A stretch of DNA of 34,811 nt, taken from Acidobacteriota bacterium. Its GTDB lineage: Bacteria; Acidobacteriota; Terriglobia; Terriglobales; Acidobacteriaceae. The notes under the pieces were generated by a model. It saw nothing but the letters and a program-made list of their open reading frames with translations. It was not told the origin of the DNA and made no database searches. The stretch is taken from contig QIAP01000081.1 of the NCBI GenBank assembly GCA_003225075.1, positions 1 to 34,811 on the forward strand, written 5' to 3'. The first letter of the stretch is position 1. Every line of letters starts with the position of its first letter. The position numbers were made by a program, and so were the translations under genes. Positions 1 to 34,811 of this stretch are shown in pieces.

Positions 1-1131
1 GGCATTGCCATACAGAATGCACGGCTGTACGCGTCGCTGGAACAAAAGGTCGCGCAATACGAGCGCCTCAAAGACTTCAACGAGAACATCGTTGAATCGA
101 TCAATATCGGTGTACTGGCCGTTGACCTGGCGGATCGAATCGAATCTTGGCACTCGCAGATGGAAGTCATGTACGCTCTGCCGCGCTGGCAAGCGTTGAC
201 CCGTCCCCTGGCAGAAGTTTTTCCCGGCGAGTTTGTCGAGGAGTTCTATCGCGTGCGGCAGAACCCCGGCATCCACAATCTTTACAAATTCCGCGTGAAC
301 ACTCCGACCGGTGAAACTCGAGTCGTGAATATTGCCATCACGCCACTAGTGACCAAGAAGTTCCATGTCATTGGCCGCTTGATCATCATGGACGACATCA
401 CGGAGCGGGTGGAACTTGAGACCCAGCTGTCGCAATCGGACAAGCTTTCTTCCATCGGTCTGCTGGCGGCAGGTGTGGCGCACGAGGTGAACACGCCACT
501 GGCGGTCATTTCCTCGTATGCGCAGATGCTGTCGAAGCAATTGCAGGCCGACTCCCAGAAGAGTTCGGTGCTGGAGAAAATCACGCGGCAGACATTCCGC
601 GCTTCCGAAATCGTTAACAACTTGTTGAATTTCTCACGCACCAGCGGGACAGAATTCACCGAGGTGGACGTGAACAAGGTTATTGCGGACACCCTGGCCC
701 TTTTAGAGCACCAGTTCAAGACCAGTAAAGTCCGGGTGCAGGACGAATTAGCTGAGCACCTGCCGCTGATTCAGGGCAACACTGGACGGCTGCAACAAGT
801 GTTTCTCAATCTTTTTCTCAATGCCAAGGATGCGATGCCGAACGGCGGGACGCTCCGGATTGCGTCCTCCAATGGGGAGGGCGTCAACGTAGTTATCTGC
901 GACACAGGAACTGGAATTGCCCAGGAGAATATCCAGCGCATTTACGATCCTTTCTTTACTACGAAGACCGCGCCGAGGGAAGGTCAGAGCCGGGGTACGG
1001 GTCTGGGGTTATCCGTCACTTACGGCATTATCCAGGAGCATGCGGGCAAGATACGGGTGGAGAGCCGGCCCGGCGAAGGCACTACGTTTTACCTGGATTT
1101 CCCCCTGAGCAGGAAGGCTGTCAATGTCTGA
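1..1131 (+). CDS. Sensor histidine kinase (GAF-PAS-HisKA-HATPase), 5' end outside window
   Basis: The frame is open from base 1, so the start lies upstream; 376 residues are visible. The first residues (GIAIQNARLYASLEQKV) look like the last helix of a GAF domain running into a coiled coil. A PAS domain follows (about visible residues 30-135), then a HisKA dimerisation domain with the H-box GVAHEVNTPL, whose phospho-accepting His is visible residue 161. The HATPase_c domain has an N-box (FLNAKDAMPNGG), G1 (DTGTGI), F-box (DPFFTTK) and G2 (GTGLGLS), so the kinase looks catalytically complete. No membrane segment is seen in the visible part; it may be cytoplasmic or anchored upstream. The stop overlaps the start of the downstream sigma-54 activator by 8 bases, so the two almost certainly form a cognate NtrB/NtrC-like pair. 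The signal sensed is unknown. Confidence 0.93.
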   Translation, partial: GIAIQNARLYASLEQKVAQYERLKDFNENIVESINIGVLAVDLADRIESWHSQMEVMYALPRWQALTRPLAEVFPGEFVEEFYRVRQNPGIHNLYKFRVNTPTGETRVVNIAITPLVTKKFHVIGRLIIMDDITERVELETQLSQSDKLSSIGLLAAGVAHEVNTPLAVISSYAQMLSKQLQADSQKSSVLEKITRQTFRASEIVNNLLNFSRTSGTEFTEVDVNKVIADTLALLEHQFKTSKVRVQDELAEHLPLIQGNTGRLQQVFLNLFLNAKDAMPNGGTLRIASSNGEGVNVVICDTGTGIAQENIQRIYDPFFTTKTAPREGQSRGTGLGLSVTYGIIQEHAGKIRVESRPGEGTTFYLDFPLSRKAVNV

Positions 1132-2560
1132 ACTTGCTGTTTTACCGCGCCGCCACATCGTTGAGCCATCGCTGCCTTCAGCCGGAGCTGTGCTGATCAT
1201 CGATGACGAAGCTGAAATTCGCGAATCGTTGCAAACGCTGCTGGAACTGGAGGGCTATGAAGTGGAAGCTGCCGCCACGGGCGAAGAAGGAATAGCGCAC
1301 ATTGAAGAGCGCCCGTTCGACCTGGTGCTGCTCGATCTTGCGCTGCCCGATCGGAATGGCATGGACGTGCTTCGGGACATCCGCGTCCACGATCCGCATC
1401 TTTCCGTGATCATGATCACCGCTTACGGCACGGTAGACAACGCGGTCAAGTCAATGCAGTTTGGCGCAACGAATTTTATCCAGAAACCCTGGGACAACGA
1501 GAAACTGCTGGCCGATGTGCGAGCGGCTGTGGCGCGACGCCGAGCGGAGGAAGAAAATATCCAGCTCAAGCGTGCTCTAAAGCGGCGCTACAACTTCGAA
1601 AATATCGTGGGCAAGAGTGAGCCGATGCTCAGGATTTTCGACCTGGTTGCGCAGGTAGCGCCCAGCCGCTCCACGGTGATGCTGCAAGGTGAAAGTGGAA
1701 CCGGAAAAGAACTCATCGCCAAAGCCATTCACCTGAATTCTCCCCGTCGTGACCGGCCTTTCGTTCCGGTAAACACGGGGTCAATGCCGCCGGACTTGCT
1801 GGAATCTACACTCTTTGGTCACGTGAAAGGCGCATTCACCAGCGCTATCGCCTCCAAGAAAGGTCTCTTCGAGATTGCCGATCGAGGGACGTTATTTTTG
1901 GACGAGATCGGCACCATGAGCATGGAAACGCAGAGCAAGATTCTGCGTGTGCTGCAGGACCGAAAATTCATGCACTTGGGTGGCGTCCATGAAGTGCAGG
2001 TGGACGTTCGCATCATCGCAGCCACCAATGTGAACCTGCAACAAATGGTCCGCGAAGCCAAGTTCCGCGAAGATCTCTACTATCGCTTGAATGTAATAAC
2101 CGTGGACCTGCCTCCGCTACGTCAGCGCAAGGAAGACATTCCTTTGCTGGTGGATTTCTTCCTCAAGAGGTATTCAGAGGAAAACGAGCGTCCACTTCGG
2201 CGGGTCAATACTGATAGTCTGCGCCCGCTGATGGCATACTCCTGGCCGGGGAATGTCCGCGAACTGGAGAATGTAATCGAACGTGCGGTTGTGCTTTCTT
2301 CTGGCCCTGAGGTCGGAATAGATCTCCTTCCGGATCACATTGCCGGCCGTGGTACACCATTCCCGGTTCTGGAGCATCGTCCTGACGCGTCCTTGTTTGA
2401 CATTATGGAAGACTGCGAGCGCCGAATCATTTCCGATATGTTGGAAAAATGTGGCTGGAACCAGACTGAAGCGGCCGAGCGGTTCCGTGTGCCACTTTCA
2501 ACCCTGAATCAAAAGATCAAACGGTTGAATATCGAAATCAGAAAAAAAGGGCGCGAGTAA
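1124..2560 (+). CDS. NtrC-family sigma-54-dependent response regulator
   Basis: A 478-residue three-domain activator. The receiver domain (about 21-135) has acidic residues D27/D28, phospho-acceptor D71 (VLLDLALPD), T99 and K121. The AAA+ domain (about 160-390) has Walker A GESGTGKE at 189-196, Walker B GTLFLDEIG, and an arginine-rich sensor region. The C-terminal end has a Fis-type helix-turn-helix (NQTEAAERFRVPLSTLNQKIKRL). The sigma-54 contact loop reads GAFTSA (236-241) where the family consensus is GAFTGA, so one invariant glycine is Ser240. The normal NCAA before the loop is NTGS. The start is the ATG overlapping the kinase stop, so translation is probably coupled. It is expected to open sigma-54 promoters when phosphorylated by the upstream kinase; its target genes cannot be read from this window. 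Confidence 0.95.
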   Translation: MSELAVLPRRHIVEPSLPSAGAVLIIDDEAEIRESLQTLLELEGYEVEAAATGEEGIAHIEERPFDLVLLDLALPDRNGMDVLRDIRVHDPHLSVIMITAYGTVDNAVKSMQFGATNFIQKPWDNEKLLADVRAAVARRRAEEENIQLKRALKRRYNFENIVGKSEPMLRIFDLVAQVAPSRSTVMLQGESGTGKELIAKAIHLNSPRRDRPFVPVNTGSMPPDLLESTLFGHVKGAFTSAIASKKGLFEIADRGTLFLDEIGTMSMETQSKILRVLQDRKFMHLGGVHEVQVDVRIIAATNVNLQQMVREAKFREDLYYRLNVITVDLPPLRQRKEDIPLLVDFFLKRYSEENERPLRRVNTDSLRPLMAYSWPGNVRELENVIERAVVLSSGPEVGIDLLPDHIAGRGTPFPVLEHRPDASLFDIMEDCERRIISDMLEKCGWNQTEAAERFRVPLSTLNQKIKRLNIEIRKKGRE

Positions 2561-2804
2561 GAAAACCAGGCTTTCGCTCTTGTCTTCTCGTTCCCCGATT
2601 CCAGATCTGCTTGTCGCTAGCCCTGGAAATTTCCAAGATTTGTTGCTTGCCTCACTTCTGGGAAGTCACTCCACGAAGTGATCGCGAGCCACTTGCTTGG
2701 TCTCGTTGATCCTCATCCCTGATCACTTCTGCGCAGGTACTCGGAGGGCCGGGCGCGCTGGAGCCACAAGGTAACAGCCCAGAGCTAATAGCTCACCTTC
2801 ACGG

Positions 2805-2833
2805 CTGAAAGCTGGCTTCGCCTCTGCTATAGT
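2805..2833 (+). promoter_or_regulatory. Candidate sigma-70 promoter for mlaEF
   Basis: TATAGT (2828-2833) matches the -10 consensus in five of six positions. It is preceded at 17 bases by CTGAAA (2805-2810), a weak -35. It lies about 50 bases upstream of the mlaE start. This rests on sequence resemblance only. Confidence 0.33.
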
Positions 2834-2838
2834 TCCGA

Positions 2839-2875
2839 CAGAACCGGCAGGGGTTCGCAAAGCCGGATCTTTCTG
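2839..2875 (+). promoter_or_regulatory. Leader hairpin just upstream of mlaE start
   Basis: CAGAA (2839-2843) then CCGGC (2844-2848) pair with GCCGG (2862-2866) and TTCTG (2871-2875), with a 13-base loop and a 4-base bulge (ATCT). The structure ends 6 bases before the mlaE ATG, and no Shine-Dalgarno sequence is visible there. It could influence translation start. No known riboswitch class was recognised. Confidence 0.35.
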
Positions 2876-2881
2876 AATCGC

Positions 2882-3661
2882 ATGGAACTGATTTCGCCTG
2901 CCGACTTCGTCAAAGATAAAGTTCTGGCCGTTCAGGATTATGCTCTTCTGGCCGGCCGCTCGGTTGGCAACCTGTTTCGCCGTCCCCTTTACATGGCCGA
3001 CATGATCCAGCAAGCCGACCTGATTGGCTTCGGTTCGCTGCCCATCGTAGTGCTCAGCGGTTTGCTCACGGGCGCTGTTCTCGCCGACAACAGCGCTGCA
3101 ACTCTGGGTAGATTTGGCTCTCTCTCCCTCATCGGTCAGTTGGTCTCAATTGGCATGGTGCGTGAGCTCGGGCCTGTGCTTACTGGCCTGATGGTCGCGG
3201 GGCGGAATGCCTCCGGGATGGCGAGCGAGCTCGGTTCGATGGTCGTGACCGAGCAAATCGATGCTATGCGCGCCCTCGGCACCGACCCCAGCAAGAAGCT
3301 GTTGACACCGAGGCTGGCGGCAACGGTGTTCATGCTTTTTTTCCTGACAATAATTTCTGATCTTTTGGGTCTGGTCGGAGGCAATCTAGTGAGTATGCTG
3401 CTGGGACTGGATTCTCATCAGTACTGGACCTCTGCCTGGCAGGTGCTGGTGTTTAACGACGTCTTTACCGGCTTACTGAAACCTATCTTCTTCGGATTTA
3501 TCATCGCGACCATCGGCTGCTATTACGGGATTTCAGCACGCGGCGGAACCCAGGGAGTAGGCCGCGCTACCACGCAGGCCGTGGTGGCGGCCTCCGTTCT
3601 GATCCTGGTCGTCGACTTTTTCCTGACCAGGTTTCTCATCGTGCTACTGGGCTATCGCTAA
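2882..3661 (+). CDS. mlaE: MlaE-type phospholipid ABC transporter permease
   Basis: 259 residues, the usual length for MlaE/YrbE/TGD1 permeases. It has the family's hydrophobic architecture: an amphipathic N-terminus, then about five membrane segments. The conserved core around residues 95-140 (VRELGPVLTGLMVAGRNASG, then ASELGSMVVTEQIDAMRALG) includes the glutamate-rich coupling segment typical of the family. In known systems MlaE and MlaF form the inner-membrane engine that moves phospholipids between inner and outer membranes together with a hexameric MCE protein (MlaD). The ATPase gene follows after 9 bases, so the two are co-transcribed. No Shine-Dalgarno sequence precedes the ATG; a leader hairpin sits there instead. 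No MCE gene lies next to this pair. Confidence 0.92.
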   Translation: MELISPADFVKDKVLAVQDYALLAGRSVGNLFRRPLYMADMIQQADLIGFGSLPIVVLSGLLTGAVLADNSAATLGRFGSLSLIGQLVSIGMVRELGPVLTGLMVAGRNASGMASELGSMVVTEQIDAMRALGTDPSKKLLTPRLAATVFMLFFLTIISDLLGLVGGNLVSMLLGLDSHQYWTSAWQVLVFNDVFTGLLKPIFFGFIIATIGCYYGISARGGTQGVGRATTQAVVAASVLILVVDFFLTRFLIVLLGYR

Positions 3662-3670
3662 AACCGATTT

Positions 3671-4519
3671 ATGCCGACTCTATCGCTCGAAGACACCCAG
3701 ACGGTGACCCAGGATGCCGCGCAGGACGCCATCGTTTTCGAAAATGTGTCTATCGCATTTCAAGAGAAAGTGGTGCTTGACGAGATCTCTTTCCGTCTGC
3801 CGCGGGGTGAAACCAAGGCAATATTTGGTGTCGCAGGATCAGGTAAAAGCACGATCCTGAAATTGGTTTTGGGGTTGATAAAACCGGATCGGGGCCGCAT
3901 TGTTGTGTTGGGCGAGAATGTTACTGAAATGCGAGAAGAGGATTTATTCGAATTGCGGCGCAAAATCGGGATGGTATTTCAGGAAAGCGCGCTGTTTGAT
4001 TCGCTCACGGTGCGCGAAAATGTAGCTTTCCGATTATTGGAAGAAGGTAATGTTTCGGAAGAAGAAACTGAAAAGCGGGTGCGCGAGGCCCTGCGATTCG
4101 TCGAACTCGAGAACACGGTGGACAAGTACCCGTCGGAACTCTCCGGGGGAATGCGAAGGCGTGTGGCGATCGCTCGCGCGATTATCACCCAGCCTGAAGT
4201 CATTCTTTATGACTCGCCCACCGGAGGGTTGGATCCGGTAACATCCAACACCATCATCGAACTCATCGTAAAACAACGCGACGTCTACAAAACCAGCGCT
4301 TTGCTGGTAACCCATCGCTTGCAGGACGCTTTCACTATGGCCACTCATTACTTCGATAGCAAGACGAACCACATGCAGCCACTTCCGCCCGGTGCCCACT
4401 CAGAGGTTCCCATGGCCTTTATGGTGCTGCGAGACGGTAAAGTGATCTTCGATGGCGACGTTCAGCAATTGGTGAAAACCAAGGATGAATACATTCGGGA
4501 ATTCATCTCGTTGGACTAA
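3671..4519 (+). CDS. mlaF: MlaF-type ABC transporter ATPase, with Ser at the catalytic Glu position
   Basis: 282 residues. Walker A is GVAGSGKST (53-61, Lys59), the Q-loop is in VFQESALFDSLTVRENV, the signature is LSGGM (157-161), and the H-loop is LLVTHRLQDAF. These and the adjacency to mlaE identify it as the ATPase of the phospholipid transporter. Walker B reads VILYDSPTGGLDP: the residue after Asp181 is Ser182, where almost all ABC ATPases carry the catalytic Glu. The codon is TCG at 4214-4216. The transporter may therefore hydrolyse ATP slowly or use another residue. A segment near residues 225-250 (KTNHMQPLPPGAHSEVP) is an insertion before the C-terminal part. A short hairpin, then the converging hypothetical gene, lies downstream. 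Confidence 0.92.
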   Translation: MPTLSLEDTQTVTQDAAQDAIVFENVSIAFQEKVVLDEISFRLPRGETKAIFGVAGSGKSTILKLVLGLIKPDRGRIVVLGENVTEMREEDLFELRRKIGMVFQESALFDSLTVRENVAFRLLEEGNVSEEETEKRVREALRFVELENTVDKYPSELSGGMRRRVAIARAIITQPEVILYDSPTGGLDPVTSNTIIELIVKQRDVYKTSALLVTHRLQDAFTMATHYFDSKTNHMQPLPPGAHSEVPMAFMVLRDGKVIFDGDVQQLVKTKDEYIREFISLD

Positions 4520-4540
4520 CCCCCAGGTCCTGCGGAGTCT

Positions 4541-4573
4541 TGATGCTGGAGACGATTAGCTTGGCGAGCATCA
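4541..4573. terminator. Hairpin between converging mlaF and hypothetical gene
   Basis: TGATGCT (4541-4547) pairs with AGCATCA (4567-4573) around a 19-base interior. It sits between two converging genes, where a bidirectional terminator would be expected. There is no T-run, so this is only a candidate. Confidence 0.28.
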
Positions 4574-5047
4574 TCAACTGGCTTTGGCGACTGCGGCGTC
4601 CGCCATGGTCTTGAGCCGGGCGGCGACGCGCTCTTCAAATTGCTTCAGCCGTTCGCGGCCTTTCTCCGTGCCCTTAATCAGCTTTTCAACATTGGCCATG
4701 AATTCCTGAGTCTTAAGCCTTTCCCGAACTTCTCCGATAAATGGATGCACCTTGGCAAATATCAGAAACATTTCGCCGCAGAAACTGAGTTCCATAAAGA
4801 GGTCTTCGTTCAGTGCTCCATTCACAACAAAGGAAGCTGCCATTCCCCAATAGCTAGCGACCTGGCGTAACCAGTTATTTTCCTGGCTGCCGAGATTCGT
4901 CACGATCTCCATAAAGTCGTCGGCGTTGCGCGGCCAGAATGTCACCACCCACCAATGGCGAGCTTTACGCATCTCGGCCTCGCGCCTGACTTCATAGAGG
5001 CGCAGGATTAATTCCGCATCCGCGGTTGTAGGTTTGTTCGATGCCAT
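4574..5047 (-). CDS. Hypothetical soluble protein, 157 aa
   Basis: I do not recognise the family. The product is mostly helical by composition, with no signal peptide. A Trp-rich patch (RHWWVVTFWPRNADDF, about residues 31-46) and a moderately hydrophobic middle are followed by a charged C-terminal helix (about 115-150) rich in Lys, Glu and Arg that could form a coiled coil. The start is well supported: GGAGGT (plus-strand complement at 5052-5057) sits 4 bases before the ATG. The gene converges with mlaF and is downstream of topA on the same strand, separated by an AT-rich repeat. Codon use resembles its neighbours, so it is probably a real gene. Confidence 0.7.
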   Translation of the reverse strand: MASNKPTTADAELILRLYEVRREAEMRKARHWWVVTFWPRNADDFMEIVTNLGSQENNWLRQVASYWGMAASFVVNGALNEDLFMELSFCGEMFLIFAKVHPFIGEVRERLKTQEFMANVEKLIKGTEKGRERLKQFEERVAARLKTMADAAVAKAS

Positions 5048-5062
5048 CTAGACCTCCGGGAA

Positions 5063-5170
5063 AATTAGTAATTTAGTAATTGGTAATTGGCAATTCAAGA
5101 GGTACGGAAAAGACGTTGCGGAACCAGGACCGTCAAAATTACAACTTACAAATCGCTAAATTACAAATTA
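5063..5170. repeat. AT-rich iterated GTAATT-type repeat in inverted arms
   Basis: The left arm (5063-5096) is a run of 7-8 base units AATTnGT (AATTAGT, AATTTAGT, AATTGGT, AATTGGC, AATTC). The right arm (about 5136-5170) carries the same units on the other strand (reverse complement GGTAATTTGTAATTTAG). About 40 ordinary bases separate the arms. The right arm runs into the topA stop codon (5168-5170). The composition differs sharply from the GC-rich surroundings. It may act as a transcript end or be a dispersed intergenic repeat. Confidence 0.6.
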
Positions 5171-7645
5171 CCCCACCGGCGCCGGCTCCGCTGCTCGCTC
5201 ATAGTCGCATTCTTTATTGGGGCAAGCGATCACCGGCCCGGCCTTCAGAAATTTTTCCACCAGGTACTCATGGCCACAATCCGGGCACTTTTCAGGTATT
5301 GGCTTATTGGCCGAGGTAAATTTGCACTTGGGGTAATTGCCGCAGCCGTAAAATGTGTTCCCTTTGCGCGCTCTCTTCTCGACAAGCTCCCCTTCTTTGC
5401 ACAACGGGCACTTCATCCCGATAAAGTTTTGCTTCACGTATTTGCAATCCGGATACCCGCTGCATGTCGTGAACTCCCCATAGCGCCCGTGCCGGATCAT
5501 CATGTTGCGGCCGCACTTGGGACAAAGCTCGTCGAGTGGAATGTCGGGCACTTTCTTGCCTTGATCGAGCCGGCGGGTGGTCCTGCAATCAGGATATCCC
5601 GTGCAGGCCATGAACTGTCCAAACCGGCCGCGCTTGAGCACCATCACGCGCCCGCAATTTTCGCAATACTCTTCTTGTGTGGTTTCCTGAATGTCGGCGG
5701 AATCCAGGTCGGGCAGGTCAATGGGATTCTCTTTAGTGAACGTACACGTGTTGGGATCTTCTTTGTCATAAGAGCTGCAGGCGAAAAACGACCCGTGCTT
5801 GCCCCACTTGATTACCAGCGGTGAGCCGCAGCGCTCACATTTCTCGTCCGTCGGCTTCTCCATCCGCTTGATGTTTTCCATGTGCTTCTCGGCGTAATGG
5901 AGATCTTTCTCGAACTTCTTGTAGAACTCAGAAAGAGCGTCAACCCACTTTTCCTTGCCCTCTTCGATCTCGTCGAGTTCTTCTTCCAGCCGTGCGGTGT
6001 ACTGCACATCGAAGATGTCGCGGAAATTCTCCACCAGCAGATCGGTAACTACCAAGCCTATCTCCGTGGGAACAAACTTGCCGCCAAGTTTCTGCACATA
6101 TTGCCGTTCTTGAATGGTGCTGAGAATGGCTGAGTAGGTGGAAGGCCGGCCAATTCCCCGCTCTTCCAGTTCCTTAACCAGCGAAGCTTCGTTGTAACGC
6201 GGCGGTGGCTCGGTGAAGTGCTGCTCCGGTTTCAGTTCCTTCAGCGTAAGTTTTTGTCCGGCGTCGAGCGGTGGCAGTTTGTGCTTGAGTTCCTCAGCTT
6301 CTTCGTCTTTTCCTTCTTTCGATTCTTCGTACACTTTCAGGAAGCCGTCGAACTTAAGCACCGAACCGGTCACACGGAACCAGAAAGTTTCGTTCGCAGT
6401 CTTGGCGTCGATATCAACCGTAGTTTGGTCGAAGACCGCGGGATTGATTTGCGACGCGACGAAACGCTGCCAGATCAGTTTGTAGACTTTGTATTCATCT
6501 TCTTTTAAGTATTGCTTTATCTGGTCCGGATTACGCAAGGCCGAAGTTGGGCGGATAGCTTCATGGGCTTCCTGGGCGCCCTTTTTGGACTTAAATGTGT
6601 TCGGCGTTTCCGGCAAATATGTGGGACCATACTGTGAACCGATGAGCTCTCGCACTTCCGTCAACGCGTCGTTGGAGACACGGGTCGAATCAGTACGCAT
6701 GTAGGTGATGAGTCCGACCAGTCCTTCTTCGCCTAGTTCCACGCCCTCATAGAGGCGCTGCGCGATCATCATGGTGCGCTTGACGCTGAAGCGCAGCTTG
6801 CGGGAGGAATCCTGTTGTAGCTTGCTGGTCGTAAAAGGCGGGGCCGCGTTGCGGCGGCGTTCTTTTTTATCTACGGACCGGACGATCCAGTCGGCCTTTT
6901 CCAATGCGGCACGAATCTTCTCCGCTTCCTCGCCATTCCCAACTTCTATCTTTTCCTCGCCCTTGCCAATGAAGCGAGCGTCGAACGCTGGGGGCTTTGA
7001 CGCTGCGAGGTGAGCATCAATCGTCCAGTATTCCTTTTTTTCGAACGCCTTTATCTCACGCTCGCGCTCGACGATCAGCCGTAGCGCCACAGTTTGCACT
7101 CGACCCGCTGAGAGCCCTCGACGCACTTTGTCCCATAACAGCGGCGAGACCTGGTACCCTACCAGGCGATCGAGCACACGCCGCGCCTGTTGCGCATCTA
7201 CCAGGTTGCGGTCAATGTCGCGTGGGTGTTCAAAGGCGTCGCGTACGGCACGTTGGGTGATTTCATTAAACGTGACCCGCCGGACACGCTCGGCCCCATC
7301 GGCTTCGCCCTTTTTTCTTTTCCTCTTCTTGCCGTTGAAGTTATCGCCGCCTAGTTCTTCAGCGAGATGCGCAGCGATGGCCTCGCCTTCACGGTCCGGA
7401 TCGGGCGCGAGAAAGATCATATCGGCGGAGAGGGCCAGCTTTTTCAGCTTGATCAGCACCTTCTCTTTGCCGGGAATGACGATGTATTCCGTCTCGAAAT
7501 CGTTCTCCACATCCACACCCAGATTGCTCTTGGGCAGATCCTTGACGTGACCGAGAGAGGCTTCGACGGTATAGCCCTTGCCTAGATATTTTTGGATGGT
7601 TTTCGCCTTGGCAGGCGATTCGACGATGACTAAACCTTTGGTCAA
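5168..7645 (-). CDS. topA: DNA topoisomerase I
   Basis: 825 residues. This type IA topoisomerase relaxes negative supercoils through a 5'-phosphotyrosine link. The Toprim domain holds E9 (IVESPAKAK) and DPDREGE (82-88), with a Lys-rich insert at about 105-120. The active-site Tyr is Y315 in GLITYMRTDS. The C-terminal quarter carries five zinc-ribbon modules with Cys pairs (CERC, CENC, CPKC, CPLC, CPDC), the fifth closest to the end; E. coli TopA has fewer. The start codon appears to be TTG at 7643-7645, preceded on the minus strand by GAGGGG about 5 bases upstream; no ATG lies nearby in frame before the conserved MTKGLVIVES start. dprA lies upstream on the same strand, the common dprA-topA order. 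Confidence 0.97.
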   Translation of the reverse strand: MTKGLVIVESPAKAKTIQKYLGKGYTVEASLGHVKDLPKSNLGVDVENDFETEYIVIPGKEKVLIKLKKLALSADMIFLAPDPDREGEAIAAHLAEELGGDNFNGKKRKRKKGEADGAERVRRVTFNEITQRAVRDAFEHPRDIDRNLVDAQQARRVLDRLVGYQVSPLLWDKVRRGLSAGRVQTVALRLIVEREREIKAFEKKEYWTIDAHLAASKPPAFDARFIGKGEEKIEVGNGEEAEKIRAALEKADWIVRSVDKKERRRNAAPPFTTSKLQQDSSRKLRFSVKRTMMIAQRLYEGVELGEEGLVGLITYMRTDSTRVSNDALTEVRELIGSQYGPTYLPETPNTFKSKKGAQEAHEAIRPTSALRNPDQIKQYLKEDEYKVYKLIWQRFVASQINPAVFDQTTVDIDAKTANETFWFRVTGSVLKFDGFLKVYEESKEGKDEEAEELKHKLPPLDAGQKLTLKELKPEQHFTEPPPRYNEASLVKELEERGIGRPSTYSAILSTIQERQYVQKLGGKFVPTEIGLVVTDLLVENFRDIFDVQYTARLEEELDEIEEGKEKWVDALSEFYKKFEKDLHYAEKHMENIKRMEKPTDEKCERCGSPLVIKWGKHGSFFACSSYDKEDPNTCTFTKENPIDLPDLDSADIQETTQEEYCENCGRVMVLKRGRFGQFMACTGYPDCRTTRRLDQGKKVPDIPLDELCPKCGRNMMIRHGRYGEFTTCSGYPDCKYVKQNFIGMKCPLCKEGELVEKRARKGNTFYGCGNYPKCKFTSANKPIPEKCPDCGHEYLVEKFLKAGPVIACPNKECDYERAAEPAPVG

Positions 7646-7753
7646 ATTCCCCTCAGTTGAGCTTTCCCTTTTTTTGAAGCTAGCACGAATGGGAGGGATG
7701 CAACAAGTTTTACCGGCAGTTTCTAGTTACTAGCAGCTTAGAAAATTGCGTTC

Positions 7754-8958
7754 CTAGAATACTTTCACGAAATTTTTCCCCGGCATCTGCCTGACTTTCC
7801 CGGCCAGCTCCAATTCGAAAAGTGCAGCGAAAATCTCGGACAATGACACCTCCCCCTCCAGCCGCTCCACGAGCTCATCAATGTGCGTGGATTCATCGGC
7901 TTTGAGCAGAGCAAATATCTTCTTTTCGTGGGGGGCGAGTTCTGCGTCGTCCCCGAATAAGAGATGCAGTCCCGGCCCGCGGCGATTCAGCGGTAGCCGG
8001 CCCCAACAACAGTCGCACCTCCGCCGGCAGATCATCCCAAACATCTTCCCAGGTGGCGACCAGCTTGGCTCCCTGCTTTATCAAAGTGTTAGCTCCCCAG
8101 GAGTTCTTGTTTGTAACATTGCCTGGAACTGCAAATACATCGCGATTCTGCTCCCGTGCGCAGCGCGCCGTAATGCGTGTGCCGCTGTAGTCGGCCGCCT
8201 CAACCACCAGCACGCCCACTGACATCCCGCTGATAATGCGATTGCGAATGGGGAAAGTTTTGCGGGAATGCAGCAGTGCCCATAGGGAATTCCGAAATCA
8301 ATGCTCCGCCACACCCCAGTATCTGCTCCGATAGCCGCGAGTTTTCTTTGGGATAAATCAGGTTAATACCAGTACCGAACACCGCCACTGTTTTGCCTTT
8401 CGCAGTAATCGCACCGCGATGTCCGGCGGTATCCACTCCCCGCGCCATGCCACTTATGATGACCAGCCCGCGGGCCGCTAGATCACACGCCAGTCGCTCT
8501 GCCAAGCCCGAACCGTAGGGGGTGGGATGACGTGTGCCTACCAGCGCAATTCCGGGCTGGGAAATTGCATCTGACTTCCCTCGAACGTACAACACCATGG
8601 GCGCATCGTAGATTTGTTTGAGTTGTGCTGAATAGGATGAATCCTCGAGCGATACAATTTTTACGCCCTCCGCGATGGCGCGCTCTGCCTCTTCCTTCGC
8701 CAGTTCAATTGATTTACCGGTAGCCAGCGACTGCGCTGAGCTGGCGAGAATGCCCGTCGCTTCCAGTTCAGTCAGAGAAGCACGGAATACGGCTGCTACC
8801 CCACCGAGGTATTCCACAACACGTCGCGCCCGGGTCGGGCCTAAACCCGGCGTCAGCGAGAGAGCTAGCCATTCGAGGGTATGGGCCTCATGGGCTGTGG
8901 CAATCGCTGTTGACCTGGCTGTGGACACCGCTGCCTCCACGTCGCGGACTGTACACAC
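7754..8958 (-). pseudogene. dprA: dprA (DNA processing protein A), broken by two +1 frameshifts
   Basis: Three frames together give one complete DprA, the RecA loader for transformed single-stranded DNA. Piece 1 (8958 to about 8250) has an N-terminal helical domain and the Rossmann-like core: GIALVGTRHPTPYG, ISGMARGVDTAGH and [14 protein letters not shown]. Piece 2 (about 8250 to 7960) continues with [16 protein letters not shown] and [18 protein letters not shown]. Piece 3 (about 7960 to 7754) is the winged-helix end, [20 protein letters not shown]. Frame 1 to 2 is repaired by removing one base from the GGGG run at 8250-8253. The second shift lies near 7951-7975. Either the gene is decaying or the sequence has errors here; the neighbouring genes are intact. 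The first codon is GTG (8956-8958), and the exact start is uncertain. Confidence 0.85.
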
Positions 8959-9032
8959 GCTCTAATCTTGCGTCAAGGAGCGCGGTCACAGCAGTTTGTT
9001 AGAATCGAGGCTTGACCATCAAGGGTGCGCTC

Positions 9033-9890
9033 ATGAGACGGCTGCGGATTTCGGCAATTTCATACCTCAACACCGCGCCTCTGATGTGGGACTTCGAACA
9101 CGGTACGGCGGCGGCCGAGTTCGATCTTTCTTATACGATTCCTTCTGCCTGCGCGGCCGCCTTAAGCGCCGCAACCGCCGATATTGGCATCATTCCGGCC
9201 GCCGCGTACGCCACCATCCCCGACCTGGTTATTTTGCCGGGGGTAGCAATCGCCTCTCGTAATGCCGTCCGGTCAATTCTTTTGATCAGCAAAATCCCAT
9301 TGGAGAGAGTCCGCACGGTTGCTCTGGATACCTCTTCCATCACTTCGGTCGCGCTCACCAAAATATTGTTCGCGAAGTGGCTTGGCGGGAAACGGCAGTA
9401 CACCTACATGGCGCCCAACTTAGACCAAATGCTGGAGCAGCACGACGCTGCCCTGGTGATTGGGGATCCTGCGTTAAAGGTGGACTGCTCGCGTTACCTG
9501 GCCTTGGATTTAGGTCAGGACTGGCGAGAGCGAACCGGAAAGCCCTTTGTTTTTGCTTTCTGGGCCGTACGCCGCACGGCGCTGCAAGATGGAACCTCCG
9601 TTGACCTGGTGAATACATTTCAAGAATCGCGCGATCATGGATTAGAACCCCAAAATCTCGCAGTTATCGCTCGTCTCTGGGGGTCACGGCTGGGTCTCAG
9701 CGCTACGGAGATCAATAGTTATCTGACGAAGAATATCCACTTTTATCTCGATCCGGAGTGTCTGGAAGGATTACAGCTCTTCTATCAATACGCGGCCGAG
9801 TGCGGTGTTCTGCCCTCTGCGCCTGCTTTGCAATTTCTGGACGTTCGGAATCCAGAGACCGCACGACTCGTGGCACTTGATCTTCACTGA
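9033..9890 (+). CDS. mqnA: Chorismate dehydratase MqnA (futalosine menaquinone pathway)
   Basis: 285 residues from the preferred start. MqnA converts chorismate to 3-enolpyruvyl-benzoate, the entry step of the futalosine route to menaquinone. The periplasmic-binding-protein-like fold is recognisable from the N-terminus (RISAISYLNTAPL), the Ser/Asn-rich active-site segment (DTSSITSVALTKILF), and DAALVIGDPAL followed by GKPFVFAFW. I chose the ATG at 9033 because MRRLRISAISYLN is the usual MqnA beginning and AAGGG sits upstream; a TTG at 9012 would add seven residues but has its GAGG only one base away. dprA is divergent. The stop is inside a small hairpin (CTGACC 9887-9892 with GGTCAG 9900-9905). 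mqnC follows after one gene. Confidence 0.92.
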   Translation: MRRLRISAISYLNTAPLMWDFEHGTAAAEFDLSYTIPSACAAALSAATADIGIIPAAAYATIPDLVILPGVAIASRNAVRSILLISKIPLERVRTVALDTSSITSVALTKILFAKWLGGKRQYTYMAPNLDQMLEQHDAALVIGDPALKVDCSRYLALDLGQDWRERTGKPFVFAFWAVRRTALQDGTSVDLVNTFQESRDHGLEPQNLAVIARLWGSRLGLSATEINSYLTKNIHFYLDPECLEGLQLFYQYAAECGVLPSAPALQFLDVRNPETARLVALDLH

Positions 9891-9933
9891 CCCAGATACG
9901 GTCAGTTAGCAACCAACTCTTCTAAGATGTCTT

Positions 9934-10596
9934 ATGGATTTTCGTCTTCTTACCCTCGTTGCAGCTTCGCAAACTGTGCGGTGGCTGCGTCGCCTTGGCG
10001 GACCCGGTCTAATTTTATTGGGACTGGCGGACAATTCCGTGATTCCGCTACCCGGTAGCATGGATGCGCTCACCATCTGGCTGGCAGCGAGCCATCGGGA
10101 GTTCTGGCTTTACTACACGCTGATGGCGACCGCGGGATCCGTGCTAGGCGGGTACGTCACCTATCGCCTGGCACGGAAGGGTGGCAAGGCGACGCTGGAG
10201 CGAAAGATATCCAAAAGCAAAGCCAAGAAGGTTTACAAGAAGTTCGAACGCTGGGGTTTTTGGGCTGTAGCCGTTCCTGCATTACTTCCCCCGCCTTTCC
10301 CCATCGTACCCGCGCTGCTGGCGGCTGGCGCGATGCAGTACTCTCGCAGGAAGTTCTTGGGCGCGCTTGCACTGGGCCGCGGAATCCGTTTCACAATAGT
10401 GGCTTACTTCGGAGCACGCTACGGCCGCCACGTCCTGGGATTCTTCTCCAAGTATTACAAGCCTGCGTTGCTGGTGCTTATCGGGTTTTCGGTCATTGCA
10501 GGCCTTTTCGGCTTGTTTCAGTACCTGCGATTCCGGCGTGAGAACAAGAACATGGGCACCAAGCCAAAGGGTGTTCCGCGCCACAAAATTGCCTGA
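9934..10596 (+). CDS. DedA/VTT-family membrane protein
   Basis: 220 residues with 4-5 membrane segments and the family's re-entrant loop features: GLADNSVIPLPG near residues 30-42 and PALLPPPFPIVPALLAAGAM near 113-132, then the conserved GRGIRF segment. DedA/VTT proteins act in the inner membrane and have been linked to lipid-carrier flipping and membrane homeostasis; the substrate here cannot be told. A basic, Lys-rich stretch (KISKSKAKKVYKK, about 90-102) joins the two halves, and the C-terminal tail is basic. It sits between mqnA and mqnC on the same strand, so it may be co-transcribed with them, although a possible separate promoter precedes mqnC. No clear Shine-Dalgarno sequence. Confidence 0.88.
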   Translation: MDFRLLTLVAASQTVRWLRRLGGPGLILLGLADNSVIPLPGSMDALTIWLAASHREFWLYYTLMATAGSVLGGYVTYRLARKGGKATLERKISKSKAKKVYKKFERWGFWAVAVPALLPPPFPIVPALLAAGAMQYSRRKFLGALALGRGIRFTIVAYFGARYGRHVLGFFSKYYKPALLVLIGFSVIAGLFGLFQYLRFRRENKNMGTKPKGVPRHKIA

Positions 10597-10603
10597 AGCA
10601 AGT

Positions 10604-10633
10604 TTGGATCGAAACCATCCACTCCGATAGAAT
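10604..10633 (+). promoter_or_regulatory. Candidate sigma-70 promoter for mqnC
   Basis: TTGGAT (10604-10609) and TAGAAT (10628-10633) are spaced 18 bases apart. If used, transcription would begin near 10640, so the upstream ATG at 10632 could not be the start and the ATG at 10662 would be. Similar TAGAAT hexamers stand shortly before other genes in this window (9000, 16171, 25934). Confidence 0.35.
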
Positions 10634-10661
10634 GTGTAGTACTGGTCGGTCCGTTCAAGTC

Positions 10662-11708
10662 ATGATTCTCACCAAACAGCAAGCGCTCGAGATGTTCCGA
10701 TCAGATGACCTCATCGGCATCGGCATGGAAGCCAATTCGATACGCCGCAAGCTCCATCCCGAAGGTGTGGTCACGTACATCATCGACCGCAATATTAATT
10801 ACACGAATTTCTGCACTGAGTATTGCACCTTCTGCGCTTTCTATCGGCCACTCAAAGGGCAACGTGCTAAAGAAGGATACATTCTCGATCTCGAGACCAT
10901 CTACGACAAGATTCGTGAAACCGTCGAATTGGGCGGCACCGGCGTGCTGATGCAGGGCGGACTGCATCCCGACCTGAAGATTGATTGGCACGAGCAGATG
11001 CTGCGTGGCATCAAGCGGCGTTTTCCCAAAGTTCATTTGCACTGCTATTCAGCTTCCGAAATCATTGCCATTGCGGAGTACAGCTCGCTAAGCATTCGCG
11101 ACACAATCTCTTATCTGCGCGATGCCGGCCTTGATTCCATTCCCGGCGGGGGAGCCGAAATTCTGGATGACGAAGTGCGCTACCGCATCGCCCGCCTGAA
11201 GTGCCTCACCGACGACTGGCTCAATGTCCATCGCACCGCTCACCAACTGGGCATGCGTACTACCGCGACGATGATGTTCGGTGTGGGCGAAAACTTTGAG
11301 CACCGCGTCAACCACTTGCAGCGCTTGTACGATCTACAGGAAGAAACCGGGGGCTTCACCGCATTTATACCCTGGACATTTCAGCCGTCGAACACGGCAT
11401 TGGGTGGGCGTCATTGGGATGAGGCCACAGCGGTCGAGTATCTCAAGATGCTGGCGATTTCCCGGCTCTACCTTTCAAACTTCCTCAACGTGCAATCGAG
11501 CTGGGTCACACAGGGGCTCAAGGTGTGCCAAATGGGTCTCCGCTTCGGAGGAAATGATGTCGGATCGGTGATGTTGGAAGAAAACGTCGTGCGCGCCGCC
11601 GGCGTCACCAATTGCACCACCGAGGAGGAGCTGCGACGCATCATCCGCGATGCCGGCTTCCGCCCGGTTCAGCGGGACACGTTATATCGTACCTACTTCT
11701 TGAATTAG
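10662..11708 (+). CDS. mqnC: Cyclic dehypoxanthinyl futalosine synthase MqnC (radical SAM)
   Basis: 348 residues from the preferred start. MqnC is a radical SAM enzyme that cyclises dehypoxanthine futalosine. The 4Fe-4S/SAM motif is C51-x3-C55-x2-C58 in NFCTEYCTFCAF, preceded by VTYIIDRNINYTN, which distinguishes MqnC from MqnE. DAGLDSIPGGGAEIL and the TIM-barrel C-terminus (WTFQPSNTALGG) also fit MqnC. The longer ATG at 10632 would add ten residues (MCSTGRSVQV) unlike the family and overlaps a putative promoter; I prefer 10662, though neither has a strong Shine-Dalgarno sequence. It works with mqnA just upstream and mqnD at 19438; mqnB and mqnE are not in the window. Confidence 0.94.
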   Translation: MILTKQQALEMFRSDDLIGIGMEANSIRRKLHPEGVVTYIIDRNINYTNFCTEYCTFCAFYRPLKGQRAKEGYILDLETIYDKIRETVELGGTGVLMQGGLHPDLKIDWHEQMLRGIKRRFPKVHLHCYSASEIIAIAEYSSLSIRDTISYLRDAGLDSIPGGGAEILDDEVRYRIARLKCLTDDWLNVHRTAHQLGMRTTATMMFGVGENFEHRVNHLQRLYDLQEETGGFTAFIPWTFQPSNTALGGRHWDEATAVEYLKMLAISRLYLSNFLNVQSSWVTQGLKVCQMGLRFGGNDVGSVMLEENVVRAAGVTNCTTEEELRRIIRDAGFRPVQRDTLYRTYFLN

Positions 11709-11755
11709 GTCTAGTTTTCCTCGGGGATTCGGGGGAAAGTTCGCCAAATGGAAAC

Positions 11756-11775
11756 GGCCTCGAGATGTCGAGGCC
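11756..11775 (+). terminator. Perfect 8-bp hairpin downstream of mqnC
   Basis: GGCCTCGA (11756-11763) and TCGAGGCC (11768-11775) form a perfect stem with loop GATG, 48 bases after the mqnC stop. No T-run follows, so it could be a transcript-stabilising 3' hairpin or a factor-dependent end rather than a classical terminator. Confidence 0.4.
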
Positions 11776-11788
11776 GATCTGGATGCGT

Positions 11789-11807
11789 CAGCACCCCGTC
11801 AAGGTCA
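11789..11807 (+). repeat. Inverted copy of the tRNA anticodon-arm sequence
   Basis: Bases 11789-11807 match the anticodon arm of the minus-strand tRNA (plus-strand 11956-11974) in 18 of 19 positions, in inverted orientation. The shared core ACCCCGTCAAGGTCA is identical over 15 bases. No further tRNA-like structure surrounds this copy. Confidence 0.6.
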
Positions 11808-11851
11808 GCAATTATTATCCCCTTGTGGTAATCCCAAATCAAGTTACTTCT

Positions 11852-11885
11852 GGGGAGCCTCCACCCCGCCTGGGAGGCCATCCCC
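11852..11885 (-). terminator. Bulged hairpin 3' of the tRNA
   Basis: GGGGA-GCCTCC (11852-11862) pairs with GGAGGC (11873-11878) and TCCCC (11881-11885), with a 2-base bulge: 11 pairs in all. It lies about 40 bases downstream of the tRNA 3' end in the tRNA's direction. There is no T-run. It may end or protect the tRNA precursor. Confidence 0.35.
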
Positions 11886-11925
11886 GCCTTTCATCCCCTG
11901 CCCCCTGCCTACACACAGCCGGGAA

Positions 11926-11997
11926 TGGACCTGGCGGGATTCGAACCCGCACCTGTGACCTTGACGGGGTACTGTGCTCCCTTTACACCACAGGCCC
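11926..11997 (-). tRNA. tRNA, Asp-like (anticodon GTC), atypical anticodon arm
   Basis: 72 bases, no encoded CCA. Acceptor stem GGGCCTG/CAGGTCC pairs with one G-U; the discriminator is A. Position 8 is T, the D-arm is GTGT/GCAC with a GG-containing loop, and the T-arm is perfect (GCGGG, TTCGAAT, CCCGC). The central bases give anticodon GTC (plus-strand 11963-11965). The anticodon stem GTACC/GGTCA has only three good pairs, with two mismatches at its base, and position 33 is C instead of the near-universal U. The A discriminator is also unlike most bacterial tRNA-Asp (G73). The identity is therefore provisional. It could be a functional divergent tRNA, a damaged one, or a sequence altered by recombination with the inverted copy at 11789-11807. 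Confidence 0.7.
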
Positions 11998-12114
11998 ACA
12001 GGACCGAAGTGTAATGTTGATGAGTTAAATATGCATGGTTGTCGGTCACAACCTGATGTTCATTCCCTCTGGATAAAAATGGTGTTACTTTGCTATCTCT
12101 CGGGAAGCCTACCC

Positions 12115-13788
12115 ATGAGACTTCGGCAATTATCAGTTTTCTCTGTGCTCTGCGCAATTGCCTTATGGGCGCAGAACCCAGCCTCTTTGAAAGACAACAA
12201 GTGCACGCTAAAGGGCACGGTTGTCAAAGAACCGAGTAGCGAGCCAATCAAAAAGGCTACCATCGAGCTGATTACAGAAAACCAACAAGAGGGTGGAAAC
12301 TACACTGCTGTTAGCGATCAGGATGGGCACTTCCAAATTGAGGGAATCGAGCCCGGCCGATACCGGTTGTTCGCCGAGCGCACCGGCTACATCGGTGTCG
12401 AAAAGAAGCAACATCGGTCATCAGGGGTAGTGCTTTCCTTCGAATCAGGTCAGCAACTCAAAGACCTGCTGATACGTATGCTTCCGGCGGCAGTCATTAC
12501 AGGCCGGGTGGTTGATCAAGACGGCGACCCGTTGCCCAACGTGGAAGTTACCGTTTCGCGAACCAACTACTCCAGTGGTCGCCAGCACTGGGAAGCGCTT
12601 GGTTCGGAGCGTAGCAATGACGTGGGTGAGTTCCGCATCGGCAGCTTACTGCCTGGACGTTATTTCGTTTCCGCCAGTCCCCCGCCCGATTTCCAGACGC
12701 TCGCGTCGGCTTCAAAGGAAGACGCTCAAGCCCACGGTGCGCCCGAGATGGCGTATGTCACGACTTACTATCCCGCGACCCACGACCGTAGTCAGGCGTC
12801 GGAAATTGAGATTCGCGCCGGCGAGGAGTCGCCCGTAAATTTCACACTTGTCCCAAGCGCTACATTCCGGATACGTGGCACTGTTTCCAATCTGCCCGCG
12901 AGCGCCGAGACTGTCGTTACGCTTTATTCCCGCGAATTCAGCTTGGTCTCCAGCACGGCCGAAGTCAGCAAGAACGGCACATTTGAACTGCGTGCTGTTG
13001 CCCCGGGTTCATACACGGTTGTGGCCACAGCCCTCATTGGTGAAAACGCGCAGTCGGCGCGGCAGAGTATCGAGCTTGCCGCTTCAAATGTAGAGGGACT
13101 GCGACTCATTCCTGTGCCGGGTGCCTTGGTGAAAGGTCGCCTTCGTGCAGAGGGTGCTGGTCAGGTTGATCTATCGCAATTTTTTCTACTTTTGCACTGC
13201 GCGGATGGGGACTATAGCTGCATGAACGCGATACCCTTAGGGGCGGGCGACCCCGCACAGCCCGCGCGTGTCAAAAAAGATGGCAGTTTTGAATGGAAGG
13301 GCGTACCGCCGGGTAGGTATGACATCCAATTCGCAGCGGAGGCCGGTGCAGTCGCCGATTATTTTCTAAAATCTCTCGTCATAGGTGAAAGAAATATCCC
13401 CGATGCGACACTGACTGTAAGTAGCACGTCCCTTTCACTCGATCTAATCGTTAGCGCTAATGGCGGAAGCATCGAGGGCACAGCCGTGGACGAAAAAAAT
13501 CGGGCGGTAGCAAATGCAAGTGTCGTTGCTATTCCCGAGTCCCGATATCGCAATCGTCCTGACCGCTATCACCAGGCAGTCACTGACCAGCATGGTCACT
13601 TCTCCTTGCACGGTTTGAATCCCGCAATCTACACCATCATCGCGTGGGATGAATTAGATGGTGATCGTTACTTAGACCCTCAGTTTCTGAAAAACTATGA
13701 GAGCAATGCCACCACGACGCACATGGAAGAAGGCAGCCATATTAACCTTGTGCTTCAGGTTAATTCTCTGCCGGACGACTCGCCATAA
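12115..13788 (+). CDS. Secreted protein with carboxypeptidase-regulatory-like repeats
   Basis: 557 residues from the preferred ATG. The N-terminus MRLRQLSVFSVLCAIALWAQ is a signal peptide, and GGAAG precedes the ATG by 8 bases; the open frame continues upstream into the tRNA but that part is not signal-like. About five beta-sandwich modules of the CarboxypepD_reg/Cna-B type follow. Each opens with a G-x-V strand and closes with a conserved turn: DGHFQIEGIEPGRYRL, VGEFRIGSLLPGRYFV, NGTFELRAVAPGSYTV, DGSFEWKGVPPGRYDI and HGHFSLHGLNPAIYTI. Such proteins are abundant in Acidobacteriota and are thought to be exported or cell-surface proteins. No catalytic domain or TonB-dependent barrel is present, so the function is unknown. 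Confidence 0.85.
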   Translation: MRLRQLSVFSVLCAIALWAQNPASLKDNKCTLKGTVVKEPSSEPIKKATIELITENQQEGGNYTAVSDQDGHFQIEGIEPGRYRLFAERTGYIGVEKKQHRSSGVVLSFESGQQLKDLLIRMLPAAVITGRVVDQDGDPLPNVEVTVSRTNYSSGRQHWEALGSERSNDVGEFRIGSLLPGRYFVSASPPPDFQTLASASKEDAQAHGAPEMAYVTTYYPATHDRSQASEIEIRAGEESPVNFTLVPSATFRIRGTVSNLPASAETVVTLYSREFSLVSSTAEVSKNGTFELRAVAPGSYTVVATALIGENAQSARQSIELAASNVEGLRLIPVPGALVKGRLRAEGAGQVDLSQFFLLLHCADGDYSCMNAIPLGAGDPAQPARVKKDGSFEWKGVPPGRYDIQFAAEAGAVADYFLKSLVIGERNIPDATLTVSSTSLSLDLIVSANGGSIEGTAVDEKNRAVANASVVAIPESRYRNRPDRYHQAVTDQHGHFSLHGLNPAIYTIIAWDELDGDRYLDPQFLKNYESNATTTHMEEGSHINLVLQVNSLPDDSP

Positions 13789-13882
13789 GTCTCTGAATCC
13801 AAAGGATATTTTGTGACCAACGAGCGTGCTGCGTCTCAGGTCGGGTAAAATAAAAGGTTTGCGTTACCCGGATTGATCAAGC

Positions 13883-15517
13883 TTGCTGAACTGCGCGCCC
13901 ATTTCGTCCTTTGCAATACTTGTCGCTCTGTCCGCATCTCGCGGCATTTGGCAATACTTCCGCCAGCATTTTCTTGATCGGACATTCCAGGGCCTCTACC
14001 ACGCCAATGCATTCGACATGGCCTTGTTGATCCCATACTTCGTCGTGCTGGTACTGCTGGCCTCCTACGGCATACACCGCTATACCCTGGTTTACCTTTA
14101 TTACAAAAACAAGAAGAACCGCACCCTTGATCCGCTAGCGTATTTCTCTGATCTGCCACGAGTCACGGTTCAACTTCCAATCTTTAACGAGCAATACGTT
14201 GTTGATCGTCTCCTGGATGCCATTTGCCGGCTGAACTATCCGCGAGAGAAGTTGGACATCCAGGTGCTGGACGATTCCACGGACGAAACCAGGACGGTTG
14301 CGCGCAATCTGGTGGAGCGGTATGCAGCTTTGGGAAACCCCATCACCTACCACTACCGCAGGAAGCGTTTCGGGTTCAAAGCCGGTGCACTCGCGGAAGG
14401 ATTGAAGACAGCAAAAGGCGAGTTCGTCGCTATTTTCGATGCCGACTTCGTACCGCCAGAGGATTTTCTTCTGCGTACTATCCACCATTTCACCGATCCG
14501 AAGGTCGGCATGGTGCAGACGCGCTGGACACACATCAATCGCCACTACTCGTTTCTTACTGAAGTTGAAGCCATTCTGCTCGACGGACATTTTGTGCTCG
14601 AACACTCGGGCCGCGCCCGCAGTGGCGTCTTTTTCAATTTCAACGGCACTGCGGGGGTCTGGCGGCGGCGCGCTATCGATGAAGCGGGCGGATGGCAACA
14701 CGATACTCTGACCGAAGATACCGACCTCTCCTATCGGGCTCAGCTCCTGGGTTGGAAATTTATCTACTTGCAGGATGTCGAGTGCCCCGCCGAATTACCG
14801 GTGGAAATGACGGCTTTCAAGACCCAGCAGGCGCGCTGGGCAAAAGGCCTGATCCAAACTTGCAAGAAAATCCTGCCCCGCGTGCTGAAAAGCGATGTGC
14901 CGGGTCGGGTGAAGCTCGAGGCCTGGTATCACCTGACAGCGAATCTCAGTTACCCGCTGATGATCGTGTTGTCGGTGCTTCTGTTGCCAGCCATGGTTAT
15001 TCGCTTTTACCAGGGATGGTTTCAGATGATGTACATCGATCTCCCGTTATTTTTGGCGTCGACGTTCTCCATCTCGAGCTTCTACCTGGTGTCCCAGAAG
15101 GAATTATTTCCCAAGACCTGGCCGCGTGCTCTGCTTTATCTCCCCTTTCTGATGGCGCTCGGCATTGGTTTGACAGTCACCAACACCTGCGCGGTGCTGG
15201 AGGCTCTCGCCGGCAAGCAGAGCGCGTTCGCCCGCACACCGAAATACCGGGTGGAATCGAAAAAAGATAAAGTGGCTGCTAACACGTACCGCCGACGCTT
15301 GGGCTGGGTACCGTGGCTGGAGATGCTCATCGGCTCATACTTCGCTCTCACCGTGTACTACGCTGTGGACAACGAGAATTACATTACCGTACCGTTCCTC
15401 ATATTATTTGTGGTCGGCTATTGGTACACGGGTCTAATGTCGCTGCTGCAGGGGCGTTTTGCCGGCCTTGCTTTGAGCGCAGACAGTCACAACAAACCCT
15501 TCCCCGTAGGCGTCTAA
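13883..15517 (+). CDS. Cellulose-synthase-like family 2 glycosyltransferase
   Basis: 544 residues. This is a processive-type GT2 membrane enzyme with two N-terminal hydrophobic segments (about 46-75) and a cytoplasmic catalytic domain. It carries the four hallmark motifs: VLDDSTDET (129-136), DAD (186-188), TED (277-279) and QQARW (315-319, the QxxRW motif). About four C-terminal membrane segments follow (about 345-430 and 465-530). It probably uses a nucleotide sugar to build a beta-linked polysaccharide that is extruded through its own channel; the product (mannan, glucan or other) cannot be told. The start is the TTG at 13883, forced by an in-frame TGA at 13874; the conserved FLDRTFQGLYHANAF requires a start upstream of the first ATG. 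No accessory cellulose genes adjoin it. Confidence 0.9.
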   Translation: MLNCAPISSFAILVALSASRGIWQYFRQHFLDRTFQGLYHANAFDMALLIPYFVVLVLLASYGIHRYTLVYLYYKNKKNRTLDPLAYFSDLPRVTVQLPIFNEQYVVDRLLDAICRLNYPREKLDIQVLDDSTDETRTVARNLVERYAALGNPITYHYRRKRFGFKAGALAEGLKTAKGEFVAIFDADFVPPEDFLLRTIHHFTDPKVGMVQTRWTHINRHYSFLTEVEAILLDGHFVLEHSGRARSGVFFNFNGTAGVWRRRAIDEAGGWQHDTLTEDTDLSYRAQLLGWKFIYLQDVECPAELPVEMTAFKTQQARWAKGLIQTCKKILPRVLKSDVPGRVKLEAWYHLTANLSYPLMIVLSVLLLPAMVIRFYQGWFQMMYIDLPLFLASTFSISSFYLVSQKELFPKTWPRALLYLPFLMALGIGLTVTNTCAVLEALAGKQSAFARTPKYRVESKKDKVAANTYRRRLGWVPWLEMLIGSYFALTVYYAVDNENYITVPFLILFVVGYWYTGLMSLLQGRFAGLALSADSHNKPFPVGV

Positions 15518-15664
15518 GTTCTTTTAGTTAGGTTAGCGGCTGATTCGGCTACTTCTTGGCCTGAAACCTTTGGCGCTGTGGCACGTCACATATCAGCAAC
15601 ACGGATTTTGAGAACCCGGTTGCTGGTAAAAAGGGCAATCGATCGGGTTGCCATAGAGGACTGA

Positions 15665-16111
15665 ATGAAGAAGGTTTTCTCTACGATAATATTGTTTCTG
15701 GTAATTTCGACGGCGGTCCGCGCCGCCGACAACTTGCGGCTTAACCCGAAACTCGACTTCAGCAGCGACAGCCAGGATGGCCCGCTCATCATCGGCGACC
15801 ATATGGATGATGGGGCTCAGAAGGGCAAGCCGAATTACATCATTATTTATGGCGAAGGTTGATTCAATTCCAAGCGGCAGGCTCGCCGCTCCGTTGACCT
15901 CTACAACAAATATGAAGACCGCGTCCACTTCGTAGTGATAGATATCGATAAGAAACTTTCGCCTAGCCAGCAGGAACTCGTTAAAAAATATTATCAGGGG
16001 TACATTCCGCACCTAGTAGTGTTGGATCGCGCTAGTAAGGCGCTTTACAATTCTTCGGGCGAAGTGGAGGAGTCCGTGATTTCGGCGATTCTCGACAAGG
16101 CTTTGCCGTGA
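15665..16111 (+). CDS. Candidate secreted thioredoxin-fold selenoprotein (in-frame TGA, UxxS)
   Basis: One frame runs from ATG 15665 (AGAGGA 5 bases upstream) to TGA 16109-16111, interrupted only by TGA at 15860-15862. Read as selenocysteine the product is 148 residues: a signal peptide (residues 1-21), then a thioredoxin fold with beta strand NYIIIYGEG, Sec66 in U-F-N-S (the CxxC position), helix KRQARRSVDLYNKY, strand VHFVVIDID, and the cis-Pro loop with P115 in GYIPHLVVLD. The TGA falls exactly where the first catalytic Cys belongs, and the downstream part keeps clean coding features. A stem-loop fitting bacterial SECIS rules follows (15873-15890). A thiol-redox role in the cell envelope is inferred. 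Alternatives are a nonsense mutation or a sequencing error. The selenocysteine genes (selA, selB, selC, selD) are not in this window. Confidence 0.7.
15873..15890 (+). promoter_or_regulatory. Candidate bacterial SECIS stem-loop
   Basis: AGCGGC (15873-15878) and GCCGCT (15885-15890) form a perfect 6-bp stem with the 6-base loop AGGCTC. The loop starts 16 bases after the TGA at 15860-15862 and has G at its second position. Known bacterial SECIS elements have an apical loop of 3-14 bases beginning 16-37 bases after the UGA, with G in one of the first two loop positions. A lower CAA/TTG pairing (15865-15867 with 15894-15896) is possible. Confidence 0.55.
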
Positions 16112-16237
16112 AGCACAGACAGGCTGCCAGCGTCGGACGGTGCTTCTTTCCTTTTGTCGCCGTGGTCGGGTAGAATCCATCTCGCCTTCCGCGCCTGGCT
16201 TTAGCTCAGCCACGTCGGCTGCTCTGAGGAGGATCCG

Positions 16238-17239
16238 ATGTCCCGCTTGCAGAAACTGCTCACCCTGATTCCCCTTGCAATGCTGCTGCTCCCCATCCTG
16301 AATTGTGGATCAGCGCACGATGCTGATGAAAAATATTTTCTGATCGCGTCCAACGTTCAGATTCCTTACTGGCAGACGGCCGCAGCAGGATTCTCGCAGT
16401 CCGCCAGTCAGCTGAAAGTGCGTGCCGAGATAGCTGGACCCGACACCTTCGATCCCAAAGCGGAGCAGCAAGCCTTCGAAAAGGCATTACAGCAGAAGCC
16501 CACGGGGATTTTGATTTCGGTTGCCGACCCCAAGCTCCTGAAGGAGGACATTGACAAAGCCATCGCCGCCGGTGTTCCGGTGATCACCTTCGATTCCGAC
16601 GCACCCGCGAGCAAACGGCTATTCTTTATCGGCACCAATAATTACCAGGCTGGAATCACCGGCGGCGAACGTCTTGCCACCGAACTGCATGGCAAGGGTA
16701 ACGTCGTGGTTTTCAGCATGCCCGAGCAAATCAATCTTGCCGAGCGGCTGCGTGGCTATCGCGACGCGCTGGAGAACAAGGCGCAGATAAAAATTGTTCG
16801 TGTCGTTGATATCAAGGGCGACCCGAGGGTCGCTTTCGACACGGCTACCCAGATCCTTGGTAAGGAGAAGAACAAGGTGGACGCCTTCGTCTGCCTCGAG
16901 GCGCTTGCCGGGAAGGAAGTCGCCACCGTGCTCAGCAACAACAACGTCAAAGATAAAGTCGTCATGGCGATGGACACCGATCCTGACACGCTGGAGTGGA
17001 TACAGAAAGGCGTAATCGCTGCCACCATCTCTCAGAAGCCCTACACCATGGCCTTTGTGGGCCTCCGAATGATGGACGATCTTTATCACCATAAGCTCAA
17101 TTCACTCGATGTGGATTGGGCCAAGAATAGCTTTGCTCCCATTCCTGCATTCGTAGATACAGGATCAGCCCTGATTGATAAAAGCAACGTGGACGCGTTC
17201 AATCAAGCCAAGAAATCCGTAACCGGCGGACAAAAATAA
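16238..17239 (+). CDS. Sugar-type ABC transporter substrate-binding lipoprotein (RbsB-like)
   Basis: 333 residues. The signal sequence ends in a lipobox (ILNC, Cys23), so the mature protein should be anchored by lipid. The rest is a type 1 periplasmic binding fold of the ribose/galactose family: YFLIASNVQIPYWQTAAAGF, ILISVADP, GVPVITFDSDAP, FFIGTNNYQAGITGGERLA, and DAFVCLEALAGKEVATVL. A strong GGAGG precedes the ATG, supporting the start. No ABC permease or ATPase gene adjoins it, so it is an orphan that may use a distant transporter or serve as a sensor. The ligand cannot be assigned. An aminopeptidase gene follows after 27 bases and may be co-transcribed. Confidence 0.9.
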   Translation: MSRLQKLLTLIPLAMLLLPILNCGSAHDADEKYFLIASNVQIPYWQTAAAGFSQSASQLKVRAEIAGPDTFDPKAEQQAFEKALQQKPTGILISVADPKLLKEDIDKAIAAGVPVITFDSDAPASKRLFFIGTNNYQAGITGGERLATELHGKGNVVVFSMPEQINLAERLRGYRDALENKAQIKIVRVVDIKGDPRVAFDTATQILGKEKNKVDAFVCLEALAGKEVATVLSNNNVKDKVVMAMDTDPDTLEWIQKGVIAATISQKPYTMAFVGLRMMDDLYHHKLNSLDVDWAKNSFAPIPAFVDTGSALIDKSNVDAFNQAKKSVTGGQK

Positions 17240-17266
17240 GCACTACCTCAAGAGGAATTCGCAAGC

Positions 17267-18616
17267 ATGCGCAGATCCACAGTCGCCTTTGTCGTCGTCG
17301 TATGTGTCTTTCTGCTCCCCTTTGCTGCTGCTCTCGACCGGCAACCGAACGCTGACTACCGCGCCCGCCGCGAGGCATTAGCCAGGAAAACTGAAGGTGG
17401 CATCATTGTAATCTTCGCACCCATGGAGGCCGAAGGCCCAAACGATCTCTACGGCTTTCGCCAGGACAATAAATTCTTTTATCTCTCAGGCTGGTCTGAA
17501 CCAGGCGCTGCTCTGCTCATAGCGCCCCCAGCACAGGCGACTCCCAGTTCATCCGCGCGTGCCTATACTGAAATTCTGTTCCTTCCCGCCCACAATCCAT
17601 CGCAGGAGCGGTGGACTGGGCCAAAGTTGGGCCCCGAGAATCCCGATGCGCCCAAAATCACGGGCTTCGATCGTGTCGAAGTCATCGATCGATTACGCGA
17701 CGAACTAGTCCGGCTCTTGCCTCAGCCGCGGGCCACCCTGTACAGCGATTTGCCCGCTTTCGGCCAAGCCTCAGCCTCCGCGGAAGCTCTGGACTGGCTC
17801 AAGCGGGCCAATGCTTTCCCCACCTACGTTTCCTTTCAGGACGTGAAACCGTTACTTGCTTACCTCCGTACTTTCAAAGACGCCGGTGAAATCGATCGCA
17901 TTCGCAAAGCCACAGACGCTTCCGTCGCGGCGCACTTGGCCGCGTTTCACGCGGTAAAACCGGAGGTCTCCGAGCGCGAGATCTCGGCTTTAATGCAATA
18001 TGAGTGGGGCAAACGGGGCTGCGAGCGCCCTGCATACGCGCCGATCGTGGGGTCAGGTTTCAATTCTACCGTGCTGCACTATTCGGACGATTCTGTAATC
18101 ATCCACGCCGGCGATGTCGTGGTGATTGATGCAGCCGGGGAATATTCCATGTATGCCTCCGACATCACGCGGACTTTCCCGGCAACAGGAAAATTCAGTC
18201 CTCGCCAGCGTGAGATCTACGACATTGTCTTGGGGGCCCAGCAGGCTGCGATTGCGGCGTTTCAGCCAGGTAAATCAACCCTGAGGCGTGATGATCCTAA
18301 CTCGCTTTATAAAGTCGCCTATGAGTACATCAACTCGCACGGAAAAGATAAACAAGGAGCACCGCTCGGCAAATACTTCATCCACGGGCTCAGCCACTAT
18401 GTGGGCCTCAACGTACATGACGATGGCGATTATACGTTGCCGCTCGCTCCTGGAATGGTCTTCACTATTGAGCCGGGTATTTATATCCCGGAAGAAAAGC
18501 TGGGTGTGCGCATCGAAGACGTTTTTTTCGTGGACAACAACGACAAGCTTATAAACCTGTCTGCCGCCTTGCCACACACTGCCGACGAGGTCGAACAGGC
18601 TATGGCGGCAAAATAA
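17267..18616 (+). CDS. Exported Xaa-Pro aminopeptidase (M24B, PepP-like)
   Basis: 449 residues. A signal peptide (MRRSTVAFVVVVCVFLLPFAAA) is followed by an aminopeptidase-P N-terminal domain (about 25-175) and a pita-bread M24 catalytic domain. The metal ligands are recognisable: the first Asp in VVVIDAAGEYSMYASD, the second Asp in that segment before ITRTFP, His in HGLSHYVGLNVHD, Glu in TIEPGIYI, and Glu in RIEDVF. It should remove N-terminal residues that precede proline. The export signal indicates action in the periplasm or outside, unlike cytoplasmic E. coli PepP. AGAGGAA precedes the ATG. It is 27 bases behind the binding lipoprotein and just ahead of a small membrane protein and bioY. 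Confidence 0.92.
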   Translation: MRRSTVAFVVVVCVFLLPFAAALDRQPNADYRARREALARKTEGGIIVIFAPMEAEGPNDLYGFRQDNKFFYLSGWSEPGAALLIAPPAQATPSSSARAYTEILFLPAHNPSQERWTGPKLGPENPDAPKITGFDRVEVIDRLRDELVRLLPQPRATLYSDLPAFGQASASAEALDWLKRANAFPTYVSFQDVKPLLAYLRTFKDAGEIDRIRKATDASVAAHLAAFHAVKPEVSEREISALMQYEWGKRGCERPAYAPIVGSGFNSTVLHYSDDSVIIHAGDVVVIDAAGEYSMYASDITRTFPATGKFSPRQREIYDIVLGAQQAAIAAFQPGKSTLRRDDPNSLYKVAYEYINSHGKDKQGAPLGKYFIHGLSHYVGLNVHDDGDYTLPLAPGMVFTIEPGIYIPEEKLGVRIEDVFFVDNNDKLINLSAALPHTADEVEQAMAAK

Positions 18617-18655
18617 CTTGCAAGCCTGCTCCACCGCACTCCGTCGCCATTTGAT

Positions 18656-18826
18656 ATGCTAAGCCACGTGCGGATGACCTCGTGGTTTATCATCCTCGGT
18701 TTCAGCAGTCTGGTGATTACGTGTGTCGCGATTGCGTTGGTAGTGCGGGTTCGTCGACATATGAAGGCTGCCCCCGCAAGGGTCAAACCGACCTTGGATG
18801 AAATAGACCGCAACCAGGAAACCTGA
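18656..18826 (+). CDS. Small single-span membrane protein, 56 aa
   Basis: A short open frame begins MLSHVRMTSWF and has one hydrophobic segment (about residues 9-30, FIILGFSSLVITCVAIALVV). A basic stretch follows (RVRRHMK) and a polar tail ends in NQET. The charge pattern suggests an N-out, C-in membrane anchor. It fills the gap between the aminopeptidase and bioY and stops 6 bases before bioY, which suits a real co-transcribed gene. No good Shine-Dalgarno sequence is seen, and the internal ATG at 18674 is an alternative start. I recognise no family. Confidence 0.5.
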   Translation: MLSHVRMTSWFIILGFSSLVITCVAIALVVRVRRHMKAAPARVKPTLDEIDRNQET

Positions 18827-18832
18827 AAGTCC

Positions 18833-19441
18833 ATGTCTTTGATTTGGAGAACCCAGGAAATGGCAAGAATGGCTACCAACACTCTCAGCAGCTCAAACTC
18901 GCGGGCTCTCGCCTGGGCGCGGCAGGTCGCGATTGTAGTGAGTGCCAGCCTGTTCGTAGCTCTTTGTGCCCGCGTCACGCTGCCGCTTCCTTTTACACCA
19001 GTCCCTTTGACATTGCAGAATTTTGCCGTCTTGCTGGTTGGAATGACGCTGGGTAGCAAGCGTGGGTTCGCCGCCTTGGCTCTCTATCTGGCTGAAGGTC
19101 TCGCCGGACTGCCCGTTTTCAACCCCACCGGCCCGGGAGGTCTCGCACAGTTGCTCGGTCCGACCGGCGGCTTTCTCATGGTCTATCCGCTGGTCGCCGC
19201 TCTTGCTGGATGGATTATGGAACGCGGACGCAAAAGTTTTCTGCGCGCCTCGCTGGCAGGGTTTCTCGCTGAGATCGTTCTTTTCTCGGGTGGCATTACC
19301 TGGTTGGCAATTCTGACTCATTCTTTTGCACAAGCGGTGCGCTTCGGACTCTATTGGTTCGTGTTTGCCGAGGTAATCAAAGTAATGGCGGCGGCCGCAG
19401 TTGCTGTCCGTCTGCGACGTGCTAACAAGGTCGACGCATGA
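18833..19441 (+). CDS. bioY: Biotin transporter S-component BioY
   Basis: 202 residues, about six membrane segments. The BioY core is clear: the N-terminal helix with [24 protein letters not shown] (about 48-71), the Gly-rich [19 protein letters not shown], and the conserved glycines in between. BioY binds biotin in the inner membrane, usually with the energy-coupling EcfA/EcfT module; no such genes are nearby, so it is either a solitary BioY or uses a shared module. Starts at 18833, 18860 (preceded by CAGGAA) and 18869 are possible. The stop overlaps the mqnD start in ATGA (19438-19441), so translation of the two is coupled. No biotin-repressor operator was recognised upstream. Confidence 0.92.
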
Positions 19442-20322
19442 GCATCACAGTAGATACCAAAGATTACCCGCACAGTGGTACGCCTTCCGACACTCGCGAG
19501 ATTACCGTTGCCCACAGTCCAGATTCCGACGATGCATTCATGTTCTACGGACTGGCCACTAATAAAGTGCGCGTGCCCAGGCTGCGCTTTACTCATACTC
19601 TTTGCGATATTGAAACTCTAAATCAGAAGGCGATGGACGGCGTATTCGACGTGACCGCCATTTCCTTCCATGCCTACCCGTATATCCAGGATAAGTACGC
19701 GCTGCTGCCGAGTGGCGGAAGCGTCGGCGAAGGCTATGGTCCGATGATTGTTGCCAGCCATCCCTACACCCAGAGTGAGATCAAACGAAAGCGTATCGCC
19801 GTCCCCGGTACTCTAACCACGGCATATCTCGTCCTCCGGCTCTTTGCACCGGGAATAGAGACTGACGTGGTGCCCTTTGACCAAATCATTCCACAGGTTC
19901 TGGAGGGCAAGCAGGAAGCCGGGCTCATCATCCACGAAGGCCAATTGAGTTATGCAAAGTCTGGCTTGCAGCGCATCATTGATCTGGGAAGATGGTGGCA
20001 AAAAATAACCGGGTTGCCGCTGCCGCTCGGAGGAAATGCGATCCGGCGTGGCCTCGGCGACGAGCTCATGACTAGTGTTGCCTCAGCGCTCCGCGAAAGC
20101 ATTCAATACGCTCTCGACCATCGTGATGAAGCTCTCGCCTACGCCATGCAGTTCGCCCGCGACCTCGATTCCCAACTGGCCGACAAGTTTGTTGGCATGT
20201 ACGTGAACGAGCGTACTCTCGACTACGGACCGGATGGCCGTGAAGCCATACGCCGTCTGCTTGATATGGGTCATAAAGCGGGAATCATCCCCCATGCGGC
20301 ACGAGTGGAGTTTGTGGGGTAG
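19438..20322 (+). CDS. mqnD: 1,4-dihydroxy-6-naphthoate synthase MqnD
   Basis: 294 residues. MqnD cleaves cyclic de-hypoxanthine futalosine to 1,4-dihydroxy-6-naphthoate, the step after MqnC. The family signature at the N-terminus is [19 protein letters not shown] (about 22-40), followed by [46 protein letters not shown], and [17 protein letters not shown] with its catalytic His (about residue 164). The first 20 residues are a nonconserved extension. Its ATG is inside the bioY stop (ATGA). It is separated from mqnA and mqnC by about 8 kb. A HAD hydrolase begins 7 bases after its stop, so bioY, mqnD and the HAD gene look like one transcript. Confidence 0.94.
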
Positions 20323-20329
20323 AAGCTCC

Positions 20330-21046
20330 ATGATGTCCGGCCTTTCTGGTTCCAATGGCACGCAAACCCTTCTCATCGACGCCGATGACACTCTCTGGGA
20401 AAATAACATTTACTTCGAGCGGGCCATTGCTCAGTTCATTTCCTTCCTGAACCATCACCAGTATTCTGCTATTCAGGTACGCGAAATTCTCGACGAGGTG
20501 GAACGTGAATGCATCATCACTCACGGCTATGGGTTGCACAGCTTTGCTCATGCCCTGGTCAAAACTTTTGAACGGCTCGCAGTCGACCCAATCACTCCCG
20601 CCCTGCACGATCGAATCAACAGCTTTGCTCATGTGATCGCCGCGCATCCGGTGGAGATACTGCCGGGCGTTCCGGAAACGCTTCAGTATCTTTTCCCGCG
20701 ACATCACCTCATCCTCATGACCAAAGGCGCTGTAGTTGAGCAGTCTGGCAAGATCGAGCGGTCGGGCCTGAAACAATATTTTGCAGCGGTGGAAATCGTC
20801 GCTGAAAAAGACGCGGACACATACCGTTCGGTAGTTTCGAAATACGGTGTGGCAGCAGCGTCTACCTGGATGATCGGCAACAGCCCGAAATCAGACATCA
20901 ATCCCGCGCTGGCGGCCGGCCTCAACGCGGTCTTCGTGCCGCATGACAACACCTGGATCTTGGAACATGAGCAGTTTGCGCCTGCCGATCCTCCAACTCG
21001 GCTATTGCTCTTGGAGAATTTCTCCGAGTTGCGCAGGCACTTCTAA
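20330..21046 (+). CDS. HAD-superfamily hydrolase
   Basis: 238 residues from ATG 20330; the frame is open further upstream but overlaps mqnD. Motif I is LIDADDTLW (nucleophile D17, acid D19), motif II is LILMTKG (Thr), a Lys lies in the KDADTYRSV segment, and motif IV is MIGNSPKSDINPALAAG. The cap domain is helical, between motifs I and II, as in subclass IA. Such enzymes usually remove phosphate from small metabolites; the substrate is not evident. It lies 7 bases after mqnD, so it could serve the same pathway or simply share its transcript. A hairpin follows 3 bases after the stop. Confidence 0.86.
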   Translation: MMSGLSGSNGTQTLLIDADDTLWENNIYFERAIAQFISFLNHHQYSAIQVREILDEVERECIITHGYGLHSFAHALVKTFERLAVDPITPALHDRINSFAHVIAAHPVEILPGVPETLQYLFPRHHLILMTKGAVVEQSGKIERSGLKQYFAAVEIVAEKDADTYRSVVSKYGVAAASTWMIGNSPKSDINPALAAGLNAVFVPHDNTWILEHEQFAPADPPTRLLLLENFSELRRHF

Positions 21047-21049
21047 AAC

Positions 21050-21083
21050 TGCGCCATTCAATGCTGGCTGGCCCGATGGCGCA
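21050..21083 (+). terminator. Hairpin after the bioY-mqnD-HAD cluster
   Basis: TGCGCCAT (21050-21057) and ATGGCGCA (21076-21083) pair perfectly over 8 bases, closing an 18-base interior. It begins 3 bases after the HAD stop. No long T-run follows, so it is a plausible but not classical terminator. Confidence 0.42.
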
Positions 21084-21220
21084 AATATTCCATACTCAAA
21101 TGCCAGCTACAAAATGCTGATGTGATCTCGGCACCAAACTAACCAACAACGTACCTTCCCCGCATTTTTCGTGCATGGTACTCTCAATTTGCTCTGGTCG
21201 TTTTCTCGCTACCACCTCGC

Positions 21221-22471
21221 GTGGCGGTGCAGAGGAACAATTTTCGACGGCTCCTGCGCACGGTTGAGGCGCTCTCCGACTTGGGTCCCCAGTTGACCAC
21301 GGAGCGCGAGTTCTCGCAAACTGCTCAGGTAATGCTCTCGACGCTGATTGAAGCGTCCGGGGGCCGCGAAGGCGCTCTTTTTCTTTTCAGCGACAAACCT
21401 TCTCTCCTCACCTCAATTGCGTCTCAGGGCTTCACCATGTTGCCCGATCCAGCCATCATCCCACTTCTTCCCAAGCACGTGCATGCCCTCACGGCTGCTC
21501 GCGGTCCGATGCTGCTCAATGCCAGCACTTACGAAATTTTCCTTAGTTCGAATGGCAACGTCGCGCCCGAGCTCTTTAAATGCATCGCGCCCCTCAAGGT
21601 TGGTATAAAGCTTGTAGGCCTGGTGGTTTTGGGCAGGCGTGAAGGCGATGCTCACTATGAAAATGACGAACTCGAATCCCTGAGCCTGCTGTGTCACTAC
21701 ATCGCATTGGCCGTTCACAACCACAGCCTTACTCAGACATTGGCGCAGCGCATCTCAGAGAACCTGCGGCTGATGGCCTCTTTGCATGGCTTTTATGACA
21801 ATGCTCTCGAGGCATTTGCCACCGCGATTGACGTAAAGCACGTCAATATTCACGGTCATTCACTTCGTGTCGGACGTTACGCCGCCGCCATCGGCGAGGC
21901 GCTTGGAATGGATCAAGGCGAAGTCGGGGCGCTCCGTTCCGCAGGATACTTGCACGATATCGGCAAGGTCGCGGTAGACAAGCGCATATTCGGCAAGCCG
22001 AGCGCGCTGGATGCGGAAGAGTTCCGCGAGATGGCTGACCACACCATCGTTGGACATCAGATCGTAAGCAATGTGCAATTTCCCTGGCCACGCATTCCCG
22101 AAATTGTGCGCTGGCACCATGAGCGCGGCGATGGCTCTGGATACCCCGACGGTCTGTTTATGGACGACGTGCCCATGCCGGTGCGCATCATAGCCCTTGC
22201 CGACACATTCGATGCCATGACCAGCGAGCGCCCCTATCGCGATTCCCTTCCCGTGGGCGGCACCTTGAGCGAACTGGTCCGGCTGGCGCCCCAGAAATAC
22301 GATCCCAATGTTGTGCATGCACTGCTGATCCAATTGCGGCGTGATGCAGTCGGAAGCAATCGCGTGCCGTTCCTCGAGCACATGTCCGTCAACATTGCGG
22401 CGGGAGACATCGATCAACTCGCGGCCGGTCTGCAACACAAGCTAAGCCACGGAAAAATCTATTTGACCTAG
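21221..22471 (+). CDS. GAF-HD-GYP protein, probable c-di-GMP phosphodiesterase
   Basis: 416 residues. A GAF-like sensor domain (about 20-170) precedes an HD-GYP domain (about 195-365). The catalytic motifs are present: LHDIGKVAVDK (the HD pair), a following His in DHTIVGHQIV, and HHERGDGSGYPDGL, which matches the HHExxDGxGYP hallmark. Such proteins hydrolyse c-di-GMP in the cytoplasm in response to a signal sensed by the N-terminal domain. No membrane segment is seen. The start appears to be GTG at 21221; no in-frame ATG lies close to the GAF start, and a second GTG is at 21227. The C-terminal 50 residues after HD-GYP are nonconserved. The gene seems monocistronic. Confidence 0.92.
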   Translation: MAVQRNNFRRLLRTVEALSDLGPQLTTEREFSQTAQVMLSTLIEASGGREGALFLFSDKPSLLTSIASQGFTMLPDPAIIPLLPKHVHALTAARGPMLLNASTYEIFLSSNGNVAPELFKCIAPLKVGIKLVGLVVLGRREGDAHYENDELESLSLLCHYIALAVHNHSLTQTLAQRISENLRLMASLHGFYDNALEAFATAIDVKHVNIHGHSLRVGRYAAAIGEALGMDQGEVGALRSAGYLHDIGKVAVDKRIFGKPSALDAEEFREMADHTIVGHQIVSNVQFPWPRIPEIVRWHHERGDGSGYPDGLFMDDVPMPVRIIALADTFDAMTSERPYRDSLPVGGTLSELVRLAPQKYDPNVVHALLIQLRRDAVGSNRVPFLEHMSVNIAAGDIDQLAAGLQHKLSHGKIYLT

Positions 22472-22640
22472 GTCTCATCTCCGGGCTTGCTGCCTGACAT
22501 TGAGTTCTCATGGCTCACGTTCTGGCGGGCCCTCCCAAGTACCTGATTCGGCTCACGAATGAGATGAATGAGTGGCACGCTAAAGCCGCCTTAAGAAACT
22601 TTTCCTCTATTTTGGGTTCATAATTAATGGCATTCTCGCG

Positions 22641-22654
22641 TTCCTGAGCAGGAA
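22641..22654. promoter_or_regulatory. Palindrome over the Shine-Dalgarno of the DUF1800 gene
   Basis: TTCCTG-AG-CAGGAA has perfect 6-base arms. Its right arm contains the AGGAA that serves as ribosome site for the ATG at 22660. It could be an operator or, in the mRNA, a 5-bp hairpin (loop GAGC) covering the ribosome site. Confidence 0.4.
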
Positions 22655-22659
22655 TATTC

Positions 22660-24609
22660 ATGATTTTTGCAGTTCGAAGAATCGCGCTGCCGCTGCTGCT
22701 CACATCATTGGCTCTGACTGCCTCAGTGCGATTGGCCGCGGGCTACAAAAAGCCGGCTCCAACGCTGACGCAAATGGATGAGCACAAACGCGCTGTCCAT
22801 GCGCTCAATCGCTTGACGTTTGGTCCGCGTCCCGGCGATGTCCAGAAGGTGATGGACATTGGTATAGATAAGTGGATCGAACTTCAGCTCAACCCAAAAA
22901 AGATTGATGACGGCGCTTTGGAATCGCGTCTCGCTCCGTTTCGAACTTTTCGCATGGATACTCGCGAGATAGTCGAGAACTTTCCCCCACCCCAACTCAT
23001 TAAACAAGTGATGAATGGCCGCCAATCCCTACCCTCCGATCCCACCAGGCGTGCGGTCTATCAGGCGCAGATCGAGCGCCAGGAGCAGAAGCAGGAGCGC
23101 AAGCAGGAGTCCGGCAAGAACCCGCCTGACGCTACGGCAAGCAACGCAGTCGATGCCCCGGCTGTCGATGCTGCCAATAAGCAAGCCAGGCTTGGTGATG
23201 AAGAAAGAGCGCAGCGTCGCGAAGCTCGCATGTTCGCTGATCTGACGGTGGAGGAGTTACTTAATTTGCCGCCCGACCAGCGCGTCAAACGGGTTCTTAA
23301 AATGGCACCCGAGGAGCAGCGCATTTTGGCTGCATCTCTGAAAGGTGGGCGGGGCAACGATTTCATGGAAGGCATGAGCCCGCAACAGAAAGAAACGCTC
23401 ATGGCCTTGAATAATCCTCAGCAGGTGATCGTCAGCGAATTAGTGCAAGGCAAATTGCTGCGCGCCATCTACAGCGAACGACAATTGGACGAGGTGATGA
23501 CCGATTTCTGGTTTAACCACTTCAACATATTCATCGGCAAGGGCCCTGATCATTACATGATCACCAGCTACGAACGCGATGTAATACGACAGCATGCCCT
23601 CGGAAAATTCGAAGACCTGCTGCTGGCAACCGCCAAAAGTCCTGCCATGCTGTTCTATCTGGACAATTGGCTGAGCATCGGTCCAAATTCTGATATTGCC
23701 ACCGGGGCTCCCAAGAATCCTCATCGCGGCTACCGTCGCCACCGTTTCCCCAATTACCCGCGCCGGGCCAGCGTGCAAAAAGCAAAGGGAAAGCGCAGCA
23801 GCGGACTCAACGAGAACTACGGCCGTGAGTTGATGGAATTGCATACCCTCGGCGTGAACGGCGGCTACAGTCAAAAAGATGTTACCGAAGTCGCGCGCGT
23901 CTTTACCGGCTGGACCATTGACCAACCACAGCAAGGCGGCGGGTTCAAATTCGAAGAGCGCATGCACGATCATGGGGACAAGATCGTCCTCGGTCATCGC
24001 ATCAAGGACAATGGCGAAAAGGAAGGACGAGAGGTGCTGCATCTACTCGCACACCATCGTGCGACCGCAAAGTTTATCTGCACCAAGTTGGCAATGCGCT
24101 TCGTGTCTGACAATCCGCCGCAAGCGCTTGTGGACCATATATCGCAAACCTTCTTAAAGAAAAACGGAGACATCCGCGAAGTTCTGCGCACTCTCTTCCG
24201 CTCGCCGGAATTCTGGTCCTCTGACAATTACCGCGCCAAAGTAAAAACTCCGCTTGAGTTCGTGGTCTCTGCTGTACGGGCGACCGGTGGGGAGGTGAGC
24301 GATGCCACTCCGCTGGCAAATCAGCTCAACAATATGGGTATGCCGCTGTACGGAATGCAGCCTCCGACGGGCTATTCGATGAAGGCGGAAACCTGGGTCA
24401 ATTCCGCCGCCCTGTTAGGCCGCATGAACTTTGCCCTGGCGCTCAGCGCGGGAAAGCTGAGAGGAGTGCAGGCGGATCACGATACCATCAGCAAACAAAT
24501 GCAGGTTCCGCAAGTCACGCAGCGACGTCTGGATGATCCTGCGCGCCCGCCGCACTTGAGCGTGATCGAAGGGCTGCTCGTGGGATCACCCGAGTTTCAG
24601 AGGAGATGA
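22660..24609 (+). CDS. DUF1800 family protein, exported
   Basis: 649 residues. A signal-like N-terminus (about 1-27) precedes DUF1800, which starts at HALNRLTFGPRPGDVQKV (about 48-65) and includes the family marks FWFNHFNIFIGKG, NENYGRELMELHTLGVNGGYSQKDV, VARVFTGWTI and FRSPEFW. A long charged insert (about 125-190, many Gln, Glu and Lys) interrupts the first part; it may be a coiled coil. DUF1800 has no established enzymatic role but is nearly always next to a DUF1501 gene, as here (9 bases downstream), so the two probably form one exported system. AGGAA sits 5 bases before the ATG, inside a palindrome. Confidence 0.92.
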   Translation: MIFAVRRIALPLLLTSLALTASVRLAAGYKKPAPTLTQMDEHKRAVHALNRLTFGPRPGDVQKVMDIGIDKWIELQLNPKKIDDGALESRLAPFRTFRMDTREIVENFPPPQLIKQVMNGRQSLPSDPTRRAVYQAQIERQEQKQERKQESGKNPPDATASNAVDAPAVDAANKQARLGDEERAQRREARMFADLTVEELLNLPPDQRVKRVLKMAPEEQRILAASLKGGRGNDFMEGMSPQQKETLMALNNPQQVIVSELVQGKLLRAIYSERQLDEVMTDFWFNHFNIFIGKGPDHYMITSYERDVIRQHALGKFEDLLLATAKSPAMLFYLDNWLSIGPNSDIATGAPKNPHRGYRRHRFPNYPRRASVQKAKGKRSSGLNENYGRELMELHTLGVNGGYSQKDVTEVARVFTGWTIDQPQQGGGFKFEERMHDHGDKIVLGHRIKDNGEKEGREVLHLLAHHRATAKFICTKLAMRFVSDNPPQALVDHISQTFLKKNGDIREVLRTLFRSPEFWSSDNYRAKVKTPLEFVVSAVRATGGEVSDATPLANQLNNMGMPLYGMQPPTGYSMKAETWVNSAALLGRMNFALALSAGKLRGVQADHDTISKQMQVPQVTQRRLDDPARPPHLSVIEGLLVGSPEFQRR

Positions 24610-24618
24610 CAGTTTTTT

Positions 24619-25863
24619 ATGCCCATCACGCGACGCGTATTTCTTAAAAACGGCGCACTCGCCGTCGTTGGAACGGCAGCCATACCGGCCTTTCTTACTC
24701 GCGTAGCTTACAGCGCGGCGAACTCCGCCACCCGGAACAAACGTCTGGTTGTGATCTTCCAGCGCGGCGCCGCCGACGGCCTCAACATCGTCGTACCGCA
24801 CGGCGAGCAGTTGTACTATGCTATGCGCCCCACCATCAATATCCCGCGCAGTTCCGTGATTGATCTCGACGGCTTCTTCGGTCTGCATCCTTCCATGTCG
24901 GCATTTCAGCCGCTGTGGCAGCACCGCCACTTGGCCATCTTGCACGCTGCCGGCTCGCCCGATCCTACGCGCTCCCACTTCGACGCGCAGGATTTCATGG
25001 AATCAGGAACACCTGGCATGAAAGCTACTGACGACGGCTGGCTCAATCGCGCTCTGCATTCGTTGCCGCCGCCCACGCAGAATTCCGCGTTCCGTGCGAT
25101 TTCTCTGGGACCATCGCTGCCGCGCATTCTGTCCGGCAATGAGCCCGCGGTAGCCGTGAACAACATCAGTGATTTTGGAGTAGGCGGCAAGAACCCCAAC
25201 GCCACGCCTATCGCCAATACTTTCGAAGCCATGTACGACCAGTCCGTGGATACCGTTCTGCACGGCACCGGTCAGCAAACTTTCGAAGCCGTAAAGATGT
25301 TGAAATCCGCGGACCCAGCCCACTATGCGCCGGCGCCCGGAGCAAATTATCCCCGTGGCCGTTTCGGCGACAGCCTGAAACAACTCGCCCAACTCATCAA
25401 GGCCAACCTCGGGGTGCAGGTCGCATTCGCCGACATCGGTGGCTGGGACCATCACGTGAACGAAGGCAACACACAAGGGCAGATCGCAAATGTCCTGCAC
25501 GATTTTTCGCAGTCGCTAGGCGCCCTCTGGACTGACCTTGGCAATCTCGCCGAGGACACCGTGATTGTCACCATGTCCGAATTCGGCCGCACCGCCCGCG
25601 AAAACGGCAACCGCGGCACCGACCACGGTCACGCCAACGTGATGTTCGTGATGGGTGGTCCGGTGAAGGGCGGTAAAGTCTACGGCCAGTGGCCGGGACT
25701 CAATCAGTCCCAACTCTACGAAGGCCGCGACCTGGCAGTCACGACCGACTTCCGTCGCGTGCTCGGCGAAGCCGTCGAACGTCATCTGGGAAACAAGAGT
25801 TTGGAAACGGTATTTCCCGGATTCGAGAATCCGCCAGGAAAATTCTTGAAGTACCTCGGCTAA
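24619..25863 (+). CDS. DUF1501 family protein, Tat-exported
   Basis: 414 residues. The N-terminus carries a twin-arginine signal (TRRVFLKNG, residues 4-12), followed by a hydrophobic stretch ending near AYSA. This suggests folding in the cytoplasm and export by Tat. DUF1501 belongs to the alkaline-phosphatase/sulfatase-like superfamily. Recognisable segments are RLVVIFQRGAADGLNIVVPHG, LHPSMSAFQPLW, AGSPDPTRSHFDAQDFME, VAFADIGGWDHHVNEG, and VIVTMSEFGRTARENGNRGTDHGHAN, which contains likely metal-binding Asp and His. The actual substrate is unknown. It is directly behind the DUF1800 gene and almost certainly works with it. Confidence 0.93.
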   Translation: MPITRRVFLKNGALAVVGTAAIPAFLTRVAYSAANSATRNKRLVVIFQRGAADGLNIVVPHGEQLYYAMRPTINIPRSSVIDLDGFFGLHPSMSAFQPLWQHRHLAILHAAGSPDPTRSHFDAQDFMESGTPGMKATDDGWLNRALHSLPPPTQNSAFRAISLGPSLPRILSGNEPAVAVNNISDFGVGGKNPNATPIANTFEAMYDQSVDTVLHGTGQQTFEAVKMLKSADPAHYAPAPGANYPRGRFGDSLKQLAQLIKANLGVQVAFADIGGWDHHVNEGNTQGQIANVLHDFSQSLGALWTDLGNLAEDTVIVTMSEFGRTARENGNRGTDHGHANVMFVMGGPVKGGKVYGQWPGLNQSQLYEGRDLAVTTDFRRVLGEAVERHLGNKSLETVFPGFENPPGKFLKYLG

Positions 25864-25970
25864 ACTCGACTCCGGCCAAACCAACCTCGCTTAGCCGGGA
25901 CGAAACTTAGGATGGACTCGCGCCGGGAAGGCATAGAATAGGCTCCGTCTGCCGTACTTTGGAGGACGCG

Positions 25971-26585
25971 ATGTCGCTGCGTGTTTGTGCGATCCTGACC
26001 CTGATTTTCTTCCTTGCTCCACTCGCGAATCCAAAAGACAAAAACAAAAATGTCTTGCCGGAATACGTTCTCAGCGCACGGACCGTCGCCGTCATTGAGA
26101 ATCCAAACTCCAAGGTTCCGCTGCTGAATCCCGCTGAAAATCGAGTTGCGCAAGAAGACGTCGAAAAGGCGCTGATGAAATGGGGACGTTTTACTCCCGT
26201 AATCGATATCAGCACCGCGGACCTCGTCATTGCTGTCCGAAGGGGACGAATGGTTAACCCAACCGTCGGCGGCGGGGCTGCAAATGACCGCCCCGTAATT
26301 ATTCAGCCTGGTGAAGATGGAATCCGAATCGGTGCCCAGCGAGGCAATCCGCCGGCCGCAACCAGCGGGCAGTCGCAGGATCCCAGCCCACGACGCGGAA
26401 TGGATATTGGACCATCGGACGATATGCTGGAGGTGTATCGCGGCGGTGTCGAGTACCCGCTAGATGACTCTCCGGTGTGGCGCTTTCTCGGACACAATGC
26501 TCTACGCCCGCCAACCGTGCCCGCTGTGACAGCTTTTCGTAAAGCCATCGAAGAAGCTGAAAAGCAAAAGAAGCACAAACCCTGA
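25971..26585 (+). CDS. Hypothetical exported protein, 204 aa
   Basis: The N-terminus MSLRVCAILTLIFFLAPLANP is a signal peptide. GGAGG (25961-25965) stands 5 bases before the ATG, which fixes the start; a TTG at 25959 would overlap that site. The mature part first has a segment of alternating hydrophobic residues (YVLSARTVAVIENP, AQEDVEKALMKWGRFTPVIDISTADLVIAVRRG), which resembles a small alpha/beta domain that may bind or assemble. A Gly/Pro-rich linker and a conserved-looking C-terminal piece (LEVYRGGVEYPLDDSPVWRF) follow. I do not recognise a named family. A TAGAAT hexamer at 25934 may be part of its promoter. Confidence 0.72.
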   Translation: MSLRVCAILTLIFFLAPLANPKDKNKNVLPEYVLSARTVAVIENPNSKVPLLNPAENRVAQEDVEKALMKWGRFTPVIDISTADLVIAVRRGRMVNPTVGGGAANDRPVIIQPGEDGIRIGAQRGNPPAATSGQSQDPSPRRGMDIGPSDDMLEVYRGGVEYPLDDSPVWRFLGHNALRPPTVPAVTAFRKAIEEAEKQKKHKP

Positions 26586-26608
26586 ATTGCGCGCTGAATG
26601 CTGAACCT

Positions 26609-26917
26609 TCACAACTCAACCAGCACATCCTCATCTTCTATCTTCAGCGGATAAACCGCCACCTTCGCCGCCGCATTATGCGCCGCTTCCCCCGTCTTCG
26701 GGTCCCACTGCCACCCGTGCCACGGGCACACGAGTTTGTCTCCTTCAATCGTGCCTTGTCCTAGCGGTCCGCCACGATGCAAGCAGACGTTGTCCATCGC
26801 GGTAATCGTTCCATTGACGTTGGCCACGCAGATCACCTTGTCGCCGACGGTAAATTCTTTGGCTTCGTTGTCGGGAGGAAGTTCGGATTTGCTGGCAAGT
26901 TTGATGAAAGGGGACAT
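26609..26917 (-). CDS. Rieske-type [2Fe-2S] ferredoxin
   Basis: 102 residues from the preferred start MSPFIKLASKSEL. The cluster motifs are CLHRGG (C-x-H) and CPWHGWQW (C-x2-H), with the usual GPLGQGTIEGDKLV between. This is a small soluble Rieske protein like the ferredoxin parts of ring-hydroxylating oxygenases or NirD-type proteins; its partner is not adjacent. A longer start at 26947 has a better Shine-Dalgarno sequence (GAAGG) but adds ten residues that do not look conserved. The gene converges with the exported hypothetical and follows nuoB on the same strand after about 190 bases. Confidence 0.88.
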   Translation of the reverse strand: MSPFIKLASKSELPPDNEAKEFTVGDKVICVANVNGTITAMDNVCLHRGGPLGQGTIEGDKLVCPWHGWQWDPKTGEAAHNAAAKVAVYPLKIEDEDVLVEL

Positions 26918-27103
26918 GTCTCGAGCATTGCTACCGACCCTGAGCATTCAGCCTTCAGCGCTGCGGAAGCGGCGCTGTTGTTAGTGGTGCTCATTCCGGC
27001 AATCTTCCCGAATGTGAAGTGGGCTGCCTGCTGATCAGATCCTTCGACTTCGCTCATGATGACCGCAGCGGTCTCCCCCTTCGCTCACGCGCGCTGGACG
27101 CGG

Positions 27104-27664
27104 TCATTTCGGTTGCAACGTCTGCGCAATCATTACTTGCCTTTTGAAATTCTCCACCATGTTCTGCTCCAGACGCACCTCGGTGGGACGCTTGGCTAGC
27201 GACATTTGGTCAATCTTGTCCTGCAGCTTGAGCAGCGCGTAGAAGAGGTTCTCCGGACGCGGCGGGCAGCCGATCACATAAACGTCCGTCGGCACAATTT
27301 TGTCCACTCCCTGGAGCACAGCATAAGTATTAAATGGCCCGCCAACCGACGAGCAGGCTCCCATGGATATCACCCACTTGGGGTCGGGCATCTGATCGTA
27401 GATGCGTTTCACCACCGGCGCCATTTTCAACGTGACGGTTCCGGCCACGATCATCAGATCGCTCTGCCGCGGACTGGGACGAAACACTTCCGACCCAAAG
27501 CGCGCAATATCAAACCGCGCCGTGGACGAAGCAATCATCTCAATAGCGCAGCATGCCAGCCCAAACGTCATCGGCCACACCGCCGACTTGCGCGCCCAGT
27601 TAAAGACGTAGTCCACCGTTGTGATCAAAAAGTTCTTCTCGAATTTATTCTGCAACCAGCCCAT
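27104..27664 (-). CDS. nuoB: NADH-quinone oxidoreductase subunit B
   Basis: 186 residues, the usual NuoB length. NuoB holds the terminal N2 iron-sulfur cluster of complex I at the quinone site. The four ligands are present: Cys38-Cys39 ([10 protein letters not shown]), Cys104 ([10 protein letters not shown]) and Cys133 (VIGCPPRPE). [20 protein letters not shown] and [20 protein letters not shown] are also typical. GAGGGAT precedes the ATG by about 5 bases. No nuoA or nuoC is next to it, so this copy stands alone, unlike the usual nuoA-N operon. It may be a dispersed gene of complex I or a second copy. Confidence 0.93.
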
Positions 27665-27909
27665 GAGATCCCTCGAAGCTTCGCTACAATATCATTCGCA
27701 GTTAATAGCCGATAGAGGTCGAATATTCAGTCTAGGTGGGAGCAGAATCGGTGTCAATCTACTGGCGGGGATACTAGGGTCAATGTTCGCTTCACTCGCG
27801 TTGTTTGGCTTTGTTTTGCTCGCGTATCGCTATCTGCACTCGCGCACGGCATTGTAAGGAATCCGGCGTCAGACATATTCGTTTTTTATCCCAGGGAGGT
27901 ACACATAGC

Positions 27910-28785
27910 ATGTCTCCATTAACCAAGCGACCAAAAACTAAAATTCTCGTTGATGGTGGCGATCCGCAGGAAACCCAAAAGATAAAGGAACTGCTCGGCT
28001 TCGTAGATGGCCAGACGACGAATCCATCGTTGATCGCCAAAAATCCCCACATCATGCAGCTAATCGCCTCCGGACATAAACTCACCGAACAGGAAGAACT
28101 CGACGAATACAAGAAGATCGTCCGCACCATTTCGCCGTTAGTCGGAGACGCCGGGGTCTCCATCGAGGTCTTTGCCGACCTGAACACCACGGCAGAACAA
28201 ATGTTCCAGCAAGGCCAAGCGATGTTTTCCTGGATCCCGAACGCCTACGTCAAGTACCCGTGCACAGCCCAGGGATTGCGGGCCGCGGAGATGTCCGTCG
28301 CCGCTGGAATCCGGGTCAATATGACGCTGTGTTTTTCTCAGCAACAAGCCGCTGCCGTTTACGCCGCCACCAAGGGCACGAAGGCGCCGGCCTATGTGTC
28401 GCCCTTTATCGGTCGCTTGGACGACGTCGGAAAGAATGGTGTCGATCTAGTCGCCAACATCAAGCGCATGTTTAGAGAAAGCGATGGACACGTCTGGGTC
28501 CTCGCTGCGAGCATTCGTTCCGTGGAGCAGTTGCTCTATTGTTTCTCCATCGAAACAGAACTGGCGACTGTGCCAGCAAAGATTTTGCAGCAGTGGGCGG
28601 AGCGGAATTTTCCTATGCCCGACAAAAATTTCGTTTACCAGCCCACCGGCGCTCGCATTGAATACGAAAACATCAACTTGAACCAGCCACGGACCAGCTT
28701 CAACATCGAGCACGAACTCACGACCAAGGGCATTCAGAAATTTGTCGCGGATTACCGGGCTACGCTGTATTCGAAAGCAGGGTGA
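27910..28785 (+). CDS. Transaldolase family protein
   Basis: 291 residues. The TIM-barrel signs are TTNPSLIAKN (36-45), SIEVFADL and the Schiff-base lysine Lys115 in NAYVKYPCT, followed by GIRVNMTLCFSQQQAAAVYAA and SPFIGRLDDVG. The reaction would be transfer of a dihydroxyacetone unit between sugar phosphates in the nonoxidative pentose phosphate pathway. Length is between the short MipB/FSA type and the longer TalB type; the exact subfamily is unclear. The start is fixed by AGGGAGGT (27893-27900), 9 bases before the ATG; the frame upstream is open but not part of the protein. Downstream lie GC-rich repeats. Confidence 0.88.
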   Translation: MSPLTKRPKTKILVDGGDPQETQKIKELLGFVDGQTTNPSLIAKNPHIMQLIASGHKLTEQEELDEYKKIVRTISPLVGDAGVSIEVFADLNTTAEQMFQQGQAMFSWIPNAYVKYPCTAQGLRAAEMSVAAGIRVNMTLCFSQQQAAAVYAATKGTKAPAYVSPFIGRLDDVGKNGVDLVANIKRMFRESDGHVWVLAASIRSVEQLLYCFSIETELATVPAKILQQWAERNFPMPDKNFVYQPTGARIEYENINLNQPRTSFNIEHELTTKGIQKFVADYRATLYSKAG

Positions 28786-28804
28786 TTTTCGCTCTCGTCA
28801 AGAG

Positions 28805-28868
28805 GGCGGGCTGCCCCATGCTTCGCGTATTTTGCGGGCTGCCCCGCCCTTCGTTTTTGAAGGGTGGG
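28805..28868. repeat. GC-rich dispersed repeat, copy 1, with hairpin
   Basis: GCGGGCTGCCCC occurs twice in direct order (28806-28817 and 28834-28845), joined by ATGCTTCGCGTATTTT. The second unit leads into a 10-bp hairpin with one G-U pair (28843-28852 with 28859-28868, loop GTTTTT). Related copies are at 30635-30665 and 31446-31470. It stands directly behind the transaldolase gene and might end its transcript. Confidence 0.6.
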
Positions 28869-28918
28869 CTCCACGGACGAGTGCTGGGTTACCTAATCCC
28901 GCGCGGAGAGCAGATATC

Positions 28919-29398
28919 ATGAAGCTCGCACGTACTCTCGTCGTATTGCTCACAATTTCAGCCTTTGCGCAGCAAGGAGTAGCTCCCAATGGTTACTATC
29001 CCCGGGAATACATGGGATCAACTTTTACGGGAGAGGTGATCGATGGGCCGATTGATTTTCTGACACTCAGATATAAGCATGGCAACAAAGAAGAGATTTT
29101 TTCTGGCCGGTTTGAGGCCCCTTGCGATGCTCCGCTGAAAAATGGCAAGCGCGCACCCATGCTCGCGGCAGACGTCCAACTCGGTGCCGTGGTAACCGCC
29201 TTCTACTACGGCAATAGGGGCAAGGCGAATGAGAAAACCGGCACAACTAAAACAATCGTCTTCCTCAGGTTCGATGCCGTGAACGGCAAGCCCATCGCGG
29301 ACTACAAACGCGTCGCGGTCGCGTGCCACCATCAGCGCGACACAGTCTTCAAAGCATTCGGCCCCGAGGGTGCCGCTACACCAGAAGGAGCCCGCTGA
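28919..29398 (+). CDS. Hypothetical exported protein, 159 aa
   Basis: A signal peptide (MKLARTLVVLLTISAFAQQG) opens the protein; GGAGAG lies about 9 bases before the ATG. The frame is open further upstream but that part crosses the GC-rich repeat and is not protein-like. The mature part looks like a small beta-barrel: GSTFTGEVIDGPIDFLTLRY, GRFEAPCDAP, VQLGAVVTAFYY and TIVFLRFDAVNG, with two Cys (PCDAP and VACHH) that could pair. I do not recognise the family. Its end overlaps the possible longest reading of the next gene but not the start I prefer there. Confidence 0.68.
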   Translation: MKLARTLVVLLTISAFAQQGVAPNGYYPREYMGSTFTGEVIDGPIDFLTLRYKHGNKEEIFSGRFEAPCDAPLKNGKRAPMLAADVQLGAVVTAFYYGNRGKANEKTGTTKTIVFLRFDAVNGKPIADYKRVAVACHHQRDTVFKAFGPEGAATPEGAR

Positions 29399-29471
29399 AG
29401 GTTTGCCGCCTGCCAGCGCACACTGCTTGCTCCCGCCAACCAACGGAAAAAAACAAGTCTACAATGATGGA

Positions 29472-30566
29472 GTGGTGAGAGTCGGACTCATTATTGTCTT
29501 CGCCATCGGAACTGCCACCACCGTGTTGGGGTATCCGAGCTATACGGAAATGTTCGACGACATCCCCGATCTAGTTTCTCGTTCCACACTCGCCTGCAAA
29601 GGGGAAGTCGTGTATGCGCCCGAGGTCATGATCGTCGACAATCCAAAAGATCAGGTTGCGACTGCAACCGTGAGCATGGACCGGTGTTTCAAGGGCCATG
29701 CACAGGTGGTTCGTGTGGTTTTCGACGCCTTTACCACTGGCGGTGGACATAGCGGAGGGCCGCTTTTTCGTCTTACCACAGGTGATTACGATCTCTTTTT
29801 TCTCAAGCTGCAAGGCGATAATTTTGTGGCTGTTAACAACCGCTCTGGCGCACTGCCAATATCAAGGAAAATGGGGCCAAGTGCCGAGGGTTCTGACTCG
29901 CTCACGCAGTTAGAACTCGATTTCAAAGCCGGATTGAATGACCCCGATCCTGAACTGGTACTTGCCAGTATTTGTTTGCTCGGCGCCATAAAACACCTGC
30001 ACTCTACTTCTGAATTGCTTGCCCTGCTCGATTCCGCGGATCTGCTGCAGAAAACTTACCTCTGGGAGGCACTCCTCAAGCTGAAAACGTATTCCGTTCT
30101 GCCCGCCGTGGCTAAATTCTTTGCCGATCAGCCGGACCCACCTATTGAACTTTTTCTTCCACGCGATCGAGTGTTCGCCATGGAGCACCGATTGTTCCAC
30201 CAGGTTAGTAGGATCCAAGATGCGAGCGCTCTGGCCTACCTCCAGCAGTTTGCTCTCGCGCCGAACCCGCGTCTCCGCATGAATGCATTGCAAGCCTTGC
30301 GGTCGATAGAAGATCCACGGACCGCGCCCACTTTCTTGAAGGCGCTGGAAGATGACGATTCCGATAATGCGTTCTCGGCAATGCAGGGATTGTTCGCGCT
30401 GGCCGGTGGGGGAGAAATCGACTGGGTGCCCAACTGGGAGGAGTTTAAAGATGACCAACCCTTTTACGCTGCCAAGTGCCGCGAATGGTGGCAAGCCGAG
30501 GGGCGCCAGAAGACGCGTGCGCGATTTAGTAAATGGGTGAGGCCGGCTGGCGCCACCCGTAGATAG
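29472..30566 (+). CDS. Exported protein with HEAT-like repeats
   Basis: 364 residues from the preferred GTG. The N-terminus VVRVGLIIVFAIGTATTVLG is signal-peptide-like. Two parts follow: an N-terminal beta-rich region (about 20-150; VSRSTLACKGEVVYAPE, VSMDRCFKGHAQVVRVVF, FRLTTGDYDLFFLKLQG), and a helical C-terminal region with HEAT-type repeats (LNDPDPELVLASICLLGAI, LRMNALQALRSIEDPRTAP, ALEDDDSDNAFSAMQGLFAL). HEAT repeats usually bind other proteins; the partner is unknown. The start is uncertain: GTG at 29472 or 29475, or ATG 29370 overlapping the previous gene. Confidence 0.7.
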   Translation: MVRVGLIIVFAIGTATTVLGYPSYTEMFDDIPDLVSRSTLACKGEVVYAPEVMIVDNPKDQVATATVSMDRCFKGHAQVVRVVFDAFTTGGGHSGGPLFRLTTGDYDLFFLKLQGDNFVAVNNRSGALPISRKMGPSAEGSDSLTQLELDFKAGLNDPDPELVLASICLLGAIKHLHSTSELLALLDSADLLQKTYLWEALLKLKTYSVLPAVAKFFADQPDPPIELFLPRDRVFAMEHRLFHQVSRIQDASALAYLQQFALAPNPRLRMNALQALRSIEDPRTAPTFLKALEDDDSDNAFSAMQGLFALAGGGEIDWVPNWEEFKDDQPFYAAKCREWWQAEGRQKTRARFSKWVRPAGATRR

Positions 30567-30916
30567 CACCATAGTGTCTTTTACTGCGCGTGATGCAAGT
30601 CGAAATTGTGGGTGGACTCCACCGATGAACATGTGGCGGGCTGCCCCATGCCCTGCATATTTTCGAAAGCGGCACCCGACACTATTGTCCAAACGTTGAA
30701 AGCCGCCGGACTCAAAGATAAAGATGCAAGAATAGTGCCTCCGAGAGCGTCAATGTACCTTGAGATCGAAGCCGAGGGCAAGCAGGCGTCGAATCCGGCC
30801 ACTCAACTGCCCAACTTGGCCGATGCGGGTAACCGAGCGAATGCTTGAACCTCTGGCTGATGCATGGAGCGGAATGCCCGAGCAGGAAGGCGAATCCATC
30901 GATTATTTACAGATCC
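30567..30916. other. Intergenic region with repeat copy 2
   Basis: About 350 bases between two genes. It holds the second copy of the GC-rich repeat (listed separately). An 80-codon open frame at 30606-30848 has no ribosome site and no recognisable domain, and overlaps the repeat; I do not count it as a gene. Nothing else is recognised. Confidence 0.5.
30635..30665. repeat. GC-rich dispersed repeat, copy 2
   Basis: GGCGGGCTGCCCCATGC matches copy 1 (28805) over 17 bases and continues with a related CCTGCATATTTT in place of TTCGCGTATTTT. Confidence 0.6.
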
Positions 30917-31399
30917 TCAATCCTTATCTCTTGGTTCCGATTGGCGGGTGAGCACACCTTCCACCAGGACACCGGGCGTGGCATTAATGGCCTTGATCTC
31001 TTTCCCATGACCGACGATGACCATGTTCCAAGTACCATCGGAAAATGTTGCGGACGCGGTGCAATCCGACTTCACGGTGTAGGGTCCGGAATCGCTGCTC
31101 CCAGGAAAAATTTGTCCGCCGAAACTCAAGGTGAAAGAGCGGAAGGCATTTCCATGCCCATCAAAGGAGAAAGTCCCCGCCGCAGCAAGTGGAAAAAAAG
31201 CGCCAATGCGTTGTGGTTGCCCTTTGAAGGAGCCGCTCACCAAACCATTGAGCGCGAACCCGTAGGCCCCGGCTATTGTAGAAACTGTGCATCCGGGGTC
31301 AGCTTGCACAATATTTTGTTTCCCTGCCAGAAGCACTGCCAGCGCGACAATGACGAACAAGGCGGCAGCACCGCAAGAGTATCCGTTACGCCTTTTCAT
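30917..31399 (-). CDS. Hypothetical exported protein, 160 aa
   Basis: The N-terminus MKRRNGYSCGAAALFVIVALAVLLAG is a signal peptide or anchor. AAGGAGA precedes the ATG by about 8 bases, supporting the start. The mature part has a beta-rich repeating style: GAYGFALNGLVSG, AAAGTFSFDGHGN, SGPYTVKSDCTASATFSDG and WNMVIVGHGKEIKAINATPG. I have the impression that similar proteins recur in Acidobacteriota, but I cannot name the family or function. Two Cys in the mature part (Cys37 and the one in KSDCTAS) might form a disulfide. It is transcribed toward the HEAT-like gene. Confidence 0.75.
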   Translation of the reverse strand: MKRRNGYSCGAAALFVIVALAVLLAGKQNIVQADPGCTVSTIAGAYGFALNGLVSGSFKGQPQRIGAFFPLAAAGTFSFDGHGNAFRSFTLSFGGQIFPGSSDSGPYTVKSDCTASATFSDGTWNMVIVGHGKEIKAINATPGVLVEGVLTRQSEPRDKD

Positions 31400-31445
31400 T
31401 TTTGTGTCTCCTTATCTCCAGACGGTTCGGAATTCTACACCCCTT

Positions 31446-31470
31446 TGCGGGCTGTCCCATGCTTCGCGTA
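31446..31470. repeat. GC-rich dispersed repeat, copy 3
   Basis: TGCGGGCTGTCCCATGCTTC and the following GCGTA match copy 1 with one internal mismatch (T for C) and one at the left edge. It lies in the region between the divergent hypothetical and the GT39-like gene. Confidence 0.6.
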
Positions 31471-31622
31471 GTTGGATAGACGGTCCCATCCCTCGTGGCA
31501 TTAACCGCGGCGCTCGGAGGGTATCTTCCTTTTCAGCCTCTGGCAGGTGTCATCTCTTTTCCCTTGACTTCGCTTTTCGCTATCCCTCATAACAGATATA
31601 TAGCTCAACTGACAATGCCACA

Positions 31623-33134
31623 ATGCCTGAAAGTGCCCCCAACTCGTTTGTTTTCAAGATTTTGCCTATAACTCCTTATTCCTCTGGGATTTTCGCTGAT
31701 TTTTTCGCTACTGTGATGATTCTAAAAGATCGAGGGGGGAGGGGGGTACCCCCGCACCTCGTTACACAAGGCCACCTCACCGGTTCGCCGGACCGTCCCC
31801 AAACAGCATTCGCGCAGCAGCAAAAAGAGACGTCACCCGCACCTCGCGTCTTGCGCTTTGCTCCGATCTGGACACGCATTCGCACTTCACTTTTCTGGAT
31901 GGTCGTCATTTCCTTCGCTCTGCGCTTGTGCGTCATCATCGTGATGCACACCTACAAATTTCGCAGCGCGGAGGAGAACTTTGGTTTCGGATGGGAAATG
32001 GGACGCATCGCCCGCTCTCTCGCTGCAGGCCAGGGATTCAGCAACCCGTTCCATGCCGTGACCGGACCCACCGCCTGGGAGCCGCCCCTCTACCCTTATC
32101 TCATTGCCGGCGTTTTCAAAATCTTCGGAATCTACACGAATGCCTCCGCGTTCGTCCTGTTGACTCTGAATAGTCTTTTCTCCGCGCTCACTTGCATTCC
32201 GATTTTCCTGATCGCGAAACGCTGCTTCGGCGAAAAAGTTGCCATTGCTTCCGCGTGGACCTGGGCGCTCCTCCCCTATGTCATGTACTGGTGTACGCGC
32301 TGGGTGTGGGAAACCAGCCTGTCGGCGTTGCTCATCGTGCTGATTTTTCTTCTCACCCTCGATTTGGAAAACAGGGACGGTCTAAGACCTTGGCTCTTTT
32401 TCGGGCTGCTCTGGGACGTCGCCGCGCTAACCAGTCCTTCCCTGCTTTCGTTCTTGCCGGTGTCCGGCCTATGGGCGTGGTACCAGCGCAGCAAGCGTGG
32501 CAAATCTTCGTTAGGCGGAATCGTGCTTGCGTCGGTAATCTTCTTCGCCTGCATCACGCCCTGGCTGGTGCGCAACTACCGGACATTCGGAACGCCAGTT
32601 TTCATCCGCGACAACTTCGGCGCCGAACTCCGCATGGGCAACGGTCCCTGGGCCGATGGTACCTGGATGTACTACTTGCATCCCACGCAAAACACCTACG
32701 CCATGCAGCAGTACGAAAATATGGGAGAGATCGCCTACATCGCCGACCGTAAGCGGCAAGCCCTCGAATTCATCAAGGAAGATCCCGGCCGCTTCCTGCG
32801 TCTCAGCCTGAAGCGCTTTGTCTACTACTGGGCGGGCGCGCCGCGCTCATCGCAGATCTGGTGGCTGGCGCAGGTCAAGAATTCTCTTTTCCTGGCGTCG
32901 TCGGTGTTGGCGTTCTGGGCCCTTGGCCGCGCCCTGCGTAAACGCATACCCGGCGCCTGGCTTTTTTTCTGGTTGATCCTGATCTATCCCGCGGTTTACT
33001 ACGTTGTCTTCCCTTACCCGCGGTACCGTCACCCCATAGAGCCGGAGATCGCAATTCTTGGCGTATTCCTGATTACAGAGGCCGCGAAAAGAGGCGCAAG
33101 CGCACCTTTATCTCCGGCTGGAGCCGGACATTAG
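31623..33134 (+). CDS. GT39-like membrane glycosyltransferase (PMT/ArnT superfamily)
   Basis: 503 residues as the longest reading. About 9-10 membrane segments start at residue 90 (FWMVVISFALRLCVIIVM). The first lumenal loop carries acidic residues (RSAEENFGFGWEMGRIARSLAAGQGFSNPF, given in pieces: RSAEENFGFGW, then EMGRIARSLAAGQGF), and PTAWEPPLYPYLIAGVFKIFG follows, both typical of lipid-linked-sugar transferases. Such enzymes use a polyprenyl-phosphate sugar to modify proteins or lipids in the envelope. The first 90 residues are unlike the family and span a GC-rich hairpin (31731-31761), so the true start is probably later, for example TTG 31851 or ATG 31899; neither has a good ribosome site. 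The C-terminal tail LSPAGAGH is encoded by a palindromic sequence. Confidence 0.82.
   Translation: MPESAPNSFVFKILPITPYSSGIFADFFATVMILKDRGGRGVPPHLVTQGHLTGSPDRPQTAFAQQQKETSPAPRVLRFAPIWTRIRTSLFWMVVISFALRLCVIIVMHTYKFRSAEENFGFGWEMGRIARSLAAGQGFSNPFHAVTGPTAWEPPLYPYLIAGVFKIFGIYTNASAFVLLTLNSLFSALTCIPIFLIAKRCFGEKVAIASAWTWALLPYVMYWCTRWVWETSLSALLIVLIFLLTLDLENRDGLRPWLFFGLLWDVAALTSPSLLSFLPVSGLWAWYQRSKRGKSSLGGIVLASVIFFACITPWLVRNYRTFGTPVFIRDNFGAELRMGNGPWADGTWMYYLHPTQNTYAMQQYENMGEIAYIADRKRQALEFIKEDPGRFLRLSLKRFVYYWAGAPRSSQIWWLAQVKNSLFLASSVLAFWALGRALRKRIPGAWLFFWLILIYPAVYYVVFPYPRYRHPIEPEIAILGVFLITEAAKRGASAPLSPAGAGH
31731..31761. repeat. Strong GC hairpin inside the annotated 5' end of the GT39-like gene
   Basis: The 12-base palindrome GGGGGTACCCCC (31742-31753) is enclosed by CGAGG (31731-31735) and CCTCG (31757-31761). 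G-runs of six precede it. This looks like an intergenic element rather than codons for a protein and argues that the coding region starts downstream. Confidence 0.45.
33113..33128. repeat. Palindrome at the 3' end of the GT39-like gene
   Basis: TCCGGCT-GG-AGCCGGA has perfect 7-base arms and ends 3 bases before the TAG stop. In RNA it forms a 6-bp stem with loop TGGA. It has no T-run; it could be part of a dispersed repeat captured in the reading frame. Confidence 0.4.
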
Positions 33135-33211
33135 CATGAATAATTTTCTCTGGCCCAGCCCACTCACCAATTCCCTTCTGTTTCGTCTAAGACGCAGCGA
33201 GGAGAGAAGCC

Positions 33212-34114
33212 ATGCATAGCCAATCCAAAACCGCCGCCGTGTGGGGAGCCGTTCTTGGGACCTTTTGTGCGCTGCTCCTGCTGACTTCGGGAGCCCACGC
33301 CGGCGATCGGCGAGCCACCGGATCGCTGACCCAGGAGTTCCACCAGACTTACCCGATTTCTGCGAATGGCCGCGTCGCGCTGGATAACATTAATGGTCCG
33401 GTACACATCACTGCCTGGGACCGCAGTGAAGTCAAAGTGGACGCCATCAAGAGCGCGTGGACGCAGGAGCGTCTCGACGGAGCACAAATTCAAGTAGAAG
33501 CGGGCAAGGATTACGTCTCCATCCGCACTGAATATCGCGACCATGACCTCACCTTCAGCGATGAGGATCGGAACAATCCTGCCAGCGTGGAATACACCTT
33601 GAGCGTCCCCCGCACCGTGCGTCTCGATGAGATCAAGCTCATCAATGGGTCGCTCGACGTGCAGGGAGTTAGCGGCGAAGTGCGCGCTTCGTGCATCAAC
33701 GGACATCTCACCGCGCGCAGTCTGGGAGGCCGCGTAAAGCTCTCCACCATCAACAGCCGGGTGGACGCCCAGTTCGAACGGCTGGTGCAGTCACCCGTAG
33801 AACTCTCGTCCGTCAATGGACCAGTCGTGCTGACGCTGCCCTCCGATTCCAAGGCTGAACTGGAGGCCAGCACGGTCAGCGGTTCGATCAGAAATGATTT
33901 CGGCTTGCCGGTAAACAACCATCGCTACGTAGGCCACGATCTGCGCGGAGAACTCGCCGGCGGCGGGACTCGTATCCAACTAAGAAACGTGAATGGCACA
34001 ATCGATATCCGCCACGCCAATGACAACCGTCCCTTGAGCCGCGCTAAAAACTTGAATCAGGAGCAAGGTCGAGGCCGCGACGAAGACAGAGACGACGATG
34101 ACGACGAGATTTAG
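33212..34114 (+). CDS. DUF4097-like exported beta-repeat protein
   Basis: 300 residues. A signal peptide (about 1-30, ending AHA) is followed by a region rich in short repeats of the type found in DUF4097 proteins: RVALDNINGPVHITAWDRSE, LDEIKLINGSLDVQGVSGEV, GHLTARSLGGRVKLSTINSR, VELSSVNGPVVLTLPSDS, and LRNVNGTIDIRHAN. The recurring N-G turn suggests a right-handed parallel beta-helix or stacked beta fold, exported to the envelope. The last 20 residues are strongly acidic (DEDRDDDDDEI). Function is unknown; DUF4097 proteins are sometimes linked with anti-sigma or stress genes, none of which is visible here. GGAGAG precedes the ATG. Confidence 0.85.
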   Translation: MHSQSKTAAVWGAVLGTFCALLLLTSGAHAGDRRATGSLTQEFHQTYPISANGRVALDNINGPVHITAWDRSEVKVDAIKSAWTQERLDGAQIQVEAGKDYVSIRTEYRDHDLTFSDEDRNNPASVEYTLSVPRTVRLDEIKLINGSLDVQGVSGEVRASCINGHLTARSLGGRVKLSTINSRVDAQFERLVQSPVELSSVNGPVVLTLPSDSKAELEASTVSGSIRNDFGLPVNNHRYVGHDLRGELAGGGTRIQLRNVNGTIDIRHANDNRPLSRAKNLNQEQGRGRDEDRDDDDDEI

Positions 34115-34165
34115 GTGCGATGGATTATTTGCGCAGAGATGCAGCCAGACGCCTTTGTGTAGGCT

Positions 34166-34811
34166 TCAGTAAATCGTATATCCCGGCGCAGGTGTTCGCA
34201 GATCGGGCTTTGAGGCCATCAGCAGCAACGCTCCAATTTTTTTGAACGCGCGCAGGTCTTCGAGGCTGCGAAACGAAGTCGTCTTGTAATTATCGGGCGT
34301 TGGCGTGTCATCGGGAATGCGTCGCGCTTCCACTTTTTCGAATGCGTGTTTCTTGAGCAACTCCACGTATTCCGCTTCCGATCGCACGTGTACCAGCACT
34401 TTCAACTTGTCCACCCACTGCAGCGAATAAGGATTGTCTTTATAAAGATTGATCAGAATGAACATCCTTCCGTGAGGCGCCATCACGCGAAACAATTCCG
34501 CCAGCGCGCGGTTCTGATCAGGATAGTAATAAAACGATTCCACCGACAACATCTTATCGAAGAAGTTCTCTTCCCACGGAATCTGCGTTGCCGATCCCCA
34601 AACATACAGAATATTCTCGAAGTCCTTTGACGCCGCTCGCGCCTGTCGAATCATTTCATCGGAGACGTCAATCCCCACAACTTGTCCGAAGCCTTCGGGC
34701 CCTTCAGCCACCAATCGTGCCAGCAGCCGCGTGGCCCAACCAGAGCCGCAGCCCAGATCGAGCACGCGCTCGCCGGGACGCAAACCCATCAGCCGAATCG
34801 TCTTCTCGGTG
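34166..34811 (-). CDS. SAM-dependent methyltransferase (class I), 5' end outside window
   Basis: The frame is open to the window edge (residues TEKTIRL precede the ATG at 34787-34789), so the gene probably starts beyond 34811; about 214 residues are visible. Motif I is VLDLGCGSGWATRLLARL, motif II contains VGIDVSDEMIRQARAA, and the segment FFDKMLSVESFYYYPDQNRAL matches the UbiE/COQ5-like Methyltransf_11 pattern. It transfers a methyl group from S-adenosylmethionine; the acceptor is unknown. The C-terminal part carries a conserved-looking piece (DNYKTTSFRSLEDLRAFKKIG). It converges with the DUF4097 gene. Confidence 0.88.
   Translation of the reverse strand, partial: TEKTIRLMGLRPGERVLDLGCGSGWATRLLARLVAEGPEGFGQVVGIDVSDEMIRQARAASKDFENILYVWGSATQIPWEENFFDKMLSVESFYYYPDQNRALAELFRVMAPHGRMFILINLYKDNPYSLQWVDKLKVLVHVRSEAEYVELLKKHAFEKVEARRIPDDTPTPDNYKTTSFRSLEDLRAFKKIGALLLMASKPDLRTPAPGYTIY

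Follow-up and report, generated by a model that had tools for sequence, protein, structure and literature searches.

A candidate exported selenoprotein family with a thioredoxin fold and a single selenocysteine in Acidobacteriota

Introduction

ResA-type proteins are exported reductants, and ResA has a CxxC-type pair of cysteines. Monothiol thioredoxin folds are known as well, such as the CGFS glutaredoxins, which bind iron-sulfur clusters. In the portion considered here of a source on lumen labelling, slr1796 is listed as a thylakoid-specific thioredoxin (PMC7880944).

A 2026 review states the number of selenoprotein families or subfamilies as 119 (PMC13188914). In the portion of that review considered here, Table 1 holds a Sec-containing thioredoxin and a thiol:disulfide interchange selenoprotein (PF13098), both of the UxxC type, and UxxS is listed for a rhodanese-like form 1 (PF00581), an arsenate reductase (TIGR00014) and a peroxiredoxin-like AhpC/TSA protein (cd02970). 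The same portion gives the rules for a bacterial SECIS: a loop of 3–9 nt, a stem of 4–16 bp, a G in the first two loop positions, a distance of 16–37 nt after the UGA and an energy of at most -7.5 kcal/mol (PMC13188914). Acidobacteria are unmentioned in this portion, and Acidobacteriota are barely mentioned in the parts of the selenoprotein literature covered by our search. For one acidobacterium, the excerpted deep-Sep study gives 3 known and 0 new selenoprotein genes (PMC12013277).

Here we analyse a window, i.e., the whole stretch of 34,811 nucleotides of contig QIAP01000081.1, in which a sequence-only reading had proposed a secreted thioredoxin-like selenoprotein with a UxxS motif. The gene very probably encodes a genuine selenoprotein, whose thioredoxin-fold family is unlisted.

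Results

A reading frame with one internal TGA

The forward-strand frame at 15665–16111 runs from an ATG (15665–15667) to a final TGA stop (16109–16111). Its sole interruption is a TGA at codon 66, beyond which 82 sense codons follow. Translation, which gives 148 residues, bears out the proposal that one frame is broken just by the TGA at 15860–15862 and has a normal stop downstream, and the stretch GYIPHLVVLD, described as intact past this TGA, corresponds to residues 112–121. As had also been anticipated, the standard reading truncates the gene at 65 codons, so that the family is easily missed. The window's own genome contains one match to the read-through product. The features of the gene are as follows:

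15655–15659, forward strand: AGAGG, likely ribosome-binding site, 5 bases 5' of the ATG
15665–16111, forward strand: putative selenoprotein gene, 148 codons in the read-through translation, with Sec at codon 66
15860–15862, forward strand: putative Sec codon UGA, residue 66, position 1 of U-F-N-S (from the sequence and the homologue rows)
15873–15890, forward strand: SECIS-type stem-loop with a 6-bp stem and a 6-nt loop (AGGCUC), the loop lying 16 nt past the UGA
15890–15892, forward strand: codon 76, TCC (Ser), whose T pairs with the A at 15873 and closes the stem

In the hairpin, AGCGGC (15873–15878) pairs with GCCGCT (15885–15890) around the loop AGGCTC (15879–15884), which has G at positions 2 and 3. 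The perfect 6-bp stem and the 6-base loop that starts 16 bases past the TGA are therefore present where they had been reported, and the reported fit to the published bacterial SECIS rules extends to every rule given above, with an energy of -10.2 kcal/mol. We scanned the entire window for hairpins under these rules and required a stem of 6 bp or more, which is stricter than the published 4. A comparable hairpin follows 54 of the 1077 TGA triplets in any frame and on either strand (approximately 5%). Among 27 TGA-ended ORFs in the window (at least 50 codons long and open for at least 60 codons further), a rule-meeting hairpin is present at the codon 66 TGA only. The free energy of the hairpin is unremarkable (z of -1.8 and -2.1 for two lengths, and -0.6 to -2.1 over five single-sequence folds). 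Given this ordinary free energy and the 54 comparable hairpins, a SECIS called from the single sequence is just suggestive, and it is the homologues that carry the case. An Rfam scan of 15600–16200 gave 9 minus-strand matches of snoRNA type; all are under the gathering score and none lies at the hairpin.

Residue 66 in homologues

A lone genome with an in-frame stop would look the same if the TGA were a nonsense mutation in a pseudogene, with the remainder of the frame decaying; the standard reading does, after all, end after 65 codons. An order-wide search of 397 genomes gave matches in 37, made up of 10 TGA rows, 23 readable Cys rows and 4 that were set aside: the frames of G252 and G161 are broken, G124 yields a fragment of 27 residues, and G197 matches at 31%. 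Three Cys rows were added (G755, a second copy in G288, L059, and the distant G570) to give 36 rows, the window's included; L010–L013 were left out as presumed second records of G109, G196, G393 and G124. In a 32-row alignment, identity to the window protein is 51–70%. Named matching records include Acidobacteria gp1 and Candidatus Sulfotelmatobacter (NCBI: Terriglobales, Candidatus Korobacteraceae).

Codon 66 is TGA in 10, TGC in 19 and TGT in 7 of the 36 readable rows, and never TAA or TAG. Homologues thus do have Cys at residue 66, the point on which the sequence-only reading had suggested checking them: the in-frame UGA aligns with Cys in 26 rows, and no readable row has neither Cys nor TGA. 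The pattern with which the rows were gathered required Cys or TGA at this site; a re-scan that dropped the requirement covered 59 loci that have the downstream motif, counting duplicates, and read Cys in 35 and TGA in 24, with nothing else at the site. The TGA forms come from 10 genomes in 8 genus groups, and a miscalled TGC or TGT in 10 assemblies is very unlikely. That the same codon is TGA in all of these genomes, and never another stop, speaks against a nonsense pseudogene.

In two further copies of the family the frame is disrupted at the active site or beside it, through decay or assembly error. In G252 (L062), which is uncounted and lies outside the catch of the re-scan, the upstream frame is broken and the downstream frame has Gly at the site; in G161 (L063), also uncounted, Cys is at the site and the frame breaks just past it. 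Such copies lend some weight to the nonsense-pseudogene reading.

The family alignment, used as the query against 396 genomes across the phylum, matched 3 at E<=1e-12, two of them already known and the third G570, the distant Cys form (CFNT). A 29-base pattern of the SECIS core, allowing at most 2 mismatches, matched 18 of 398 genomes of the taxonomic family (most of them already in the order-wide set, the new ones being G749 upward): the 10 known TGA forms, with 0 mismatches, and 8 Cys forms, with no additional TGA member. The reversed control pattern gave 0 among the matches listed. A plasmid search for relatives returned none.

One genome, G288, has both forms, a TGA form on contig C215 (L022) and a Cys form on C538 (L059). 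The latter clusters with sequences from genus groups g6 and g66; it is perhaps a paralogue, perhaps foreign DNA within the assembly.

Constraint on protein and RNA

In the 10 TGA rows, purifying selection acts on the protein beyond the TGA. For residues 67–147, mean pN is 0.243 and mean pS 0.611, with pN below pS in 45/45 pairs, which argues against a dead remnant; for residues 23–65 the means are 0.234 and 0.556, with pN below pS in 44/45 pairs. All 10 rows keep their own stop, 81–92 codons past the TGA. Together with the recurrence of TGA in 8 genus groups, this makes a decaying pseudogene extremely improbable, the two frame-broken copies notwithstanding.

An ORF on the minus strand (15593–16012, 139 aa) lies antisense to the gene and might itself be the real gene. 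It is free of stops in the window, and so is the matching frame in 14 of the 36 rows. The matching frame has stops in the other 22, however, and it is the sense frame that is conserved, so that we give the antisense ORF next to no chance of being genuine.

The RNA signal tracks the TGA. All 6 stem pairs are formed in 10/10 TGA rows and in 0/26 Cys rows. Formal covariation of the stem is weak, and rests on one compensatory pair because the TGA rows are related and their SECIS elements near-identical: in G080, one G-C pair has become C-G through two synonymous changes of Arg codons, with pairing kept. No other pair varies, and 53 of 500 shuffles reach the same level. Codon choice is a stronger signal of selection on the RNA than covariation. 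As a measure we took, for pairs of rows sharing a residue, the share using the same codon (L064 and L068 were left out of this test). In the 10 TGA rows this fraction is 0.925 over residues 69–76 versus 0.54 over 71 other columns, and the segment ranks first of the 80 eight-residue stretches scored in these rows; in 24 Cys rows it is 0.40, versus 0.48 elsewhere.

At residue 76, Ser is found in 10/10 TGA rows, always as TCC, while the 26 Cys rows have Thr (25) or Phe (1). The T of TCC closes the stem, and so the Ser in place of Thr at this residue of the protein appears to be imposed by the RNA signal.

These observations also bear on leaky decoding of the TGA, in which Trp, Gly or another residue would be inserted and no selenium would be involved. 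The Gly at the site in the frame-broken copy of G252 would fit such a scheme. On the other side are the Cys in 26/26 counted non-TGA rows, the SECIS-type hairpin that is complete in TGA rows only, and the presence of Sec machinery (below), and we regard leaky decoding as very improbable. The pseudogene, leaky-decoding and antisense-ORF readings were all rejected, on homologue codons, selection and antisense stops.

A predicted thioredoxin fold with one chalcogen residue

Two features of the protein were located from its sequence and from the alignment and model:

15665–15727, forward strand: presumed N-terminal export signal, residues 1–21 (MKK, a hydrophobic run, and VRA followed by AD)
16001–16009, forward strand: Tyr-Ile-Pro, residues 113–115, with Pro115 as the presumed cis-Pro

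The N-termini of homologues are hydrophobic too, and model confidence for the window protein is low for residues 1–20. The product would be exported through this signal. A structure model was built from 32 sequences, with Cys in place of Sec. Its mean pLDDT is 89.3, and strands and helices follow one another as in a thioredoxin, with residue 66 directly before helix 67–83 and Pro115, invariant in 32 rows, directly preceding strand 116–120. The best PDB matches by Foldseek are ResA-type proteins and thioredoxins, and the best by VIA-align are thioredoxins (6bkv_A: Z 12.1, rmsd 1.9, 96 residues). The thioredoxin fold that had been proposed for the read-through product is thus confidently predicted.

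For the window protein, every Pfam model stays under its cut-off; Thioredoxin_8 scores 21.4 and Thioredoxin_2 (PF13098) 21.3 bits, versus a gathering cut-off of 27. The same is true of NCBIfam 20.0 (2026), in which the only selenoprotein model to match the window protein is TsoB, at 11.7 of 805 bits; TsoB is matched by 2 of 32 members, with a best E of 7.7e-5. The nearest NCBIfam model is NF038096 (slr1796), which matches residues 47–145 of the window protein at E 6e-11 and 42 bits versus a cut-off of 140, and matches 32 of 32 members at E<=0.001. Across 366 phylum genomes, NF038096 has 0 matches above its cut-off, and only G000 and G035 match it at E<=1e-6.

The active-site motif is U/C-F/Y-N-S, from which three rows depart by a Ser or Trp in second place or a Thr in fourth. 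At position 69, 35 of the 36 rows carry Ser and one carries Thr; a second, resolving Cys is not present there. Apart from residue 66, the mature part has no Cys at all in 36/36 rows, of which L047 and L064 are incomplete because of unread bases; one row has a Cys within the signal segment. The sequence-only reading is silent on this lack of a further Cys. With no other Cys in the mature protein, an internal disulfide or selenylsulfide would not be possible. A single chalcogen residue likewise does not allow the classical two-cysteine cycle of thioredoxins, from which we infer a monoselenol mechanism.

The lack of a resolving Cys in all 36 rows would also suit a carrier, i.e., a protein in which Sec is inserted and the single Sec or Cys serves to bind a metal ion, a small molecule, or a species of selenium or sulfur. 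The CGFS glutaredoxins are a precedent for monothiol thioredoxin folds that bind a cluster. Against a carrier, the placement of the active site where a helix begins, the invariant Pro and the closest structures found are all those of thiol-disulfide proteins; in addition, no metal-ligand motif was seen by eye.

Machinery for selenocysteine insertion

The sequence-only reading had named selA, selB, selC and selD as genes to look for. The window's genome (4.79 Mb, 97.6% complete) contains all four, with tRNA-Sec at 70.2 bits (called SeC, anticodon tca, by ARAGORN), SelB at 369 bits, SelA at 545 bits and SelD at 350 bits, and so does not lack selenocysteine machinery. The SelD gene of this genome itself contains a TGA in frame, within KAAGUASK, and a strong hairpin comes after it. 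SelD with this TGA and a near-identical strong hairpin is found in nine TGA-form genomes (L103–L111); the tenth SelD (G288) is a fragment without the KAAGUASK part.

Over the 10 TGA-form genomes, tRNA-Sec is found in 7, SelA in 10, SelB in 9 and SelD in 10, with SelA and SelD each in two pieces in G317. SelB was not found in G126 at E<=1e-60. A tRNA-Sec was not found in G101, G188 and G317, where the best hits are ordinary tRNAs by ARAGORN (lower hits were partly checked); in G101, the Rfam tRNA-Sec hit of 49.4 bits is just above the cut-off and is called tRNA-Ser by ARAGORN. We read these gaps as incomplete assembly or missed genes.

Order-wide, 151 of 397 genomes have a tRNA-Sec at E<=1e-10; selenocysteine use in the order is common but patchy. 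A tRNA-Sec is present in 31/37 genomes with a family match versus 120/360 without, a comparison in which the 37 include the weak G124 and G197 matches and which ignores shared ancestry. The association makes a role in selenium handling conceivable and to that extent favours a carrier, but it may reflect only shared ancestry. Weighed against the thiol-disulfide character of the fold, we consider a carrier unlikely, at perhaps one chance in several, and favour an oxidoreductase.

Locus context and history of exchange

Three neighbours of the gene were identified by Pfam:

13883–15517, forward strand: glycosyltransferase family 2 (PF13632, PF13641)
16238–17239, forward strand: periplasmic binding protein (PF13407)
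17267–18616, forward strand: aminopeptidase P-like M24 peptidase (PF00557, PF05195)

With flanks of approximately 1.5 kb at the 36 loci, the glycosyltransferase is upstream in 6/10 TGA and 8/26 Cys loci, the periplasmic binding protein downstream in 2/10 and 11/26, and the M24 peptidase downstream in 5/10 and 6/26, respectively. None of the three is present in 17/36 loci (a 32% peptidase match upstream in L027 was not counted). Judged by these common neighbours, a number of the Sec and Cys forms sit at one and the same place as orthologues.

A tree was computed from 35 rows (L064 left out), with columns 66 and 76 removed. Sec and Cys forms are intermixed, with at least 5 changes between them on the best tree, and 0 of 200 bootstrap trees have one change. 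Support is limited in that 15 of 32 inner branches are open, most of the deep ones weak, and the bootstrap is unsettled; the well-supported branches force just 1 Sec/Cys change, and a single Sec group, with an AU p of 0.0502, is not firmly rejected. Taken together, the sequences make repeated Sec/Cys exchange likely.

One Cys form, L060 (G153), has 14 bases in codons 66–76 that are identical to the SECIS core (CGGCAGGCTCGCCG). With its sister L081 it groups weakly (84/59) with two TGA forms, and may be a relic of a reversal from Sec to Cys.

Elsewhere in the window, a dprA/smf-like gene (by translation) on the minus strand at 7754–8958 is spread over three overlapping frames (8200–8958, 7893–8225 and 7754–8044), as if by two frameshifts. 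The genes at 9012–9890, 10632–11708 and 19438–20322, which flank the locus on both sides, we take to be mqn-like genes of the menaquinone (futalosine) pathway.

Discussion

We think it highly likely that the gene encodes an exported selenoprotein, with its selenocysteine specified by UGA, a thioredoxin fold and the function of a monoselenol oxidoreductase. Comparison of sequences shows the Sec codon, selection acting on the SECIS, exchange between Sec and Cys, the insertion machinery and the lone chalcogen residue. SelB carrying Sec-tRNA-Sec would bind the hairpin at 15873–15890, and the UGA at 15860–15862 would be decoded as selenocysteine instead of as a stop. The product would then be exported by its N-terminal signal and fold as a thioredoxin, with the U-F-N-S active site opening the first long helix and Pro115 preceding a later core strand. 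It would most likely act with one residue: the selenolate would attack an oxidised thiol or a peroxide in the cell envelope, giving a mixed selenylsulfide or a selenenic acid; resolution of this selenium intermediate would fall to an outside thiol or a partner protein.

A fuller proposal goes further. It would make this a new exported family of monoselenol thioredoxin folds in Acidobacteriota that has switched several times between Sec and Cys, partly at one conserved locus of the chromosome, that has had its Thr76 turned into Ser by the SECIS, and that works as a periplasmic reductase or peroxidase with a partner as electron donor. We put this forward tentatively, and as a whole it seems to us somewhat short of probable.

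The locus enlarges the bacterial selenoproteome by a family that is apparently unlisted. With Sec and Cys forms found among close relatives, in several cases within one gene neighbourhood, and with a single reactive residue in the mature protein, the family offers a clean natural experiment on selenium versus sulfur. The difference between Thr and Ser that goes with the SECIS looks like a clear example of a protein sequence constrained by an RNA signal.

No entry of Table 1, in the portion of the review considered, fits the family of the window protein (PMC13188914), and we found no description of the family in the literature searched, from which most subscription journals are absent. Among the listed selenoproteins, the UxxC thioredoxin and thiol:disulfide interchange selenoproteins are alike in being of the thioredoxin type and in placing Sec first in the redox motif. 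They differ in having a second motif Cys, as listed in that portion, where the window protein has Ser and no other Cys. The three UxxS families share the motif itself; the window protein has no hit to PF00581 or TIGR00014, and the peroxiredoxin-like protein is listed under cd02970. The sequence-only reading had called a secreted UxxS member of this kind unusual; the motif itself is not unprecedented, as these three families have it (PMC13188914).

Two further systems resemble the window protein. The ResA-type oxidoreductases are its top Foldseek matches (4nmu, 2h1b, 1st9 and others), at 14–22% identity and with TM-scores of 0.49–0.56 by query length. The slr1796 protein (NF038096), as it appears in the portion of the source considered, is likewise a non-cytoplasmic thioredoxin-like protein and the nearest NCBIfam model, but it is cyanobacterial, and the window protein falls far under its cut-off. 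What is distinctive of the family described here is a presumably exported design with a single Sec, a clean pairing of Sec and Cys forms, and a Thr-to-Ser difference linked to the SECIS.
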